Below, in pieces: positions 1 through 64,000 of a DNA stretch of 64,000 bases. Under the pieces are notes generated by a model. The model ran no database searches. It was not told the DNA's origin and saw nothing but the letters and a program-made list of their open reading frames with translations. The stretch spans positions 249,873 through 313,872 of the forward strand of contig NZ_QMIE01000002.1 in the NCBI RefSeq assembly GCF_007625075.1, written 5' to 3'. Source of the DNA: Oceanidesulfovibrio indonesiensis. Its GTDB lineage: Bacteria > Desulfobacterota > Desulfovibrionia > Desulfovibrionales > Desulfovibrionaceae. The translations under genes and the position numbers were made by a program. Position 1 is the first letter of the stretch; the number at the start of each line of letters is the position of its first letter.

Positions 1-176
1 TATACCCTTTTTGAAACCGTCGCGGTGTTTTTGAATGCGGAACATGGATCACACCGAACCGAAGCGGCGGTTCGTTCGTCGGGATAATAAGCACGCCCCC
101 CGGCAAGTCAACGATAATCGCGTCGACTCCGGGGGGCGTATTGTTCGCGGCTCTGGCCAGGGCAATGAATATTCGA

Positions 177-1358
177 CTACTGGGCGGGCGCGGCGGTCTC
201 GATGTCCTCGTAAATTTCGTCAGCGGCCAGGAGGATGTCCACCGGCGGATCGAATCCGATGCGTTCCGCCGTCTTCAGGTTGATGGCGATCTTGGGGGGA
301 GCCTCGAACACCTGGGTGAGTGTGCGAGGGGATGCGCCGCCCAGGATCTTGGCGATGGTCTTGGCGTGGAAGTCGCCCACGTATTTGAAGCCGGCCTGGG
401 CGATGGAAAGCAGCACGCCGTGGCGGACCTCGTCGGACCCGGCCATGGAAAATGTGGGCACATCGTATTCGAAGAATGGCGCGAGAAGCTCCGGAAACCG
501 CGTGAGCTGCATCCCGTTGTTCTCGGTGAGGTACATGGCGTCCACAGCGGGGGCGAGTTCTTCGTGGCAGGCAAGCAGGTTGCGGAAAGCCTCGCCGGAA
601 TGCACGTCCAGTCTTGTAGTGCAGGGCACGACTTCGAAACCGCGCTCCTCTGCGACTTTCTGCACATCGGCCAATGCGGCGTAGGTCCGGCCGGTTACGG
701 AGTCCTCATATACGATGCCCAGCTTCCGGAAGCCGATGATGTCGTTGAACAGCCGTACCTGCCGGAGGTAGCGAGTGGGGTCGAGCCGGGCGTGCAGATG
801 GTCGAAACCGGAGTCGTCCTCGCTGGCCACGATGCCCGAGCCGAGAGGGTCGGACGAGGACAGGACCACGGTGGGAGTGCTCACGTCCGCGGTGGCGAGG
901 TCCTGCCCGGCCCAGGTGCCCATGGCGATCATCAGGTCAATATCGCCGCGCTGCAGGTGCTCCAGCACCTCTTCCCGCAACGCCTCGCGCGGCGGGTCCT
1001 CGTCCCAGTTGCCGGTCCAGAAGGCGTCAGGCGCGAACTCGATGTACTCGCTCTCCACGTTCTGGACGAGGTGCGTCCAGAGTTCGCCGGAATTTTCAGG
1101 GTCGATGTTTTCGGGAAAGTCCATGGGCGCGAGCCAGCCGAGGTCGGCCAGTCCCTTCACCGTGGCGACGAGGGTGGCGGGGTACTGGCTGTACGGGCCG
1201 CCTTCCAGATAGCCGATGCGCCACTTGCCGCCGTCCGGCCTGGTTATGGGCGTGATGGATAAGTCGTCGTGCTCGCCGGCGGCTGCGCCTGCGGCAAGGA
1301 GGGGCACAAGAAGAACGACGAGGCAGAACATCCACTTCCTGGCGAAATCGCGGATCAT
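177..1358 (-). CDS. Periplasmic ABC-transporter substrate-binding-like protein
   Basis: The 393-residue protein begins with a clear signal peptide: positive residues MIRDFARK, a hydrophobic stretch to about residue 25, then AAAG. It should be periplasmic. The rest has the two-lobed layout of the ABC substrate-binding-like family (PF04392 type), with the VLSSSDPLGSGIV and YEDSVTGRTYAAL segments typical of it. The ligand is unknown and no permease or ATPase gene is adjacent, so it may act as a sensor input rather than a transporter part. It lies about 120 bp downstream of the racemase and SpoIIE phosphatase genes on the same strand. The family assignment is from motif appearance only. Confidence 0.7.
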   Translation of the reverse strand: MIRDFARKWMFCLVVLLVPLLAAGAAAGEHDDLSITPITRPDGGKWRIGYLEGGPYSQYPATLVATVKGLADLGWLAPMDFPENIDPENSGELWTHLVQNVESEYIEFAPDAFWTGNWDEDPPREALREEVLEHLQRGDIDLMIAMGTWAGQDLATADVSTPTVVLSSSDPLGSGIVASEDDSGFDHLHARLDPTRYLRQVRLFNDIIGFRKLGIVYEDSVTGRTYAALADVQKVAEERGFEVVPCTTRLDVHSGEAFRNLLACHEELAPAVDAMYLTENNGMQLTRFPELLAPFFEYDVPTFSMAGSDEVRHGVLLSIAQAGFKYVGDFHAKTIAKILGGASPRTLTQVFEAPPKIAINLKTAERIGFDPPVDILLAADEIYEDIETAAPAQ

Positions 1359-1477
1359 GGGGTGTTTCCTTTGACGGTTCGTCTGTGGATTTGTTCCTCA
1401 AGCGGGACCGGTAATATGGGCTCAAGCCATGGTTTTGTATGTATTGATGCCGGAGCATAGACGGGCTGGCCGCGAGG

Positions 1478-2563
1478 TCAAGCAAATCCTGCGTTGCCGT
1501 CAATGATGCGCCGATCCAGGTAACGCGAGTGGAAAGCCCTGGCCAGGGCTTCGTAACCCAAAGTGAACTGGAGCGTGGCGCCGGGCTTGGGTCTGGGCCG
1601 GGCTGCTTCCACATCGTATATGGCGTAGTTGGATGTCGCGCCCACGTACTCCACGCCCGGAGTGCGACAGGAGAGTTCCCAGGGTTTGGTGTCCAGAATG
1701 CCGAAGTCCAGCAAAGCGCGCAGCCGTTCGCCGCGGTCCGGCGGCCGGCCCAGTTCGCCCAGCGCGTTGGGTCCGTAAGCGCCGTCCTGGCTGGTGGGCT
1801 TGCGGGCGATCTCCAGCACCTCGCCTTCGAGCAACACGGGGTCGCGCGTCAAACCCGGCACGCAGACGTCCTCGCCCTGGAAATGGCCCAGCAGCATGGC
1901 CTCGCCCAGGCGCAGCTCGGTCACTTCCGGCGGCAGCGCATTGGACGCCATCCAGGGCAGCAGGATGGAGCCGCCAACGGAGACGACCTCCGGCATGCGC
2001 CCGAGCACCTTGAAGAACACGGCGGCCAGCTCGCGTATCAGGTCCATGGCCTGGCGCGAAGGTCGTAGGCCGTGCAGACAGCCGAAGTTGGAGGCGATGC
2101 CGGCCACATGGAAATTTTCGTGCTCCAGCCGGCCCATGGTGCGCAGGAGTTCGGCAAAGCAGTTGGGCAGGCAGCCTTCTCGCAGGTCGCCGAGGTCCAC
2201 GAACAGCACCATCTCGTGATACATGTCCGCCCGTTCCGCCGCCTCGGCCAGTGCGGCGGCTACTGCCGGTTCGGCCAGATAGGAGCGCTCGGCCAGGGCC
2301 ACCACATCATCGGCGCGGGACAACGGCGGCATGGTGAGCAGGGCGACACGCTTTCCCAGAGCCTGGTGCAATGCTCGCGCGCCGGCAAGGTGCGCCGCGG
2401 CCGGCAGGTCGCCGCCGGCGTCATGGGCCGCGCGTACAATCTCAGCGTCGAACCCCGCGGCCTTCATTACGGGCAGCAGGGAGAGGGCGCGGCCTGCGCA
2501 GTAGTCGCGGAGGCAGCGGGCGTTGCCGACGAATCCGTTCAGGTCGATGACGAGCCGGGCCAT
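1478..2563 (-). CDS. PLP-dependent amino-acid racemase (alanine/ornithine racemase type)
   Basis: The 361-residue protein has the N-terminal TIM-barrel of fold-type III PLP enzymes. The segment LLPVMKAAGFD near residue 30 carries the expected PLP lysine, and SVGGS near residue 215 fits the phosphate-binding part. It resembles the ornithine/alanine racemase family rather than classical Alr, because no C-terminal beta domain is recognisable. I chose the ATG at 2563 because upstream codons would lie inside the phosphatase gene. The gap to that gene is only 8 bp, so the two are probably co-transcribed. Substrate is unknown; racemisation of a free amino acid is inferred. Confidence 0.75.
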   Translation of the reverse strand: MARLVIDLNGFVGNARCLRDYCAGRALSLLPVMKAAGFDAEIVRAAHDAGGDLPAAAHLAGARALHQALGKRVALLTMPPLSRADDVVALAERSYLAEPAVAAALAEAAERADMYHEMVLFVDLGDLREGCLPNCFAELLRTMGRLEHENFHVAGIASNFGCLHGLRPSRQAMDLIRELAAVFFKVLGRMPEVVSVGGSILLPWMASNALPPEVTELRLGEAMLLGHFQGEDVCVPGLTRDPVLLEGEVLEIARKPTSQDGAYGPNALGELGRPPDRGERLRALLDFGILDTKPWELSCRTPGVEYVGATSNYAIYDVEAARPRPKPGATLQFTLGYEALARAFHSRYLDRRIIDGNAGFA

Positions 2564-2571
2564 GTGTCCCC

Positions 2572-4623
2572 TCAGTGTTGCGGCCCGTGATAGCGCACAC
2601 AGAGCATGGTGATGTCGTCGGACTGCACGGCCCCTGCCGCGTGCTTGTGGACCCGCTGCATGACACCCTCCACTATGGCCCTTGCGCCTGCGTCCTTGTA
2701 ATCGCGGAGCGTCTCCTCCAGACGCTGTTCGCTGAAGAGATCGAGGCTTTCGTTCATGGCCTCGGTCACGCCGTCCGTATAGAGGAGAATGGCCTCGCCC
2801 GGGCGCAGGGTTGTGGAGAGCGTCTTGTAGTCGAGCGAGTCCATGGCCCCGGCCATGGGTCCGCTGATGCCGGGCACCTCCCGGACCTCCTCGCCGATAA
2901 CGATGGGCGGGTTGTGTCCACCGCAGGCGTAGTCGAACCGGCCTGTCTCCAGGTCCAGGATGCCGATGATGATGGTTACGAACATGGTGTTCGGGTTGTC
3001 CTCGCTGAGCAGATCGTTGACCAGGCCCATCATCACGGCGGGGTCGTCGTGGCGCTCTGCCGCAACCTTCACCAGCGTTTTGGTGATGGCCATGAACAGC
3101 GCCGCCGGCACGCCCTTGTCTGAAACATCGCCGACCACGAGACAAAGCCGCCTGTCGTCCAGGAAGAAGAAGTCGTAGAGGTCGCCGCCCACCTCCTTGG
3201 CCGAGACGAGCACGGCGTGGAGGTCGAGTTCCCGGCGGTCCGGAAAAGGCGGAAATATCTTGGGCAGCAGGCCGAGCTGGATGTCCCGGGCGATGGACAA
3301 CTCGCTCTCGATGCGGTTCTTGGTCGCCGTCACCTCCATGAGATTGGCGATGTTCTCGCGCAGGGATTTTTCCATGAACACGAAGGACTCGGCCAAACGA
3401 CCGACTTCGTCGTGGTGTTTGTCTGGCAGGTGGGCAATGGCCGAAGGACCTGCGACAGGTTGGGAGAAGTCCTGCTGCGGCAGCGTCATGGCGTGCTGCG
3501 CCAGCAGCCGGAGAGGCCGGGCGATGTGGCGCGAAAAGGCGAGCGCCACGAGAAGGCTGACCAGGAACACGCCGAGCACGGAAACCGAAATGTTGGCCAT
3601 GAGTTGGCGTGCAGGGGCTTCGATCTCGTCCACGGGCGCCACCGCGGCGATGTACCAGTCCAGCGGCTTGAAGTAGGCCACGTCCGCTTCCAGGGTGACA
3701 AGTTCGTTGTTCTTGCCACGTATGGAAAAGTCGTAAGGTCCTTTGACGTCGTCGCCGGAGGTCCAGGACATGAAGTCGTCGAGCACGAAGTTGCCGGTCT
3801 CGGTGTTTTTCAGCATGTCGAGGCCTGCGGCGCCGCCTTCCAGAAGCCGACGTATTCTGTCAGGCGCGGCGATGATCTGCTGCGAGCCGTCGAACAGGAA
3901 GACGAATCCGGTGGTGGCGAACTCGACCTGGGGAATGTTCTGGTCCAGGACCTCGATGATCTGTTCGAGTTGTCTCTGCAGAGCGCGCTCCACATCGCCG
4001 ATATCCACGCTGACGGCGACCACCCAGTCCCACGCGGGGAAATAGATAAAAAGCCCGAACCTCTTGGTGGGGGCGTCGCTGCCGAGATGTTTCCAATGGT
4101 AGGTGGCGTAGGATTCGCCCAACTCCATGGCCTCGGTGCGGGCCGCCCGCAGCACGCTGCGGCCTTCGATATCCTGAAAGTCGGTTGGCGCCGTGCCAAC
4201 GAGTACCGGGTCAGGATAGGCGAGCAGGGTGCAGGAGTCGTCGTAGGCAAAGAAATATTTGGCGTTGGTCGCAGGCAGGGCGCGTATCCAGGCCAGCGCC
4301 TCTTGCTGGGCGCGTTCGCTGGAGATGGCGCCGCTTTCCGCCATGGTTGCGAAGCGGTCCAGACCACCTTCGAAGGTTGCGGCGAGATCTACCAGATAGC
4401 GTTTGATCTCCTGCGTCCTGCCGACCTTGTCCTGGAGCAGGTTCTTGTAGCGGCCGGCCACGTTGAGTTCCATGAGCTTGAGCACGTTGGCTATGGAACG
4501 CTCTTCGGCCTGATACATGGCGCGGCCGACATCGCGATTGGTGATGTACAGCACTGCCCCTGCAATGAGCGAGAGGATAAAGAATACGAGCAGAAAGATC
4601 TTGGAGTTGAGCGATCGGAGCAT
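2572..4623 (-). CDS. Membrane sensor with dCache, HAMP and SpoIIE/PP2C phosphatase domains
   Basis: The 683-residue protein has a transmembrane helix at about residues 8-28 and a large extracytoplasmic region of double-Cache type to about 340. A second helix lies at about 345-366, followed by a HAMP linker and a C-terminal RsbU/SpoIIE phosphatase domain from about 450. The metal-binding motifs EVGGDLYDFF and VVGDVSDKGVPAALFMA are intact. Proteins of this design dephosphorylate anti-sigma-factor antagonists in response to an external ligand. No anti-sigma factor or STAS partner is encoded nearby. It is the first gene of a leftward run with the racemase and binding protein. Confidence 0.9.
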   Translation of the reverse strand: MLRSLNSKIFLLVFFILSLIAGAVLYITNRDVGRAMYQAEERSIANVLKLMELNVAGRYKNLLQDKVGRTQEIKRYLVDLAATFEGGLDRFATMAESGAISSERAQQEALAWIRALPATNAKYFFAYDDSCTLLAYPDPVLVGTAPTDFQDIEGRSVLRAARTEAMELGESYATYHWKHLGSDAPTKRFGLFIYFPAWDWVVAVSVDIGDVERALQRQLEQIIEVLDQNIPQVEFATTGFVFLFDGSQQIIAAPDRIRRLLEGGAAGLDMLKNTETGNFVLDDFMSWTSGDDVKGPYDFSIRGKNNELVTLEADVAYFKPLDWYIAAVAPVDEIEAPARQLMANISVSVLGVFLVSLLVALAFSRHIARPLRLLAQHAMTLPQQDFSQPVAGPSAIAHLPDKHHDEVGRLAESFVFMEKSLRENIANLMEVTATKNRIESELSIARDIQLGLLPKIFPPFPDRRELDLHAVLVSAKEVGGDLYDFFFLDDRRLCLVVGDVSDKGVPAALFMAITKTLVKVAAERHDDPAVMMGLVNDLLSEDNPNTMFVTIIIGILDLETGRFDYACGGHNPPIVIGEEVREVPGISGPMAGAMDSLDYKTLSTTLRPGEAILLYTDGVTEAMNESLDLFSEQRLEETLRDYKDAGARAIVEGVMQRVHKHAAGAVQSDDITMLCVRYHGPQH

Positions 4624-4944
4624 TCAGTCTCCCGTCTCGGTCACACGTGCACGGCAGGCTGCATCGTTACCTGGAATATGTGGTCGCCGCAAAAAAGGCA
4701 AGACATGGGATATCTGAGGGCTTTACACTAACCCCCTATCAAAGTACGGGGAATAAATAAGGCAGAAAGAAAGGCGCCGCGGGCGCTTACGTCGTGTTGT
4801 GAGCCGGAAAGTCAGAGCTGCTCGCTTCATGCTTCGCCGGCATCAGCCGCGTGGCCCCGCAATGAGTGTGGCCGTTCCTGCCAGTGAGGAAACGAAAATA
4901 CGGGATTCCCAACTCCCACTCATATGCGGAAAGGGGCAATCTGC
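4624..4944. other. Intergenic region between divergent phosphatase genes
   Basis: About 320 bp separate the divergent SpoIIE-type and PP2C phosphatase genes, so promoters for both should lie here. I see no convincing ORF, hairpin or repeat. The segment around 4737-4770 is AT-richer than its surroundings and is the likeliest promoter area. Confidence 0.4.
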
Positions 4945-5670
4945 ATGCGATATACGGCCGTGAGCCATGTAGGCGAGGTGAGGTCGGTCAACGAAGATCG
5001 CTACCTCGCGCGCGAAGAGGATGATGGGCGAGCGCTCCTGCTCGCCGTCTCGGACGGCATGGGCGGCGAAGCCGCCGGCGACCTCGCCGCCGAGACCGTG
5101 GTGGAATATCTGGAAGACGTGCCCATGCAGGGGCTGGACAACCCCGGCCGTCTGGCGGCACACGTTCAGGACATCAACGAACTCATCCACAAGCTGGTGC
5201 AGGACAATCCAAATCTTGCCGGCATGGGCGCAACATTGACTGCGGCGTACGTCTCGGCCAACCACGCTGCCTGGGTTCATGTGGGCGACTCGCGTCTGTA
5301 CCTCATGCGGGGCGAAGAGCTTATGCGCATCACGCGGGACCAGCGCTTCATCCAGGAGTTCATCGACCATGGCGAGCTCACCGAGGAGCAGGCCAGGAGC
5401 CACCCGTTGCGGAGCATGCTGGATCAGAGCGTGGGCTCGCCGGAGGTGGAGCCCGTCACGGGGACGCTCGATCTGCAGCCGGGCGACGTGCTGCTCATCT
5501 GCAGCGACGGCCTGCACGATTTGGTCTCGGAGCAGGACATCGCCGCGCGGCTCCGCGCTCTGAGGTCAGAGAATCCGCCTGACCTGGACCGTTGCGCGCA
5601 CGACCTCGTGGAGGCCGCCCGCGAGGCAGGCGGCCACGACAACGTCACCCTGGTGCTCGCGTTTATTTGA
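4945..5670 (+). CDS. PP2C-family serine/threonine protein phosphatase
   Basis: This 241-residue cytoplasmic protein has the PP2C metal-site motifs in order. These are VGEVRSVNEDRYL at the N-terminus, SDGMGGEAAGD near residue 40, VHVGDSRLYLMR near 110 and GGHDNVTLVL at the C-terminus. It resembles the Stp/PrpC group that removes phosphate from Ser/Thr targets of Hanks-type kinases, but no kinase gene is adjacent. I chose ATG 4945 over the in-frame ATG at 4924, because AAGGGG at 4931-4936 sits 8 nt before it and the conserved domain starts straight after. It is divergent from a second phosphatase of a different subfamily. Confidence 0.9.
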   Translation: MRYTAVSHVGEVRSVNEDRYLAREEDDGRALLLAVSDGMGGEAAGDLAAETVVEYLEDVPMQGLDNPGRLAAHVQDINELIHKLVQDNPNLAGMGATLTAAYVSANHAAWVHVGDSRLYLMRGEELMRITRDQRFIQEFIDHGELTEEQARSHPLRSMLDQSVGSPEVEPVTGTLDLQPGDVLLICSDGLHDLVSEQDIAARLRALRSENPPDLDRCAHDLVEAAREAGGHDNVTLVLAFI

Positions 5671-5742
5671 GTCGATTCCCCAGGATTCCTGCATCGAAAA
5701 ACGCGTCTGGTGTCTCGCTTTGCATATGCGAGCGTGGGGCCG

Positions 5743-6567
5743 TCATGCGTTCAGAAATTCCAGCAGGTCCTTGTTCAGCTGGTCCTTGTGCGTATCGGTA
5801 AGGCCGTGGGGCGCGCCTGCGTAGACCTTGAGGGTCGCATCCGGAACGAGCCTTACGGACTTTTCGCCTGCTGCGGCGATGGGCACTATCTGGTCGTCGT
5901 CTCCGTGCACCACCAGGGTCGGCACATCGAACTTCTTGAGATCCTCGGTGAAGTCCGTCTCCGAAAAGGCTTTGATGCAATCATAGGTGTTCTTGTGGCC
6001 GGCCGTCATGCCCTGGAGCCAGAACCAGTCTATCATGCCCTGCGAAGCCGTGGCTGCAGGCCTGTTGAAGCCGAAAAACGGACCGCTGCCGAGATCCATG
6101 TACAGCTGCGCGCGATTGGTGATCGTGCTCTCGCGTAGTTGGTCGAAAACTTCGATGGGCGTTCCTTCAGGGTTGTCCGGCGTCTTCAGCATAAGGGGCG
6201 GCACGGACGAGATCAGCCCGGCTTTTGCCACGCGGTCCGTTCCGTGACGGCCTATGTAGCGCGCCACCTCGCCGCCGCCGGTGGAGAATCCGACGAGAAC
6301 GGCGTCCTGAAGGTTGAGAGCCTCCATGAGCGCGGCGAGGTCGTCGGCGTAGGTGTCCATGTCGTTGCCTTCCCATGGCTGACCGGAACGGCCATGGCCC
6401 CGCCGGTCATGGGCGATACAGCGGAAACCATAGGATGCCAGGAAAAACATTTGCGATTCCCAACTGTCGCTGCTGAGCGGCCAGCCGTGGCAGAACACGA
6501 CGGGTTGCCCTGCGCCCCAATCTTTATAATAAAGCTGCGTCCCGTCGTGCGTGGTGATCCTGGGCAT
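5743..6567 (-). CDS. Alpha/beta hydrolase (chloroperoxidase/arylesterase type)
   Basis: The 274-residue protein has the alpha/beta-hydrolase layout: oxyanion segment [13 protein letters not shown] near residue 25-40, nucleophile elbow GFSTGGG near 95, and the late acid and His within [11 protein letters not shown] and [11 protein letters not shown]. It matches the cofactor-free chloroperoxidase/arylesterase group, which hydrolyses esters and can form peracids. No signal peptide is seen, so it is cytoplasmic. ATG 6567 is preceded by GAAGGAG, so the 26 extra upstream codons are rejected. It converges with the PP2C gene and appears to be a single-gene unit. Natural substrate is unknown. Confidence 0.85.
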
Positions 6568-6820
6568 GTGAATGCTCCTTCTCGTTGGGGGGACTCGTAA
6601 CCAGGGGTGGTTCAACGCAACGAAGATAATAAAAGAGTGTGGCAATGACGATGCTTATCCGAAAAATCACTTGATGCTCTCTCAAAAACAGCAATTTTGC
6701 TCTGCGGCCACTTCAGCCATTGAGGCGGGGTTCCAGGCGGCAGGTGCATAGCCCACATATAATGATCGACCTTCGCACGAGTGAGAGCCGGACCCAGCCA
6801 CAAGGCAAAATGGCGCGAGA

Positions 6821-6946
6821 TATTACTGGGAGCAGAAAATTCTTGCATTTTCGTGCCCCAGTTATGAGGACGGCCACGCTCCAGGCGGAGCCACGCGGCG
6901 AACGCCGCGGGAGCAAGATGTTTTAATCTTCTTGCTCCCAGTAATA
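6821..6946. repeat. Inverted repeat enclosing about 100 bp, with an inner hairpin
   Basis: TATTACTGGGAGCA at 6821-6834 is repeated exactly as its reverse complement at 6933-6946. The right arm overlaps a second hairpin, GAGCAAGA at 6911-6918 against TCTTGCTC at 6930-6937. The two structures share the right arm and so could not form at once. No transposase ORF lies between the arms. It could be a remnant of a small mobile element or a structured RNA. Confidence 0.5.
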
Positions 6947-7014
6947 GCTTCTGCATTCCTACGTTCTCCGCAGGGAGTAGTGAGAAGCCCCCGGACTATA
7001 CTGAATGCGGCGCA

Positions 7015-7047
7015 TAAAAAAATGAGGGCGACTTGCCAGCCGCCCTC
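7015..7047 (-). terminator. Rho-independent terminator after the 144-residue protein gene
   Basis: Read leftward, GAGGGCG at 7041-7047 pairs with CGCCCTC at 7024-7030 around a 10-nt loop, followed by a run of T on the minus strand (A-run 7015-7022). It lies about 55 bp past the stop of the leftward gene ending at 7103. Confidence 0.75.
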
Positions 7048-7102
7048 GATGGTTTTCTTGATTTGCGCGTAGCAGATGCTGCGCAAGTTCGCAGAATGAG
7101 GA

Positions 7103-7537
7103 CTACGTGCCTTTGCCGCCGCACGCCGGGGCGCTGCGCACGTATCGTCGCGCGATGAGGTCGAGCATCAGCACGGCTATCTCCATCTCCTTCCTGTTGG
7201 CGGGAGAGGTCTCCTCGGCCAGATAGCCTTTGAGAGGCACGGTTTCCTGGACCAGGTCGCCGCTCTGGTCTGTGGCGTGCAACGAATAGGCCTTGTCCAG
7301 GAGCACGAGCAGGTAGTGCTTCCACTCCTCGTTGAAGTGCAGATGGTAGTCGCAAATAGTGCGTATGGTGAGCAGCCCGGCCACCACACCTTCGAACGTG
7401 GTGTAATCCAGGCTCCATATCGCAGCGTCGCTTATCCGCGGCGGTGTTTTTCCGGCCGGGGCCGGTGCGGACAATCCCTCGGGAACAATAGGATTTTTGC
7501 CGTTCCTGTAGGCGTCCAAGTCCAAAACAGTCGGCAT
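7103..7537 (-). CDS. Uncharacterised 144-residue soluble protein
   Basis: I do not recognise this protein. It has no signal peptide or membrane segment. The first 45 residues are rich in Pro, Ala and Gly and look disordered. Residues about 50-130 look helical, with the segment TICDYHLHFNEEWKHYLL in the middle and a hydrophobic helix near MEIAVLMLDLIARRY. The start at 7537 is set by GGGAGGTGA just upstream; a longer frame starting at 7606 has no such signal. The gene stands alone and ends in a good terminator, which supports its being real. Function is unknown. Confidence 0.7.
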   Translation of the reverse strand: MPTVLDLDAYRNGKNPIVPEGLSAPAPAGKTPPRISDAAIWSLDYTTFEGVVAGLLTIRTICDYHLHFNEEWKHYLLVLLDKAYSLHATDQSGDLVQETVPLKGYLAEETSPANRKEMEIAVLMLDLIARRYVRSAPACGGKGT

Positions 7538-7865
7538 ACGCTCACCTCCCTGTGCGCCTGTGCCTTTGGTGCGGCTCCGGCCATCCATGTGCCGAAACGC
7601 CGTCAATAGTTTGTTTCAGGGCGTCGAACTTCCCTGCATATGGTTCAGAAATATCTTCGGCGGCTTTTGGAAAAACCTTATGCCGTGGTGAAGGATTTGA
7701 ACTTTTTCCAAGAATGCCGAGGGGGAATGTGGGGGGTACAGATTTGCACTCCAGCTAGAATGCGCATCCGATGCGATGGCACCAGAATTGCAAAATATAA
7801 ATTCTGAGTGGAGGAGCGTGAAGCCGTATCCCCGATCAGGTTCCTCCGAAAAACGGGAGATGGAC
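7538..7865. other. Intergenic region between divergent genes
   Basis: This 328-bp region must hold promoters for the leftward 144-residue protein gene and the rightward receiver gene. An inverted repeat, TTGGAAAAA at 7667-7675 and TTTTTCCAA at 7703-7711, is the only structure I see. It could be a regulator site or a weak hairpin. Confidence 0.35.
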
Positions 7866-8273
7866 ATGGCAACCACGGATGTGCTCGTTGTGGAGGATTC
7901 GCCTGCCTTGAGCATGCTGCTGCGACGCGTCCTGGAAAACGCCGGCCTGTCCATGCTGGAGGCGGTGGACGGCATGCAGGCGCACAATGTGCTGCAACGG
8001 GCCGAGGCGCCCGTGTGCATCATTACGGAAATCAACATGCCCCGCATGGACGGCATCGATTTCATCCGCGTGCTGCGCGAAGATCCCCGATTTTGCAATA
8101 TTCCAATCATTGTGCTCACGGGCGAGAACGACGACCACCGCGTCGAAAAGGCCAGGGCTGCCGGAGCCACGCACGTCATATACAAGCCCTTCGACATCGA
8201 TGTGCTTTTCGACGTCATAGAAGGCGTGGTGCGCGACGTGTACGGGGGGCAGGCGTTGCGTTCGGCATGCTGA
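7866..8273 (+). CDS. Stand-alone receiver-domain protein with Glu at the phospho-acceptor site
   Basis: The 135-residue protein is a single CheY-like receiver with no output domain. The acidic pocket (E10, D11), the switch Thr (T85 in VLTGE) and the conserved Lys (K107 in YKPF) are all present. The phospho-acceptor position in the TEINMPRMDG segment is Glu (E55, codon 8028-8030) where nearly all receivers have Asp. Glu there commonly mimics a weakly active phosphorylated state, so this protein may be locked or regulated by other means. ATG 7866 is used because the domain begins at once and GGGAG lies upstream. It converges with a histidine kinase gene, which may or may not be its partner. Confidence 0.9.
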   Translation: MATTDVLVVEDSPALSMLLRRVLENAGLSMLEAVDGMQAHNVLQRAEAPVCIITEINMPRMDGIDFIRVLREDPRFCNIPIIVLTGENDDHRVEKARAAGATHVIYKPFDIDVLFDVIEGVVRDVYGGQALRSAC

Positions 8274-8333
8274 GCGGCCCACGCGCGAGAATTATGATCA
8301 CCAAATCCGGAAAAACCAGAAAAATGGACGAGG

Positions 8334-9428
8334 CTACACGGAATCGAGCGCCAGGGGAAAGTGCAGATGGAAGGTGGCGCCCTGACCGGGATTTGATTCA
8401 ACGCTCACATCGCCCTGGTTGTCCAGGATGATGTGGCGCGCCTCCGTGAGCCCCATGCCTACGGCTTGGGGTTTTGTCGTGTAGAACGGGTCGAATATGT
8501 AGGGAAGGTTGTCCGGCGCAATGCCAGGTCCGTCATCGGAAATGCTGATGGTGACGCCGCCGTTGTCCGGGTTGGCAGTGGCTTTGATGCTCATTTCGTT
8601 GCAGCCGAACTCCATGGCGTTGTCCACGATGTGCATGACGGCGCGTACGAGCTGGCCCTTGTCGCCGGCGATGCATACGTCACGGATCGAGTTGTCGTTC
8701 TCCGGGTTCATTTCCAGGCCGTATTTCTGGCGGGTGGCGCTGCGAATTTCGTTGATAAGGACGCCCACTTCCAGTTGATCGAGCTGAGGGCGCTCCAGGG
8801 ATGCGTAGTCCGCCACGGTCTTCACAGTCTTTTCCAGTTTGTTGCTTTCCTCGATGATGATCTCCAGCTTGCTGCGCATGTTGTCGTTGAGCGTTTCGGC
8901 TTTGAGCAGCCGCTGTGTGAAGCCGGCGATGGTCATGATGGGATTGCGCACCTGGTGGGCCACGGAAAGGGCGAGGTTTTTGAGACCGTCGGCGCGTTCC
9001 CGCTGGAGGAGGTTGCGCTCCCAGAGCAGCCGCCGCTCGCGTTGCTGGCGCTGGTGTGCCTCCGTGATGTCCTCCACCAGCAGCACCACGCCTGTGAGCT
9101 CCTTGCCCTGGCGCAGGAAGGACGAGACCAGGGAAAGCATGAGCTGGCGATTGGTTCGCGGGTTGGTGTAGGGTACCTGGCGGCGGAAGTTCACGAGTTC
9201 GAAGCGGATGACTTCCATGAGAACATCGTTGAACTCGTAATTTTCTTCGAGGCTGAAAAACAACTCGCCCCAGGACGAGTTTCTCAGTTCTTCCTCGGTG
9301 AAGCCGAGCATCGTGGTCAGCGCCGGGTTCACCAGCACCACTTCGCCGTCGTGGTCGACCACCATGAGGCCGAGCGCCATTGCCTCCACGATGTTCTGAG
9401 TGGCGATTTGCTTGAAAGATTCGTCCAT
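8334..9428 (-). CDS. PAS-domain sensor histidine kinase
   Basis: The 364-residue protein has an N-terminal PAS domain (about residues 10-120, VVDHDGEVVLVNPAL), a short coiled linker, and a HisKA region with H-box SVAHQVRNPIMTI near 155. A HATPase_c domain follows, with N-box HIVDNAMEF, DDGPGIAP and GMGLTEARHII motifs. There is no membrane segment, so it senses a cytoplasmic signal. The start is uncertain: ATG 9428 and ATG 9440 are both possible and neither has a strong ribosome-binding site. It ends about 60 bp from the convergent receiver gene. The receiver's Asp-to-Glu change argues against simple phosphotransfer between them. Confidence 0.88.
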   Translation of the reverse strand: MDESFKQIATQNIVEAMALGLMVVDHDGEVVLVNPALTTMLGFTEEELRNSSWGELFFSLEENYEFNDVLMEVIRFELVNFRRQVPYTNPRTNRQLMLSLVSSFLRQGKELTGVVLLVEDITEAHQRQQRERRLLWERNLLQRERADGLKNLALSVAHQVRNPIMTIAGFTQRLLKAETLNDNMRSKLEIIIEESNKLEKTVKTVADYASLERPQLDQLEVGVLINEIRSATRQKYGLEMNPENDNSIRDVCIAGDKGQLVRAVMHIVDNAMEFGCNEMSIKATANPDNGGVTISISDDGPGIAPDNLPYIFDPFYTTKPQAVGMGLTEARHIILDNQGDVSVESNPGQGATFHLHFPLALDSV

Positions 9429-9644
9429 AATGCGGCGCATTCTGCAAAAAAATTTGGCGATTGTTAAATGTTTTGCATGGATCGGACGCTGCGTCAAGAA
9501 ATGTCCGCCGACGGGGCCATGTCCCCACCTTGCCTCCGGCGGCAAAGGTACCTATAGAGACACCTCGACGCACGGGTAGCTGAACCACCAAATCCCAGAG
9601 CGGAAAGTCGCTCTGGCAGCTCGTGCGTGTAAGGATCCGTTTTC

Positions 9645-10469
9645 GTGATTACAGCCGACCTTCATTTGCACACAAGCCATTCTCACGGACGCCACACGAC
9701 CCGCGCCATGGTGGAATCCGGACTGGCCAGGGAGCTTGCGCTGCTTGGCTTTACCGAGCATGCGCCCAGGCCGCATGGGTATGTGTATCCCAAAGACTAC
9801 CAGGACAAGCTGGAACGCAACTTCATGACGTACTGCGAGGAAGTCCGCTCGCTGCGCCGGGAGTATGCGGACCGGATCGAACTGCTGCTGGGCGCGGAGC
9901 TCGACTTCATTCCAGATGCGGACGAGCAGATGCGCGGTCTGGTACGGCGCGCGCAGCCGGACTATGTGCTGGGGGGCGTACATTTCATCGGGCATTGGGG
10001 ATTCGACTACTCCCCGGCGGACTGGAAGGAGTTGAACATGGACGCCTGCGCCGCCAAGTACAGGGAGTACTACGCCCTGATACCGCGGATGGCGCGCTTC
10101 GGCGTGTTCGACGGCGCCGCGCACCTGGATCTGGTCAAGCTTTTCTCCGTTGATCATTACCGCGCATGGGAAGCGAGCGAAGAAGGGCGCACTGCCGTGG
10201 CGGCCGCGCTGGACGCACTGGCTGAAGCAGGCATGGGCCTTGAAATTTCCTCGGCCGGACTGCGCAAGCCGTGCAAGGAAATATATCCGGGACCGCGGAT
10301 CATGCGTATGGCCAGGGAGCGCGACCTGGACGTCACCTTCGGTTCCGACGCCCACGCCTGCGAACAGGTGGGTTGGGCTTTCGATCAACTCGCCGCGTAC
10401 GCCGCCGAGTATGGGTTCGAGCATTCCGTGTGTTACACGCCGCAAGGCAAGCGATGTTTGAGCTTGTAA
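9645..10469 (+). CDS. PHP-domain phosphatase, histidinol-phosphatase type
   Basis: The 274-residue protein is a PHP-family metallophosphoesterase. The metal ligands are visible as DLHLHTSHSHG at the N-terminus, FTEHAPRP near 37, a Glu in LGAELDFIP, GVHFIGHWGF, a His in GAAHLDLVK and FGSDAH near the C-terminus. The layout matches the HisK/HisJ histidinol-phosphatases that release phosphate from L-histidinol phosphate in histidine synthesis. No other his gene is nearby, so another phosphate ester is possible. It starts at GTG 9645 after AAGGATC, as no in-frame ATG precedes the first metal motif. Confidence 0.85.
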   Translation: MITADLHLHTSHSHGRHTTRAMVESGLARELALLGFTEHAPRPHGYVYPKDYQDKLERNFMTYCEEVRSLRREYADRIELLLGAELDFIPDADEQMRGLVRRAQPDYVLGGVHFIGHWGFDYSPADWKELNMDACAAKYREYYALIPRMARFGVFDGAAHLDLVKLFSVDHYRAWEASEEGRTAVAAALDALAEAGMGLEISSAGLRKPCKEIYPGPRIMRMARERDLDVTFGSDAHACEQVGWAFDQLAAYAAEYGFEHSVCYTPQGKRCLSL

Positions 10470-10666
10470 GGCTTGGTTGACGCGGACTTTGCGAGGTTGA
10501 GCGGCTGTGATGACTGTGGTAGGAAACAAGGCGTTCGAGCCGCTGGCGAAGACCCGTGGCGCAATGCACTCCATTTGTTCCCAATGACAATGAATACGCG
10601 ACCTCGCGGCTGATGCCGGCCGCGTGCACAAGAAACCTTTTGCCGTACCACGGACGATCACGGAAT

Positions 10667-12526
10667 ATGGCCCACGAGGACATCTTTACACTGGACCTCG
10701 CCAAAGAGAAGAGCGCTCTTCACAAGGCGTTCATCTCCGCGCTTGGCAAGCCGTTGGAGCGTCTCATCGGTCTGGATTCGCTCAACGCCATCCACAAGGG
10801 ATCGGCCGAGCTGAAACCGGACAATGAATTCATGTCCCGGGTTCTGGAAACCATGGACGTCACCTACGAGGTTCCGGATGCGGACATGCTGCGCATTCCG
10901 AAGAAAGGGCCGGTAGTCGTGGTCGCCAACCATCCTTTCGGAGCCATCGAGGGCGTCATCCTGGGCGCTCTGCTCAAGCGGGCCCGCGAGGACGTGAAGA
11001 TCATGGGCAACTACCTGCTCGGGCTTGTTCCGGAACTTCAGGACATGATCATCACTGTGGATAACTTCGGCAGCGCCGACTCCCTGAAGAAGAACATCAA
11101 GCCGCTTAAAGAGTCCATACGCTGGCTTCGCGGCGGTCATGTTCTCGCCATATTTCCGTCCGGCGAGGTGTCGAGCCTGGATCTGCGCAAGCGCAGGATC
11201 ATGGATCCGGCGTGGAACCGCACCGTGGGCCGCATCATCCACCGCACCGAGGCTCCCGTGCTGCCGGTCTTCTTTCCCGGCGCCAACGGACCGCTGTTCC
11301 ATATCGCCGGATTCCTCCATCCCCGGCTGCGCACTGCGCTCCTTCCGCGACAGTTCATCAAACGCCAGGGGCGCTGCTTCCCGGTGCGCATTGGCAACAC
11401 AATTCCGTTCAAAAAGATCGAGCACCTGGAACGCGATGAAGAACTCATGGCGTATCTGCGTCTGCGCACGTACATGCTCAAACGCCGAGTGACGGAAGAA
11501 AAGCCATCTCGGTTCAAGTTTCGCCTGCCGTTGCCCAGGCGCGGCGCTCACAAGGCGGAAAAGGTCCCGCCGCGCGCCCTGGAGCCCGTCATCGAAGGCA
11601 AGGCTCCCGAGTTGCTCATCGAGGAGATGAACAACCTGCCGCCGGACAACATGCTCGTGGAGATGAACACCTTCCGCGTGTATAAGGCCAAGGCGCAGGC
11701 AATCCCGAACATTCTCGAGGAAATCGGCCGGCTGCGCGAGCACACCTTCCGCCAGGTGGGCGAGGGCACGGGCAAGGGCATAGACCTGGACCGTTACGAT
11801 GAGTATTACGAGCATCTCTTCGTATGGGAGCAGGAAAAGCAGGAGCTCGTAGGCGCATACCGCATAGGTCGCACCGACAGAATCATCGAGCAGCACGGCA
11901 TCGAGGGGTTGTATACGAGCTCGCTGTTCTCCTTCAAGCCGGCGCTCTTCGAGCGCATGGGGCCGGCCCTGGAAATGGGCCGCTCGTTCGTGCGGCCGGA
12001 GTATCAGCGCAGCTTCGCGCCGTTGCTCCTGCTGTGGAAGGGCATCGCCCAGTATGTGCTGCTTTCTCCGGACTACAAAGTGCTGTTCGGTCCGGTTTCC
12101 ATCTCCAGCGACTACTCGCCCATCTCGCGCGAGATGATCGTACGCTACATGCGCGAGAACAACTGGATTTCCGATCTGTCCAAACTGGTGAAGCCCAAGG
12201 TCCCGCCGCGTCTGAAGAAGATGCGCCGCCACGAGATCCGCGAGTTCCGCAACATCTTCAAGTCCGAGGAGGACGTCTCCGGCGTCATCACGGACATCGA
12301 GCCCGTGGTCAAAGGCATTCCCGTGCTGCTCAAGCAGTACCTCAAGCTGGGCGGCAAGATCCTGGCCTTCAACGTGGACCCGGATTTCAACTACTGCCTG
12401 GACGGCCTGATCTATGTGGATCTCACCCAGGCCTCGCCCAGGGTGTTGTCCAACTACATGGGCAAGGACAACTACATCAACTTCATCGAATACCACATGA
12501 CCAAAAGTGGGGAGCTGGAGCAGTAG
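10667..12526 (+). CDS. Fused lysophospholipid acyltransferase and GNAT-type N-acyltransferase (OlsF-like)
   Basis: The 619-residue protein has two enzymatic halves. The N-terminal part (about 70-290) carries PlsC/AGPAT motifs: VVVVANHPFGAIEG with the catalytic H-x4-D/E-like box and LAIFPSGEVSS. The C-terminal part (about 330-560) is a GNAT/hemolysin-like domain of OlsB type, with LREHTFRQVGEGTG and AYRIGRTDRI. Fusion of an OlsA-like and an OlsB-like domain is known in OlsF, which makes ornithine lipids. OlsF activity here is inferred. No membrane-spanning helix is obvious; such enzymes act at the inner membrane surface. ATG 10667 is chosen because the homologous region begins there and the preceding codons lack a Shine-Dalgarno match. 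Confidence 0.8.
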   Translation: MAHEDIFTLDLAKEKSALHKAFISALGKPLERLIGLDSLNAIHKGSAELKPDNEFMSRVLETMDVTYEVPDADMLRIPKKGPVVVVANHPFGAIEGVILGALLKRAREDVKIMGNYLLGLVPELQDMIITVDNFGSADSLKKNIKPLKESIRWLRGGHVLAIFPSGEVSSLDLRKRRIMDPAWNRTVGRIIHRTEAPVLPVFFPGANGPLFHIAGFLHPRLRTALLPRQFIKRQGRCFPVRIGNTIPFKKIEHLERDEELMAYLRLRTYMLKRRVTEEKPSRFKFRLPLPRRGAHKAEKVPPRALEPVIEGKAPELLIEEMNNLPPDNMLVEMNTFRVYKAKAQAIPNILEEIGRLREHTFRQVGEGTGKGIDLDRYDEYYEHLFVWEQEKQELVGAYRIGRTDRIIEQHGIEGLYTSSLFSFKPALFERMGPALEMGRSFVRPEYQRSFAPLLLLWKGIAQYVLLSPDYKVLFGPVSISSDYSPISREMIVRYMRENNWISDLSKLVKPKVPPRLKKMRRHEIREFRNIFKSEEDVSGVITDIEPVVKGIPVLLKQYLKLGGKILAFNVDPDFNYCLDGLIYVDLTQASPRVLSNYMGKDNYINFIEYHMTKSGELEQ

Positions 12527-12640
12527 GGAGGCGTGAAGTCCTCGGCGGATGACGAGTCGCCCGCCGGAACGGCCGATTCATGCAACGCCGCAACTGCCTC
12601 GCGCGAATCCAGCGCTGCCGATTAATCTTCTCGAACCGAC

Positions 12641-14239
12641 ATGGACGCCTTGCCACTCGTCGCTTTCCGTGATGCCCGCGTTCTGCGCGGCGGCGCCACC
12701 ATACTGCATGTCGAATCCTTTGCCTGGCTTCCTGGCGAGCATTGGGCCGTGCTCGGCCGCAACGGTGCGGGCAAGTCCACGTTTCTGGAACTCATCCGCG
12801 GGGACATAGCCCCGGCCCAGGACGAGAGCGACCCGCTGCGCAGCGCGCGCTCCTATTGTCTGGACGGCGTGGTGCGCAATGCGCCGGGATCGGTCAAGCA
12901 GCGCATCGGCCTGGTCTCTCCGGACATGCAGGAGCGCTACCGCCGGCTGGAAAGCCCCATACGCGGCCGGGAACTCGCTGCATCCGGCCTGGACGGAGGG
13001 CCACTGCTGTACCGTAGACCCTCGTCTGACGAGTGGGCGCGCGTGGACGCCTTGCTGGAGGACCTCGGCATTGCGCCCCTCGCTCCAATGCAGGCCGTGC
13101 GCATGTCCCAAGGGCAACTCCGGGCCGTGCTCGTTGCGCGGGCATTGCTCGCGTTGCAGCAGGCCGCGGCGGGCGGACATTCCCTGCTGCTGCTCGACGA
13201 AGTCACCCAAGGCCTGGACAAGCGGGCGCGCACCCGGGTGCTTGAAGTCGTGGAACGCATCGCCGCCGGGCGGGATGGCCCGCAGCTGATGCTCGCCACC
13301 CACAGGCCCGAGGAAATTCCTGCCGGCGTGGGCAACGCCCTCGTCATTGCGGACGGCCGCCTGGCTACGCGGACCACGCCCGCGGAGGCAGCCTCCCTGT
13401 ATGCGGCGCAGGCGCTGCAGGCCGCGCCATGCCCCCATGGAACGCGGCTTGGCGATGCAGCCGGAACCGGCGAAGACCTCGTACGCATTGACCACTGCAC
13501 GGTTGTTCGCGAAGGCGTGCCCGTGCTGCACGACGCAAGCTGGCGGATGACATCCGATCCGCACGAGAACTGGGCCGTGCTGGGGCCCAACGGCGCGGGC
13601 AAGTCCACATTGCTGCGGCTCATTCTGGGCGAGCTGCCCGCGGCGCCGGGGGGCAGCGTCCGCTTGCCGGCCGCCGAGGCCAGCCCGCCTCCATGGCCGC
13701 TGCCGGAGCAGGAACGGCTTGGCCTGTGGCGGCGCAAACGGCGTCTGGGGTTCGTATCCGCCGAGCTGCAGGCGCGCATCGAGCAGGAACTCACCGTGTT
13801 CGACATCGTGTCCACCGGCTTCTTCGGAAGCCTCGCGCCGTTCGACGTGCTCACACGGCCCATGCTCGACCGCGTGGATGCCTGGCTCGACCATTTCGGC
13901 CTGGACGACATCGCCGACAAGGATTTCGGCGCACTCTCCACAGGACTGGCGCGACGGGTTCTCCTGGCCCGCGCCCTGGTGCACGACCCTGTGCTGCTGC
14001 TTCTGGACGAACCCTGCGCAGGCCTGGACGCCGGATCTCGCGAGGCTTTCCTTTCCGCACTTGCAGCCACCGTGAGTTGCGGGGCGCGATACATCTACGT
14101 GACGCATTATCCGGACGATCTGCCGGACTCGGCGACGCACGTGCTGACAGTGGAGCAGGGTCGCATCGTGCAGTCCGGCCCCCGTCACGCATCATCGTCG
14201 GTCGATCCGGGCGCGGGAGAGAGCGGGGCGGGCGCATGA
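12641..14239 (+). CDS. Twin-cassette ABC ATPase (ModF/PhrA-like)
   Basis: The 532-residue soluble protein contains two complete ABC domains. The first has Walker A GRNGAGKST near residue 45, signature MSQGQ and Walker B LLLLDEVTQGLD. The second has Walker A GPNGAGKST near 320, signature LSTGL and Walker B LLLLDEPCAGLD. No membrane subunit or binding protein is adjacent. The layout matches ModF/PhrA proteins, whose role is unsettled. The second signature reads LSTGL instead of LSGGQ, a modest departure. The stop overlaps the next start by 4 bp (ATGA), so the two are translationally coupled. Confidence 0.85.
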   Translation: MDALPLVAFRDARVLRGGATILHVESFAWLPGEHWAVLGRNGAGKSTFLELIRGDIAPAQDESDPLRSARSYCLDGVVRNAPGSVKQRIGLVSPDMQERYRRLESPIRGRELAASGLDGGPLLYRRPSSDEWARVDALLEDLGIAPLAPMQAVRMSQGQLRAVLVARALLALQQAAAGGHSLLLLDEVTQGLDKRARTRVLEVVERIAAGRDGPQLMLATHRPEEIPAGVGNALVIADGRLATRTTPAEAASLYAAQALQAAPCPHGTRLGDAAGTGEDLVRIDHCTVVREGVPVLHDASWRMTSDPHENWAVLGPNGAGKSTLLRLILGELPAAPGGSVRLPAAEASPPPWPLPEQERLGLWRRKRRLGFVSAELQARIEQELTVFDIVSTGFFGSLAPFDVLTRPMLDRVDAWLDHFGLDDIADKDFGALSTGLARRVLLARALVHDPVLLLLDEPCAGLDAGSREAFLSALAATVSCGARYIYVTHYPDDLPDSATHVLTVEQGRIVQSGPRHASSSVDPGAGESGAGA

Positions 14240-14958
14240 ACCGCGGGTTCGTGCAGGTGGCCGGAGTGCATGACGTGGAGGAGATGCTGCTGCTGGCGCG
14301 GTGCGGTGTGGACGCCGCCGGGTTTCCGCTGCGCCTGACCGTGCATGCCGAGGACTGCGACGAGCACGCCGCAGCGGCAATCATCCAGGAGCAGCGCGGT
14401 CAAGGCGCTTCCATTGCCGCCACGTGCATCACCTACGAGACCGATCCGCATGAAGCCGCTGCACTGACCCGCCGCATCGGCGCATCCATGCTGCAACTGC
14501 ACGCAGATGTGACCGTGGACTCGCTGGCGAGGCTTCGGTCCATCGCTCCGGACATCGTCATCATCAAAAGCCTTATCGTGGGGCGCTGCAGTGTGGACGA
14601 ACTTATTGCGGAAGCGCTGGGCGCTGCACCGTACGTGGACGCCTTCATCACCGATACGTACGATCCGCAAAGCGGAGCAACCGGCGCAACGGGCCTCGTG
14701 CACGATTGGGACGCGAGCCGGCGCATCGCCCGCACAGTCGCACGACCACTCATGCTGGCCGGCGGACTGGGACCGGACAACGTGGCCGAGGCGATCCGCT
14801 TCGTGGGGCCGGCAGCCGTGGACGCGCATACTGGCCTCGAAGGGCCGGACGGCCGCAAGGGCGAGACGCTGGTCTCGGCATTCATACAGCAGGCGCGGCA
14901 GGGGTATGCCGCGCTGGATCACGCAGCCGCAGGGACGGTTCCCTGGCCTGCGCGGTGA
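14236..14958 (+). CDS. TrpF-like phosphoribosylanthranilate-isomerase homologue lacking the catalytic Cys
   Basis: The 240-residue protein follows the TrpF (beta/alpha)8 pattern. It has the N-terminal VQVAGVHD strand, MLQLHAD near 95, the Asp-containing FITDTYDPQSGATGATG near 140, HDWD, and the phosphate-binding PLMLAGGLGPDNVAEAI and VDAHTGLEG. In TrpF the first strand normally reads KICGIT and its Cys is the general base; here the position is Ala (A9). The Asp of the acid step seems kept. No trp gene is near, and the gene is coupled to an ABC ATPase. It may have lost or changed the isomerase reaction. Confidence 0.7.
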   Translation: MNRGFVQVAGVHDVEEMLLLARCGVDAAGFPLRLTVHAEDCDEHAAAAIIQEQRGQGASIAATCITYETDPHEAAALTRRIGASMLQLHADVTVDSLARLRSIAPDIVIIKSLIVGRCSVDELIAEALGAAPYVDAFITDTYDPQSGATGATGLVHDWDASRRIARTVARPLMLAGGLGPDNVAEAIRFVGPAAVDAHTGLEGPDGRKGETLVSAFIQQARQGYAALDHAAAGTVPWPAR

Positions 14959-15000
14959 GCCGTCAAGCCTTGTCAGACAGCTGCAAATGGGCTAGGAAGG

Positions 15001-15024
15001 AACGCATCGACGCGTTACTTTTTT
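15001..15024 (+). terminator. Possible terminator after the ABC/TrpF-like pair
   Basis: AACGC at 15001-15005 can pair with GCGTT at 15012-15016, followed by a T-rich run (CTTTTTTC) to 15024. The stem is only 5 bp, so this is tentative. Confidence 0.4.
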
Positions 15025-15099
15025 CACGTTAGGAAGAAGTCCGGAGCCACAAAGCAATGTAGACCGGTCCCACAGGCCGGTGGAACAAAGGAGCACGCC

Positions 15100-15177
15100 A
15101 TGTCTCTGTTCTGGGTTACTCTGGGTCTGATCTGCATACTCTTGGCCCTGCGCCACCTCAAAAAGACCATCAAGTAG
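15100..15177 (+). CDS. 25-residue single-helix membrane protein
   Basis: A 25-codon ORF begins at ATG 15100, preceded by AAAGGAG at 15088-15094 with ideal spacing. It encodes MSLFWVTLGLICILLALRHL followed by KKTIK and a stop. The protein is one hydrophobic helix with a basic C-terminus, the usual look of small regulatory membrane proteins, and is probably inserted with its C-terminus inside. A stem (ACCGG at 15064-15068 with CCGGT at 15077-15081) lies just upstream of the ribosome-binding site. A strong terminator follows at 15353-15390. The coding potential is inferred from the Shine-Dalgarno match and hydrophobicity. Confidence 0.65.
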   Translation: MSLFWVTLGLICILLALRHLKKTIK

Positions 15178-15352
15178 TCGACACCCCCTCTCCAGTCCGA
15201 TGGGGTCTGTGGCTGTTTCGGCTTACTTCCATAGGTGAATTCCCCTTTGGATATTCATCATTCAGGGGAACTCGCTCCCGTGCAGCAGCGTTGACCACAA
15301 CGCATCGGGATAGCTTCGCCTGACTGCTACGCGCATATCATTGCATCAATAA

Positions 15353-15390
15353 GATAAGGCCCGCCGACATCTCGCCAGGCGGGCCTTATC
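15353..15390. terminator. Strong bidirectional hairpin terminator
   Basis: GATAAGGCCCGCC at 15353-15365 pairs perfectly with GGCGGGCCTTATC at 15378-15390 around a 12-nt loop. T-rich sequence follows on both strands. It lies 29 bp past the stop of the leftward lipoprotein gene and downstream of the rightward 25-residue protein gene, so it can serve both. Confidence 0.85.
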
Positions 15391-15419
15391 TTTAAGCAAG
15401 TCAAAAAGGGGGCGACGCT

Positions 15420-15785
15420 TCAGATTTCGGTCCTGTTCTGCCCGTTCATCTGTTCGCCTTCTTCAGGCGTGTGCTCTTCGCGTTCTTCAGTCATGCCGAG
15501 CCCTCCACGTTCGTCGGCAGGCTGTTCATCACCTGCTTCACCCTCGGGCTGGACGGACTCCTCTCCCATGCCTTCCTCAGGTTGCGCGGGCTCGTCCCGT
15601 TCTTTCATGGGCTCGGTGGCTTGCTCTTCCGTCTGGTCCGTGGCGTTGGGCTGTCCGCCATACACCTCGGTTTCGCTTTGCGTGGTGTACTCCTCGGCCG
15701 GCGGTGTTTCATCATCATAACAGGATGCAACGAGCAAAGACGACGCGAGCAAAGCTGCAAGGGCAAGTTTGAAGAAAATGCGCAT
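15420..15785 (-). CDS. Small acidic low-complexity lipoprotein
   Basis: The 121-residue product starts with a lipoprotein signal, MRIFFKLALAALLASSLLVASC, with lipobox VASC and predicted lipidation at C22. The mature part is almost all Glu, Pro, Gln, Gly, Asp and Thr, very acidic, with no hydrophobic core, so it should be disordered in the periplasm. No family is recognisable. It is followed by a strong terminator and sits 200 bp from another small lipoprotein gene in the same direction. A role in metal or cation binding or in envelope spacing is possible but not shown. Confidence 0.7.
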   Translation of the reverse strand: MRIFFKLALAALLASSLLVASCYDDETPPAEEYTTQSETEVYGGQPNATDQTEEQATEPMKERDEPAQPEEGMGEESVQPEGEAGDEQPADERGGLGMTEEREEHTPEEGEQMNGQNRTEI

Positions 15786-15984
15786 GGTCAGACTCCTGTC
15801 TTGATCTTCACGATGTTGGCGTTCGGAAAACCAGAAGCTCTACAGTTTGCCACGTTAAAACGGGATGGGCGGTTTTTACTATAGGAGTTTGACCGAAGGT
15901 CGTGTCGGAATAGGGCCGACACCGGGAGCCCATGCCTGAACTCCCGGCTGCCCTTGGAACAAAAAAGAAGCGAAGAGACGGGGG

Positions 15985-16422
15985 TTAAGACCCGATGTCT
16001 TCCTTCACCTTGTCTTCTACTTCCTGGAGGGACTGGCCCATCTCTTCCATTGTGGCGCCGATCTCGGTCTTGAGATTATCCCAGGATTCCTCGGCAGACT
16101 GGCCGAACTCGTCAAGACGCGTGCGCATGGTCTCGATGGACTGCTCGAGCTCCTGCACCTGCTCCTCATAGGTGGCCGACACTTCTTCGGAAGCGTTTTC
16201 CATTTCGGCCTTGATGTTTGCCAGCTTTTCTTCCATGGCGGCGAGCTGCTCATGGTATTCCCGCTCTACGGCCTCACGATCAACAACAACATCTTCGGAT
16301 TCCAGGACTTCGCCGCTCTTCTCCCCCTGGTCGCTGGTTTCCGTAGGGGTGTCGCCGCCGCATGCGGCAACTAAAAGCAGAGACAGGGTGATGAGGCACA
16401 GAAGGAGATTACGAATCATCAT
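15985..16422 (-). CDS. Coiled-coil lipoprotein
   Basis: The 145-residue product has a lipoprotein signal peptide ending in the lipobox LVAAC, with lipidation expected at C21. A short acidic linker follows. Residues about 48-145 form a long heptad-patterned helix rich in Glu and Gln (EREYHEQLAAMEEKLANIK onward), which predicts a coiled coil. It has no recognisable enzyme motif. Short coiled-coil lipoproteins often have structural or stress roles in the envelope. The spacing of about 200 bp from the neighbouring lipoprotein gene leaves co-transcription uncertain. Confidence 0.7.
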   Translation of the reverse strand: MMIRNLLLCLITLSLLLVAACGGDTPTETSDQGEKSGEVLESEDVVVDREAVEREYHEQLAAMEEKLANIKAEMENASEEVSATYEEQVQELEQSIETMRTRLDEFGQSAEESWDNLKTEIGATMEEMGQSLQEVEDKVKEDIGS

Positions 16423-16999
16423 AGAAAGCCTCCATGGTGGGATGGGTGTTCAAACAAAAAAAATACGAAGCCTCAAAAGGTATTGGCAAGTCTGGATCGT
16501 ACACCGACGATACAATTAGCACGGTATGCTTCCCGGTCGAATGCTCCGAGAAAGTGCCGGCGATGTTAACGCCTCCAAACCTTCCATTATTATACAAATA
16601 TACAGTATTCTGAAGCGTACTCAAGAGAAAATATATGCGAGGCATCCATGCAGCCTCCGGAGAGAATTCGCAGAATCCGCATTTAGGGCAGTTGCTTACC
16701 GCACAGTGCGGAGCCGAAGACTGATGGCAGCGACGTTGAAGCCCCCAAAAAATACCACACAACGGTTGTGAGCGGCTTTTGATTGAAGTCGTGCGCAGCC
16801 CTGGGCATGGAAGCCTGACGCAAGTCGGCGCCGACAGGTAGTACGGCACGGCAGGCTATCGAAATATTCAAGCGGCTGCGTTGCCGGAGAACAGTCCAGG
16901 TCCTCTTGAGTAGTTCCGCGTACGCATTGGCGAAATACCTTTCTTCACTCGCAAGCGCGTTTCCGAACAGCCTGTCGGAAAACGATTTCTTGATAGTCG
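16423..16999. other. Intergenic region with no recognised feature
   Basis: This 577-bp region upstream of the coiled-coil lipoprotein gene has open frames, but none has a Shine-Dalgarno match or homology that I recognise. It must hold the promoter of the lipoprotein gene and the 3' end of the leftward catabolic operon. I see no clear terminator. Confidence 0.4.
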
Positions 17000-18619
17000 C
17001 TACCCGTTTTCAGGAGCGGCATGCACTACCTCGCCTGCCACAATGGTCTTCAGAACGCGCACGTCTGGCAACTCGGCGGCCGGGATATCCAGCGGATTCT
17101 TCGAGAGCACGGCGAAGTCGGCCAGTTTGCCGGGTGTGATGGATCCTTGTTCTTCAGCCAGCCCGCAGGACGCAGCCGGGCCCATGGTGTAGGCGCGCAG
17201 GGCCTCCTCGGCGGTGATGCATTCGTGGCTGTGCCAGGGTTCAGCCTCGCATCCCGGGACGTTCCTCGTGATGGCGGCGTGCATGCCGCGCAACGGGTCG
17301 AAGTGCGTCACCGGACAATCGGACCCGAAGGCCAGAGTCAGGCCTGCCCGGAGCAGGGAGGCAAAGGGGTAAGTGAACCGGCCCAGGTCGCCGAACTCCC
17401 CGTCGATCATATCCATATCCAGGACCAGGTGCGAAGGCTGCACGGACACTGCCACGCAGCCCGGGGCGAGCGCTGCGTAGCGGTGCAGATCCTCGGTGCG
17501 CACCATCTGCATGTGCTCGATGCGATCCGGCGCGAACCGTTGCGATGGAGCGCAAGATTCAGCCTCGGCCAGCAGAGCGGCGAGGTCACGCACGGCGCGG
17601 TCGCCGATGGCGTGGATTGTGAGGGAGTTGCCGCATTCGTGCGCCAGGCGCAGCATCCGGCCGATCTCATCCATGGCGAACATGGGCAGGCCAGCTCCGC
17701 CGCCGCTGGCTTCGCAATACGGATCCAGAACCCACGCGGTTTTCGCGCCCATGGAACCGTCGGAGTAGACCTTGAAGTGGCCCATGCGCAACCACTCGTC
17801 GCCGAGGCCGGTGCGCAGGCCCAGACGGATGGCGTATTCCAGATGTTCGCCGGCCATGCAGCACCAGGAGCGCAGCCGCATGCGTCCGGAGTGGCGGAGC
17901 CGCTGCCACGCTGCCAGAGCCGCGCCAGCTTCGATGCCGCCCATGAGCCGAAGGTCGTGCACGGCGGTGATGCCGTAGCGGTGCAGCTCGGACTGTGCGT
18001 CGGCAAATGCCTCGTCGATCTCCGTGTCTGTCAGGGAAGCGAGAGCCAGCTCGCGCACCGGGTTGATGCCCCAGTCGCGCAGCACGCCGGTGGGCTCGCC
18101 GTTCTCGTCCATGTCGATGCGGCCCATGGCGGGCTGGGGCGTACCTCTGCTGATGCCAGCCGCGGCAAGAGCCGCGCTGTTGGCCACAGCCAGGTGCAGA
18201 TCAGCGCGCCAGAGGATGGCGGGCTTGTCCGGGCAGACGGCGTCCAGGTCGCGCTTGGTGAAAATACGGGCTTGGGGCCAGTCTCCCTCGTACCAGCCGT
18301 AGCCGATGACCCAGTCCCGCTCAGGCTTTGCCGATTCGGCGGCCACGGCGTCCAGCACGTCCTCCAGGCATTCGGCCTTGTCCAGCATGAGCCGTTTGAG
18401 CGCCAGCGCCCAATCGAAGTAATGGATGTGGCTTTCGGTAAATCCCGGAACGATGCAGGCGCCGCGCATGTCGCACCGGTTGGCGATGTCGCCGGCTTTG
18501 GCAGTGGCCTCGGCTCCCAGCGCCTCCACACGGCCGCAGCGGACAAGCACTGCATCGGTGTGAGGGGCGTGGTCGTCCATGGTTACAACTTCAGCGTTGT
18601 AAAAAAGCGTTGCGTTCAT
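17000..18619 (-). CDS. Amidohydrolase-family enzyme (YtcJ/NfdA type)
   Basis: The 539-residue protein is a metal-dependent amidohydrolase of the PF07969 group. Metal ligands are visible in GFTESHIHYFDW (His-x-His) near residue 62, in the HAIGDRAVRD segment near 325, and in FGSDCPVTHFDP near 445. Known relatives remove N-formyl or N-acyl groups or open cyclic amides. No signal peptide is present, so it acts in the cytoplasm. It is the last gene of a seven-gene leftward operon, 3 bp after the Fe-S subunit gene. Its substrate presumably comes from whatever the TRAP transporter imports. Confidence 0.85.
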   Translation of the reverse strand: MNATLFYNAEVVTMDDHAPHTDAVLVRCGRVEALGAEATAKAGDIANRCDMRGACIVPGFTESHIHYFDWALALKRLMLDKAECLEDVLDAVAAESAKPERDWVIGYGWYEGDWPQARIFTKRDLDAVCPDKPAILWRADLHLAVANSAALAAAGISRGTPQPAMGRIDMDENGEPTGVLRDWGINPVRELALASLTDTEIDEAFADAQSELHRYGITAVHDLRLMGGIEAGAALAAWQRLRHSGRMRLRSWCCMAGEHLEYAIRLGLRTGLGDEWLRMGHFKVYSDGSMGAKTAWVLDPYCEASGGGAGLPMFAMDEIGRMLRLAHECGNSLTIHAIGDRAVRDLAALLAEAESCAPSQRFAPDRIEHMQMVRTEDLHRYAALAPGCVAVSVQPSHLVLDMDMIDGEFGDLGRFTYPFASLLRAGLTLAFGSDCPVTHFDPLRGMHAAITRNVPGCEAEPWHSHECITAEEALRAYTMGPAASCGLAEEQGSITPGKLADFAVLSKNPLDIPAAELPDVRVLKTIVAGEVVHAAPENG

Positions 18620-18622
18620 CGT

Positions 18623-19885
18623 TCACCGTATGGGGCAAAGGATTTCCAGGGGATGAAGCGCCGGCATGGCCGAACCGGTCCTGCCAAGGTGGGACCCTAT
18701 CTGAAGCACGCAGCCCGGGCAGGCCGCGGCGGCAACCTCGGCCCCGCTCGCCGCGATAACGCCCGCCGCGTTGGAGCCCAACTGCCGCGCCAGATCCGGA
18801 TTCTTCAGGCTGGAAACGCCGCCTCCGCCGCAGCATGCGGTATCGCCGTGCAGGGAAAGCTCCACGCCGCGTTTGCGCAATATATGGGCAACGGCCGCGC
18901 GTTCGCCGCCAGCATGCACGAAGTGGCAGGGCTCGTGGACGGCTGCGCTGCGCACTGGTGTGGAGCCGGGCAGGCTCAGGGAGGTCAGCCCGGCAAGGAA
19001 GGTAAGCACCTCCTGAACCCGGGGGGCAATGGAACGGGTCTGCCCGGGCTCCGGGCCGTGCATGGCAGAAGCGTGCTCCGGGTAGTGGCCGCGCAGCACC
19101 GAGGCGCAGGTGGGGCAGGCTGTGAGTATCGGTCCTTCAGCCCTGCCAAGAGCGTGAAGGTTCTTGCGCAAAACGGCCTCGAATCCTTTGATTCGGCCGC
19201 TGAAAAGTGCAGGCGCGCCGCAGCACTGCTGGTCCGGCGGGATGAGGACATCGAATCCGTTGTCGCAAAGCAGCTTCACGGCGGCCAGACCGGGGTTCGA
19301 ATCCACAAGGCCGTGGAAACACCCTGTGAAGAACACGGCGGTGCCGCGGTTGGGCGTGCCGGGGGAGCGCAACACCCGCGTGGGCAGCCGCTTTTGCATG
19401 GGGCGTCCGGTAATGGCGGGCACGCCGCGGCCGGAAAAGACCTGCGGGAGGTACTCCGGAAAATGCCGGCGGCCGGCCGTGTCCGCGGGCAGCAACCTGG
19501 AGAACGCTCCGGCGGCGCGCACGCAGGCGGACATGAACGAGCGGTGCGGGATGAGCGCGTCCATTGCGGCGTTGCCCAGCGTGGCAGCAAGGCCCTGCGG
19601 CCGATGCACCTGCGCCCGCGCGGCAATGACGTTGGCGGCGGTATCCACACCTTTGGGACAGGCTACGGCGCAGGAGCGGCAGAGCAAACAGCGGTCCACG
19701 GTTTCAAAAAAGCGTGGGCCGGGCGTGAGCTCACCGGAGGCGGCGGCCGTGGTCAGGTCGGTTCTGCCGCGGGGGGAGTCCGTCTCTACCAGAGAGACGT
19801 TGTAGACCGGGCAGACCGAGAGGCAGCGGCCGCAGCGGTCACAGTGCGGCGCGCCGTGCAAGTGCGCTTCGGGATCAGTCTTCAT
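18623..19885 (-). CDS. GlcF-like (Fe-S)-binding oxidoreductase subunit with CCG domains
   Basis: The 420-residue protein has two N-terminal [4Fe-4S] motifs, CDRCGRCLSVCP near residue 15 and CLLCRSCAVACP near 67. Two cysteine-rich CCG domains follow (CCGAPALFSG near 222 and CCGGGGVSSLKNP near 353). This is the layout of the glycolate/lactate oxidase iron-sulfur subunit, which takes electrons from a flavin subunit to the quinone pool or a heterodisulfide-type partner. It overlaps the FAD-subunit gene by 11 bp, so the two proteins almost certainly form one complex. Substrate is set by the FAD subunit. Confidence 0.88.
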   Translation of the reverse strand: MKTDPEAHLHGAPHCDRCGRCLSVCPVYNVSLVETDSPRGRTDLTTAAASGELTPGPRFFETVDRCLLCRSCAVACPKGVDTAANVIAARAQVHRPQGLAATLGNAAMDALIPHRSFMSACVRAAGAFSRLLPADTAGRRHFPEYLPQVFSGRGVPAITGRPMQKRLPTRVLRSPGTPNRGTAVFFTGCFHGLVDSNPGLAAVKLLCDNGFDVLIPPDQQCCGAPALFSGRIKGFEAVLRKNLHALGRAEGPILTACPTCASVLRGHYPEHASAMHGPEPGQTRSIAPRVQEVLTFLAGLTSLSLPGSTPVRSAAVHEPCHFVHAGGERAAVAHILRKRGVELSLHGDTACCGGGGVSSLKNPDLARQLGSNAAGVIAASGAEVAAAACPGCVLQIGSHLGRTGSAMPALHPLEILCPIR

Positions 19886-21266
19886 TGCCGCAGGCGGACT
19901 CGCATTTGCCGGGGTTGAGCAGGTCGCGGGGATCGAAGGACCGCTTTATCTCCCGGGCCAGACGTAAAAAAGCGGGAGAAAGTTGTCGCGGCAGGTGGGC
20001 CGCTTTTTCCATGCCGATGCCGTGCTCGCCGCTCAGGGTGCCGCCCAGTTCCAGCACGGCGTTGCAGGCGTCGCGGTCGAATGCGGCGAATGCGGCGGCC
20101 TGCGCCGTGTCCTTCGGGTCGTAAATGACCAAGGGATGCAGGTTGCCGTCACCGGCATGGGCTATGACCACGACTTCGAGTCCATGCTTGCCGCCCAGTG
20201 CGCCTATGCGGTCCACGGCCTCTGGCAGCAGGGAGACGGGCACGGCGTAGTCCAGGCTGACCATGAAGCTCGCCTGCCGGACCAGGGCGGCGGTGCCGCC
20301 GCGGCGTGCCTGCCAGAGGCTCTGGCGTTCGGCTTCGTCCGCGGCCACTGTGGTCTGGAAAGCGCCCTGTTCCTTGCAGATTCTGGCAATGGCCTGCATC
20401 TGGTCGTTCAGTGTCGTCTCGAAGCCGTCCACCTCGATGAGCAGCAGGGCCTGGGCGTCTGCCGGGAAATCGAATTCGTACGCCTGCTTCACGGCCCGGA
20501 GGAAGGCCCGGTCCATGAGTTCCAGGGTGCAGGGCGCGTAGCCCGAGGACATGATGGCGGCAACGGCCTCGGCCGTGGATTTGATGTCCGGGAAGTAGGC
20601 GCTCATGGCGCGCACTGCTTCCGGTTTGGGCAGCAAACGTACTGACGCCTCGGTGACGAGGGCCAGCCGGCCTTCGCTGCCGCAGAGCAGACGGGTCAGA
20701 TCGTAGCCGGCCACGTCCTTCATGCAGCGGCCGCCGGTGGAAAGGATCTCGCCGCCGGGCAACACGGCCGTGAGGCCGGTGAGGTAGTCGCGCGTCACGC
20801 CGTACTTCACACCGCTGGCGCCGCCGGCGTTGGTGGCTACGTTGCCGCCCAGGGTGCAGTAGTCGGCCGAAGTGGGGTTGGGTGGATAGAACAGGCCCTG
20901 CTCCATAACGGCGCGTTGCAGATGGGCCGTGACCACGCCGGCCTGCACGCGGGCGATGCGGTCCGCGCGGGAAAGATCGAGTACGTTGTTCATGCGCGCC
21001 GTGCCGAGCACCAGACCGCCGCGAACAGGCGTGGGGCCGCCGGTGAGGCTGGTGCCGGCGCCGCGCGGCGTGACGGGCGTTTCATACCGTTGGGCCAGGG
21101 CCATGACCTCGGCGGCCTGTTCGGTAGACTCGGGCAGGACCACTGTTTCGGGCTCGGCTCGCGCAAACATGTCGTAGGAGTAACAGCGGAGGTCTTCCGG
21201 CGCGTCCAGAAAGCCCGTTGTCAAAAGCTTGCGCAGGGCGGCCTTGAGTTCCGGATGCAGACTCAC
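19875..21266 (-). CDS. GlcD-like FAD-dependent 2-hydroxyacid dehydrogenase
   Basis: The 463-residue protein is an FAD_binding_4 (PCMH-type) oxidase. The FAD-binding region is clear: PVTPRGAGTSLTGG near residue 65 and GGNVATNAGGASGVKYG near 142. The C-terminal FAD-oxidase domain carries AHAGDGNLHPL and GTLSGEHGIGMEKA. It oxidises a D-2-hydroxyacid such as lactate, glycolate or a sulfonated or phosphonated analogue, and passes electrons to the GlcF-like subunit encoded next. The 4-bp overlap with the aminotransferase gene suggests the 2-oxoacid product is linked to an amino acid. Confidence 0.9.
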   Translation of the reverse strand: MSLHPELKAALRKLLTTGFLDAPEDLRCYSYDMFARAEPETVVLPESTEQAAEVMALAQRYETPVTPRGAGTSLTGGPTPVRGGLVLGTARMNNVLDLSRADRIARVQAGVVTAHLQRAVMEQGLFYPPNPTSADYCTLGGNVATNAGGASGVKYGVTRDYLTGLTAVLPGGEILSTGGRCMKDVAGYDLTRLLCGSEGRLALVTEASVRLLPKPEAVRAMSAYFPDIKSTAEAVAAIMSSGYAPCTLELMDRAFLRAVKQAYEFDFPADAQALLLIEVDGFETTLNDQMQAIARICKEQGAFQTTVAADEAERQSLWQARRGGTAALVRQASFMVSLDYAVPVSLLPEAVDRIGALGGKHGLEVVVIAHAGDGNLHPLVIYDPKDTAQAAAFAAFDRDACNAVLELGGTLSGEHGIGMEKAAHLPRQLSPAFLRLAREIKRSFDPRDLLNPGKCESACGNED

Positions 21267-22429
21267 GCCATCTCTCCATGTCGCTTCATGAACCGTTCCA
21301 TTCGGTCCATGGCGATCTCAAGGCGGTCCATGGGCACGGTGCAGGCGATGCGGACGAAATTGCCGCACGACGGCCCGAAAGTCTCACCCGGAATGACCAC
21401 TACCTGCTCCTCGCGCAGCAGGGCTTCAGCGAATGTGCGACCATCCATGCCGGAGCCGGAGACGTCGGCGAACATATAGAATGATCCTTGGGGCCTGTTG
21501 ACCCGCAGTCCGGGCATGGCGGCCAGGCGGTCGTGAACGTAGTGCGACCGGCGCGAGAATTCGTCCACCATGGCGGCGAACGGTTCCTTGGGTCCTCGCA
21601 GGGCTGCCAGACCGGCGCGTTGCCCAGGCGTGCTGGCCGAGGCCGTGGAGTAGCTGACCACCTTGATGAGCTCGCGCATCAGCCAGTCAGGCCCGTAACA
21701 GTAGCCCACGCGCCAGCCGGTCATGGCGTAGGTCTTGGAGAACGAGTTCACCACGAGGCAACGCTCAGCCATGCCCGGGCGATCGAAGATGCTCGGGGCC
21801 GGGCCGTCGAAACTCATGGCGTCGTACACTTCGTCGGAGACCACGAAGAGATCGCGGCGCACGGCCATTTCGGCAACGGCGTCCAGCACCTCGGCGGGAA
21901 GCACCGCGCCTGTGGGATTGCACGGACTGTTCAGCAGGAGCATCCGCGTGTTCCCGGTGACTGCCGCTTCCAGTTTTTCCGGTCGGACGATGAAGCCGTC
22001 CTCGAAACGCGACCGCACGGTGGCGAGTCTGCCGCCGGCGAATCCAACGTGGGCGGCGTAGTCCGGGAAGTGCGGCTCCGGGGTGAGCACCTCGCCGCCG
22101 TCGCAGAGCAGTGTGCGCATGGCGGCCATAAGCGCGCCCATGGCGCCGTGGGTTATCTGGATGCGCTCCGGTCCCACGTCGCGGCCATTCGCGCGGAGAC
22201 TCTCGGAAAGAGCCTGACGCAATTCCGGGTCGCCCTGGGAGTGGGCGTAGTGGGTCCAGCCGGCCAGTGCGTCGTCCATTGCCGCACGGATCACGTGTTC
22301 CGGCGTGTCCATGTCGGGTTCGCCTATGCCCAGGGTGACCACATCGTCATACTCCTGGGCCATGATCATCATGCGGCGTATGGCGCTGAATCCTATGGAA
22401 GAAACACACGAAGCGATGGAATGTCCCAT
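21263..22429 (-). CDS. Class I/II PLP-dependent aminotransferase
   Basis: The 388-residue protein is a fold-type I aminotransferase of the AspC family. Motifs visible are YAHSQGDPELRQALSE near residue 57, NSPCNPTGAVLPAEVLD near 165, SDEVYDAMSF near 198 and the PLP-lysine box NSFSKTYAMTGWRVGYC near 230. It interconverts an amino acid and a 2-oxoacid. Its place between the TRAP permease and the GlcDF-like oxidase suggests it handles the imported amino acid or the keto acid made by the oxidase. Specificity cannot be read from the sequence. Confidence 0.9.
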   Translation of the reverse strand: MGHSIASCVSSIGFSAIRRMMIMAQEYDDVVTLGIGEPDMDTPEHVIRAAMDDALAGWTHYAHSQGDPELRQALSESLRANGRDVGPERIQITHGAMGALMAAMRTLLCDGGEVLTPEPHFPDYAAHVGFAGGRLATVRSRFEDGFIVRPEKLEAAVTGNTRMLLLNSPCNPTGAVLPAEVLDAVAEMAVRRDLFVVSDEVYDAMSFDGPAPSIFDRPGMAERCLVVNSFSKTYAMTGWRVGYCYGPDWLMRELIKVVSYSTASASTPGQRAGLAALRGPKEPFAAMVDEFSRRSHYVHDRLAAMPGLRVNRPQGSFYMFADVSGSGMDGRTFAEALLREEQVVVIPGETFGPSCGNFVRIACTVPMDRLEIAMDRMERFMKRHGEMA

Positions 22430-22438
22430 GATGCTGCC

Positions 22439-23719
22439 CTATATGTAGCCGAACAGACGCGGCAGGAAGAGAATGAGGCCAGGGAAGTACGTGGCCAGCA
22501 AAAGAACACCGAACTCGATGAACAGGAATGGTATGACAGCGCGGGTCACCCGTTGCAGGCTGAGACCCGTGACCCCGCAGACAACGAACAGGCATACCCC
22601 GAGCGGCGGCGTGAGCAGACCCACCACGATATTCAGCACCATGATGAGGCCGAAGTGCAGAGGATCGATGCCCACCTGGGTGGTGATCGCCAGCAGAGTG
22701 GGGGCCAGGATGATGATGGCCGCGCCGCCCTCCAGGAACATGCCGATGAAGACGAGGAAGACGTTGATGAGCAGCAGGATGAGATACGGGTTCTCGGTGA
22801 TGCTCAGGAGCATGTCGGCGATGCGTCCCGGTACCTGCTCCGCCGTGAGCACCCAGGCGAAGATGTTGGCCATGCCGATGATGAGCAGCAACACAGAGGT
22901 GGTGATTCCGCTGTTGATCAGCACGTTGACGAATTTTTTCAGATTGAGCTCGCGGTAGATGAACACGCCCAGGATTGCGGAGTAGAGCACGGCCACGGCC
23001 GCCGCTTCTGTGGGGGTGAACACGCCGCCCAGGATTCCGCCCAGAATGACCACGGGAGCCAGCAGCGCCGGCCCGGCAGAGAGCAGCTGGCGAATGACGC
23101 GCTGCCTGGTGATGGGCTCGGTTTCCTTGGGATAGTTGCGGCGTATGGCCACGATGTAGCTGTAGACGATCATGCTCAGGCCCAGGAGCAGGCCGGGCAC
23201 GATGCCGGCAGCGAACAGACCGCCGATGGACAGCCCGGTGGTGACGCCCATGATGACCATGAAGATGGACGGCGGGATGATTGGTCCCATGGTGGAGGAC
23301 GCCGCCGTGATCGCCGCGCTGAATCCGGGGCTGTAGCCCTTGCGCACCATGCCCGGCACCATGATGGAGCCGATGGCCGCCGCATCCGCCACGGCCGAGC
23401 CGCTGATGCCGCCGAAGAACATGGAGGCCACAACGTTGGTCTGGGCCAGACCGCCGGGCACGCGCCCCACCAGCATGCTTGCAAAGTTGATGAGCCGCTG
23501 TGTGGTGCCGCCCTGGTTCATCAGCTCGCCGGCCAGCACGAAGAAGGGCACGGCCATGAGCGGGAAGGAGTTCATGCCCTGGAAGAATCGCTGGGCCAGG
23601 AGGATGAGCGGGGTATCCATGACAACGAGGCCGGCCAGGGCGGACAGGCCCAGGCACAGCGCCACGGGCACACCGAGAAACAATGTGATGACGAAGACCG
23701 CGGCGACCAGGGAGATCAT
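22439..23719 (-). CDS. TRAP transporter large permease (DctM type)
   Basis: The 426-residue protein is very hydrophobic, with about 12 membrane segments, and is the ion-coupled import channel of a TRAP system. Typical DctM motifs include LAGELMNQGGTTQRLINFA near residue 65, GGISGSAVADAAAIGSIM near 103 and GIFTPTEAA-like GVFTPTEAAAVAVLY near 225. It forms a complex with the small permease, whose gene overlaps its start by 4 bp. With the binding protein encoded at 24406-25491 it makes a full sodium-driven high-affinity importer, probably for a carboxylate. Confidence 0.93.
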   Translation of the reverse strand: MISLVAAVFVITLFLGVPVALCLGLSALAGLVVMDTPLILLAQRFFQGMNSFPLMAVPFFVLAGELMNQGGTTQRLINFASMLVGRVPGGLAQTNVVASMFFGGISGSAVADAAAIGSIMVPGMVRKGYSPGFSAAITAASSTMGPIIPPSIFMVIMGVTTGLSIGGLFAAGIVPGLLLGLSMIVYSYIVAIRRNYPKETEPITRQRVIRQLLSAGPALLAPVVILGGILGGVFTPTEAAAVAVLYSAILGVFIYRELNLKKFVNVLINSGITTSVLLLIIGMANIFAWVLTAEQVPGRIADMLLSITENPYLILLLINVFLVFIGMFLEGGAAIIILAPTLLAITTQVGIDPLHFGLIMVLNIVVGLLTPPLGVCLFVVCGVTGLSLQRVTRAVIPFLFIEFGVLLLATYFPGLILFLPRLFGYI

Positions 23720-24330
23720 GAGCGCGCCTCCGTGGCGCTGTTGTTTTCCTTGTCCTGCTCTTCCTGAATGCTTGCAGCGATGGCGTCCAGATCCACCAGG
23801 GAGGCGGAAGCGATATTCGCGGTGGAGCCTGCCGGCGTAGGGCAGCGGTCGTGCAGGAAATCGGCCAGCACGTCCAGCACCATCATGGCCATGCCGATCG
23901 GAATGGCCAGATACGGCCAGATCATAGGCAGATCAAAGGCCGTGGAGACCTGGAACCGGCTCTTGTAAGCAAGCTGCCAGCCCTGCCAGGCCATGAGGCT
24001 GAGAAACGCAATGGTGGCCAGCTGCACGCCTGGGGCGATGAAGCGGTCGTACACGCCCTCGGGAAGGCGTTCCACCAGAAAACGGACGCCTATGTGCCGG
24101 CCGCGGCGGAAGGCTATGACGCTTCCGAACATGGCCATCCAGATCATGATGAACCGGGAGACCTCCTCGCTCCACGGGAACGGCGCGTAGACCACGAAGC
24201 GGAAGAACACCTGGAGCAGGATTATGACGGTCATGGCCGTGCCGGTGAGCACAATGAGCGCTGCGCACAACTTGATCTGCCAGTTGGCGAGTTGGTTGAC
24301 GCTGTAGGATATGGTGCGAAGCCAGGGCAT
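23716..24330 (-). CDS. TRAP transporter small permease (DctQ type)
   Basis: The 204-residue membrane protein has four predicted helices (about 20-42, 55-75, 97-118 and 140-160), as expected for DctQ. The segments PFPWSEEVSRFIMIWMAM and RRGRHIGV in the middle are typical of the family. The C-terminal 45 residues form a polar tail longer than usual and rich in Glu and Ala. It is read between the binding-protein gene and the large-permease gene and should assemble with DctM. A hairpin at 24347-24370 separates it from the binding-protein gene. Confidence 0.9.
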   Translation of the reverse strand: MPWLRTISYSVNQLANWQIKLCAALIVLTGTAMTVIILLQVFFRFVVYAPFPWSEEVSRFIMIWMAMFGSVIAFRRGRHIGVRFLVERLPEGVYDRFIAPGVQLATIAFLSLMAWQGWQLAYKSRFQVSTAFDLPMIWPYLAIPIGMAMMVLDVLADFLHDRCPTPAGSTANIASASLVDLDAIAASIQEEQDKENNSATEARS

Positions 24331-24346
24331 TCCTTGGACCTGAAGA

Positions 24347-24370
24347 GGCCGGCCGCCATGGCGACCGGCC
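24347..24370 (-). promoter_or_regulatory. Intercistronic hairpin between the TRAP binding-protein and permease genes
   Basis: GGCCGG at 24347-24352 pairs with CCGGCC at 24365-24370, with an inner CGCC/GGCG stem. There is no T-run, so it is unlikely to stop transcription. Such hairpins commonly protect the upstream message, which would favour more binding protein than permease. Confidence 0.55.
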
Positions 24371-24405
24371 CCGGATAGAGTGCGTATGAAAAAACGGCAG
24401 CCGCG

Positions 24406-25491
24406 CTACTGGGCCTCGGCCAGCGCCTTGTTCGCGGTGTCGATGTACTCCTGGACGATGGCGTCTTCCTTGCCGGCCACGGCGGTTTCAGCCTCGGCGG
24501 CGGCTGCCAGCGCGGCGTCAACCCATTCATCGCCGAGCTTCTCTCGGACGTACTTCAGACCGGCGGGCTGGGCTACCTCGCGGAACTTGGCAAGATCTTC
24601 AGCCGTGGGATGATAAATCTCCATGCCCTTCTCCGCGAGGCTCTGGAGCGCCTTGCCGTTGGCTTCCTGGTTGAAGGCGCAATGGGCGATGGCGAACTGC
24701 TTCGCCGCCTCGTCCAGAGCCTTCTGCTGGATCTCGGTGAGACCCTGGTAGAAGGACTCGTTCACGAATACGAAGAGCGGGTTGTACACATGGCCGTCCA
24801 GCACCAGGTGGTTCTGGACCTCGTAGAACTTCATGTCGTGGATGAGCGCGATGGGGCACTCCATTGCGTCCACCACACCCTGCTGCAGCGCCATATACAA
24901 CTCGCTGAAAGCGATGGGGGTGGGGTCGGCGCCCATGGCCTTGACCATGGCCATATGGGCAGGGTTCTCCATGGTGCGGACCTTGAGGCCTTCGAGGTCC
25001 GAGGGCTGGTGAATGGGGGTCTTCTTGTTGGTGAAGTGGCGGAAGCCGTTTTCAGTGATGGCCAGGATGCGCACGCCGGTCTTCTTGACGAACACTTCCT
25101 TGAACTTCTCGGCGAAGTCGGAGTTGAAGAACTCCCAGGCCGCCGCGTTGCTGGAGAAGAGGTAGGGAATGTCGAAGATCATGACCTCGGGGAAGAAACC
25201 GGGCACCGGGCCGCCGGAAAGGGTGGCCATTTCGATGGTGCCGATCTGCACGCCTTCCAGTGCTTCGCGCTCTGCGCCGAGCTGGCTCGCGTGGTAGAAC
25301 GTGGCGTCGATCTCGCCGTCGCTCATGGTTTCGGCGACGTTCATGAATATCTTGCCGGCTTTCACCGTGCGGTTGTCAGGATTGTCCGGACCGGAGTTGG
25401 CAATGCGGATCGACACGGAGCCGGCGTGGGCGGCGGACACCAACACGACGGCAAGGAGTACGGCAGCGACCAGAGATACAAGTCGTTTCAT
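24406..25491 (-). CDS. TRAP transporter periplasmic binding protein (DctP type)
   Basis: The 361-residue protein has a signal peptide (MKRLVSLVAAVLLAVVLVSA, cleavage near AHA-GS). The mature part is a DctP fold: IRIANSGPDNPDN at the start, AFSELYMALQQGVVDAMECP near 225, and LKVRTMENPAH near 195 with the conserved Arg that usually pairs with a ligand carboxylate. The ligand is therefore probably an organic acid. ATG 25491 follows GGGAG; the frame extends 108 codons upstream but those show no protein-like content. This is the first gene of the seven-gene leftward operon. Confidence 0.92.
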   Translation of the reverse strand: MKRLVSLVAAVLLAVVLVSAAHAGSVSIRIANSGPDNPDNRTVKAGKIFMNVAETMSDGEIDATFYHASQLGAEREALEGVQIGTIEMATLSGGPVPGFFPEVMIFDIPYLFSSNAAAWEFFNSDFAEKFKEVFVKKTGVRILAITENGFRHFTNKKTPIHQPSDLEGLKVRTMENPAHMAMVKAMGADPTPIAFSELYMALQQGVVDAMECPIALIHDMKFYEVQNHLVLDGHVYNPLFVFVNESFYQGLTEIQQKALDEAAKQFAIAHCAFNQEANGKALQSLAEKGMEIYHPTAEDLAKFREVAQPAGLKYVREKLGDEWVDAALAAAAEAETAVAGKEDAIVQEYIDTANKALAEAQ

Positions 25492-25830
25492 GAAGAAGTC
25501 TCCCTGAGCAAAATTGTTAATGCGACGGGGTGTAATTGGATAAAAATCACAAAATTGTTTGGGACTGCGAGGAAAACGCAGCAACTTCCACAGTATGCAG
25601 CTTGTATTCCAAAACACGACGGGCCGACGCCGGAGTGTGACAAGAAAAAGACCATAATGGCAAGTCCGTGTCGGCAGCCGGTGGGCGAGGAATACTCCGA
25701 CACGCAAGACAGGGCAAGCAGGAGCTGTCTGACCAATATGGCATCGGGCGGCCGTATTTGACATGGCGCACTGTGGCAGATATGGTGCTACATATAAGGA
25801 AAGTTCACTACACATATAAATACTAAGTTG
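25492..25830. promoter_or_regulatory. Divergent control region between the TRAP operon and the IclR/choline-sulfatase operon
   Basis: This 339-bp region separates the two operons and should hold both promoters. Rightward, TTGACA at 25758-25763 and TATGGT at 25781-25786 are 17 bp apart and fit a sigma-70 promoter. Two direct copies of ACATATAA at 25790-25797 and 25813-25820, 23 bp apart, lie between that promoter and the IclR start and could be the regulator's site. I could not fix a leftward promoter. Confidence 0.55.
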
Positions 25831-26568
25831 ATGAGCGATTCAATCCTTACACGAGCCCTCCAGGTGGTGGATGCGGTGAGCGCAGCCGCCGATGGGCTGC
25901 GTTTTTCCGAAGTCCAGGCCCTGCTCGGCGGGCCCAGCCCCTCCACGGTCAGCAAGATTCTCCGCGAGCTGACCAGGGCGGACGTGCTGACCAAGACGCC
26001 CGAGGGCCGATATGTGCTGGGGGTCAAACCGTACTTCTGGGGCAAGACCGTCTCCAGAAACCGCGGTCCGTTTCGCATCATCCGCGAGGAGATGGCCGCG
26101 CTGCACGAGACGTTCGAGGCGTCAGTAAATCTGTTCACCTGCTCGGACGGGCACATGTTCTGCCTGGAGAGCGTCATGTCGCCGGAGTCGCCAACCCTGT
26201 GGCCAGCCGGCAAGGGGCTCAGGCTGCAGCTGCCGGTCATCGGCTCGGTGTTTTTCTTCAGCCGCGAGCAGTTGGAGGACGAAGCGTTCCTGCAAGCCGA
26301 ATGCGAGCGCCACAGACCGCGACTCGAACTGGAAGACGTGCGCGACATGGTCGCAAACGCCTGGCGAACGGGAATTCAAATGGACGCGGGGCTGTTCTAT
26401 CCTGGCGTGATACGGCTGGCCGTGCCACTGGTGGATCAGGAGCGCGTCACCATGGTTCTGGGGCTCGGCATTCTGGAAGCCAGGCAGGAGGAGCGCGACG
26501 CGGTGTCCCGCATCGCCGCGGCCATGCGGGGGGCCAAAGAGCGCATCGAGGAAGCCATGAACCCTTAA
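25831..26568 (+). CDS. IclR-family transcriptional regulator
   Basis: The 245-residue protein has an N-terminal winged helix-turn-helix (about residues 5-65, with LRFSEVQALLGGPSPSTVSKILREL) and a C-terminal effector-binding domain of IclR type. The latter has the expected late segment GLFYPGVIRLAVPLVD. It is read 32 bp before the choline-sulfatase gene and divergently from the TRAP operon, so it probably controls one or both. The effector may be choline-O-sulfate or the TRAP substrate. An in-frame TTG at 25828 precedes the ATG; neither has a strong Shine-Dalgarno match. Confidence 0.85.
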   Translation: MSDSILTRALQVVDAVSAAADGLRFSEVQALLGGPSPSTVSKILRELTRADVLTKTPEGRYVLGVKPYFWGKTVSRNRGPFRIIREEMAALHETFEASVNLFTCSDGHMFCLESVMSPESPTLWPAGKGLRLQLPVIGSVFFFSREQLEDEAFLQAECERHRPRLELEDVRDMVANAWRTGIQMDAGLFYPGVIRLAVPLVDQERVTMVLGLGILEARQEERDAVSRIAAAMRGAKERIEEAMNP

Positions 26569-26600
26569 GAAAGCAACGCCAAAAGGAGCAGTACCCGATT

Positions 26601-28127
26601 ATGTTGCAGAACAAGCCGAACATTCTGATCATCCAGTGCGACCAGCTCGCCGCCTCGGCGTTGCCGTGCTACGGCAACGAGGTGGTCAAATCTCCGCACA
26701 TGGACAGCATCGCCGAAGACGGCGTGGTTTTCACCAGCGCCTACTGCAACAATCCGCTCTGCGCGCCGTCGCGTTTTTCCATGATGGCCGGGCAGTATCC
26801 CTCGCGCATCGGCGCATGGGACAACGGCGCGGAGTTCCCGGCGGATATTCCCACCTTCGCCCACTACCTGCGCGTGAACGGGTATCGCACCGTGCTTTGC
26901 GGCAAGATGCATTTCGTGGGCGCAGACCAGCTGCATGGTTTCGAGGAGCGTCTGACAACGGACGTGTACCCGGCCGACCACGGCTGGACTCCGGACTGGA
27001 CGCGGCCCGAGCACCGCTTCGACTGGTGGTACCACAATATGGACAGCGTGACCCAGGCCGGCCACAACGAGCGCGCCAACCAGATCGACTTTGACGACGA
27101 GGTGGGATTCCGCGCCGAACGCCACATCCTGGACATGGCGCGCTGCGGCGAAGACCGGCCGTTCTGCATGACCGTCTCTTTCACCAATCCGCACGATCCG
27201 TACGTCTGCCCCAAGGAGCACTGGGACCGCTACGACCATGACGAAATCGACATGCCGCGAGTGGGGCACATCCCGTACGAGCAGTGCGACTCGCACAGCA
27301 GGCGGCTGCGTCACTCCTACTGCATGGACGAAGGCGCAATGGACGAGGCCGATATCCGCAACGCGCGCCACGCCTACTATGGGCAGATAAGTTACCTGGA
27401 CGATAAGATCGGCCGCATCCTCAAGGCCCTGGACGACACAGGTCAGCGGGATAACACAATCATCGTCCTCACCGCCGACCACGGCGACATGCTGGGCGAG
27501 CGAGGTCTGTGGTACAAGATGTCCCTGCTGGAGGGTTCGGCCCGCGTGCCATTCGTGATGAACGGCAAGGGCTTCCAACCCGGCAGGGTGGATACGCCGG
27601 TCTCCCTGGTGGACCTCTTGCCCACGCTGCTGGACATCGCCGGCGCGCCGGAACTGCGCGATCCCGCGGACACCTTGGACGGCCGCAGTCTTCTGCCCCT
27701 GGCCCGCGGGGAGCAGGAAACTGACAGACCCGCCGTGATCAGCGAGTATATGGGCGAAGGCGCTATCGCGCCCATGGTGATGATACGCCACGGTCGCTAC
27801 AAGTACATCCACTGCCCGGCGGACCCGCCGCAGCTGTTCGACCTGGCCGAGGACCCGGACGAGTTGGACAATCTGGCCGGGGATCCGGACCATGCCGGGC
27901 TGGTGGCCGATTTCGAGAAGCGCGTGCGCGAGCACATGGACCTCGATTCCATCGACAGGCAGGTGCGCGAAAGCCAGAGCCGTCGGCGTGTGGTGTTCAA
28001 AGCGCACATGGCCGGAATGCGGACGCCGTGGGACTACCACCCGCCATGCCGCGCCGCGAACCAGTACATGCGCAACCACCTGGACCTGAACGACGTGGAG
28101 TCCAGGGCGCGCCTTATGTGCAAATAA
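26601..28127 (+). CDS. betC: Choline-sulfatase
   Basis: The 508-residue protein hydrolyses choline-O-sulfate to choline and sulfate. It begins with the sulfatase metal segment NILIIQCDQL and has the signature NPLCAPSRFSMMAGQYPSR near residue 53, whose Cys must become formylglycine. Segments characteristic of BetC are visible, including CGKMHFVGADQLHGFEERL, RFDWWYHNMDSVT and HGDMLGERGLWYKM. It also has the choline-sulfatase C-terminal region with VRESQSRRRVVF and NQYMRNHLDLND. No signal peptide is seen, so it acts in the cytoplasm. AAAGGAG precedes ATG 26601. The maturase gene follows directly. Confidence 0.94.
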   Translation: MLQNKPNILIIQCDQLAASALPCYGNEVVKSPHMDSIAEDGVVFTSAYCNNPLCAPSRFSMMAGQYPSRIGAWDNGAEFPADIPTFAHYLRVNGYRTVLCGKMHFVGADQLHGFEERLTTDVYPADHGWTPDWTRPEHRFDWWYHNMDSVTQAGHNERANQIDFDDEVGFRAERHILDMARCGEDRPFCMTVSFTNPHDPYVCPKEHWDRYDHDEIDMPRVGHIPYEQCDSHSRRLRHSYCMDEGAMDEADIRNARHAYYGQISYLDDKIGRILKALDDTGQRDNTIIVLTADHGDMLGERGLWYKMSLLEGSARVPFVMNGKGFQPGRVDTPVSLVDLLPTLLDIAGAPELRDPADTLDGRSLLPLARGEQETDRPAVISEYMGEGAIAPMVMIRHGRYKYIHCPADPPQLFDLAEDPDELDNLAGDPDHAGLVADFEKRVREHMDLDSIDRQVRESQSRRRVVFKAHMAGMRTPWDYHPPCRAANQYMRNHLDLNDVESRARLMCK

Positions 28128-28186
28128 CCAGCAGTCTGTCGGTCCGGCATGTTTTCGTGACTCGCCCCGGGCCGGCGTTTATAGCA

Positions 28187-29308
28187 ATGCAACCATTCTC
28201 CCTGCTCATCAAACCGGCATCCGCGGACTGCAATCTGCGCTGCGACTACTGCTTCTATCTGGACAAGAGTGCGCTCTATCCGGAATCCGGCAAGCACCGC
28301 ATGAGCGAGGCGACGTTGCGCGTGCTCCTGCAGCGGTACTTTGAGACGCCGCAGCCTGCGTACGCCATGGTCTGGCAGGGCGGGGAGCCCTCGCTCATGG
28401 GCGCGCCGTTCTACAAGCAGGTAACCGAGCTGCAGAAGGAACTGGCCCCGCGGGGCGCGCGCATCGCCAACAGTATGCAGACCAACGCCACCATGGTGGG
28501 CGACGGTCTGGCTGCGCACATGAGCAAGTACCGCTTCCTCACCGGGGTCAGCATCGACGGCCCGGCCGAACTGCACGACGTGAGCCGCCGCACGGTAAAG
28601 GGCAAGTCCACCCACGCCCGCGTGGTGCAGGGACTACGCACACTACAGAAGCACCGCGTGCCGGTGAGCGGCGTCACGCTGGTTTCCACGGCCAATGTGG
28701 AGGAGCCGGTCCGCGTGTACCGGCATCTGCGGGAGTTGGGTCTGAGTTCCATGCAGTTCGTGCCGTGCGTGGAGTGGGACGCAGCGGGCGAGCCGCTGCC
28801 GTGGACTATCACCGGGGAGCAGTGGGGACGGTTTCTGGAAGGCGTGTTCGAGGAGTGGTTCGTTGCGCAGGACTGGAACGTGTCCGTGCGGAACTTCGAG
28901 TCCGTGCTGGCGCGGCTCGTGGGCGCACAGTCCGGGGAATGCCGGCTGTGCGAGCGCTGCGACCAGTACCTGGTGGTGGAATACAACGGCGATATCTACC
29001 CGTGCGATTTTTTTGTAAATGAGCTATACAGATTGGGAAACATCCACGATATCTCCCTGCTCGATGCGCGGGAAGCACAGGCGTATGCAGCGTTTGCGCA
29101 GGCCAAATCGCACATTCCCGCGCTGTGCGGCGCGTGTCCATATCTGTCCGTGTGCATGGGCGATTGCCCAAAATTCCGTCTGGCGGCTCCCGCGGGTGCG
29201 ACTCATGCAGGTCGCAGCTGGCTGTGCGAGGGGTGGCTCTATTTTTTCCGAGCTTCCTGGGACCGGTTCCATGCCCTGGCGCGAAACATCGCGTCGCGGG
29301 CGGCGTGA
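28187..29308 (+). CDS. Anaerobic sulfatase-maturating enzyme (radical SAM, AnSME)
   Basis: The 373-residue protein is a radical SAM enzyme. The SAM-cluster motif CNLRCDYCFYLDKS lies near residue 14. The C-terminal SPASM region carries many further cysteines (CRLCERCDQYLV, YPCDFFVNE, CGACPYLSVCMGDCPKFR) for two auxiliary [4Fe-4S] clusters. AnSME oxidises the active-site Cys or Ser of sulfatases to formylglycine without oxygen. It lies 59 bp after betC, whose signature is of Cys type, so that protein is the obvious target. I use ATG 28187, because the 53 codons before it overlap the betC end. Confidence 0.92.
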   Translation: MQPFSLLIKPASADCNLRCDYCFYLDKSALYPESGKHRMSEATLRVLLQRYFETPQPAYAMVWQGGEPSLMGAPFYKQVTELQKELAPRGARIANSMQTNATMVGDGLAAHMSKYRFLTGVSIDGPAELHDVSRRTVKGKSTHARVVQGLRTLQKHRVPVSGVTLVSTANVEEPVRVYRHLRELGLSSMQFVPCVEWDAAGEPLPWTITGEQWGRFLEGVFEEWFVAQDWNVSVRNFESVLARLVGAQSGECRLCERCDQYLVVEYNGDIYPCDFFVNELYRLGNIHDISLLDAREAQAYAAFAQAKSHIPALCGACPYLSVCMGDCPKFRLAAPAGATHAGRSWLCEGWLYFFRASWDRFHALARNIASRAA

Positions 29309-29359
29309 ACGCCCGGTCTGCTCAAGATCAGGAGGCCTCATTGTAACCGAGGAGGATTC

Positions 29360-30280
29360 GTGAAGTATTTGTCCACGTTTTTTGCGTGCATTCTGACTGT
29401 GTTCGTTGTGTTTTCCACGGCCCAGGCCGCGGAGAAGATCCGTTTCGCCACACCGCCGTGGCCCGGCGTAGAGGTGAAGACCGAGGTCGCCACGCAGCTT
29501 CTGGAGACTTTGGGCTACTCCACCGAACAACTCCAGGTGGGCACGTCGATCACCTACAACGGTTTCAAATCCGGCGAGGTCGACGCCTTTCTGGCCGGCT
29601 GGGTGCCGCAGCAGGATCCCATGCTGAATCCCCTGCTGGAAGAAGGCGTGGTGGAGATTGCCCAGACCAACCTGGACACCGCCGTCATCAGCCTGTGCGT
29701 GCCGCGTTTCGTGGCCGAAGCGGGCGTGACCAGCTTCGCCGACCTCGACGCGCATGCCGACAAGTTCAACCATCATATTTACAACATCGAAGCCGGCTCG
29801 GGCATGCACACGAACATGGAAGAGATCATTCAGAACGACGTGGCCGGCCTGGGCGACTGGGAGCAGACCGGCGTGACCACTCCTGTCATGCTCAAGGAAG
29901 TCATGACCAAAGCCAATAACGGCGAATGGGTGGTGTTCGGCTGCTGGAAGCCCCACTGGATGAACCTGATGATGGACATGGTCTACCTGGAGCCCGTGCC
30001 CGGCATCGAGAAGTACGCCAGCAACTCCAAGGTCCACACCGTCGTGCGCAGCGATCTGAAGGACACTGATCCCGAGGTCTACCGCTTCCTTACGCAGCTC
30101 AAGGTGAACGTGCAGATCCAAAGCGAGTGGATTCGCGACTACGGCCAGCAGGAAATCGCCATCGACAAGGTCGCCAGGGACTGGATTGCCGCCAACAAGG
30201 AGACCGTCTCCCAGTGGCTGGACGGCGTGAAGGCGGCCGACGGCGCGCCCGCCATGGAAAAGATCGACGCAGCGTTTTAG
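29360..30280 (+). CDS. Glycine betaine/choline ABC-transporter binding protein (OpuAC type), orphan
   Basis: The 306-residue protein has a signal peptide (MKYLSTFFACILTVFVVFSTAQA). The mature part is an OpuAC/ProX-like fold. The tryptophans that usually cage the quaternary ammonium group can be seen in PPWPGVE, LAGWVPQQDP and FGCWKPHWMN. GTG 29360 follows GAGGAGG. It is the last gene of the choline-sulfate unit, before a strong terminator, and has no permease or ATPase beside it. It may feed the ProVW transporter encoded at 44.7-46.8 kb or one outside the window. Ligand could be choline, betaine or choline sulfate. Confidence 0.85.
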   Translation: MKYLSTFFACILTVFVVFSTAQAAEKIRFATPPWPGVEVKTEVATQLLETLGYSTEQLQVGTSITYNGFKSGEVDAFLAGWVPQQDPMLNPLLEEGVVEIAQTNLDTAVISLCVPRFVAEAGVTSFADLDAHADKFNHHIYNIEAGSGMHTNMEEIIQNDVAGLGDWEQTGVTTPVMLKEVMTKANNGEWVVFGCWKPHWMNLMMDMVYLEPVPGIEKYASNSKVHTVVRSDLKDTDPEVYRFLTQLKVNVQIQSEWIRDYGQQEIAIDKVARDWIAANKETVSQWLDGVKAADGAPAMEKIDAAF

Positions 30281-30412
30281 CAGGCTTTACGCCTGCACTG
30301 TTCAAGAAGCCTCCGGAGGGAAGGGGAATTGTATCCCCGGCACCCCAGAAAGGGTTCCCTTGAACAAGTGGCATGATGACCGGTGCGCCTGCACGAGGCG
30401 CATTGCCAAGAG

Positions 30413-30445
30413 CGGGGTTGCGATATGGTCGCAGCCCCGTTTTTT
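30413..30445 (+). terminator. Strong terminator of the choline-sulfate operon
   Basis: CGGGGTTGCGA at 30413-30423 pairs along its full length (one G-T pair) with TCGCAGCCCCG at 30429-30439 around a 5-nt loop, followed by TTTTTT. It lies about 130 bp past the stop of the binding-protein gene. Confidence 0.9.
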
Positions 30446-30457
30446 GTTGCAAACCAA

Positions 30458-30488
30458 GCAAGGCCGCGGACGAAATCCACGGCCTTGC
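30458..30488 (-). terminator. Probable terminator of the RND efflux operon
   Basis: Read leftward, the arms 30476-30488 and 30458-30470 (GCAAGGCCGCGGA against TCCACGGCCTTGC) form a 13-bp stem with one wobble and a 5-nt loop. The T-tract after it is weak (TTGGTTTGC). It is 55 bp past the stop of the RND gene. Confidence 0.65.
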
Positions 30489-30542
30489 CAGTGCGTCTAT
30501 GGAGAAGGCGGCGGAAGAGGAGTGACGCCGCCCGTTGTGTAT

Positions 30543-33500
30543 TCACGAAGTCGCGGCGGGGCCCGATGACGGTGTGCTGCTTTCCGCGCCGGCCATGCTG
30601 GTTCCGGACGCGTCGTTGCGCGGCGGGGTCTCGCGTTTCACCCGGAAGAACACGCAGTAGAGCACCGGCACCACCACCAGGGTCAGGGCTGTGGCGAACG
30701 TGAGACCGGCCATGATGGTCACGGCCATGGCTGCGAAGAAGGCGTCCCAGATCAGCGGGATCATGCCGAGCACCGTGGTGAACGCGGCCATGCATACGGG
30801 CCGCACGCGAGATACGGCGGAGTCCACAACGGCCTGGTACGGCTGCTTGCCGTTGGCGATGTCCAGGTTGATCTGGTCGAGCAGCACGATCTCGTTCTTG
30901 AAGAGCATGCCCGACAGGCTGAGGAAGCCGAGCAGGGCCATGAAGCCGAAGGGCTGCCCCGCCGTGAGCAACCCCGCCACAACGCCGATGAGCGCCAGCG
31001 GCAATCCCAGGAAGATGATCAGAGGATGGCGCAGGCTGTTGAAGAGCATCACCGAAATGAAGAACATCACGGCGAAGGCAATGGGCACGTTGGCCATGAG
31101 CTTGGTGTTCGCTTCGGTGGACTTCTCGTACTCGCCGCCCCATTCCAGCGTGTAGCCCGGAGGCAGGTCGATGGCTTCGATCTGCGGACGCAACTCCTCG
31201 AAGAGGGTCATGGCCGTGCCGGTGCGTTGCTGGCAGCTCACGGTGAGCGTGCGCTTGCGGTCCAGCCTGCGGATGATGGGGTCTTCCCACATGGTCTGGG
31301 AGCCGTCCGTGACCTGCCCGATGGGCAGCGCCTTGCCGGCCGCCTCGCTCCACACCTGCACGTCCTGCAGATTGCTCACCCCCTGGCGCTGGGCCTTGGG
31401 CGGCCGCAGGACAATGGGCAGAAGCGTGTCGCCGTCGCGGTACAGCCCGGCGTTCACGCCGGAGAAGTTCATTGTCAGTGCCTGGCTTATCTCCGGCCGG
31501 GTCACGCCGGCATCGCGGCTCTGCGCCTCGGCCATGCGCACGTGCAGCGCTTTCACCCGTTGGCGCCAGTCATGCTTGATGGTGCGGGTGTTGTCATTCT
31601 CGCGCATGATCTCCATGACCTGGTCAGCCAGCTGCCGCAGCACGAGGCCGTCATCGCCTATGAGACGGGCCTCGATGGCGCCGCCGCCGGGGCCGAGCTT
31701 GAAGGCCTCCACGGCGGAGACCGCACGCGGATGCTCCGCATTCAGGTATTCCTCCACCTGGACCATGAGCATGGGGATGGCGTCGTACTCCTCCACGCTC
31801 ACCAGCACCTGGCCGTATGAGCTGTCGGGCATCTCGGGCTCGTAGGTCAGGATGAAGCGCAACGCGCCGTTGCCCACGAAGGTGTCCGTAGCGGTTACGC
31901 CGGGCAGGGAGCGTATATGCTCGCCCATTGCGGCAAGGCCTTCGGCCGTTTCCTCGATGTGCGTGCCGGCGGGGTACCAGATGTCCACCATGAACTGCGG
32001 CCGCGTGGAGTCCGGGAAAAAGTTTTTCTCCACGAACTGGAAACTGTAGAGCGAGACCACCAGCATGGAGGCCACCGCGGCCAGGGTGAGCCAGCGGTGG
32101 TCGATACAGAAGCGTAGAAATGCGCGGTAGCCGCGGTAGAGCCAGTTGTTGTGCGCCTCTTTGATTTCCGTCGGTTTTTTGAGGAAGGTCACGCACAACC
32201 AGGGCGTGATGGTTACAGCGAACACCCAGCTGAGCCCCAGTGATATGGCGATGACCTGGAACAGACTGCCCAGGAACTCGCCGGTCGTATCGTCGGAGAC
32301 GGAGATGGCGGCAAAGGCCATGATCGCGATAATGGTCGCGCCCAGCAGGGGCCACTGCACCTCGCGCACGGTCTCTGTTGCGGCCTGCTCGCGGCGTACG
32401 CCCTGCATGACCTTTATGACGATGCCTTCCGTGACCACGATGGCGTTGTCCACCAGCATGCCCAGGGCGATGACCAGCGCTCCCAGGGAGATGCGTTGCA
32501 GGCTGACGTCCCAGAACTTCATGAAAATGAAGGTGCCCAGGATGGTAACCAGCAGGACCACGCCCATGATGAGCCCTTCACGCAGACCCATGAAAAGCAC
32601 GAGCAGAACCACCACGATAGCCAAGGCTTCCAGCAGGTTGACAGCGAAACCGGTAACAGCCTCCTTGACCGTGTCGGCCTGGAAGGCGATGGGCTCGATC
32701 TCCATGCCCACGGGCACGCGCGGGGTGAGCTCGGCCAGCCGTGCCTGCACTGCCTCGCCCATGGTGACCACGTTGCCGCCTTCCACCGTTGATATGCCCA
32801 GCCCCACGGCCGGCTTGCCGTTGTGGCGCAGCAGCTGCGTGGGAGGGTCCAAATAGCCGCGTTCCACGGTCGCCACGTCCCTCAGGCGGATCATGCGGCT
32901 CTTGCCGTCGTCGGTGTCGGCGGCCGGAATGAGAAGATCCTCCATGGCCTTCACGCTTTCGAACCCGCCGGTCACGCGGAGATCCACTCTTTCTCCGCCC
33001 ACTTTCACATCGCCGGATGTGGATACAGTGTTCTGCGCCGTGATGGTGTCGAAGATGGTGGCGGGAGGGATGCCCAGCCTGGCCAGCCGCGACCGGTCGA
33101 TTTCCACGTATACGACCTCGGTCTGGAGGCCCCAGAAGTCGATGCGGCCGACGTCCTCGCAGAGCAGCAGTTCCCGGCGCAGGTCCTTGGCGAACTCGCG
33201 CATGTCACGGAAGCTGTAGCCTTCGCCCGTGAGCGCCAGGAAAATTCCGTACACGTCGCCGAAATCGTCGTTGATCTGCGGTGCCTCGCACCCCGGCGGC
33301 AGGTTGCTCTGTGCGTCGTTCACCTTGCGGCGCAGCTCATCCCATACCTGGGGTAGTTCGTGGCCGTCGTATGTATCCTGAATTTCAGCGTAGATGATGG
33401 AGAGCCCGGCGCGGGAGATGGAGCGCACCTCGTCCAGCTGCTTGAGTTGCTGGACGGCGGTTTCCAGGGGCTCGGTGACCTCTTCCTCGACCTCGGCGGC

Positions 33501-33665
33501 CGTGGCCCCGGGGTACTGGGTGTAGATGACGGCCTGCTTGATGGTGAACTCGGGGTCTTCGAGCCGGCCGAGGGACTGGTACGACAGGTAGCCGCCCACG
33601 GCCACCATGAGCGTGAAGACGAGCGTCACCGCCTTGTGGCGCAAGGCGTAGTTCGCAAGATCCAT
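30543..33665 (-). CDS. RND efflux transporter permease (AcrB-like)
   Basis: The 1040-residue protein has the size and layout of RND pumps: a helix at residues 12-30, a large periplasmic loop, about six helices, a second periplasmic loop and five more helices. Motifs include GRLEDPEFTIKQA and YPGATAAEVEEEVTEPLE at the N-terminus and ALGMLVDNAIVVTEGI in helix 4, whose Asp is the proton-relay residue. It forms a tripartite pump with the membrane-fusion protein encoded upstream; its start codon overlaps that gene's stop. No outer-membrane channel gene is adjacent. Substrates are likely drugs or other amphiphiles. Confidence 0.93.
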   Translation of the reverse strand: MDLANYALRHKAVTLVFTLMVAVGGYLSYQSLGRLEDPEFTIKQAVIYTQYPGATAAEVEEEVTEPLETAVQQLKQLDEVRSISRAGLSIIYAEIQDTYDGHELPQVWDELRRKVNDAQSNLPPGCEAPQINDDFGDVYGIFLALTGEGYSFRDMREFAKDLRRELLLCEDVGRIDFWGLQTEVVYVEIDRSRLARLGIPPATIFDTITAQNTVSTSGDVKVGGERVDLRVTGGFESVKAMEDLLIPAADTDDGKSRMIRLRDVATVERGYLDPPTQLLRHNGKPAVGLGISTVEGGNVVTMGEAVQARLAELTPRVPVGMEIEPIAFQADTVKEAVTGFAVNLLEALAIVVVLLVLFMGLREGLIMGVVLLVTILGTFIFMKFWDVSLQRISLGALVIALGMLVDNAIVVTEGIVIKVMQGVRREQAATETVREVQWPLLGATIIAIMAFAAISVSDDTTGEFLGSLFQVIAISLGLSWVFAVTITPWLCVTFLKKPTEIKEAHNNWLYRGYRAFLRFCIDHRWLTLAAVASMLVVSLYSFQFVEKNFFPDSTRPQFMVDIWYPAGTHIEETAEGLAAMGEHIRSLPGVTATDTFVGNGALRFILTYEPEMPDSSYGQVLVSVEEYDAIPMLMVQVEEYLNAEHPRAVSAVEAFKLGPGGGAIEARLIGDDGLVLRQLADQVMEIMRENDNTRTIKHDWRQRVKALHVRMAEAQSRDAGVTRPEISQALTMNFSGVNAGLYRDGDTLLPIVLRPPKAQRQGVSNLQDVQVWSEAAGKALPIGQVTDGSQTMWEDPIIRRLDRKRTLTVSCQQRTGTAMTLFEELRPQIEAIDLPPGYTLEWGGEYEKSTEANTKLMANVPIAFAVMFFISVMLFNSLRHPLIIFLGLPLALIGVVAGLLTAGQPFGFMALLGFLSLSGMLFKNEIVLLDQINLDIANGKQPYQAVVDSAVSRVRPVCMAAFTTVLGMIPLIWDAFFAAMAVTIMAGLTFATALTLVVVPVLYCVFFRVKRETPPRNDASGTSMAGAESSTPSSGPAATS

Positions 33666-34774
33666 TATTCGAGTCCTTCGGCGCCGGCGCGCATGGGCCG
33701 GACCACCATGTGTTCGCTCAGGCTGTGCACCCCGGCCACGGCCACGCGCTGGCCGGGCTCCAGGCCGGTCAGCACTTCGACGCCTTCGTCACGCATGGTG
33801 CCGAGTTCCACTCGGGTTTTGCGCGGCGGGGCGGCATCGTCTTCGATGATCCAGACGTAGGAACCGCCGTCGCTGCCGCCAAACACCGCGGCCATGGGGG
33901 CCAGCACGGCGCCGTTTCCGGCCAGTCCGGTTGGCAGGCTGAGGCGCGCCTCGGCCGTCATGCCGGAAAGCACCTTGAGGTCCTCGGGAGATTCCACGGC
34001 AGCCACAACTTCGTACGTCCGCGTAACCGTGTCGGCGTCGGCGCTCACCTCGCGCACCCGGGCGTTGCGCCACGTGTCGCCGTCCGCGCCGAAGCGCACC
34101 TGCACGCCGGCCAACGCCGCGTCGCCGTATCTGGCCAGAACCCGCTCGGGCACCTGGAAGCTGACCTCCAGTTCGGCGATGCTCTGCAGGGAGAGCACCG
34201 GCGTGTTTTCCTTGATGTGCTCGTGGTTTTCCACGTAGCGCCTGGCGACCACGCCGTCGAAATGGGCGCGCATGACCGTGTCTTCCAGAGCCTTGCGACG
34301 GATGCGCAGTTCGGCCGCGGCCGTCTCGAAAGCGGCCTGTGCGTTGTCGAGTTCGGATTGGGTGGTCACGTTCTTCTCGCGCAGGGTGCGTGTGCGTTTC
34401 AGGTTCTGCAGGGCTTCGTCGTGAGTGGCCTCTGCCGAACTCACGGCGTTTTCGAAGTCGCGTGGGTCCAGCCGGGCGATAACCTCGCCCTCCTTGACCA
34501 CGCGGCCGGCATCGCCGTTCAACTCGATGAGCACGCCTCCGACGGAGAAGGACATGTCCACGCGCCGGGCGGCCTGCACAGTGGCGGGGAACTCGCGGAT
34601 GCTGGACCCGGGAGCGGGCAGCACGCGTTCTGTAGGCACGGGCCGCACCGGCTGGGGCGCTGCCTGCGCTTCGTCGCCGTTGCCGAAGGCCTGCTGCGGA
34701 ACGCCGCACCAGAACAGAAAGCCGGCGCCGGCCACGGTGGCGGTCAGGATCGTGATGAGTATGAGTCGTTTCAT
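33665..34774 (-). CDS. RND efflux membrane-fusion protein (periplasmic adaptor)
   Basis: The 369-residue protein has one N-terminal hydrophobic segment (MKRLILITILTATVAGAGFL), acting as anchor or signal. It then shows the adaptor layout: a barrel-sandwich half-motif (VGGVLIELNGDAGRVVKEGEVIARLDPRDFENAV), an alpha-helical hairpin with heptads near residues 105-160, the second half-motif (MRAHFDGVVARRYVENHEHI), and a beta-barrel and membrane-proximal domain. ATG 34774 follows GGAG. It links the RND pump to an outer-membrane channel. It lies 105 bp after the tetR gene and is probably co-transcribed with it. Confidence 0.9.
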   Translation of the reverse strand: MKRLILITILTATVAGAGFLFWCGVPQQAFGNGDEAQAAPQPVRPVPTERVLPAPGSSIREFPATVQAARRVDMSFSVGGVLIELNGDAGRVVKEGEVIARLDPRDFENAVSSAEATHDEALQNLKRTRTLREKNVTTQSELDNAQAAFETAAAELRIRRKALEDTVMRAHFDGVVARRYVENHEHIKENTPVLSLQSIAELEVSFQVPERVLARYGDAALAGVQVRFGADGDTWRNARVREVSADADTVTRTYEVVAAVESPEDLKVLSGMTAEARLSLPTGLAGNGAVLAPMAAVFGGSDGGSYVWIIEDDAAPPRKTRVELGTMRDEGVEVLTGLEPGQRVAVAGVHSLSEHMVVRPMRAGAEGLE

Positions 34775-34879
34775 GTTGATTCTCCGACATGAATGGTCAG
34801 GTGTCTCGAATAATGAACACGTGCATGGACGCAAGGCGACGCGCGGCCTTGCATCCGATGCGACGCGATTGCTGTATGG

Positions 34880-35539
34880 TCAGCTGTGATCCGTTTGAGA
34901 ATCCAGGGGGAGGCCCATCAGAAGGATGAGGGCGTTGGCGGCCTGGCGCACGGCGTTGTCGAAGAACTCCCGGGACGCCATCTCAGGGCCGAACATGACT
35001 TCCATGGGCGCCTGGGTGAGCATGTAGAAAATCACCTGCGCATGCAGCATGTTGGCCCACGCAAGCATGGTCGCCTCGGAGAGGTCCGGGCGGATGCGGC
35101 GCATGAACTCCATGTCGCCGGTGAGGTTGGGCTTGAAAACTTCCCGGGCGAGGATGGATTGAGCCGAAGAGGGGGAGCATAGCTCTCGCAGGGCGATGCG
35201 CCTTTTCCAGTCCGTGGAGGCGGTGCAGAAGAAATCCGCAAACATTTGCCTGGTTGTGATGCGGATGATCTCTGCCTGGCCCTGCGGCGAGCCCATGAGC
35301 TCGGGATGCATTTCCGCCACATCGTTGAGGTTGTGGCGCCGGTCGTTCACCGTGGCATGCTGGAACGCCGCCACGTAGAGTAGCTCCTTGCTGCCGAAAT
35401 GATAGTGGATGCCGCCAAGGTTCACCTGGGCGGCGTCGGCGATCATGCGGGTGCTCACGGCGTCGAAGCCGTGCTCGGCAAAGAGCTGGCAGGCTGCTTC
35501 GAGCAAGGCCTGGCGCGTGTTCTTTTGATTGGTCGTCAT
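34880..35539 (-). CDS. TetR-family repressor of the RND efflux operon
   Basis: The 219-residue protein has an N-terminal TetR helix-turn-helix (about residues 6-55, with EHGFDAVSTRMIADAAQVNLGGIHYHFGSKE split across helices 1-4). The C-terminal ligand domain resembles the CecR/DUF1956 group (FFDNAVRQAANALILL). It is read first in a leftward unit with the adaptor and pump genes and two palindromes lie just upstream, so it is very likely their autoregulated repressor. A TTG at 35551 is in frame upstream of the ATG. Confidence 0.88.
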   Translation of the reverse strand: MTTNQKNTRQALLEAACQLFAEHGFDAVSTRMIADAAQVNLGGIHYHFGSKELLYVAAFQHATVNDRRHNLNDVAEMHPELMGSPQGQAEIIRITTRQMFADFFCTASTDWKRRIALRELCSPSSAQSILAREVFKPNLTGDMEFMRRIRPDLSEATMLAWANMLHAQVIFYMLTQAPMEVMFGPEMASREFFDNAVRQAANALILLMGLPLDSQTDHS

Positions 35540-35574
35540 CGTTGCTCGCAATGCTTCTTGAAGGATATGATGAT

Positions 35575-35620
35575 TCAGTCACTCGACTGAAAACGATCTA
35601 ATTCAGTCGCGCGACTTAGT
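35575..35620. promoter_or_regulatory. Two operator-like palindromes upstream of the tetR-efflux operon
   Basis: TTCAGTC-ACTC-GACTGAA at 35575-35592 is a perfect inverted repeat with 7-bp arms and a 4-bp spacer. A second copy, TTCAGTC-GCGC-GACTTAG at 35603-35620, has the same arm length and spacer with two mismatches. The copies are 28 bp apart and begin 36 bp before the tetR start codon, the usual position for TetR autoregulation. Confidence 0.8.
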
Positions 35621-35885
35621 CAAGAGAAAATGAATTTATGATCACATTTTTTGCGAGCGGGTGATGGTCGAAACAGGCGCAAGCGGTCGCCGTTGCGCCG
35701 ATCGGCCGCGGCCAGGGCGAATGGGCAGCTGAAAAGGGGAGGGGCTCTCTGCGCGCGGGATGAGGCCTTTGTCCTGCAGGCAGCCCGCGGGGCATAGCCG
35801 GTGGCATGACGAAAGCAAGGCGGCCGGGGGCGCAACTCAAGGCGCATCCCGGCCGAAAAAGCGGATGGAGCGGAGCACAAGGCGC
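35621..35885. other. Intergenic region with no recognised feature
   Basis: This stretch lies between the efflux operon promoter and the duplicated 3' end of the CBS gene. I see no credible ORF or hairpin. It probably holds the -35/-10 region of the tetR promoter at its left end. Confidence 0.4.
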
Positions 35886-36125
35886 GAAACCGAGCCGTTG
35901 CTCCGGCCGGCGGATCAGATGAGGCTGTTTTCCAGGACCAGGTTGTACAGGGTGATCATGCCGATGATCTCACCGTGGTGCTCCACCGGCGCGCGCCGGA
36001 AACCGAGCCGTTGCTCCGGCCGGCGGATCAGATGAGGCTGTTTTCCAGGACCAGGTTGTACAGGGTGATCATGCCGATGATCTCACCGTGGTGCTCCACC
36101 GGCGCGCGCCGGAAACCGAGCCGTT
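35886..36125. repeat. 113-bp tandem duplication over the 3' end of the CBS-domain gene
   Basis: The segment 35886-35998 is repeated at 35999-36111 without visible differences, and the first 14 bp (GAAACCGAGCCGTT) occur a third time at 36112-36125. The unit covers the last 84 bp of the CBS gene including its stop codon, plus 29 bp downstream. The gene, read leftward, ends in the right-hand copy, so the left-hand copy is a silent remnant. The 14-bp repeats at both ends suggest the duplication arose by slippage or unequal exchange between them. Confidence 0.95.
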
Positions 36126-36423
36126 CGATGAGCCTGATGGCGTAGCGGATATCCATGTCCGCCGGAACCGTCAGTATCGGCTTGGTCATGATCTCGTACA
36201 CGAACACATCCGTGGATTTGCGGCCCGGCACGATGACGTTCTTGACCATGTCCATGATGGTCACGATGCCCCAGGCGTCGTGCTCGTTCCGCTTGGCAAC
36301 GAGCAATTCGGACACGCCGTGGTCGCGCATCATCTGCGCGGCGTCCTTTGCGGAGGCCATGCCGTCGATGCTCAGCACTTCCCTGGTCATGACGTCGCGA
36401 ACTTTCACGATCTGCGCGGACAT
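36028..36423 (-). CDS. Two-CBS-domain protein
   Basis: The 131-residue protein is a bare Bateman module. The first CBS domain spans about residues 6-62 (VRDVMTREVLSIDGMASAKDAAQMM) and the second about 72-128 (VYEIMTKPILTVPADMDIRYAIRLI). CBS pairs bind adenine nucleotides and modulate partner proteins. It follows the P-II-like gene by 41 bp and the DUF1538 genes, so it probably helps gate that predicted transporter. ATG 36423 is preceded by GGGAGAACAGGAA. The last 84 bp of the gene lie inside a 113-bp tandem duplication that leaves the protein itself unchanged. Confidence 0.9.
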   Translation of the reverse strand: MSAQIVKVRDVMTREVLSIDGMASAKDAAQMMRDHGVSELLVAKRNEHDAWGIVTIMDMVKNVIVPGRKSTDVFVYEIMTKPILTVPADMDIRYAIRLIERLGFRRAPVEHHGEIIGMITLYNLVLENSLI

Positions 36424-36464
36424 TTCCTGTTCTCCCGATTTGAAGAGGCTGCGGTTACCCGAAA

Positions 36465-36812
36465 TTAAAGATACTTGTCTCTGACCACTTCCTTGAACTT
36501 CTCGATCTGGCTCTCCAGGCCGACGACATGCTCCACCGGAAGCACGAACGCGATGCCGGTGCCGGGCTTGTGAAACTCCCCGGCAACTTCGATGGCCTTG
36601 AGCACCTCGGAGACGAGGTGCTCCTCCAGAAGGAACATGATGATGTCGGTCTGGTCCTCCAGGGTCAGGCCGAAGAAGGTCTTGGCCTCGCGCATGCCCG
36701 TGCCGCGCGCGGAGATGATGGAAGCCCCGGTGGCGCCGGCCGCCTTGGCCGCATCCACCACGTCGTCGGTTTTGTGCGTCTTGACCGGTGCGAGAATCAT
36801 CTTGAATATCAT
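36465..36812 (-). CDS. P-II-like signalling protein
   Basis: The 115-residue protein has the ferredoxin-like fold of the P-II superfamily: MIFKMILAPVKTHKTDDVVDAAKAAG at the start with the usual beta-alpha pattern, then GATGASIISARGTG and a late GTGIAFVLPVEHVVGL strand. The T-loop is short and lacks the uridylylated Tyr of GlnB, so it is a divergent P-II-like regulator rather than a nitrogen-control protein. Its start overlaps the end of a DUF1538 gene by 4 bp. Such proteins bind nucleotides and regulate adjacent transporters; that role is inferred here. Confidence 0.82.
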   Translation of the reverse strand: MIFKMILAPVKTHKTDDVVDAAKAAGATGASIISARGTGMREAKTFFGLTLEDQTDIIMFLLEEHLVSEVLKAIEVAGEFHKPGTGIAFVLPVEHVVGLESQIEKFKEVVRDKYL

Positions 36813-37600
36813 TGGACCCCTTCCTTTGTGCGCTGCCTGGCGCGGCGGTTGGCAAGCCAATCGGTGTACTGGGCGTACCCCATCACCGTGATGATCGGGA
36901 ACAGATTTGCGAACGCGATGAGGCCGAAACCGTCAAGGGCCGGGTTCCTGCCCGGCACGGACTCGGAAAGACCCAGTCCGAGGGCCGCCACGAGCGGAAC
37001 CGTGACGGTGGATGTCGTTACGCCGCCCGAGTCGTATGCCAGAGCCACGATCTTTTTGGGCGCAAAAAAGGTTTGAACGATGACGATAATATAACCAACC
37101 ATTATGTACATATACAGCGGGGTGCCGGTAACTATGCGGAAGGAGCCGAGCGCTATGCCTACGGCAACGCCGATGGCCACCGTGATGCGCAGACCCCATT
37201 GCGTGATTACGCCGCCCGAGACCTCGCTCGCCTTGAGCGCCACAGCCAGAAGCGAAGGTTCGGCAATGGTCGTGGAAAAGCCGATCATCGCGGCGAACAC
37301 GTACACCCAGGCATAGGCGGACCAGTGGATCTGCCCCGGGACGTTCTCCCCGGAGAAAAAGGACGGGTCGGAAAGCTGCATGGCCATGGCCTTGCCCACA
37401 GGGAACAGTGCCTTTTCCAGCCCGATGAGAAAGAGCGCCAGGCCGATGACCACGTACACGCCGCCCACGATGAGGCTGCGCAGATGAGGAATAGGCTGCC
37501 GCAGCACGAACAGCTGGAAGAACAGGATGAGCGACAGGATGGGCAGAACGTCCCGGAAGGTCGCCAGCAGTGTGATTCCGAAGTCCTGTATAAAGTCCAT
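36809..37600 (-). CDS. DUF1538 membrane protein (second of two paralogues)
   Basis: The 263-residue protein has about seven membrane helices and looks like a DUF1538 predicted transporter. Conserved segments are DVLPILSLILFFQLFVLRQP near residue 17, FLIGLEKALFPVG near 57, STTIAEPSLLAVALKA near 108 and ALAYDSGGVTTSTVTVPLVA near 190. The same motifs appear in the neighbouring 37615-38382 product, so the two are paralogues and may form a heterodimer. The GGVTTSTVT and TIAEP segments are the likeliest substrate or ion path. Substrate is not known. Confidence 0.8.
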   Translation of the reverse strand: MDFIQDFGITLLATFRDVLPILSLILFFQLFVLRQPIPHLRSLIVGGVYVVIGLALFLIGLEKALFPVGKAMAMQLSDPSFFSGENVPGQIHWSAYAWVYVFAAMIGFSTTIAEPSLLAVALKASEVSGGVITQWGLRITVAIGVAVGIALGSFRIVTGTPLYMYIMVGYIIVIVQTFFAPKKIVALAYDSGGVTTSTVTVPLVAALGLGLSESVPGRNPALDGFGLIAFANLFPIITVMGYAQYTDWLANRRARQRTKEGVQ

Positions 37601-37614
37601 GCGCGCTCCGGATA

Positions 37615-38382
37615 TCAGCTGAATACGACCAGCCCGTATCCCATGACGAAGATCATGGGCAGCAACGTGGCCAAGGCGATGAGTCCGAACCCGTCAAGCA
37701 GGGGGCTGCGTCCGCGTATGATGGACGCGAGGCCCACACCCAGGGCCGCCACCAGCGGCACCGTGACCGTGGACGTGGTCACGCCGCCTGCGTCATAGGC
37801 CACGCCGATGATCTCCTTGGGCGCGATCACGGTCATGAGCATGACCACCACATAGCCGCCGATGATCATGTAATGCACGGGCCATCCTTTAATGATGCGA
37901 ATCACGCCGAGCAGAATGGCGATTCCCACAGAAATGGCAACGGACAACCGCAGGCCCATGGCGTAATTGCTTTGGGCTTTGGTTCCGGCGTGAATGAGCC
38001 CTTCCTGGGCAGCGACCTTGGCGGCTTCGGACGTCACAGCTATCAACGCAGGCTCGGCAATGGTGGTGGCAAAACCCAGCAGGAAGGCGAAGAGCAGTAT
38101 CCAGAAGGCGCTTCCCTTGCGCGCCAGGGCCCGTGCCATTTGCTCGCCGATGGGAAACAATCCCATCTCCAGTCCCTGGACAAAGAGCATCAGCCCGAGA
38201 ACGACGAAGACGCCGCCCACGACGACGTCGGCCAGATCGGGCAGCGGCTTCTGGATGACCACAGCCTGAAAGAACGCGATGACCAGGATGATGGGCAGCA
38301 GGTCCCGAAACGCTTCAAAAAGCTTTCTGCGGACCGCTTTCACCACCGGGTGTGCGAGAATCTGTGTCGCAGGTTTGGCCAT
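37615..38382 (-). CDS. DUF1538 membrane protein (first of two paralogues)
   Basis: The 255-residue protein mirrors its neighbour: DLLPIILVIAFFQAVVIQKP near residue 27, FVQGLEMGLFPIGEQMA near 67, GFATTIAEPALIAVTSEA near 113 and AYDAGGVTTSTVTVPLVA near 200, within about seven membrane helices. It is the first gene of a leftward four-gene unit with the second DUF1538 protein (14 bp gap), the P-II-like protein and the CBS protein. Two small regulatory modules next to two channel-like proteins suggest a transporter gated by nucleotide levels. Confidence 0.8.
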   Translation of the reverse strand: MAKPATQILAHPVVKAVRRKLFEAFRDLLPIILVIAFFQAVVIQKPLPDLADVVVGGVFVVLGLMLFVQGLEMGLFPIGEQMARALARKGSAFWILLFAFLLGFATTIAEPALIAVTSEAAKVAAQEGLIHAGTKAQSNYAMGLRLSVAISVGIAILLGVIRIIKGWPVHYMIIGGYVVVMLMTVIAPKEIIGVAYDAGGVTTSTVTVPLVAALGVGLASIIRGRSPLLDGFGLIALATLLPMIFVMGYGLVVFS

Positions 38383-38687
38383 GGGCGTTGCGTGGTGGAG
38401 AGGGTGGACAATGTCGCCGCCACTGCCGGCTCGATGCAGGGAGGCGCGAAACCGGCCCAGGATGAAAACGCGGCCGGGCGCGGCTGCATCATGCGGTGGA
38501 CGACAGAAAATCTACCTATCACCCGTTCCCGGCAAGCTCAAGCACAGTGCCGCCGGAGTAGGGCGGATTGTCCGGGGGCGCCGACGCAGAAAAGGAAAGG
38601 GCCGCACCAAGTGGCGCAGCCCTTTCCAGTAGCTCGTGTCGCCGCAGCGGCCCATTGCGCGCCCGGCGACGGGGACCAGTGAATTCC
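38383..38687. other. Intergenic region holding the chemoreceptor terminator
   Basis: This 305-bp region contains the leftward terminator at 38594-38627 after the chemoreceptor gene and should also hold the promoter for the DUF1538 unit. I see no other structure. Confidence 0.4.
38594..38627 (-). terminator. Terminator of the chemoreceptor gene
   Basis: Read leftward, GGAAAGGGC formed by 38619-38627 pairs with its complement at 38594-38602, followed by TTTTC on the minus strand. It lies about 60 bp past the stop codon at 38688. Confidence 0.8.
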
Positions 38688-40868
38688 TTATGACAGGTTC
38701 TGATCCTCAACATTGAGTTGCCGGATGAGGTTCCGCAGTTCGTCGGCCATGGTGGAGAGCTCCTGGACGGCCTGGGCGGACTGGACCATGCCCTCGGCGG
38801 TCTCGGCCACGATCCTGTTGATCTCCTCCACGGACTGGTTGATCTGCTCCGAAGCGGCGGATTGTTCCTCGGCAGCCGTGGCTATGCCGGTGACCTGCGT
38901 GGCGCTTTCCTCCACGAGGCCGACGATTTCGCGGAGCGCCGCGCCGGACTCGTTGGCCTTCTCGGTGGCGTCGGAAACAGCCCCCACCGCCTGGTCCACA
39001 CTTTCCATGTTCATGCGCGCTGCGTCCTGCACCCGGCCGATGTTGTCGCCCACTTCCTTGGTGGCGGACATGGTCTTCTCGGCCAGCTTGCGCACTTCGT
39101 CGGCCACCACGGCGAATCCGCGCCCCGCTTCGCCGGCTCGCGCAGCCTCGATTGCGGCGTTGAGCGCCAACAGGTTGGTCTGGTCGGCAATGTCGGAGAT
39201 GACGTTCATCACCTGGTTGATGGATTCGGCCTCGGAGCCAAGGGTCTGGGTGTTGTCCTTGAGCCGCTCGGCCAGCTGGTTGACGCGGTTGATGGCCTGG
39301 ACAACCTCGTTGACAACGGCGGCTCCGGAAGCGGCTTTCTCCTTTGCCCTGTCGGAGTTGGCCGAGGCGTTGCTCGCGTTGCTCGCCACCTCCATGACCG
39401 TGGAGTTCATCTGCTCCATGGCCGTGGCGGTCTCGCCCACGCGGTCTCTTTGCATTTCGGCGCCGCGGGAGACCTGCTCCACCTGGGCGGCCAGCTGGTC
39501 CGTGGAGGAGGAGACGCGTTCGGCGATGACGTTGGCCTGGTCGGCGATTTCCTTCATCGTCTCCAGGAGGTTGCGGACCTTCTGCTGCTGCGCTTCAGCC
39601 TCGGTGAGAGCGGATTGCGCCTTGTCCGCCTGCTGGGACGCTTCGACGCTTTTCTGTTCGGCTTCGCCCATTTTGGCCTTGAGGTTTCCGACCATGCTGA
39701 AGATGGAATCGCGCAGGTCGGCCAACTCCGGCTTGAACCTGCCTTCGGGCGTCGCGTCGAGGTCGCCTTCGGCCACCTTGTGGGCAAAGGTTTGCAGCGC
39801 GGTGAAGGGCCGCAGCAGCTCGCGGTTGATGAACACAATGGCGGCCAGGATGATGACGACGAAAATGACCGCGCCGACGATGATCATGTCGCGGCGCAGC
39901 TGATCCACGGCCGCGAACGCCTCGTCCCGATCCACATTGGCAATGAGCGCCCAGGTGGTGTCGCCTATGCTGACGGGAGAGTATGCGGCCAGTACCTGAT
40001 TGCCTTCGAAATCCGTTATGATCTCGGCGCCGGTCTCGCCCTCAAGCGCTTTGCGCACGGCGTCGGATTCGACCCTGTTCTTCTCCGGATTCGCAAAGGA
40101 TGCCGCCACGGTCTGCTCCGGGTAGAGGGCGGAGTCCGAACGCATGAGGTTGTCCTGCCCCACCAGGTACGCTTCTCCGGTCCGGCCCATGCCGGCTCGG
40201 CTCTGCATGAAATTGTTGAGGCGGGTCAGCGAGATTTGCAGGGCTGCCACGCAGACGAGCTCGCCCTTGTGGTAAACGGGTTGGGCAATGAACGCGGCCG
40301 GGATGCCGTTGGACGGTGCGTAGGGCTCGAAATCCACGAAGACCTGGCCGGACCCGGATCGCAGCGCCTGTTTCCATGCCTTGGCCAGCGAGCTGTTCCT
40401 GAGCCAGCCGGAGGCGAGGTTCTGCCCGAGGTCGGATTCCCGGGTGACGGTGAAGAGGACCCGGCCCTCGGGATCCATGATGAAGGCGTCGTAAAAGCCG
40501 AGGGTTTCCACATAGCGTTCGAAGTGCTTGAAATAGTTGTCATGGAGCGAATTGTACCATGTGGATTCGAGGTCCACCTGGTCCCCCTTGGTTCCCCCGG
40601 AGGCCAAGTATTCCGAAATGGCCTCGAAAGCTTCGAGGACATACTCGTCGCTCGCGAGCATATCCAGATTCGAGAACCAGACTTCGATGCGGTCTTCGAT
40701 GCCGTGGTCCTTGATGTCCCGCACGGCTGTCAGCTGGTCGAAGGCTTTTCGGGAGAGATTGTCCGAGGCGACCTGGTACGAATACACGCCGATCACGAGG
40801 AACGGCACGATGCCGATGAGCAGGCAGAATCCGATCATCGATTTTTTGAGATTCAACGAAAACTTCAC
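38688..40868 (-). CDS. Methyl-accepting chemotaxis protein with double-Cache sensor
   Basis: The 726-residue protein has a membrane helix at about residues 11-31, a periplasmic dCache-type domain to about 325 and a second helix at about 333-355. A HAMP domain with coiled linker (heptads near 430-470) and a signalling domain follow, with the hairpin tip [20 protein letters not shown] near 605. It senses a periplasmic small molecule and controls CheA; amino acids and amines are common dCache ligands. No che gene is near, so it is a stand-alone receptor gene with its own terminator. There is no C-terminal CheR-tethering pentapeptide. Confidence 0.93.
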
Positions 40869-41262
40869 GAGAGACTCCCCTGGGCTTCGGAATGTGTTGT
40901 ATCAGACTGATATAGTGTAGTTTACAACGTCTGAAATTTAAGTGTGCGTATTCGCACAGCATGTGACCTTTTCAATCTGCCCCCCAAACCATCCAATCTA
41001 CTTGTCCATGGATTGTTTTGCAAGTTGTCCGAAGGGCAACCATTGGCCTTCAGCTTGCAACGTGGGACGAAAGTTTACCGTATGGGGTTGAAAAATATGG
41101 TAAGGTTTTACAACAGCTATCTTTGTCCGCTTGGCAGAAACGGCAGGCAGAAGCGGACGTTTGCCCCGCTTCTGACCGTCAGGACAGAGGACATGAAATG
41201 CACAGGTGCGCGAACGCTGCTGGACAGAGGCTTTGGAGCGGTCGGTGCGGCCGCCCCGGCCT
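40869..41262. other. Intergenic region with no gene recognised
   Basis: This 394-bp region should hold the promoter of the chemoreceptor gene at its left end, near the AT-rich segment 40895-40940. No ORF has a Shine-Dalgarno match and I see no clear hairpin next to the stop of the hypothetical gene at 41263. Confidence 0.4.
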
Positions 41263-41964
41263 TCAGTTGTGTCGCAGGGTGGAAACGAGCGCCGAGCCGG
41301 CGGACGCGTCCTGCCGTACCTCTGTCTTGAGTTCGTCGAGGTAGGTGTCCGTGAAGTTTTTGATGAGGAAGCCGAGGCCATGAAGGATGGCCAGGGAGCC
41401 GCGCACGCTGTCCGCGCGTATGGTGTCGTCCATGGAGTCGATTATGGAGTTGATGCGGAACATGAACTCGTGGGCGAACTTTTTGATCTCCACCTCGAGC
41501 ATGCCGCAGTCGAAATAGACATTCTGCACGCAGAACTGCCAGAGCTTGGCGGAGATGATGGCGTAGATGAAGCTCTTGGGTTCCAGCAACGCCCGGTGGT
41601 ACTGGAATATGCGGTTGAATGGCTTGAAGTACTGGCACTGCGAGGTGAAGATGGCATAGAGACCGAGCAAGGCGCAGGCGTTTTGCGCTTTGGTGGTCGT
41701 TTCGATGCGGAACCCGTCGCGGATGCAGACGAGGTCGACGTCGCGGTCGGAATAGATGGTGTCGAACCAGCGCGCGATGGGCAGGAGCTGGAAATAGAGA
41801 TGGCAGTCGTCCAGACTGCGGTCGCAGCGGCCGCAGGAGAAGTATGTCTGTGGCCTGCCGTTGAACAACGACACATTGGTGCCAATGGAGACGGGCGACG
41901 CGGCGTTTATGGCGTACACCAATCCGTCCCCGCCGCCGCACGATACGCGGAACTCGACGAACAT
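41263..41964 (-). CDS. Uncharacterised 233-residue protein
   Basis: I do not recognise this protein. It has no signal peptide and no long membrane segment. It has nine cysteines, including a CGRCDRSLDDC cluster near residue 44 that could bind a metal. The C-terminal half looks helical (EIKKFAHEFMFRINSIIDSM and LAILHGLGFLIKNF). The N-terminal part looks beta-rich. ATG 41964 follows a GGGGGG run. The gene stands alone between intergenic regions of nearly 400 bp on both sides. A sensory or regulatory role is possible but not shown. Confidence 0.65.
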   Translation of the reverse strand: MFVEFRVSCGGGDGLVYAINAASPVSIGTNVSLFNGRPQTYFSCGRCDRSLDDCHLYFQLLPIARWFDTIYSDRDVDLVCIRDGFRIETTTKAQNACALLGLYAIFTSQCQYFKPFNRIFQYHRALLEPKSFIYAIISAKLWQFCVQNVYFDCGMLEVEIKKFAHEFMFRINSIIDSMDDTIRADSVRGSLAILHGLGFLIKNFTDTYLDELKTEVRQDASAGSALVSTLRHN

Positions 41965-42333
41965 GGTTTGCCCCCCAGCAAAAGTTCGTTACGACTCAAG
42001 CACAGTACGTTATTTCGCGCATGTGTGCAGTAATTTCATCGAGTTTACTATCAATCAACAGACAAGAGCAGTCGACAAACTTCCTGTGCGGCCTGCTGCA
42101 TGGTATGCTGCATGCGCAGAATGAAAGCGGGTGTGCTGGCCGTCAAGGATGGAGCAGAATGACAACAGTTGCGCTGAGGATCAGAAGTGGTGGCCAATTT
42201 GATTCCGAGGAAAATTCTCCGGCAGGATGCGCCGGGGTGGCCTTGCCGTCCAGGGTGCGATACCTGAGGGGCTGGCAATGAGCGCGGGATCATGTCGATC
42301 CCCACGCGACAAAAGACAAAGGGGAGACGCTGC
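41965..42333. other. Intergenic region with no recognised feature
   Basis: This 369-bp region lies between divergent genes of unknown function. I find no credible ORF, hairpin or repeat. Promoters for both flanking genes are expected here. Confidence 0.35.
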
Positions 42334-42801
42334 GTGGCAGATGGTATGCACGATTCCGGGCAGGCAGGAGCGGGACTGACATCCGAAGAGCAGGAAATCG
42401 TCAACCGGGAGTGTGTCCGGCAGACGTCTCGTTCGCGGCGGGGGCTCATCCTGGCCTCGCTGGGTGCTGCGCTGCTGGGCGGAGGACTGGTGGAGGCTAC
42501 GGTGCTTCAGTGCACCACCCTGAGCATCACCATCGTGCTCGGGATGATGGCCGCGGGTATGGGGCTGTTGCTCGGCGGCGGGTTGCTGACGGGGCTGGCG
42601 CTTTTCGCCTCGCGCAGGCTGGGGAACAGCCCGGCGGCCCAGGAAGCGCGGCGCAAGGTGACCCGAGCCTACGTGGTGATCATATTGCTGGTGGCGGGCG
42701 TGCTGGCGCTTGCATACTCCATAACGCTGACAACGGCGCCGGAGGGGCAGGCAGGAAGCGCCGCGAGCGGCATGGCGCAGGGAATGACGTCGGGACAATG
42801 A
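42334..42801 (+). CDS. Uncharacterised small membrane protein
   Basis: The 155-residue protein has three predicted membrane helices at about 38-55, 65-85 and 113-133. It is separated by short charged loops (SRRLGNSPAAQEARRKVTR) and has polar ends rich in Gly and Ala. It has no family I recognise. I chose GTG 42334 because AAAGGGGAG at 42318-42326 is ideally spaced before it; an ATG at 42292 and one at 42346 lack such a signal. It converges with the methyltransferase gene. Function is unknown. Confidence 0.65.
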   Translation: MADGMHDSGQAGAGLTSEEQEIVNRECVRQTSRSRRGLILASLGAALLGGGLVEATVLQCTTLSITIVLGMMAAGMGLLLGGGLLTGLALFASRRLGNSPAAQEARRKVTRAYVVIILLVAGVLALAYSITLTTAPEGQAGSAASGMAQGMTSGQ

Positions 42802-42874
42802 GCCCCGCACCTCCGCGCCTTCCGGACGATGATCGGCGAAAGGCGCGGCAGGAGCGGAAGGATGCCTCGATTCG

Positions 42875-43492
42875 CTACTTGGCCACGCGGTAGAGGCAGA
42901 CCTTGCAGGTCACGTTGTCGCCCTTGATGTAATCCGCTTCGCGAAGCTCTTCGAGCTCCCAGCAGCCTTCGCCTTCGAGCTTGAGCATGTGCTTTCTGTA
43001 GTCATGCTCCTCGTAGGCGCCTTCGCGCACGGTGAAACAGATGTAGCCGCCGTTCCTGGTCACGCGGATCAACTCGCCGAACGCGTCCGGCCCGACGTGG
43101 CCGTATGTGAAGGTGCCTACGCAGATGATCGCGTCATAGGTGTTGTCGGCGATGTCGAGCGGCTTTGTCAGGTCGGCCTGGAAGAGCTTCTTGTAGATGC
43201 CTTTCTGGGCGGCCTCATCGAGCATTTCCCTGGAGTAGTCCAGCGCGTCCTGGTTGGTGAAGCCGGCCTTGGCCAGCAGTTCGCCCACCAGGCCGGTGCC
43301 GCAGCCGGCGTCCAGGATGTAGGCGTTTTTGTCGTCCAAATAGTTCTGGAGGACGGCGGCGCTGGCAGCGGGCGCCACGTAACCTTCTTCGGCCAGATCG
43401 GAGTCGTACTTGCCGGCCCAGTCTTTGTACGCGTCCATGAGGACCTCGTGGTCCTCGGCATTGTACACTTTATTGAAGATTTCCTTATCCAT
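42875..43492 (-). CDS. Class I SAM-dependent methyltransferase
   Basis: The 205-residue protein has the Rossmann SAM-binding motifs: ILDAGCGTGLVGELLAKAG near residue 58, an acidic ALDYSREML near 83, ADLTKPL near 105 and YDAIICVGTFTYGHVGP near 118. It resembles the small methyltransferase-11 group related to WBSCR27. Its substrate is unknown. It lies about 100 bp downstream of proX but a terminator separates them, so it is transcribed at a lower level or from its own promoter. A link to betaine or methylamine chemistry is suggested only by position. Confidence 0.8.
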   Translation of the reverse strand: MDKEIFNKVYNAEDHEVLMDAYKDWAGKYDSDLAEEGYVAPAASAAVLQNYLDDKNAYILDAGCGTGLVGELLAKAGFTNQDALDYSREMLDEAAQKGIYKKLFQADLTKPLDIADNTYDAIICVGTFTYGHVGPDAFGELIRVTRNGGYICFTVREGAYEEHDYRKHMLKLEGEGCWELEELREADYIKGDNVTCKVCLYRVAK

Positions 43493-43524
43493 GGTGATCC
43501 TTCCTCCATATGTGTGAGGGTGGA

Positions 43525-43566
43525 TAAAAAAGCGGGGAGGATCGGGACGCGCCTGAGCCTCCCCGC
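43525..43566 (-). terminator. Terminator of the proVWX operon
   Basis: Read leftward, GCGGGGAGG formed by 43558-43566 pairs with 43532-43540, followed by TTTTTT on the minus strand (A-run 43525-43530). It stands between proX and the methyltransferase gene. Confidence 0.85.
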
Positions 43567-43594
43567 GTCGGGATCATTTGCAAGATCGTCCGGT

Positions 43595-44626
43595 CTACTT
43601 GGCGGCCTTGGCGGCCTCGGCAATCCAGCCGTTCCAGGCCTCCTGGTTGGCCTCGATCCATTCGTCCACGTGGCGCTCGATGTCGCGCTGGCTGTCCTCG
43701 CCGTCGAACATCCTGGTGTTCTGCTCGGCGATGTCAAAGAGCGGAATGGACATTATCTCGAACAGCTTCCGGGCAGCCGGGTTCTCAGCGAGGAATTCCT
43801 TGTTCGCGACCACCTGGATGTCGTTGGCCACGAAGCCCATCTTGACGGGGTCGGACACGGCGCCTTCCACGCCGGACATGGTCAGCTGCTCTTCAAAGCC
43901 TTCCTGCGCTTCAGAGGGAATGATTTCCGGGACGTTCATCCACAGTACGTCCTCGCCCGGCTTGAGTTTGAAGATGGTCCAGTTGGGGGCCCAGGTATAG
44001 AAGAAAACGGGCTCGCCGTTGTTGAACCGGGCGATGGCGTCGGCCATGGCGGCAGGGTAGGACGCCTGGATGGCGTTCACGTGGTCTTTCAGTCCGTAGA
44101 CCGCCAGGTGGTGGCTGATGACCTTCTCGCAACCCCAGCCGGGAGGGCAGGCCACGAGATCGGCCTTGCCGTCGCCGTTGGCGTCGAAGGCTTTCTTCAC
44201 TTCCTCGCGCTTGAAGTCGTCCAGGGACTGGATATTGAATTCTTCCACCGCATCCTTGGAGACGAGGTAACCGGAAAGTCCGCCTGCCTTGGCCACATAG
44301 CCCACACGCTCGGCCTTTTCATCGAAGTTGTCGGGCAACTGCGCATAGTGCAGCGGGAACCAGCCGTTGGCCCAGTAGTCAACGTCACCCTGGGTGACGG
44401 CCTGGTAGAAGATCGGATTGGAAAGGTCCTTGGCTTTCTTGACGTCGTAGCCGAGCTCCTTGAGGGCGCGGCTGAAGATTGCTTCCTGGAAAAAGCCGGT
44501 GGTCCAGGTGGCGCGGCCGGGCGTAACGCTTTTGCCTTCGCCGGGTTTGCCGGCGGCAACTGCCGTGCCGGCAAGGCCGAGCACCATGGCGAGCGTAAGC
44601 ATAATCGCGAGAATTCGATTCTTCAT
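43595..44626 (-). CDS. proX: Glycine betaine/proline-betaine binding protein ProX
   Basis: The 343-residue protein has a signal peptide ending near GTAVAAGKP. The mature sequence resembles E. coli ProX closely in layout: TWTTGFFQEAIFSRALKELGY, YWANGWFPLHYAQ, LFD-like AFDANGDGKADL, CPPGWGCEKVI and VFFYTWAPNW. The tryptophans in those segments form the cage for the trimethylammonium group. It delivers glycine betaine in the periplasm to the ProVW complex encoded just upstream, as osmoprotectant or methyl source. A terminator follows. Confidence 0.92.
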   Translation of the reverse strand: MKNRILAIMLTLAMVLGLAGTAVAAGKPGEGKSVTPGRATWTTGFFQEAIFSRALKELGYDVKKAKDLSNPIFYQAVTQGDVDYWANGWFPLHYAQLPDNFDEKAERVGYVAKAGGLSGYLVSKDAVEEFNIQSLDDFKREEVKKAFDANGDGKADLVACPPGWGCEKVISHHLAVYGLKDHVNAIQASYPAAMADAIARFNNGEPVFFYTWAPNWTIFKLKPGEDVLWMNVPEIIPSEAQEGFEEQLTMSGVEGAVSDPVKMGFVANDIQVVANKEFLAENPAARKLFEIMSIPLFDIAEQNTRMFDGEDSQRDIERHVDEWIEANQEAWNGWIAEAAKAAK

Positions 44627-44696
44627 TCATTGACTCCTTGGTTGTCCATTGCGAAACGCAATGTGTTCAACAATGAGGCGTGCCAGTAGAAACCTG

Positions 44697-45545
44697 TTAT
44701 TTCTGCACTTCCTTGCCCATGGACTGGGTGATGCGGTCCAGCACGATAGCCAGCAGCACGATGGCGAGACCGCCGATGCCGGCCAGGCCCACCTGGAGGC
44801 TGTTGAGCCCCTGGAACACCGCAACGCCGAGACCGCCCGCGCCGATGAGCGCGGCGATGACGACCATGGACAGCGACATCATGATGGTCTGGTTGAGGCC
44901 GGCCATGATGGTTGCCTTGGCCAGAGGCAGCTGCACGCGGCGGAGCACCTGCCAGGGCGTGGCGCCGAAGGCCACGGCAGCTTCCACCAGCTCCCGCGGG
45001 GTCTGGCGGATGCCCAGGTTTGTGAGCCGGATGATGGGCGGCATGGCGAAGACGATGGTGGCGATGACGCCGGCCACAGTGCCGATGGAGAAGAGCATGA
45101 CCACGGGAACGAGGTAGACGAACGCCGGCGTTGTCTGCATGGCGTCCAGCACCGGCCGTATGACCTGCTCGAACCGGTCGCTCCGGGCCGCCAGTATGCC
45201 CGTGGGGATGCCCACGATGGTGCAGAAGACCACGGCCGAGAGCACCATGGCCAGGGTGGTCATGGAATCTTCCCACAGCCCCAGAAAGCCGATGAACGTC
45301 ATGGTCACGGCGGTGAACACCCCGAGCTTCCAGCTGGAGACGCGCCATGCGGCCAGAGCCAGCAGAATGATGACCACGATGGGCGGCAGGACGTTGAGAA
45401 ACCAGTCGATGGAGCCGAGGGTCTGCTCAACAGGCCACTTGATGAGCTGGAACTGGCTTCTGTAGTTGGCCACCAGCCAATCCACGACTGTTTCGATCCA
45501 GTCGTCGAGCGGTATGATATAGTCCTCGAAATTCAGTATATTCAT
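44697..45545 (-). CDS. proW: Glycine betaine ABC permease ProW
   Basis: The 282-residue inner-membrane protein has five or six core helices and the permease EAA-like loop LTNLGIRQTPRELVEAAVAFG near residue 175, followed by PWQVLRRVQLPLA that docks to the ATPase. The N-terminal 60 residues (DDWIETVVDWLVANY) are the short amphipathic extension seen in ProW/OpuAB. It forms the channel of the betaine importer with ProV and ProX. It lies 21 bp after proV and 70 bp before proX. Confidence 0.93.
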   Translation of the reverse strand: MNILNFEDYIIPLDDWIETVVDWLVANYRSQFQLIKWPVEQTLGSIDWFLNVLPPIVVIILLALAAWRVSSWKLGVFTAVTMTFIGFLGLWEDSMTTLAMVLSAVVFCTIVGIPTGILAARSDRFEQVIRPVLDAMQTTPAFVYLVPVVMLFSIGTVAGVIATIVFAMPPIIRLTNLGIRQTPRELVEAAVAFGATPWQVLRRVQLPLAKATIMAGLNQTIMMSLSMVVIAALIGAGGLGVAVFQGLNSLQVGLAGIGGLAIVLLAIVLDRITQSMGKEVQK

Positions 45546-45566
45546 GGAGTCGATCTCTTGTGGGGG

Positions 45567-46787
45567 TTACCCTTCGGCCTGGGCCTGCTCGGCCTCCCGC
45601 TGGAGGGTGCGCAGGAATATGTTCTTGGATATCGCGCCCATGTACGCGCCGTTCTCGTTCACAACGGGAACGGGCCAGGGCTTGGATGCGACCTCAACCA
45701 GGATGTCCTGCATGGTCGCCGAGGGCGAAACGGGCGCCACCTCATCCAGGAGCGCACTCTTCAGGCCGCTTTCGCCGGATTCCTCGTTGCCTACGGCTTC
45801 GCGCAGGCTCTCCACGGAGACCGCGCCCAGGTAGCGCTTTTTGGGGTCGAGCACGAAAGCCCAGGTGCGGTCCTGCGAGGTGAGGCGCTCCAGGGCGGCG
45901 CGAGGGCCGAGGCCGTCGCGGCTGATGACCGTAGTCTGCGTGTCGCGCACGATGTCGCCGGCGGTGAGGATGTTCGTGGGGTCCACGCCGCGGAAGAAAG
46001 AGCGCACGTACTCGTCGGCCGGGTTGCGGAGAATCTCTTCGGGCGTGCCCACCTGCACGATGCGACCGCCTTCCATGATTGCGATTCGGTCGCCGATGCG
46101 CATGGCTTCGTCGAGATCGTGGGAGATGAAGACGATGGTGCGCTTGTGCTCCTGCTGGAGATTGAGCAGTTCATCCTGCATTTCGGTGCGGATGAGCGGG
46201 TCCAGCGCGGAGAAGGCCTCGTCCATGAGCATGATTTCCGGGTCCACGGCCAGGCCGCGGGCCAGGCCCACGCGCTGCTGCATGCCGCCGGAAAGTTCTC
46301 TGGGGTAGCTAGAGCCGTATGGTCCGAGCCCCACCTGCTCCAGCGCCTCGGAAGCACGCGTCTCGCGCTCCTCCCTGGGAACGCCGGCCATCTCCAGGCC
46401 GAAAGCCACGTTTTCCAGCACCGTCATGTGCGGCATGAGCGCAAAGGACTGGAAAACCATGGTCATGTTTCGGCGGCGCAGATTCACCAAGGCTTCCTGG
46501 TTCATGTGGGCCACGTCCTCGCCGTCCACATAGACATAGCCTGCCGATGGGTCGATGAGCCGGTTGAGCATGCGCACGAGGGTGGATTTGCCTGAGCCGG
46601 AAAGACCCATGACGACAAAGACTTCACCTTCCATGACAGAGAAACTGGCGTCCTGAACGCCCACCGTCATACCGGTTTTTTCGTGGATGGATTCCTTGTC
46701 GTATCCCTGTTTCAAAAGCTCCAGGGCTTTGCCTGGATCCTTGCCGAATATTTTGTACAGGTTCTTGACGACGATTTTTTCGTTCAT
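45567..46787 (-). CDS. proV: Glycine betaine ABC ATPase ProV with CBS domains
   Basis: The 406-residue protein has the ProV N-terminal segment (IFGKDPGKALELLKQGYDKE), Walker A GLSGSGKST near residue 58, signature LSGGMQQRVGLARGLA, and Walker B ILMDEAFSALDP. Two CBS domains follow at about 285-345 and 345-400. In OpuA-type importers the CBS pair senses ionic strength or c-di-AMP and gates transport. It is the first gene of the proVWX unit. Confidence 0.94.
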   Translation of the reverse strand: MNEKIVVKNLYKIFGKDPGKALELLKQGYDKESIHEKTGMTVGVQDASFSVMEGEVFVVMGLSGSGKSTLVRMLNRLIDPSAGYVYVDGEDVAHMNQEALVNLRRRNMTMVFQSFALMPHMTVLENVAFGLEMAGVPREERETRASEALEQVGLGPYGSSYPRELSGGMQQRVGLARGLAVDPEIMLMDEAFSALDPLIRTEMQDELLNLQQEHKRTIVFISHDLDEAMRIGDRIAIMEGGRIVQVGTPEEILRNPADEYVRSFFRGVDPTNILTAGDIVRDTQTTVISRDGLGPRAALERLTSQDRTWAFVLDPKKRYLGAVSVESLREAVGNEESGESGLKSALLDEVAPVSPSATMQDILVEVASKPWPVPVVNENGAYMGAISKNIFLRTLQREAEQAQAEG

Positions 46788-47295
46788 CGGGCTCTCTTGT
46801 TTTTTGAACGACGCACGGAAACGATTCGTACCGAGAAGGCCCTGACGACCTCCGGCACTCGCCCCGTCGTGCCAGGCAGGAACTACCTGCGCCGCTCAAG
46901 TGGTTCAGTCGGAAAAGCCGGGAGCATCCTTCGGAACGTTTACGGGATCATCGAATCTGCAATGTGCATTGATCGAACGCGGTGCGCGGCGGCCACAGAC
47001 CGTGAAGATGAGCCAGGCCAAATAGTGCGACGCCCAAAAAGGCAGTTCGCGATCCAGAGGTTCCGTTCGCGCGAGGTTCGCTTGCGAATTGTATACGCTT
47101 ACGCATGCGGTACGTTCCGCAGTAGCTCGCGGTCTCGTTTCGAAACCATGCTGATTGATAGATGCATAAAAGTTTTAAGCCCAAACAATTTTGATTCGAA
47201 CTGTTTCTATCAAAATAATTGATTTGTCAAGGCTCTAAGTTGAAATCATTTCGGGCCCCGTATTGCGCGTGCTCTCTGGCGACGAGGAAAAAGAA
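46788..47295. promoter_or_regulatory. Control region upstream of proV
   Basis: This 508-bp region is notably AT-richer than the rest of the window from about 47080 to 47240. It contains a perfect inverted repeat, ATTTTGAT at 47188-47195 and ATCAAAAT at 47209-47216, separated by 13 bp. Because the gene on the other side ends here, the region mainly serves proV. No ORF with a ribosome-binding site is present. Confidence 0.5.
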
Positions 47296-47323
47296 GGCCC
47301 CTGCCGTTGTAGCGGCAGGGGCC
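47296..47323 (-). terminator. Strong terminator after the octahaem cytochrome gene
   Basis: GGCCCCTGCCG at 47296-47306 pairs perfectly with CGGCAGGGGCC at 47313-47323 around a 6-nt loop. Read leftward it is followed by TTCTTTTTCC. It is 26 bp past the stop at 47350. Confidence 0.9.
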
Positions 47324-47349
47324 TGGTCAGATTGTTTTGCGCTGGTCCG

Positions 47350-48801
47350 TTACTGCGGGCCGAATATCTTCACCGGCCTCGTTGTGTCGCCCGTGGCAGC
47401 TGGGAAGTCGGGATAGACGTACGCCTTCTCGCCGGTCTCGATGAGGTGACGCGCCTCTTCCATGAACTGGTTGAAGCGGTGCTTGCATTCATAGAAACCG
47501 TGCCACCAGGCATAGTCCGGCGCCATCATGGCAACACCCATGCGCGCGCGGCGGCCCTCGTGGTGCCAGAGCTCGTAGAACTGGACCTCGAGGTGTTCGT
47601 CAAAGAACTTCTCCGTGCTGAGCAGGCCCTTGTCGTACAACTCGTCGAGCATCGCCTTGGCCGGTTTGTAGTAGACCTCGTTGTATTCCTCCACGGCATT
47701 GTCAAGGCCGTCGTAGTGGTCGTCGGTCCAGGCGTCGGAGTGGCACTGCGAGCAGATCTGCTTCATCTTGTTGCGTTCAGTCTCCCAGTTGGTGTCCGCG
47801 GGGAATGCCGCGAAATCGCTGGGACGCACGGTGAGGGGGGCCTGGGTTTCCCAGGAGAGGCGCTCGGTCACGTCGTGGGTGGTCATCACGCCGCCGGCGC
47901 CGCTCATGTGGCAGGCTGCGCAGGTGGGAGCGCGGTAGTCCACGCCGGGCGTCCAGGTGCCGGGGGCGGCGTCGAAGTTATATTCGTCCCTGTAGGCGTG
48001 GTACATGGTGCCGTGCTTGGACTCTTCGAAGATTTCGATCTGCGGATGGTCCGGACCCAGATGGCACTGGTCGCAGGCTTCGGGCCGGCGCGCCTCTGCC
48101 GTAGAGAAGCGGTGGCGGGTGTGGCAGGAGGTGCAGGAGCCGAGGGAACCGTCAAGGTTCACGCGGCCCACGCCCACATTGGGCCAGGTGTCGGAATCGA
48201 GTCTGCCTTGATCGTCGATCTTGAGCACGGTGCCATGGCAGTTGAAGCAACCGGTCTTACGCTCCATGTCGGAGTTCATGCCGTCGTTGAGCCATGGATC
48301 GATCTTCCACATGATCTCGATGGTGTTGGCGTGCTTGCTCCTGGCGTACTGCTCGGTCTCGTCGGGGTGGCAGCGCGAGCAGTCCTTGGGCGTGACCACG
48401 GTGGCGATGGGCGCGAAGTATTTGCGCTCGCCGTAGGGCAGCTCCGGCCTGTCGTAGTATTTCTCGTGCTGTTTGGCGATGTCCGGATCGTTGGGTTGCG
48501 CCAGGTGACAATCGATGCAGGAAATGTTCGAGTCCGCGTGCTCGGAGCGAGCCCAGTCCGTAAAGATGCCGGGTGTTTCCTGCTTGTGGCATTCGATGCA
48601 CGCCACCGCCTGGGGCGTGAGGCTGCGCTCCACGCGGAACTCCTTCACTACGGAAAAATTCTGTTGCACGGTCTCGACAGGAGCGGGCTGCTGCGTCGTG
48701 TCACCGGTCGCGTTTTCATTCTGCGCAAAGCCGGGGCCAGCTCCTGCAATGGCGAAAGCGAAGACGGCCAGCGCCAGCCAGATCAATGGACGTTTCGACA
48801 T
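47350..48801 (-). CDS. Octahaem cytochrome c, hydroxylamine-oxidoreductase-like (epsilon-Hao type)
   Basis: The 483-residue protein has a signal peptide (MSKRPLIWLALAVFAFAIAG, cleavage near FAQ) and eight CXXCH haem motifs in order: CIECH, CIDCH, CSRCH, CFNCH, CTSCH, CDQCH, CAACH and CSQCH. Size, haem number and C-terminal helical region (EGRRARMGVAMMAPDYAWWHGFYECKH, split) match the hydroxylamine-oxidoreductase family. Pairing with a NapC/NrfH-type gene and the lack of a C-terminal anchor fit the reductive epsilon-Hao group, which reduces nitrite or hydroxylamine to ammonium in the periplasm. Whether the cross-linking Tyr is present cannot be settled without an alignment. ATG 48801 follows GGAGGAG. 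Confidence 0.85.
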   Translation of the reverse strand: MSKRPLIWLALAVFAFAIAGAGPGFAQNENATGDTTQQPAPVETVQQNFSVVKEFRVERSLTPQAVACIECHKQETPGIFTDWARSEHADSNISCIDCHLAQPNDPDIAKQHEKYYDRPELPYGERKYFAPIATVVTPKDCSRCHPDETEQYARSKHANTIEIMWKIDPWLNDGMNSDMERKTGCFNCHGTVLKIDDQGRLDSDTWPNVGVGRVNLDGSLGSCTSCHTRHRFSTAEARRPEACDQCHLGPDHPQIEIFEESKHGTMYHAYRDEYNFDAAPGTWTPGVDYRAPTCAACHMSGAGGVMTTHDVTERLSWETQAPLTVRPSDFAAFPADTNWETERNKMKQICSQCHSDAWTDDHYDGLDNAVEEYNEVYYKPAKAMLDELYDKGLLSTEKFFDEHLEVQFYELWHHEGRRARMGVAMMAPDYAWWHGFYECKHRFNQFMEEARHLIETGEKAYVYPDFPAATGDTTRPVKIFGPQ

Positions 48802-48839
48802 GGACCTCTCTCCTCCCGGGTTTTCGATTGATCTCGTAC

Positions 48840-49433
48840 TCATGTTCCGCTGCCCACGGACGGCAATGTGCGCAGACCCTTGGCGCGGTATGGCAACTCC
48901 CGCATCTGCGAGTACTCGACCATACGCTTGTCCGTATGGACCAGGTCGTAATGGCAGTCGATGCACTTGCGTTCCGGCGCTCCGGGCCGGGGGTTGATGA
49001 CTGCCCGGTGCGCGCGCATGGCGCCGCGGTCGTGCGGCATGAACATGACGTTTTCGTGGCACTTCATGCAGGTTTCGTTATCCAGAGACGCGTACATCCC
49101 CTCACGCGCCGCCTGTCTGTCGTAGCCTTCGGGGCCGTCCAGAATGTGGAAGGCCACGTCCTTGAGGCCGTGGTATGTCTTCATCGTGAAGAATTCGAAT
49201 GTGTTTTCGGGCGGGGGCAGGTGGCAGTCCATGCAGTCGGCCACCAGGCCGCGTTTGTTGTTGACGTGGGACGAGGCGCGCCACGCGTCGACGGCGGGTT
49301 TGATTTCGTGGCACGAGCCGCAGAAGGCGGGCGTGGACGTGACGACCATGGCCTCATAGGTCGCAGCCAGGAGCGGCAGCGCGATGAGCATGCCGATGAC
49401 GATGAGCGCGACAGGCCTGAAAAACCGCTTCAT
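48840..49433 (-). CDS. NapC/NirT/NrfH-family tetrahaem cytochrome c
   Basis: The 197-residue protein has one N-terminal membrane anchor (FRPVALIVIGMLIALPLLAA) and four CXXCH motifs: CGSCH, CMDCH, CMKCH and CIDCH. This is the layout of NapC/NrfH quinol dehydrogenases, which oxidise menaquinol and pass electrons to a periplasmic reductase. Its gene lies 38 bp before the octahaem cytochrome gene, so that protein is the clear electron acceptor. ATG 49433 starts just before the anchor; the frame runs 23 codons further up without protein-like content. Confidence 0.92.
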   Translation of the reverse strand: MKRFFRPVALIVIGMLIALPLLAATYEAMVVTSTPAFCGSCHEIKPAVDAWRASSHVNNKRGLVADCMDCHLPPPENTFEFFTMKTYHGLKDVAFHILDGPEGYDRQAAREGMYASLDNETCMKCHENVMFMPHDRGAMRAHRAVINPRPGAPERKCIDCHYDLVHTDKRMVEYSQMRELPYRAKGLRTLPSVGSGT

Positions 49434-49511
49434 CCGCAAGGGAGCCTCCGGGGTTGGAGATTTACGAATATATGCAGAATAGCAGTTCGATATACACAGC
49501 AAAGGGGATAA

Positions 49512-50354
49512 TTATGCCCCGCGTTCTGGCACAACGCGACAGAGACAACTGACGAGGTAGGAAGTCATGGGTCGGCCGCGCATATTGTAGCGCAGAAGCG
49601 CCTCAGCCAGATACAGCGGGTAGGCCTCGGGCTTGATTGCCCGGAACTGGGCCAGCCAGCCGTCCACGAAGGACTTCAGGTCGTTTACCCGGTCCAGGTG
49701 CAGCAGTTCTTCGGTGAAATGCCTGGAGAACAGGTCGCGGCCTTTCTTGCAGCAGGCGAACACGAGCGCGTCGCGGCCCTGGTAAGTATCTGTATGGATG
49801 AAGCAACGCCACTGCTTCTTGGGCAGGGGCCAGGCAAGCACGTCGCGCGCTTTTGCGCCAGGCATCAAGGATAGCAGAATCCGTCCGCCAGTGGACGCGA
49901 GCTGGAATACATAGGAGCGGCAGCCGTCGCACAGCGTCTGCAGCTCCTCGCGGTCCAGGTTCGGGCAGAAGCCCATGAGCTCCCCGCGTTTGTCGAAAAG
50001 ATCATCGAACCCGCACATGTCGGCAAGGATGGCGGAACGGATGGTGCCGTACGCCCTGTGCGCGGTGTCATATTTCACCCCCAGAACCCGGGCGGCCTGG
50101 TTTACGTTAAGGCCATCTTCGAAGCAGCGCAGGAGAACAGCCCACGATTCCAGCGGCATGTGACCGCGGTTGATCCATCGGCGCGAGAGGGCGTGGAACG
50201 TATACCCGCAATCGCGGCATCGGTTTCGGCCATCCTTGAGGGAATAAACTCTGGAGCACTCGCAGCGAGGGCACCCCGTGCCGTGCTCCCTGCACGAGCG
50301 TTCGATGATCCGGCGGAAGTCGATTGCGTTGCTGCTCGTTGTATCCGGCATCAT
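49512..50354 (-). CDS. Zinc-ribbon/HTH protein resembling a domesticated IS1595-type transposase
   Basis: The 280-residue protein has an N-terminal zinc ribbon (C28, C31, C46, C49; GCPRCECSRVY and NRCRDCGYTFHALS) and a helix-turn-helix (LNVNQAARVLGVKYDTAHRAY near 80-100), as in IS1595/ISXO2-type transposases. The rest follows the same family: FIHTDTYQGRDALV holds a counterpart of the second catalytic Asp. LKSFVDGWLAQFRAI and ALLRYNMRGRP match the region that normally reads ESFW...RFNHR, with Lys where the catalytic Glu should be. No terminal inverted repeats were seen. Loss of the active site and its position inside the cytochrome gene cluster suggest a regulator derived from a transposase. 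Confidence 0.7.
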   Translation of the reverse strand: MMPDTTSSNAIDFRRIIERSCREHGTGCPRCECSRVYSLKDGRNRCRDCGYTFHALSRRWINRGHMPLESWAVLLRCFEDGLNVNQAARVLGVKYDTAHRAYGTIRSAILADMCGFDDLFDKRGELMGFCPNLDREELQTLCDGCRSYVFQLASTGGRILLSLMPGAKARDVLAWPLPKKQWRCFIHTDTYQGRDALVFACCKKGRDLFSRHFTEELLHLDRVNDLKSFVDGWLAQFRAIKPEAYPLYLAEALLRYNMRGRPMTSYLVSCLCRVVPERGA

Positions 50355-50444
50355 TCATCCTTGTGTGGTGTGCGAATGATCCCTCTGTACATTCTGGCTC
50401 ATTTCCGTGCAGGCGGCTCTGGTATCTTTCAGGCAGAAGAAAAT

Positions 50445-51782
50445 TCAGACCCTCGCAACCGCCAGGAACGCCGCGTGCAGGCCGATCACCAGCGCGAGGT
50501 ACGCGCCCCGCGCCGCAGCAGGATTTACCCGCAGGCCGGGAATGTCCAGCCTGTAGCCCATGCTCCCCTGCCGGCATGAGGGCACGCAGTCCCCGCATAG
50601 AGTGCAGGACAGGCCCGGCTTGCCGCGTGCGATATCCGTGGGTTCCAGCGCGCCATAACGGCAGGACCGTGCGCACTTGCCGCACTGGGTGCAGCTGTCG
50701 TCCATGCGCATGCGCCAGGGGGCAAGCTTACCGATGCAGTTCGCAACCAGTCCCATGGGGCAGTACGCCGTACAGTGGATCATGCTGCCGCGGCGCCTGG
50801 AGAGAAAAATCATGACGGCCACGCCGCCCAGACCGAACAACGCGGCGAGTGCCAGAGCCACGGGCCAGCTGACACCCGCGAGGCGCAGGCCCACGGCGAG
50901 CAAGATGGTGAGCGAGAGGCTGACGATGCGCCCGATCCACAGCCAGCGCCCGGCGCTCTGCGGGCGGCTGGTCTTCTTTGAGCCGAACCGGGAGGCCAGG
51001 TCGTCCCATGCGCCCACGTAGCACAGGTGACTGCACCAGGCTGGTCCGGCCAGGATGACCGTGCCCAGGAAGAGAAACACCATGAAGGACATCTCCAGCC
51101 GGTAGAGCGGTCCGCCGATGATGAGCGCCGGCACGGGCAGGTGCAGCGAGCCGGTCATGAGGAAGCGCTCCGAGACCGTGAGTCCGAGCGCGAGCTGGAG
51201 GAAGAACACTGCGGAAAAGAAGGCCCAGAGCCGCGGCCGGGCCATGCGGTGGGCGTTGGGATCGATGACCAGGCCGGCGAGCCAGGCGGCGTAGACGCCA
51301 TGGAGGAATATCTGCAGGCCGCCCCAGCTCCAGGCGCCGAAAAACCGATCGGAAAGCAGGATGGGGAAGCCGACCTTGTTCCGGGCTATGAGCAGAACGA
51401 CAGCAGTCACGATGAACGCGGCGGCCTGGTATGGGGCGCGTTCGCTGCTCGCGTCGTATCGTTTCCGTGCCCGCGCTCCTGTCAGCACGGCCATTGCGAC
51501 GAAATTCACGGCCATGACCGAGCCCATGATGATCGCCAGCCGCGTCCAGTCGTCGGCCATGGCCATGCGCATGCGCACGAGCAGGAGGGCGGTCTGCGCC
51601 CAGGTGAAAATCCCCCAGAGCAACGCGGCCGCGGCTACGTGGCGGACCCAGCCCAGCCTGGTCCACACCAGGCCGGCGAGCACGAGAAAGGCGACGGTGA
51701 TGCCGACCTCGCCGTAGCGAAGATGATGCGCCGCCAGCAACACCAGCGAAAGACAGGGGAGGGCTGGCAGCAGGCGGTTCAT
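50445..51782 (-). CDS. NapH-like membrane ferredoxin (polyferredoxin)
   Basis: The 445-residue protein has about eleven membrane helices, with NapH/CcoG-like CXXXC signatures CSHLCYVG near 255 and CTAYCPMG near 340 facing the inside. Two [4Fe-4S] motifs, CTQCGKCARSC and CTLCGDCVPSC, lie near 365-410. A final helix closes it. NapH proteins pass electrons between quinol and periplasmic reductases. It overlaps the truncated sulfite-reductase-like gene by 4 bp and precedes the transposase-like gene by 90 bp. It probably belongs to the electron route of the Hao module, though direct evidence is lacking. Confidence 0.85.
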   Translation of the reverse strand: MNRLLPALPCLSLVLLAAHHLRYGEVGITVAFLVLAGLVWTRLGWVRHVAAAALLWGIFTWAQTALLLVRMRMAMADDWTRLAIIMGSVMAVNFVAMAVLTGARARKRYDASSERAPYQAAAFIVTAVVLLIARNKVGFPILLSDRFFGAWSWGGLQIFLHGVYAAWLAGLVIDPNAHRMARPRLWAFFSAVFFLQLALGLTVSERFLMTGSLHLPVPALIIGGPLYRLEMSFMVFLFLGTVILAGPAWCSHLCYVGAWDDLASRFGSKKTSRPQSAGRWLWIGRIVSLSLTILLAVGLRLAGVSWPVALALAALFGLGGVAVMIFLSRRRGSMIHCTAYCPMGLVANCIGKLAPWRMRMDDSCTQCGKCARSCRYGALEPTDIARGKPGLSCTLCGDCVPSCRQGSMGYRLDIPGLRVNPAAARGAYLALVIGLHAAFLAVARV

Positions 51783-52474
51783 GCCGCATCGCTCCGTGCG
51801 CAGGGAGCCATGGAAGCCGGATCGCCCTTGTCGCGCACCACGCCGAGCAGGCGGTGCAGGCCGATGCGTTCCACCACGTCCGCGAAACGGCTGCCGGGCT
51901 CGTAGCCGGCCATGTACACGGTCAGCCAGCCGGCCACACGCTCCGGCAGCGCTTCAGGATCGACAAACCCGGGCAGTTCCACGGCAAGGCGGGGCCGGCG
52001 ACCCAGCTTGCCACCCAGCAGGAAGCGGCACCCGGACTCGGTAACCCGCATGGAGCCTTCCGGGCAGGCCGCCACGCACTTGCCGCAGGCGAGGCAGGCC
52101 TTTGCATCGAGCACCGGGCGACCGGCCACGTCCAGTTCGAGGGCGTCGTCCGGGCAGGCTTCAACACAGGCGCCGCATCCGGAGCACGAAGCCGGCGGCG
52201 CCGGCCGTTCGGAAAAGATCACGCCGATATCGGCGATGTGCGGCCGGGAGCAGCCGTTGGCGCAGGCGGCAACGGAGATCCGGAACATCTCGTGGTGCCT
52301 CGGCGGGCGTGGCGCGCAGGCGGAAACAAGAAACGCCGGCCAGCCGGAAGACTCCGCCGCTCCGGCGATGGCGTCTGCAAGTTCGTCCGGCACGGGCAGC
52401 GCATGGGGGCATTGCCCGGTGCGCGCGCCGCGACACAACTCGATATGATGTGTGCTCGGTGGTTGCGTGCTCAT
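51779..52474 (-). CDS. Truncated sulfite/nitrite-reductase-like dicluster ferredoxin
   Basis: The 231-residue protein matches the second half of small sulfite reductases: ISVAACANGCSRPHIADIGVI near residue 66-86 with the CX3C pair (C71, C75). A dicluster ferredoxin insert follows (C97, C100, C103, C107 and C127, C130, C133, C137), then FLLGGKLGRRPRLAVELPGF and a terminal helical region. The first CX5C pair that completes the siroheme-coupled cluster in real reductases is absent, so it probably lacks sirohaem and works in electron transfer. It heads the leftward cluster with NapH-like and cytochrome genes. Confidence 0.75.
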   Translation of the reverse strand: MSTQPPSTHHIELCRGARTGQCPHALPVPDELADAIAGAAESSGWPAFLVSACAPRPPRHHEMFRISVAACANGCSRPHIADIGVIFSERPAPPASCSGCGACVEACPDDALELDVAGRPVLDAKACLACGKCVAACPEGSMRVTESGCRFLLGGKLGRRPRLAVELPGFVDPEALPERVAGWLTVYMAGYEPGSRFADVVERIGLHRLLGVVRDKGDPASMAPCARSDAA

Positions 52475-52740
52475 GGGTGCATCCTGCCATGTGTTTTCCG
52501 GGAAATTCCTTGATGCATGTCAATTTCGCATGTCCGAACCTGCGTCTGAAGCAATGGCGCAATTGGGGATTGATCGGGTGGGAATTTACAAGCCCGGCAT
52601 GTGCCACTATAGTCCCTCCTGCCCATGTGCGCCAATGCTATGGCGCCGAATATGCGATGCATGTACGCGGAGCAGGCTCGCGCTCCGCTGTCGTTCCGAC
52701 GTGCAAAGCGGCATGCATCCGCGCTGGAGTGCCGAATCCC
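52475..52740. promoter_or_regulatory. Divergent control region of the cytochrome cluster and AraC gene
   Basis: This 266-bp region separates the leftward redox cluster and the rightward AraC gene and should hold both promoters. I see no clear palindrome of FNR or NarL type. Confidence 0.4.
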
Positions 52741-53646
52741 ATGAAGTTTCATTTTCCCGAAGAACTGGCCAGCCCTTCCGAGCTTGTACGCGCACTGGGC
52801 GCCGTCCCCCGGGAGACCTGGGCGACGCGAAAGTATCCGCATTTGTACGCCGCACCGTTGCGTGCGGATGCGCGCACCAATACGATCGTGCTGCCCGGCT
52901 GCACCTGGCCGTTCATCGTGGTGAACGTGGGCGAGCCATACACGCTGCGCTACACCGATCCCATGAAATGTCAAAACGAATGCAGCATGGAGACCAACTT
53001 CGTGCATCTCATCCCGGCGGGGCAGGCCGGGGTGTTCGAAATCTCCAACATCAGGGACAAGACGGCCCAGCGCATCGTCCTGGCTATGGACCCGGAATGG
53101 CTGCGTCGTTTCGTGCTGGACCATACCGGCAACCTGGACGTGGGCAACATGACGTTCTTCCTGGGGCGCGATGAAAGAACCCTCGCCACGGCAGTCGTCG
53201 CCCTGTACCGGGCGCTGCAGGAACCACAGCCGATGAGCAGCCTGTTCGTGGATTCCGCTGCGCAGTTCATCGCCGCATCGGTGCTGCGCGATTACTGCAA
53301 TCTCGATGAGCAACCTCTTTCATCCGTTGCGCCGCGGCGGCGCCTGAAGAGCGTCTTGGATTACATCCACGAGAACTTTGCGGCCGACATCCAGCTGGGC
53401 GAATTGGCGGACGAGGCCGGCCTCTCGCCATTCCACTTCAGTCGCGTGTTCAAGGAAGCCACCGGCATATCGCCGCGCCAGTACGTGATCAAACTCCGCA
53501 TGGACGAAGCGTGCCGGCTGCTCAAGGAAACCAGGCTCGACGTCCTCGAGATTTCCTCCTGCGTGGGCTATGAAAGCGTGAGCCACTTCTCCAGCCTGTT
53601 CAAACGCCATGTGGGCATAAGCCCGGCGGCATACCGCAAGGCGTAG
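52741..53646 (+). CDS. AraC-family transcriptional regulator
   Basis: The 301-residue protein has an N-terminal beta-rich sensor domain (TIVLPGCTWPFIVVNVGEPYTL split over two strands) and a C-terminal AraC DNA-binding domain with two helix-turn-helix units: IQLGELADEAGLSPFHFSRVFKE near 225 and VLEISSCVGYESVSHFSSLFKRH near 275. It is divergent from the sulfite-reductase-like/NapH/Hao cluster and the likely activator of it. The sensor part contains a CQNEC pair that might bind metal or respond to nitrosative stress; that is speculation. GGAG lies 11 nt before the ATG. Confidence 0.87.
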   Translation: MKFHFPEELASPSELVRALGAVPRETWATRKYPHLYAAPLRADARTNTIVLPGCTWPFIVVNVGEPYTLRYTDPMKCQNECSMETNFVHLIPAGQAGVFEISNIRDKTAQRIVLAMDPEWLRRFVLDHTGNLDVGNMTFFLGRDERTLATAVVALYRALQEPQPMSSLFVDSAAQFIAASVLRDYCNLDEQPLSSVAPRRRLKSVLDYIHENFAADIQLGELADEAGLSPFHFSRVFKEATGISPRQYVIKLRMDEACRLLKETRLDVLEISSCVGYESVSHFSSLFKRHVGISPAAYRKA

Positions 53647-53658
53647 TCATTTTATACT

Positions 53659-53683
53659 TCATTGGGGGCAAAGCCCTCAATGA
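53659..53683. terminator. Hairpin between convergent araC-type and ybhR genes
   Basis: TCATTGGGGGC at 53659-53669 pairs with GCCCTCAATGA at 53673-53683 (one G-T pair) with a 3-nt loop. There is no long T-run on either side, so termination strength is uncertain. Its position between two convergent stops fits a shared terminator. Confidence 0.55.
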
Positions 53684-53695
53684 CGGTATTCCGTG

Positions 53696-54826
53696 TTAAT
53701 AAATCCGATGACGAAAGAGCCAGCCGGCAGCTGCGAGGTTGCACGCCCCGATGATCGCCAGCGGCCAGATCTGATTTGCAAGCAGGGCGAATGATGCGCC
53801 TTCGATGAACACCCCGCGCAGCAGCACGAAGATATAGCGCAACGGGTTTATGACGGTGAGGTGCTGCACGACCGGCGCCATGTTCTCGATGGGCGTGGCG
53901 AAGCCGGAGAGCAGAGTCGCCGGCATCATGAACAGAAACGTCCCGAGCAATGCCTGCTGCATCGTCTTTGCCAGGGATGAGATCATCAGGCCGATGCCCA
54001 CGGCGGCGAAAATGAATGCGACGAGGCCCGCGTACAGTGTGGCGAGGCTGCCGCGCAACGGAATTTCGAACCAGAACAACGCGATGCAGAGGATGAGCGT
54101 TGCTTCCAGGACGCCGATGATGAGCCCGGGCAAGGCCTTGCCTATGAGTATTTCCGTGGGCGGCATCGGCGTGACAAGGAGTTGGTCGAACGTGCCGTGT
54201 TCGCGTTCCCGCGCCACGGACAAAGACGTCACGAGCAGGGTCACCAGCAGGGCGATGAGTCCCACCAGCCCCGGAATGAAGAACCAGCGGCTCAGCAGGT
54301 TCTCGTTGAACCAGTGGCGCACAACGAGCACGGACGGCCCCGCGGCGAGCTGCCGCTCTGAGGAGTCCATGCGTTCCAGCAGGGCCAGGTTGTAGTTCTG
54401 CACCACGCCGGTCAGATAGTTGGCCACGATGGAGGCCGTGTTTGAGTTGCGGCCGTCCAGTATGGCCTGCATCGTTGCCGGGTTGCCCGCCCTGAGCTGT
54501 CGCGCGAAGTCCTCGCGGATCATCACCACCAGTTTTACTTTTCCGGCGTCCACGAGTTCGGCGATCTCCCCGTGCCGGTGGATGTGCCCGATAAGCGTGA
54601 AGTTCTTGGAGCCCTCCAGCCCGGCGAGCAACTCCCGGGATTCCACGCTGCGGCTCTGGTCGTACACGGCGTAAGGTATCTCGCGCAGATCGAAGGTGGC
54701 GGCATAGCCGAACAGGATGGTCTGGATGATGGGCGGAAACATGACCACGGTGCGCGAACGCGGATCCTTGAGCAGGGCCAGGAATTCCTTGACCATGAGG
54801 GCGAGAATGCGGCGGATGCTGTCCAT
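53696..54826 (-). CDS. ybhR: ABC-2-type export permease YbhR
   Basis: The 376-residue protein has one N-terminal helix (about 22-42), a periplasmic domain and five C-terminal helices, as in ABC-2 exporters. The sequence follows E. coli YbhR closely: ILDGRNSNTASIVANYL, SLSVAREREHGTFDQLLVTP, FMMPATLLSGFATPIENM and VINPLRYIFVLLRGVF. It pairs with YbhS to form the membrane channel of a four-part exporter. ATG 54826 follows a GGAG/GAGG stretch; the frame continues 234 codons upstream in shadow of ybhS and is rejected. The gap to ybhS is 5 bp. Confidence 0.92.
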   Translation of the reverse strand: MDSIRRILALMVKEFLALLKDPRSRTVVMFPPIIQTILFGYAATFDLREIPYAVYDQSRSVESRELLAGLEGSKNFTLIGHIHRHGEIAELVDAGKVKLVVMIREDFARQLRAGNPATMQAILDGRNSNTASIVANYLTGVVQNYNLALLERMDSSERQLAAGPSVLVVRHWFNENLLSRWFFIPGLVGLIALLVTLLVTSLSVAREREHGTFDQLLVTPMPPTEILIGKALPGLIIGVLEATLILCIALFWFEIPLRGSLATLYAGLVAFIFAAVGIGLMISSLAKTMQQALLGTFLFMMPATLLSGFATPIENMAPVVQHLTVINPLRYIFVLLRGVFIEGASFALLANQIWPLAIIGACNLAAAGWLFRHRIY

Positions 54827-54831
54827 GATCC

Positions 54832-55962
54832 TCACTCCAGGCTCTTGCGTGTTTTTTTGAACGCCAGCATCAGGAAGAAGAAGGCGAGCACGGCCATGGC
54901 CGCGCCATTCGGCACGAGCACGGACCAGACGTTGCCGGCCAGGAAGATGGACTGCACGACGGCCACGAAGTATCGCGCCGGCACGATGTGCGAGACCACG
55001 CGGATGGCCGTGGGGGCGCTGGAAAGTTCGAAAATGAAGCCGGACAGGAAGAACGCGGGCAAAAAGGCTGTGATGAGCGATGTCTGTCCCGCTACGAACT
55101 GATTCTTGGCCATGGCGGAGATGAACAGCCCGAGCCCGAGCATGGCGAACATGAACACGGATGAGAGCAGGGCGAGCATGGCCAGCGAGCCGCGGAAGGG
55201 CACGTCGAAAAGAAAGAACGACATGACCACACAGAGCACCATGCCCATCATGCCCAGCACAAAGTAGGGGATGAGTTTGCCGAGCACGATCTCCGGCACG
55301 GACACCGGCGTCACGAGCAGCGCCTCCATGGTGCCGCGCTCCCATTCCCGCGCCATGACCATGGCCGTGAGCAGAGTGCCCGTAAGCGTCATCACCAGGA
55401 CGACGATCCCAGGCACCAGAAAGTTCTGGCTGCGCACCTCGCTGTTGAACCAGTAGCGCGGCGCAACCTCCACGATGGGCGGCGGCGCCCCCTGAAGCGC
55501 CGCCTGAGACTGTGTCCAGCGCTGCCACGCGCCTGTGACGTAGCCTTCGATCTGCCGCGCGCGGTTTGCATCCACGGCGTCCACGATCAGCTGGATGGGA
55601 GCCATGCGGCCGGCCGCGAGCTCACGCGAGAAGTTCGACCGGATGCGCAAAATGGCGTCCACTTCCCGTTTGCGCAATAACGTTTCGGCCTGATTGAAGT
55701 CGTTCATGGGCACGGGAGCGAAGTAGTCCGAGATGGTGAAGCGCGCGGCCAGGTCCACGGCCTCGGGACTTGGATGCTCCAGCACCACGGCGATGGGGAT
55801 CTGCCGCGGATCGAGGCTGATGCCGTAGCCGAAGAGCAAAAGCAGCACCACGGGGAGCACCAGGGCGATGGCGATGGAGGAAGGATCGCGCACGATCTGG
55901 TACGTCTCCTTGCGCACCAGGGCCCGGAGCCGGCGCGGGGAGATGGTGCGCGGACGCGCCAC
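54832..55962 (-). CDS. ybhS: ABC-2-type export permease YbhS
   Basis: The 376-residue protein is the partner permease. It matches YbhS in ALVRKETYQIVRDPSSIAIA at the N-terminus, MVMAREWERGTMEALLVTP near 210, GKLIPYFVLGMMGMV and FLPAFFLSGFIFELSSAPTAI. Topology is one helix, a periplasmic domain and five helices. It lies 2 bp after the ATPase gene. In E. coli the YbhFSR complex exports drugs such as tetracycline and has been linked to Na+/Li+ export; the same range here is inferred. Confidence 0.92.
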   Translation of the reverse strand: MARPRTISPRRLRALVRKETYQIVRDPSSIAIALVLPVVLLLLFGYGISLDPRQIPIAVVLEHPSPEAVDLAARFTISDYFAPVPMNDFNQAETLLRKREVDAILRIRSNFSRELAAGRMAPIQLIVDAVDANRARQIEGYVTGAWQRWTQSQAALQGAPPPIVEVAPRYWFNSEVRSQNFLVPGIVVLVMTLTGTLLTAMVMAREWERGTMEALLVTPVSVPEIVLGKLIPYFVLGMMGMVLCVVMSFFLFDVPFRGSLAMLALLSSVFMFAMLGLGLFISAMAKNQFVAGQTSLITAFLPAFFLSGFIFELSSAPTAIRVVSHIVPARYFVAVVQSIFLAGNVWSVLVPNGAAMAVLAFFFLMLAFKKTRKSLE

Positions 55963-55964
55963 GG

Positions 55965-57761
55965 CTACGCCGCCTCCCGTGTTTCGCGGTGCTTCTCAAC
56001 CAGAGCGATAAACGCGCTTTCGATGTCCGCGGTCTCGCCTTCCACCTTTGGCGCATGTCCGCGAATCTCGTCCGGCGTGCCCAGGGCCAGCAGCTCGCCG
56101 GCCATCATGATCAGCATGCGGTCGCAGTATTCGGCCTCTTCCATGAAATGCGTGGTCACGATGATGGTGACGCCCTCGTCCGCCAGGGCGGAGATGCGCT
56201 GCCAGAACTCCCGGCGCGCCAGAGGGTCCACGCCGGACGTGGGCTCGTCGAGAAAGAGGATGTCCGGCTCGTGCATCAGCGCGCAGGCCAGGGCGAGCCG
56301 CTGCTTGAAACCGAACGGCAGTTCTCCGCTGGTGGAGTCGGCCTCGGGTGCGAGGTCCAGGCTTTCCAGGGCCCACTGCACACGCCGGCGTTGGCGCTTT
56401 CCATACAGGCCGTAGGCCCGGCTGAAGAATTCGAGGTTCTCGCGCACCGAAAGCTGTCCGTAGAGCGAGAATTTCTGCGCCATGTAGCCCACCCGCCGGC
56501 GCGCCCTGGCCGCGGCAGTGCGCAGGTCCTCGCCCGCTACTTCCAGCCGGCCGCCCGTGGCCGGGAGCAGGCCGCACAGCATGCGGAAGGTGGTGGACTT
56601 GCCCGCGCCGTTGGGGCCGAGCAGGCCGAAGATCTCGCCGCGCGACACCGTGAAGTCCAGGTCCTTCACCGCGTAGAAGTCTCCGAACCTGCGTTCCAGG
56701 TTCTCCACAGCGATGATCTGACCATTGCCGTTGCCGGCGGCGCGACGGTTTTCCGACCCTGTCGAAGCGGTCGATTCGTCTTCGGTCATGGAGAACCCGG
56801 CTCCCTCCACCCGTCGCTTCTCCAGCAGGACCATGAAGCCGTCCTCGAAGTGCGGGGTGGCCGGCTCGTACGACATGTCGCGGAACAGGGAGTTTGGTTC
56901 GGCGTCTTGCGCAACCACCACGCGCACGCGGCCCTGCCGCAGGGTGGCGTCCACCACGCCGTCCGCGCCGAAAAGCCGGCTCTGCACGTGCCGGGGCAGG
57001 TAGTCGCCGGAGCCCACGGCAAAGACCCGGCCGGATGCCGTGTCCACGAATTCCTGCGGCGCGCCGGTGCCGAGCAGTACGCCGTCCAGCAGCACGAAGA
57101 CCTGGTCGCAGCGTTCGGCTTCGTCCAGGTAGGCGGTGGATACGAGCACGGTGATGTCCTCCTCGCGCACGAGGTCGTCCACGATGCGCCAGAGTTCGCG
57201 GCGGGAGAGTGGGTCCACGCCCACCGTGGGTTCGTCCAGCAACAACAGCTGCGGCGTCTTGATGAGCGAGCAGGCCAGGCCCAGCTTCTGCTTCATGCCG
57301 CCGGAGAGCCTGCCGGCCAGGCGAGAGGTGAACGGCTCGAGGCCGGTCATGTCCAGCAGGCGGGGGTACTGGCGTTTGCGTTCGGACATGGGCACGGATT
57401 GCAGGTCGGCGTAAAGGTCCATGTTCTCGCGGACCGAAAGATCCTCATACAGGCCGAATCGCTGGGGCATGTAGCCGATGGCGGCCTGAATCTCCCGCGC
57501 ATCCCTGACCGAATCCAGACCGAGCACGGTGATGGAGCCTGAGTCCGGCCTAAGCAGGCCGGAGGCCATGCGCATGAGGGTGGTCTTGCCGGCGCCGTCC
57601 GGCCCCAGAAGCCCGTTCACCGAACCGGGTGCAACGGAGAAGGAGACGTCGTCCAGCGCAAGGATGTCCCGCTTGCCGCGCATGAAATGCTTGCTCACTC
57701 CGGACACGGCGAAGGCATGCGCGCCGTCGGCCTTGCTCGTTTGTGCGGTCTCCTGCGTCAC
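55965..57761 (-). CDS. ybhF: Twin-cassette export ATPase YbhF
   Basis: The 598-residue protein has two full ABC domains. The first has Walker A GPDGAGKTT near residue 55, signature LSGGMKQKLGLACSL and Walker B LLLLDEPTVGVDP. The second has GPNGAGKST near 390, a changed signature (ELPFGFKQRLALACAL, with PFG where SGG is usual) and ILFLDEPTSGVDP. It drives the YbhSR permeases. The altered second signature is common in YbhF-type proteins. Its start overlaps the ybhG stop by 4 bp. Confidence 0.92.
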   Translation of the reverse strand: MTQETAQTSKADGAHAFAVSGVSKHFMRGKRDILALDDVSFSVAPGSVNGLLGPDGAGKTTLMRMASGLLRPDSGSITVLGLDSVRDAREIQAAIGYMPQRFGLYEDLSVRENMDLYADLQSVPMSERKRQYPRLLDMTGLEPFTSRLAGRLSGGMKQKLGLACSLIKTPQLLLLDEPTVGVDPLSRRELWRIVDDLVREEDITVLVSTAYLDEAERCDQVFVLLDGVLLGTGAPQEFVDTASGRVFAVGSGDYLPRHVQSRLFGADGVVDATLRQGRVRVVVAQDAEPNSLFRDMSYEPATPHFEDGFMVLLEKRRVEGAGFSMTEDESTASTGSENRRAAGNGNGQIIAVENLERRFGDFYAVKDLDFTVSRGEIFGLLGPNGAGKSTTFRMLCGLLPATGGRLEVAGEDLRTAAARARRRVGYMAQKFSLYGQLSVRENLEFFSRAYGLYGKRQRRRVQWALESLDLAPEADSTSGELPFGFKQRLALACALMHEPDILFLDEPTSGVDPLARREFWQRISALADEGVTIIVTTHFMEEAEYCDRMLIMMAGELLALGTPDEIRGHAPKVEGETADIESAFIALVEKHRETREAA

Positions 57762-58813
57762 TCTGCGTTTCCTGCGTCGGTAGTGGCGTTTCCAAGGGCA
57801 AACGGCGATGTCTGCGTCGTGGCGTTGCGTGCGAGGCTCAGATGGACCGTGGCGGGCATGCCGAGGCGCAGGTCATTGTCCGGGTCGCGCACGAAGAAGC
57901 GGACTTCGTACACGAGGTCTGTGCGCAGCTCGGGCGTTTCCACACTGCGGGGCGTGAACTCGGCCATGGGCGAGATGAAGCCGACCCAGCCGGGATAGGT
58001 CTTGTCCGGGTGGGCGTCGATGGTGGCGTTGCCTGCCATGCCCGGAGCGATGCGGCCCAGGTTGGTCTCCGAAACATAGGCGCGAATCCATTTGGGATCC
58101 ATAATGGCCACGCTGTACACCGGCCGCTGGGGCGAGGCCATGTCCCCGGGTTCCAGCAATCGGTTGCGCACCACGCCGTCGCGGGGGGCGATCAGGGAGG
58201 ATTCCTCGAACTGTGTGCGGAGCAGCATGAGCTGGGCCTGCAGAGCCTCCAGCCGGGCGCGGGCTTCCTTGATGTCCTCCCAGCGCGGTCCGGCGAGCAG
58301 GAGGTCGAGCTGCTTCTGGGCTGCATGCACTCTGGCCTGCGCCACGTCGCGCCTGGCGCGGGCGTCGTCCACGTCCTGCTGGGCCACGGCGCCGCGGGAG
58401 AGCAGCCGCGCCTGGCGGTCCAGCGTCTGCTGGGCGATGTCGAGTTCCGCCTGGAAACGTTGCACGTCGGCCCGGGCGCTTTCGATCTCCTCCGGTCGAG
58501 TGCCGTTCTCCAGCCGCGTGACCACGAAGCGTTGCGCTTCCACATTGGCGCGGGTGGCGGCGATGTTTTCTTCAAGCCGCTCGGTCTCCAGCCGGGCAAG
58601 GATTTGGCCTTTCTCCACCATGTCCCCTTCCTCGGCCAGCACCGCGGCGATGCGTTCGGCATCCTTGAAGGCGAGGCTCACTTCGCGCAGATCCACGTTG
58701 CCGTAAAGGGTGAGCTCGTCCTTGCTCTCGGGCCCCTGGAGGTGGAGATACAAACGGTACCCGCCGTAGCCGAGCAGGGCGAGGATGATGAGAAGAATTG
58801 GCAACTTGCGCAC
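57758..58813 (-). CDS. ybhG: HlyD-family membrane-fusion protein YbhG
   Basis: The 351-residue protein has an N-terminal anchor (LPILLIILALLGYGGYRLYL), a half-lipoyl motif with EEGDMVEKGQILARLET near 75, and a long helical hairpin (about 90-210, rich in Ala, Arg and Glu heptads). The second half-motif is LIAPRDGVVRNRLLEPGDMAS near 222, followed by a C-terminal beta domain. It connects the ABC exporter to an outer-membrane channel. It is the first gene of the leftward ybhGFSR unit and is divergent from the CecR-like regulator. Confidence 0.92.
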   Translation of the reverse strand: MRKLPILLIILALLGYGGYRLYLHLQGPESKDELTLYGNVDLREVSLAFKDAERIAAVLAEEGDMVEKGQILARLETERLEENIAATRANVEAQRFVVTRLENGTRPEEIESARADVQRFQAELDIAQQTLDRQARLLSRGAVAQQDVDDARARRDVAQARVHAAQKQLDLLLAGPRWEDIKEARARLEALQAQLMLLRTQFEESSLIAPRDGVVRNRLLEPGDMASPQRPVYSVAIMDPKWIRAYVSETNLGRIAPGMAGNATIDAHPDKTYPGWVGFISPMAEFTPRSVETPELRTDLVYEVRFFVRDPDNDLRLGMPATVHLSLARNATTQTSPFALGNATTDAGNAE

Positions 58814-58897
58814 GTCGTGTCTCCTTGCAGTTGGCGCTGGCGAAAAGATGTCCGTGTACCTGTAGAAAGTGTAGTCTCGTTCACATAGCTTGTCAAA

Positions 58898-58922
58898 TTC
58901 AAATTTGAAATTCCAATTTGAA
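58898..58922. promoter_or_regulatory. AT-rich palindrome pair between ybhG and the cecR-like gene
   Basis: TTCAAATTTGAA at 58898-58909 is a perfect 12-bp palindrome, and TTCCAATTTGAA at 58911-58922 is a near copy, centred 13 bp apart. They lie in the short divergent region, 85 bp before ybhG and about 60 bp before the regulator start, a typical place for a TetR-type operator controlling both units. Confidence 0.75.
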
Positions 58923-58982
58923 CACTGTGCGTAATTCTGGCATACTCCGTATTATACAACGAATCATCCAAGGAGGCACGCC

Positions 58983-59666
58983 ATGGGCCCCCCAGAGGGA
59001 GAACCCCGAAGGCACGGCGAGGCCGCATCGCGCGGCGACACCAAGGCCCGTCTGCTGGAATCGGCCGGACGCATCTACGCGGCCAAGGGATTCCAGCGCG
59101 CCACGGGCAAGGAGATATGCCAGGACGCAGGCGTCAATCTCGCCGCCATCAACTACCATTTCGGCTCAAGGGAAGGGTTGTACGTCGCGGTCCTGGTTGA
59201 GGCGCATCGCCGGCTCATGGATCGGGACACTCTGGCCGCGTCTCTGGCGCCGGATTCGCCTCCCTGCGAGCGGCTCGCCGGTTTTCTCGACGTCCTGATC
59301 CGGCGGTTGTTTTCAGAATCTGCCGAGGGCTGGCCTGTGCAGGTGGTTGTGCGCGAAATGAGCGACCCCACGCCGGCGCTGGATGCGTTGGTGGAGAAGG
59401 AAATACGGCCCAAATCGAAAATCCTGCGCGCCGCCGTGGGCGACCTCATGAACCTGCCGGCGGATCACGAGGCCGTGTTGCGCGTCACCATCTCCATAAT
59501 CACCCAGGTTATCTCGCTGTTCCAGAACCGGCCGGCGCTCACGCTGATTTTCCCGGAACTGGACTGGTCCGGGAATAGCGTGGAACGGGTGCGCGACCAT
59601 ATCCTGACCTTCAGCCTGGCCGGAGCCGGAGCTGCAGCGCAGAGAGCGAAAATGGATGGAACTTGA
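58983..59666 (+). CDS. cecR: CecR-like TetR-family regulator
   Basis: The 227-residue protein has a TetR DNA-binding domain at about residues 19-66 (AKGFQRATGKEICQDAGVNLAAINYHFGSREGLY spread over helices 1-4). The C-terminal domain is of CecR/DUF1956 type (FSESAEGWPVQVVVREMSDP and ITQVISLFQNRPAL). In E. coli CecR (YbiH) sits next to and controls ybhGFSR; here the gene is divergent from the same four genes. AAGGAGG lies upstream of ATG 58983. The palindromes at 58898-58922 are the probable site. Confidence 0.87.
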   Translation: MGPPEGEPRRHGEAASRGDTKARLLESAGRIYAAKGFQRATGKEICQDAGVNLAAINYHFGSREGLYVAVLVEAHRRLMDRDTLAASLAPDSPPCERLAGFLDVLIRRLFSESAEGWPVQVVVREMSDPTPALDALVEKEIRPKSKILRAAVGDLMNLPADHEAVLRVTISIITQVISLFQNRPALTLIFPELDWSGNSVERVRDHILTFSLAGAGAAAQRAKMDGT

Positions 59667-59799
59667 GGGTTTCGGCCTCACGCTCACACCTGGGAGATTC
59701 CGGGAGAACACCGTTCTCTGGCCGCCGGTCGTTCCTGTAATCATGCGATAGACCTTCGGGACTCATTCGCCTATGGTGCGCGGCGGAGGAATTTGAATC

Positions 59800-60264
59800 A
59801 TGAAACGTCTCAAAGACATTGCAGAGAATTCGTCGTCGTGGGAGCGGTTCCACGAGATCGGCCCGGACGATCGGATCGAGCTCCACGAGCTCGTGAGCCG
59901 TATCGCACTGGCCGAGGACGCCGCGGCTATGGACGCCATCGAACAGTATGTGGCCGAGGATTGCGCGTATGTGCGCGAGGGGCAAGAGCTCGGGCCGTAC
60001 CGCGCCTGGGTCGGGCGTTCATCGCCGGTGATGGTCCGCATCCGCCGGCAGCACTCCAATCCCGCATTCGACGTGGCCGGCTGGTGCAAGGCCGAGGGCA
60101 CGAGCTACCTCACCCTGGTGCGCACGGACGGCGAGCACAGTCCGCGCATCGCCGCGAGCATGCTGGTGCGCGACGCCTATGAGAAGCGCGGCGGCCGCTG
60201 GGTGCTCACCTCGCGGGAACATTGCGACATCGCCCTGGAAGAGTGGTACGTCCTGCCCGAGTAG
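59800..60264 (+). CDS. SnoaL/NTF2-like domain protein
   Basis: The 154-residue protein has the small alpha+beta cone fold pattern of the SnoaL-like group. It has an N-terminal helix with IELHELVSRIALAEDAAAMDAI, a central strand set and a late REHCDIALEEWYV strand. There is no signal peptide. Members include isomerases, hydrolases and non-catalytic binding proteins, so function cannot be assigned. GGAGG lies 10 nt before ATG 59800. It has no clear operon partner, standing 130 bp after the TetR gene and 200 bp before rubrerythrin. Confidence 0.7.
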   Translation: MKRLKDIAENSSSWERFHEIGPDDRIELHELVSRIALAEDAAAMDAIEQYVAEDCAYVREGQELGPYRAWVGRSSPVMVRIRRQHSNPAFDVAGWCKAEGTSYLTLVRTDGEHSPRIAASMLVRDAYEKRGGRWVLTSREHCDIALEEWYVLPE

Positions 60265-60462
60265 AAGACGGCCGTTGAAAAGTCATTTCCGCAGGCTGTT
60301 CTCGCCCCGACTGCGCAGTCGCATGGCGTGCTCGCTGATGCTCCATGTATTGCCTTTGCCGCCTTCACAGATACGCGGGAACTGGTGTAGGGAGAGGCCC
60401 AGAGTGTCCGAATTCATGGCATGCCACTTAGCCACCCTACCGAAATCAAGGAGCATCGAACC

Positions 60463-61047
60463 ATGGCGCAGAGCAAGTCCGTCCGCGGCACCCAGACCGA
60501 GAAGAACCTCATGGCCTCGTTCGCGGGCGAATCCATGGCCCGCAACCGCTACACCTACTTTGCGGGCAAGGCCAAGGATGAAGGCTACGTGCAGATCGCG
60601 AACATCTTCACCGAAACAGCCGACCAGGAGCGCATGCACGCCAAGCGTTTCCTCAGCTTCCTGGAAGGCGGCGGCGTGATGGTGGAGTACGAGTTCCCGG
60701 CCGAGATCATCCGCGGCACGTACGAGAACCTGCTGGCCGCGGCAGCCGGCGAGCATCACGAGAACACGGAGATGTATCCCGGTTTCGCCGAGGTGGCGCG
60801 CGAGGAAGGTTTCCCGCAGATCGCTTTGCTCTGGGAGAACGTGTCCAACGCCGAGGTTTTCCACGAGCGCCGTTACCTGGAGCTGGCCGAGAACATCGAC
60901 AAGGGCCGCGTGTTCAAGCGCGAGGAAAAGGTCACCTGGCGCTGCATCAAATGCGGCTTCGTGCATGAGGGCGCGGAACCGCCGAACACCTGTCCGGCCT
61001 GCCTGCATCCCAAGGCATGGTACGAGCTGATCTGCACCAACTGGTAG
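60463..61047 (+). CDS. rbr: Rubrerythrin
   Basis: The 194-residue protein has the ferritin-like di-iron domain (ESMARNRYTYFAGKAKDEGY with Glu ligand near 22, ETADQERMHAKRFL with the ExxH near 55, GEHHENTEMYP and NVSNAEVFHERRY) and a C-terminal rubredoxin-type domain CIKCGF ... CPACLHP. It reduces hydrogen peroxide to water in the cytoplasm of anaerobes with electrons from rubredoxin or NADH systems. ATG 60463 follows AAGGAG. It stands alone with a strong terminator. Confidence 0.96.
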   Translation: MAQSKSVRGTQTEKNLMASFAGESMARNRYTYFAGKAKDEGYVQIANIFTETADQERMHAKRFLSFLEGGGVMVEYEFPAEIIRGTYENLLAAAAGEHHENTEMYPGFAEVAREEGFPQIALLWENVSNAEVFHERRYLELAENIDKGRVFKREEKVTWRCIKCGFVHEGAEPPNTCPACLHPKAWYELICTNW

Positions 61048-61075
61048 CACAGATGGATACCATCAGTTGAAACAG

Positions 61076-61110
61076 AAAAGCCGCCGCCCTGGTTGAGGAC
61101 GGCGGCTTTT
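61076..61110 (+). terminator. Terminator of the rubrerythrin gene
   Basis: AAAAGCCGCCG at 61076-61086 pairs with CGGCGGCTTTT at 61100-61110, followed by CTTTAA. It lies about 30 bp past the stop codon and can work in both directions. Confidence 0.85.
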
Positions 61111-61172
61111 CTTTAACGCACGATCAAACGTCTACCAAAAAGTGCGGCCGCAAAGGCGGCACGCGAGCGCCT

Positions 61173-61811
61173 ATGTCCAAAATCATAGACATATCCATGC
61201 CGCTGACGCCCGATTGCCCGACGTTTCCCGGCGATCCGGCAGTGACATTCGAAACCTACATGGACGTAGATCGGGGCGATCCCTACCGCGCAACCCGCCT
61301 CTCCATGCTCAACCACGCCGGGACGCATGTCGACGCTCCGGCCCATTTCGTGCGCGATGGCGTGTCCGTGGACCGCATTCCGCTGGAAACCCTTGTGGGG
61401 CCGGCGCATGTGGCGCAGACTGATGCCTGTCGCATCGGGCCGCAGGACCTGGATGCCTGCGCCGGCGAGGTCGCGCAACGCCGGCTGTTGCTCAAGACGC
61501 CAAACTCCGCGCGGCCGGATCTCTACGAGCAGCCCTTCCGGGAGGATTTCTGCTCGCTCACTCCGGAGGGCGCCCGCTGGGTAGCGGACAAGGGCTTTCT
61601 GCTCGTGGGCATAGACTGCGCATCGGCCGAACTTATCGACGATGCCGAGCATGAGGCACATCGCATCCTGCTTGAAGCGGGCATCGTCATCCTGGAGTGG
61701 ATTGTGCTCGCGCACGTGGCTCCCGGCCCGTACGAACTCACCTGCCTGCCGCTCAAGCTCGGCGGACTGGACGGCGCACCGGCGCGGGCCATTCTGCGTC
61801 CCCTTGCATAA
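61173..61811 (+). CDS. Cyclase-family metal-dependent hydrolase (kynurenine-formamidase-like)
   Basis: The 212-residue protein belongs to the PF04199 cyclase family. The diagnostic metal motif HAGTHVDAPAHF lies near residue 49, and the N-terminal DISMPLTPDCPTFPGDP strand is typical. A late Glu and His in LLEAGIVILEW and LAHVAPGPYELTCLPLKLGGLDG complete the family pattern. Members hydrolyse N-formylkynurenine, isatin or cyclic esters. No tryptophan-degradation gene is near, so the substrate is open. It is preceded by the rubrerythrin terminator and reads toward the AsmA-like gene. Confidence 0.85.
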   Translation: MSKIIDISMPLTPDCPTFPGDPAVTFETYMDVDRGDPYRATRLSMLNHAGTHVDAPAHFVRDGVSVDRIPLETLVGPAHVAQTDACRIGPQDLDACAGEVAQRRLLLKTPNSARPDLYEQPFREDFCSLTPEGARWVADKGFLLVGIDCASAELIDDAEHEAHRILLEAGIVILEWIVLAHVAPGPYELTCLPLKLGGLDGAPARAILRPLA

Positions 61812-61883
61812 CGCCGCCGGAATTTTACGAACAATTTACCCCAGCCGTTGCCATTGCCCCGGGAATTGCGTCATTATGGGGAA

Positions 61884-64000
61884 ATGTCCCAGGAACGCAT
61901 GCGCAAAAGCCCGGGCCGACACGGCCGCGCCGTGCTCGCCGTGGTATGCGCGGCCGCTGCGGCCGTGGTCTGGGGATTCGTTCTCCTCGGAGCGAGCGTT
62001 GCCGTGCTGCTGCTCAACCCGAAGGACACAGTGCCGTATGCGGTCCGGCTTGCCTCGCCCGGAGCGCGTGTGGATGTGGAACGATTCGAAGTCGTTGCTG
62101 CGTGGCCGCTCGCCGTGGAGGTGCAGGGCATGCGGGTGCGCGGTGAGGACGGGGCCGAACTGTTCTCGGTAGAGCGCTCCACAATCGAGACCGATCCGGC
62201 CGCCGGCTGGACGCACGGCCTGTGGATTCGCCGTATGGAGCTCCACGGCCCGCGGGCTGTCATCCACTCCACCCCGGCAGGAGATGGCGGCGCGACCGGC
62301 GTCGGTGCCGCGTGGGAGCCGGATGCTTTGCGCGGGCTCTTTTTCTATAAGGAAATCAGCTGTGTGGACGGCTCGTTCACCATACGATCAGGCAGCCGTA
62401 CTGTCGAAGTGCGCGACCTTTCCTTCAGACTGAAGCCGGAGAACGGCCCGGTCGGCGCAGAGAGAGCGGACCCGACGCTGCGCACGGCGGCGCTCGCAGC
62501 CGAGGTTCGCGGGATCGAAGACGGAAAGATCGTGGCCGAGGCGCATATACGAGGCGACGGTGAGATTCGGGCCGATCGGTTCGCCATGGAGATTCATGCG
62601 GAGAACAGCCGGGTGGACATGGCCATGCCGTCTTTCGTGCTTGCAGGCGAGCTCGGGGCGCACGCCGACGTTGTCCTGACGCCTGAAACGCTCGAAATCT
62701 CGCGATTTGTCATGGAATTCATCCCATCGGCGGAATTGCAGAAACAGATGGGCCATGAAGAGATCAATCAGGAACAAGTCAACGTCAGCGACTCGATCCA
62801 TTTTGCATTTGGCGGCAGGCTCTTTCTGGATACGAACAGTTATGAGCTGTCGACCCTGGAGGCGGAGTTGCCGGGAATCCTCTCCGTCCAGGGCAATGCC
62901 GCGGGCTCGCTGGATGCGCTGCCTTCCGTGGCCGTGCTGTCGGCAGAAGCGCCATCGCTTGGCAGGGTTCTGGAGCTGGCGCGCCGGCACGTTCCCGCGC
63001 TGGAATCCGTTCAGGTCGGAGACGGCGGAGCCAGCGCAACGCTTCGCCTGGACGATGCGCAGGCATCGCTGAAGCTTCGCACCGAGGGCGCCGTTTTCGA
63101 ATACGGGGCAAACGGTGCGCGAGTGGCCGGGCGTTCCGCGGCAATCGACGCGTCCTTATCCCCCAGGTCGGCGGTGGACGCGTTTGTGCGCGAGAAAGGC
63201 AGTCGTGAGGATCTGGAGCTGGCGGGGAACCTCGTCGCTGTGGTGGATGCGGCAGCCCTCGGCTGGGCTGTGGAGCGTGCCGAGCTGTACATGCCGCTTG
63301 CGGGCACGCTGGAAGAACCGGCGGTGACGAACGCCACGGTGCGGCTTCCGGCGCGATCCCTGTTCAAGGATGGTAAGGCGGTGCAGGCCGGGGCCACGGC
63401 CGTGCTGTGCGACGCCGCCTGGACCGGTGAGGCGCTGGAGGTTTCCCGCCTGGAGGTCGATGCCGAAGGCGTAGGCACTATCCTGGGACATGGCGCATGG
63501 TCGCCAGCGTCGGAGAAAGAGACATCGATCGAGTTTTCCGGGACAAATCTTCGCGTCGCCGAATTGTCCAGGATTGTAGACTCAGTTGCTGCTGTGGGCG
63601 TGGCGGCGTGGTCGCCGTCCGGCACCCTGGATGTGGCTGGCGAAGTTGGCCTGAATGGTCCGGATCCGGCGTATCAGGTGCAGGTGTCCGGCCGGTCCAT
63701 GGCGTTCGCCTCGGAGGATGGGGAGAACCTTGGCGAGAAGGTGGCCTGGAGCCTGGATGCATCCGGAACCATGAAAGATGCAATTGGGTTCGATGCGACG
63801 TTAACCCTGAGCGCCGGGCAGTTGCTTCTGTCTCGATTCTTCCTGGATGCCGGCGCGAACCCAGTGCGCGTGAACGCCTCGGGGCGTTTTACCGGGGAGA
63901 GCGTGCTGGGACTTGATCTGAAGGCATCCATGGATGGTGTGGGCCGGACGTCCTATAACGGCCGGCTCGGCCTCGGTGGCTCTGGCGGAGTGTCGTACGA
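61884..64000 (+). CDS. Large AsmA-like envelope protein, partial at window edge
   Basis: An open frame runs from ATG 61884 (or ATG 61899, which has AGGA before it) through the end of the window, over 700 codons. A basic N-terminus (MRKSPGRHGRAV) precedes one membrane helix (LAVVCAAAAVVWGFVLLGA). All the rest is a periplasmic, beta-rich sequence with repeated short strands (VDVERFEVVAAWPLAVEVQGM, FSVERSTIETDP, SGSRTVEVRDLSFRL). This is the look of AsmA/YdbH/TamB-type proteins that bridge the envelope and move phospholipids. No motif settles which subgroup it is. The C-terminus lies outside the window. Confidence 0.6.
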   Translation, partial: MSQERMRKSPGRHGRAVLAVVCAAAAAVVWGFVLLGASVAVLLLNPKDTVPYAVRLASPGARVDVERFEVVAAWPLAVEVQGMRVRGEDGAELFSVERSTIETDPAAGWTHGLWIRRMELHGPRAVIHSTPAGDGGATGVGAAWEPDALRGLFFYKEISCVDGSFTIRSGSRTVEVRDLSFRLKPENGPVGAERADPTLRTAALAAEVRGIEDGKIVAEAHIRGDGEIRADRFAMEIHAENSRVDMAMPSFVLAGELGAHADVVLTPETLEISRFVMEFIPSAELQKQMGHEEINQEQVNVSDSIHFAFGGRLFLDTNSYELSTLEAELPGILSVQGNAAGSLDALPSVAVLSAEAPSLGRVLELARRHVPALESVQVGDGGASATLRLDDAQASLKLRTEGAVFEYGANGARVAGRSAAIDASLSPRSAVDAFVREKGSREDLELAGNLVAVVDAAALGWAVERAELYMPLAGTLEEPAVTNATVRLPARSLFKDGKAVQAGATAVLCDAAWTGEALEVSRLEVDAEGVGTILGHGAWSPASEKETSIEFSGTNLRVAELSRIVDSVAAVGVAAWSPSGTLDVAGEVGLNGPDPAYQVQVSGRSMAFASEDGENLGEKVAWSLDASGTMKDAIGFDATLTLSAGQLLLSRFFLDAGANPVRVNASGRFTGESVLGLDLKASMDGVGRTSYNGRLGLGGSGGVSY

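Follow-up and report, generated by a model that had tools for sequence, protein, structure and literature searches.

The question raised by this locus is whether the genes around an octahaem Hao cytochrome of Oceanidesulfovibrio indonesiensis form one functional unit and what that unit would do. The locus lies in a window of 64,000 nucleotides (the whole stretch of DNA analysed). The initial annotation described Hao and a tetrahaem quinol dehydrogenase encoded in the same direction as a NapH-like membrane ferredoxin and a dicluster ferredoxin (sir), with a divergent AraC-type regulator gene. Profile searches and CxxCH counts confirmed that all of these features are present and that the cluster is real, but a transposase-like gene (tnpR, or tnp) in the middle of the set had been overlooked. 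The five minus-strand genes run, in the order of transcription, sir-napH-tnpR-napC-hao and are followed by a strong terminator (Table 1). The reading frames of sir and napH share 4 nt. The start of hao was taken at 48801; the listed 570-aa ORF runs on into napC. We consider it fairly probable that these genes form an operon of an HcpR-type regulon for nitrosative stress and nitrite ammonification, with a domesticated transposase-like regulator among them.

Table 1. Features of the hao locus, in positions of the window
Feature	Position	Strand	Description
Intrinsic terminator-like hairpin	47295..47324	-	12-bp stem and T tract, 3' of hao
Octahaem Hao	47350..48801	-	483 aa, eight CxxCH
NapC/NrfH-type tetrahaem quinol dehydrogenase	48840..49433	-	197 aa, four CxxCH
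Transposase-like (IS1595) gene	49512..50354	-	280 aa, between napH and napC
NapH-like membrane ferredoxin	50445..51782	-	445 aa, two C-terminal CxxCxxC motifs
sir	51779..52474	-	231-aa dicluster ferredoxin, second half of NIR_SIR domain
HcpR/FNR-type palindrome	52510..52523	minus-strand reading TTGAC-ATGC-ATCAA	35 nt upstream of sir start
AraC-family regulator gene	52741..53646	+	divergent from sir

The computed gene order is not due to chance, because napC adjoins hao in 78 of the 80 named loci; the remaining two have hao at a contig end. The family set of 199 genomes contains one further member of the genus, G010, and the entire order, including the AraC gene, was found there again. Neither outcome that had been named as refuting the module was observed. 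The napC-hao pair is near universal, and napH/sir turn up repeatedly in the vicinity of hcp/frdX, nrfHA or hao, although the complete five-gene order was seen in this genus alone. In the window, a single palindrome and a single terminator flank all five genes. Nor did the two halves appear to be under unrelated control, since at loci where they lie apart the same exact palindrome was found before sir/napH (e.g., L220, L221, L227, L228, L300 and L301) and, in relatives, before napC. We infer co-transcription, and the five genes are, from their sequence context, likely to be one switchable unit. The AraC gene, which had been proposed as part of the module, was found in the same genus alone (2 of 40 hao loci and none of the 80 named loci) and is therefore not part of the conserved unit; its association with the operon is uncertain. 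The 40 hao loci were drawn from 38 genomes, with a second Hao type (~45% identity) excluded.

Hao belongs to the octahaem Hao/HAO family (PF13447, 118.2 bits against a cut-off of 21.9) and carries a D251-H252 pair. Its Met425-x7-Trp433 signature is invariant in 21 of 21 aligned sequences. Met-x7-Trp at the position of the cross-link Tyr is the signature given for Campylobacterota-type Hao (PMC8940962), from which the equivalence of Trp433 to the HAO Tyr position was taken. A search of the Hao C-terminal profile against the PDB gave chance matches only, with no direct alignment to nitrifier HAO, and the AlphaFold2 model (21 sequences; pLDDT 51) was too poor for use. The neighbouring protein falls in PF03264 (120.5 bits against a cut-off of 24.1) but does not reach the cut-offs of the specific NapC and NrfH models. 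NapC-Hao is an already known kind of pair, and as a predicted reductive-type Hao with a NapC/NrfH-type tetrahaem partner the window Hao appears to fit the epsilon-Hao/reverse HURM type. It probably converts nitrite or hydroxylamine to ammonia; the genome also encodes nrfA, so the main nitrite reductase may be another enzyme. We regard it as unlikely that Hao is instead a true, hydroxylamine-oxidising HAO or a reductase of a sulfur compound. The family and the D-H pair are common to oxidative HAO, one His-to-Tyr transition within Desulfobacterota is given in a passage of PMC12758564, and the HAO of Desulfofaba is described as oxidative in part of PMC10116758. However, the Met-x7-Trp signature would stand in place of the cross-link Tyr, napC-hao occupies the same slot as nrfHA, the palindrome is common with hcp and frdX, and, outside anammox bacteria, the great majority are predicted to be of the reductive form in the same passage of PMC12758564.

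The other two proteins of the run depart from their namesakes. The NapH-like protein scores 36.3 bits with the curated NapH model TIGR02163 (cut-off 213), and sir reaches 52 bits of the 324 required for sulfite reductase; the match of sir to PF01077 is confined to positions 48-151 of the 158 in the profile, and the PF03460 half-domain was not detected in a profile search up to E 0.1. In other nitrate systems a quinol pathway runs through NapGH, and the two genes stand in one run with hao in the window and in G010, which favours the proposal of the initial annotation that NapH and sir supply Hao with electrons by a second path. We nevertheless find this proposal improbable. The NapH-like protein occurs family-wide, often accompanied by sir, and hcp, frdX or nrfA is also present at 37 of 57 sampled napH loci (hcp at 22 of these), whereas napH is found at just 8 of the 40 hao loci. 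No export signal was seen in sir by eye; it would therefore be cytoplasmic, whereas Hao is periplasmic. NapH-Sir thus more likely serves cytoplasmic Hcp than Hao, although 20 of the 57 napH loci have neither hcp nor frdX nor nrfA, which counts against the module reading. At a threshold of at least 200 bits (iterated profiles), napH and sir were each found in 6 of the 80 named loci and together in one, L064 of Desulfonauticus sp.; low-scoring labels (~30-90 bits) were mostly Fer4 cross-hits, and these rows were dropped.

The palindrome TTGAYNNNNRTCAA has one exact copy in the window, upstream of sir, which is kept in G010. It differs by one base in the second half-site from the strict TTGAC-N4-GTCAA-type consensus. 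A candidate HcpR-regulon site precedes the operon. The pattern was drawn up after the site had been seen, and it was tested with other loci, permuted controls and the genome. The 4.29-Mb assembly has seven exact copies, against three for the pattern read backwards, and four of the seven lie upstream of this operon, hcp, frdX and a module-type cupin gene (module profiles 263, 768, 288 and 124 bits), so that hcp and frdX elsewhere in the genome bear the same palindrome as the operon. The 101 loci (1.78 Mb) contain 79 exact copies, of which 61 lie upstream of module genes (6.4 expected, these regions being 8% of the sequence). This is a lower count wherever the longest ORF begins ahead of the true start, as in L194, where an exact site lies inside an overlong tnp ORF, ~40 nt upstream of the likely start. 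Eleven other palindromes with permuted arm letters gave 5 of 59 (4.8 expected), and FNR-like sites with one mismatch gave 49 of 223 (18.1 expected). The CRP-like TGTGA-N6-TCACA is also concentrated upstream of module genes, about 3-fold and far less than the FNR-like palindrome (exact, 1 of 2 with 0.2 expected; one mismatch, 7 of 26 with 2.1 expected; two mismatches, 80 of 375 with 30.5 expected). The exact site precedes only 6 of 35 napC/nrfH genes that lack tnp. The 35-nt distance to sir, against ~75-90 nt for the three other module genes of the genome, means that the site is not placed as in a standard activator promoter.

A candidate for the cognate regulator is a CRP/FNR protein encoded at C11:64227 with the helix GATPETLSRAL, in which Pro-Glu was placed in the recognition helix by alignment to CRP by eye. 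According to a section of PMC1274295, delta-proteobacterial HcpR proteins that go with the motif TTGACnnnnGTCAA before hcp and frdX have Ser or Pro at position 180, and nrfHA belongs to the HcpR regulons of Desulfuromonas/Geobacter. No NCBIfam model names the protein HcpR (best FtrB, 118 of 211 bits), so the putative assignment to HcpR was made from the helix by visual inspection. Taken with the comparative neighbourhoods, the palindrome supports the earlier suggestion of a putative module for nitrite/hydroxylamine reduction or nitrosative stress.

The transposase-like protein has weak zinc-ribbon, HTH and IS1595-transposase profile matches (33.6 bits for the IS1595 family, below the cut-off of 75). 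It consists of a zinc ribbon (C28/C31/C46/C49), an HTH and a dead DDE-type domain, and it has five extra cysteines (C130, C142, C145, C201 and C202) that are invariant in its nitrite clade but not conserved in a formate dehydrogenase-linked sister clade. All nine sampled members of the nitrite clade lie directly upstream of napC-hao (six) or nrfHA (three), and most of the sister-clade genes sampled have an fdnG-type or moaA gene as neighbour. The nitrite-clade count leaves out L125, where 3.5 kb separate tnp from hao, and L119, which is split and was grouped with the formate dehydrogenase-type clade. Two of the nine loci (L122 and L215) have no exact palindrome upstream of the run. The gene is absent next to hao in 33 of the 40 hao loci and had no matches in the 80 named loci.

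The weak IS1595 matches, a genuine IS1595-type transposase gene elsewhere in the genome and a relative beside napC-hao in G045 that is split into two ORFs would suit an ordinary or decaying insertion sequence lying in the operon by chance. We consider this very improbable, and the candidate was rejected largely on the conserved slot and the dead catalysis. The first D and the third N of the D-D-N triad are missing in 31 of 31 sequences, yet the frame remains open. The protein is under purifying selection, similar to its neighbours (dN 0.177 and dS 0.88 against G010, equal to napH), and nitrite-clade proteins are 73% identical within the genus and 35-48% identical across genera. No flanking repeats of at least 12 nt were found in 49300-50600, where the one inverted pair is internal to the gene, and the genome has no second copy of the nitrite clade, the only relatives being at 30% and 23% identity.

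The protein is probably a domesticated IS1595 relative that regulates nitrite-reducing enzymes, and its cysteines suggest that it is possibly metal-sensing. Another role on DNA, or an RNA- or protein-binding role, is a less favoured possibility to which we give some weight: no target site was identified for the protein, and zinc ribbons and HTHs can have other functions. Its position directly upstream of respiratory operons in nine of nine cases, with the sister clade mostly beside fdnG-type or moaA genes, argues against such a role. No separate palindrome for napC/nrfH, at up to one mismatch, was found between tnp and napC/nrfH in ten of ten tnp-linked genes. A search of solved structures gave only antibody chance matches, and the single-sequence AlphaFold2 model (pLDDT 44) was too poor for use. 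More tentatively, a transposase may have been converted into a sensor-regulator devoted to ammonifying nitrite reductases. The five cysteines gained in its dead pocket would hold a metal centre, Fe-S or other, that responds to NO, nitrite or redox state; the protein would control the NrfHA or NapC-Hao behind it, and the paralogous clade would control periplasmic formate dehydrogenase.

In the mechanism that we propose, NO or nitrite stress would act through the HcpR-type CRP/FNR protein, encoded elsewhere in the genome, on binding to the palindrome upstream of sir. NapC would hand menaquinol electrons to Hao, which would reduce nitrite, hydroxylamine or NO towards ammonium, and NapH with the sir-like ferredoxin would carry electrons from quinol to the cytoplasmic side, where Hcp/FrdX are the most likely recipients. 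The catalytically dead transposase-like protein would be the DNA-binding regulator of the nitrite-reductase pair behind it. A sulfate-reducer Hao is thereby placed in a concrete predicted nitrosative-stress regulon, and a widespread NapH/sir-like ferredoxin pair, for which we found no described role, gains a functional context. The locus would also show clearly how a DDE transposase can be domesticated in a bacterium, here probably as a regulator of respiration, and the idea is testable because two different nitrite-reductase pairs, napC-hao (six of nine) and nrfHA (three of nine), alternate in the same slot.

Among known systems, the reverse HURM/epsilon-Hao of Nautilia and Campylobacter, as described in part of PMC3701875, resembles the window in pairing an octahaem Hao, predicted to lack the cross-link Tyr in the window, with a NapC/NrfH-type tetrahaem protein (CycB/NapC); NapGH and Hcp belong to the pathway as well. 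There, however, the locus numbers of haoA (1280) and cycB (0559) lie far apart, whereas the window has one gene run, and NapH belongs to nitrate reductase, whereas the window adds the sir-like ferredoxin and the transposase-like gene. The delta-proteobacterial HcpR regulon (hcp, frdX, nrfHA) shares the FNR-like palindrome and the hcp and frdX targets with this genome; the targets named in that section of PMC1274295 do not include hao, sir-napH, the cupin or the transposase-like gene, and the motif given there for HcpR in Desulfovibrio is CRP-like, unlike the palindrome of the window. Other sulfate reducers have the same napC-hao pair, with Hao ~63-80% identical to that of the window, known as HAO annotations in passages of PMC10116758 and PMC12758564 that do not describe the operon context found here. 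The transposase-like protein shares zinc-ribbon, HTH and DDE-domain matches, all weak, with IS1595-family transposases but differs from them in its lost D-D-N triad, fixed slot and five new invariant Cys. Similarly, the NapH-like protein has the CxxCxxC pairs of NapH but lies far under the curated cut-off, and sir carries the C-x3-C half of the NIR_SIR 4Fe-4S domain and, unlike dissimilatory sulfite reductase, lacks the sirohaem half-domain.

The four genes that the initial annotation had grouped together (sir, napH, napC and hao) are present, and the AraC gene is divergent to them as it stated, while an IS1595-transposase-like gene (tnp) between napH and napC had gone unreported. No terminator-like site was found on the minus strand in the intergenic gaps of the predicted operon (90, 78 and 38 nt), and a strong one follows hao. 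The surrounding genes are listed with the operon in the table.

Features of the predicted operon and its surroundings in the window
Feature	Position	Strand	Remark
Dicluster ferredoxin (sir), 231 aa, second half of NIR_SIR domain	51779-52474	minus	first in transcription order
NapH-like membrane ferredoxin (napH), 445 aa	50445-51782	minus	second; 4-nt overlap with sir
IS1595-transposase-like protein (tnp), 280 aa	49512-50354	minus	third
NapC/NrfH-type tetrahaem cytochrome (napC)	48840-49433	minus	fourth
Octahaem Hao (hao)	47350-48801	minus	last
Strong terminator-like site, 12-bp stem	47295-47324		after hao
proVWX-type glycine betaine/proline ABC transporter genes	43595-46787		directly downstream of operon, behind terminator
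ORFs resembling a pair of ABC-type export permeases and an ATPase with two fused domains (from ORF list only)	53696-57761	minus	beyond AraC gene

The closest solved relatives of the window Hao are 4qo5, 1fgj/4fas/6m0p and 6h5l, of which we take 4qo5 and 6h5l to be reductive-type proteins. A Hao match was found in 64 of the 199 family genomes (39 of the 64 at 64% identity or above). The titles of 80 relatives from named genomes, kept from 173, are those of Desulfo- or delta-proteobacterial taxa, a few giving only Proteobacteria; napC adjoins hao in 78 of these 80 loci, and in the remaining two hao lies at a contig end. PMC8940962 places a Trp at the cross-link Tyr position of Campylobacterota-type Hao, with a Met eight residues upstream of that Trp. 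The window Hao has Met425 and Trp433, conserved without exception in the 21 aligned members, which fit this signature if the equivalence of positions is taken from the paper. PMC12758564 predicts that most non-anammox bacteria have the reductive form of HAO, but it also gives a single transition to Tyr among the Desulfobacterota. Despite that transition, the Met/Trp signature and the prediction make the window Hao a likely reductase of nitrite, hydroxylamine or NO. The same genome also encodes nrfA (C13:17740), next to an NrfH-like ORF, so Hao may work in detoxification or on another N-oxide. This genome has two more Hao relatives, at about 41-42% identity, neither of them adjacent to the operon (C13:83954-84871 and C3:51739-52356).

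The tnp family has matches in 132 of the 199 family genomes, the weakest being true IS1595 elements, and is rare beyond the family: of 395 phylum genomes, nine have a match at E 1e-12, and six of the nine belong to the family itself. In a tree of 32 members and 11 IS rows (one element twice), the window tnp fell into a clade of nine (the nitrite clade; FastTree support 1.0), all nine of which directly precede a cytochrome pair, namely napC-hao in the window, the one other member of its genus among the family genomes (G010), G068, G031, G070 and G037, and nrfHA in G016, G043 and G089. The three NrfA proteins have one CxxCK and four CxxCH motifs (PF02335, 419-505 bits), and for their NrfH partners, where the cut-off is 134 bits, the scores are 113, 114 and 151. 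By sequence clustering, the sister clade (22 sampled) has an fdnG-type gene adjacent in 19 and moaA in 14, the identity of moaA having been checked in two examples. In three checked fdnG examples the ORF ends at TGA; when this is read as selenocysteine, formate dehydrogenase-N alpha is the best match, and the fragments score 530-621 bits, where the cut-off of 814 applies to the whole protein. The window's own genome has another domesticated IS1595-like protein (C8:4600-5391), flanked by moaA and by a formate-dehydrogenase-N-type gene that contains a TGA and whose product is Tat-exported, an arrangement common in the family. In G045 (C1:373-1148) the relative next to napC-hao belongs to the sister clade and is broken into two ORFs, a sign of independent recruitment and of decay.

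The D-D-N triad, kept in all 11 true IS1595 rows, has lost its first Asp and third Asn in 31 of 31 tnp members; the second Asp is retained in 3 of 9 nitrite-clade and 20 of 22 sister-clade members, and the zinc-ribbon cysteines in all 31. Cysteines at window-protein positions 130, 142, 145, 201 and 202 occur in 9 of 9 nitrite-clade members, with only isolated ones at these positions in the sister clade. Between the window and G010, dN/dS of tnp (about 0.20) equals that of napH and is near those of napC and hao, and no terminal repeats were found around the window tnp. The protein is a domesticated transposase; it is predicted to regulate transcription, and the five nitrite-clade cysteines may bind a metal centre.

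The window has a single exact copy of the palindrome TTGAY-N4-RTCAA, 35 nt upstream of sir, and this copy is kept in G010, where the rest of the spacer has diverged. Because the pattern was written after the site was seen, this copy is not evidence by itself, and an exact copy occurred in 16 of 100 shuffles. Across 101 loci (1.78 Mb), 61 of 79 exact copies precede module genes, with 6.4 expected from the 8% of sequence that the regions before these genes occupy, the genomes being related and the sites therefore not entirely independent. As these regions are slightly richer in A+T (GC 0.553 vs 0.581), eleven permuted-arm palindromes were run as controls, and of their 59 pooled sites 5 lay there (4.8 expected). 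The window's own genome (4.29 Mb) has seven exact copies, and three of the pattern read backwards. With module families defined beforehand from other genomes, four of the seven precede the operon, hcp (C6), frdX (C8) and cupin (C11), each confirmed by module profiles; two have no obvious partner gene. The seventh (C5:47661) is some 100 nt upstream of the gene for an iron-containing alcohol dehydrogenase.

According to PMC1274295, TTGACnnnnGTCAA is the HcpR motif of non-Desulfovibrio delta-proteobacteria, found before hcp and frdX and linked to Ser or Pro at recognition-helix position 180, and nrfHA belongs to the HcpR regulons of Desulfuromonas/Geobacter. A CRP/FNR protein encoded in the window's own genome (C11:64227), which no NCBIfam model names, contains ...GATPETLSRAL..., a helix that by eye appears to fit the HcpR type. 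Among relatives that carry the two halves of the gene set apart, some loci have the same palindrome before sir/napH, and others (L115, L121, L131, L132, L208 and L209) have it before napC, which speaks against unrelated regulation of the halves. In nitrite-clade loci an exact copy occurs upstream of the run's first gene in seven of nine (in L194, upstream of the likely tnp start), and none was found before the run in L122 and L215. Counting against shared regulation, 29 of 35 napC/nrfH genes without tnp have no exact copy, and the spacing at sir is shorter than at the other three module sites (about 75-90 nt).

NapH-like proteins are matched in 183 of the 199 family genomes, the weakest matches being ferredoxin domains only, against 64 for Hao. 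Our sample of napH loci numbered 57, of which 17 were selected by hand to span genera and 40 followed roughly the order of the match list; contig ends and loci already included for hao or tnp were left out. The 57 loci contain sir (31), frdX (34), hcp (22), cupin (21) and hsir (15), a small NIR_SIR protein of about 216 aa with both half-domains; hcp, frdX or nrfA occurs in 37 and none of these in 20. Tandem pairs of such two-half-domain proteins stand behind napH-frdX-cupin in L217, L219, L265, L268-L270, L274, L276 and L288. The 40 hao loci contain napC (39), napH (8), frdX (8), tnp (8), cupin (6), sir (5), hcp (4), hsir (4) and the AraC gene (2), and 15 of them have one or more of hcp, frdX, sir, napH, hsir and cupin; L114 and L207 have the order hcp-napC-hao-frdX. 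Judging by these neighbourhoods, the genes resemble a toolkit centred on N-oxide reduction whose pieces have been reshuffled.

We propose that nitrosative signals would act on the operon through an HcpR-type protein, and that NapC-Hao would remove periplasmic nitrite or hydroxylamine. NapH and the sir-like ferredoxin would supply the cytoplasmic side, most likely Hcp/FrdX, and the transposase-derived protein would tune the nitrite-reductase half. In the open-licence literature, which largely excludes subscription journals, we found no description of the five-gene order, of hao in an HcpR regulon, or of regulators that derive from IS1595 and act on nrfHA, hao or formate dehydrogenase. NapC-Hao, Hcp/FrdX and HcpR are already known.
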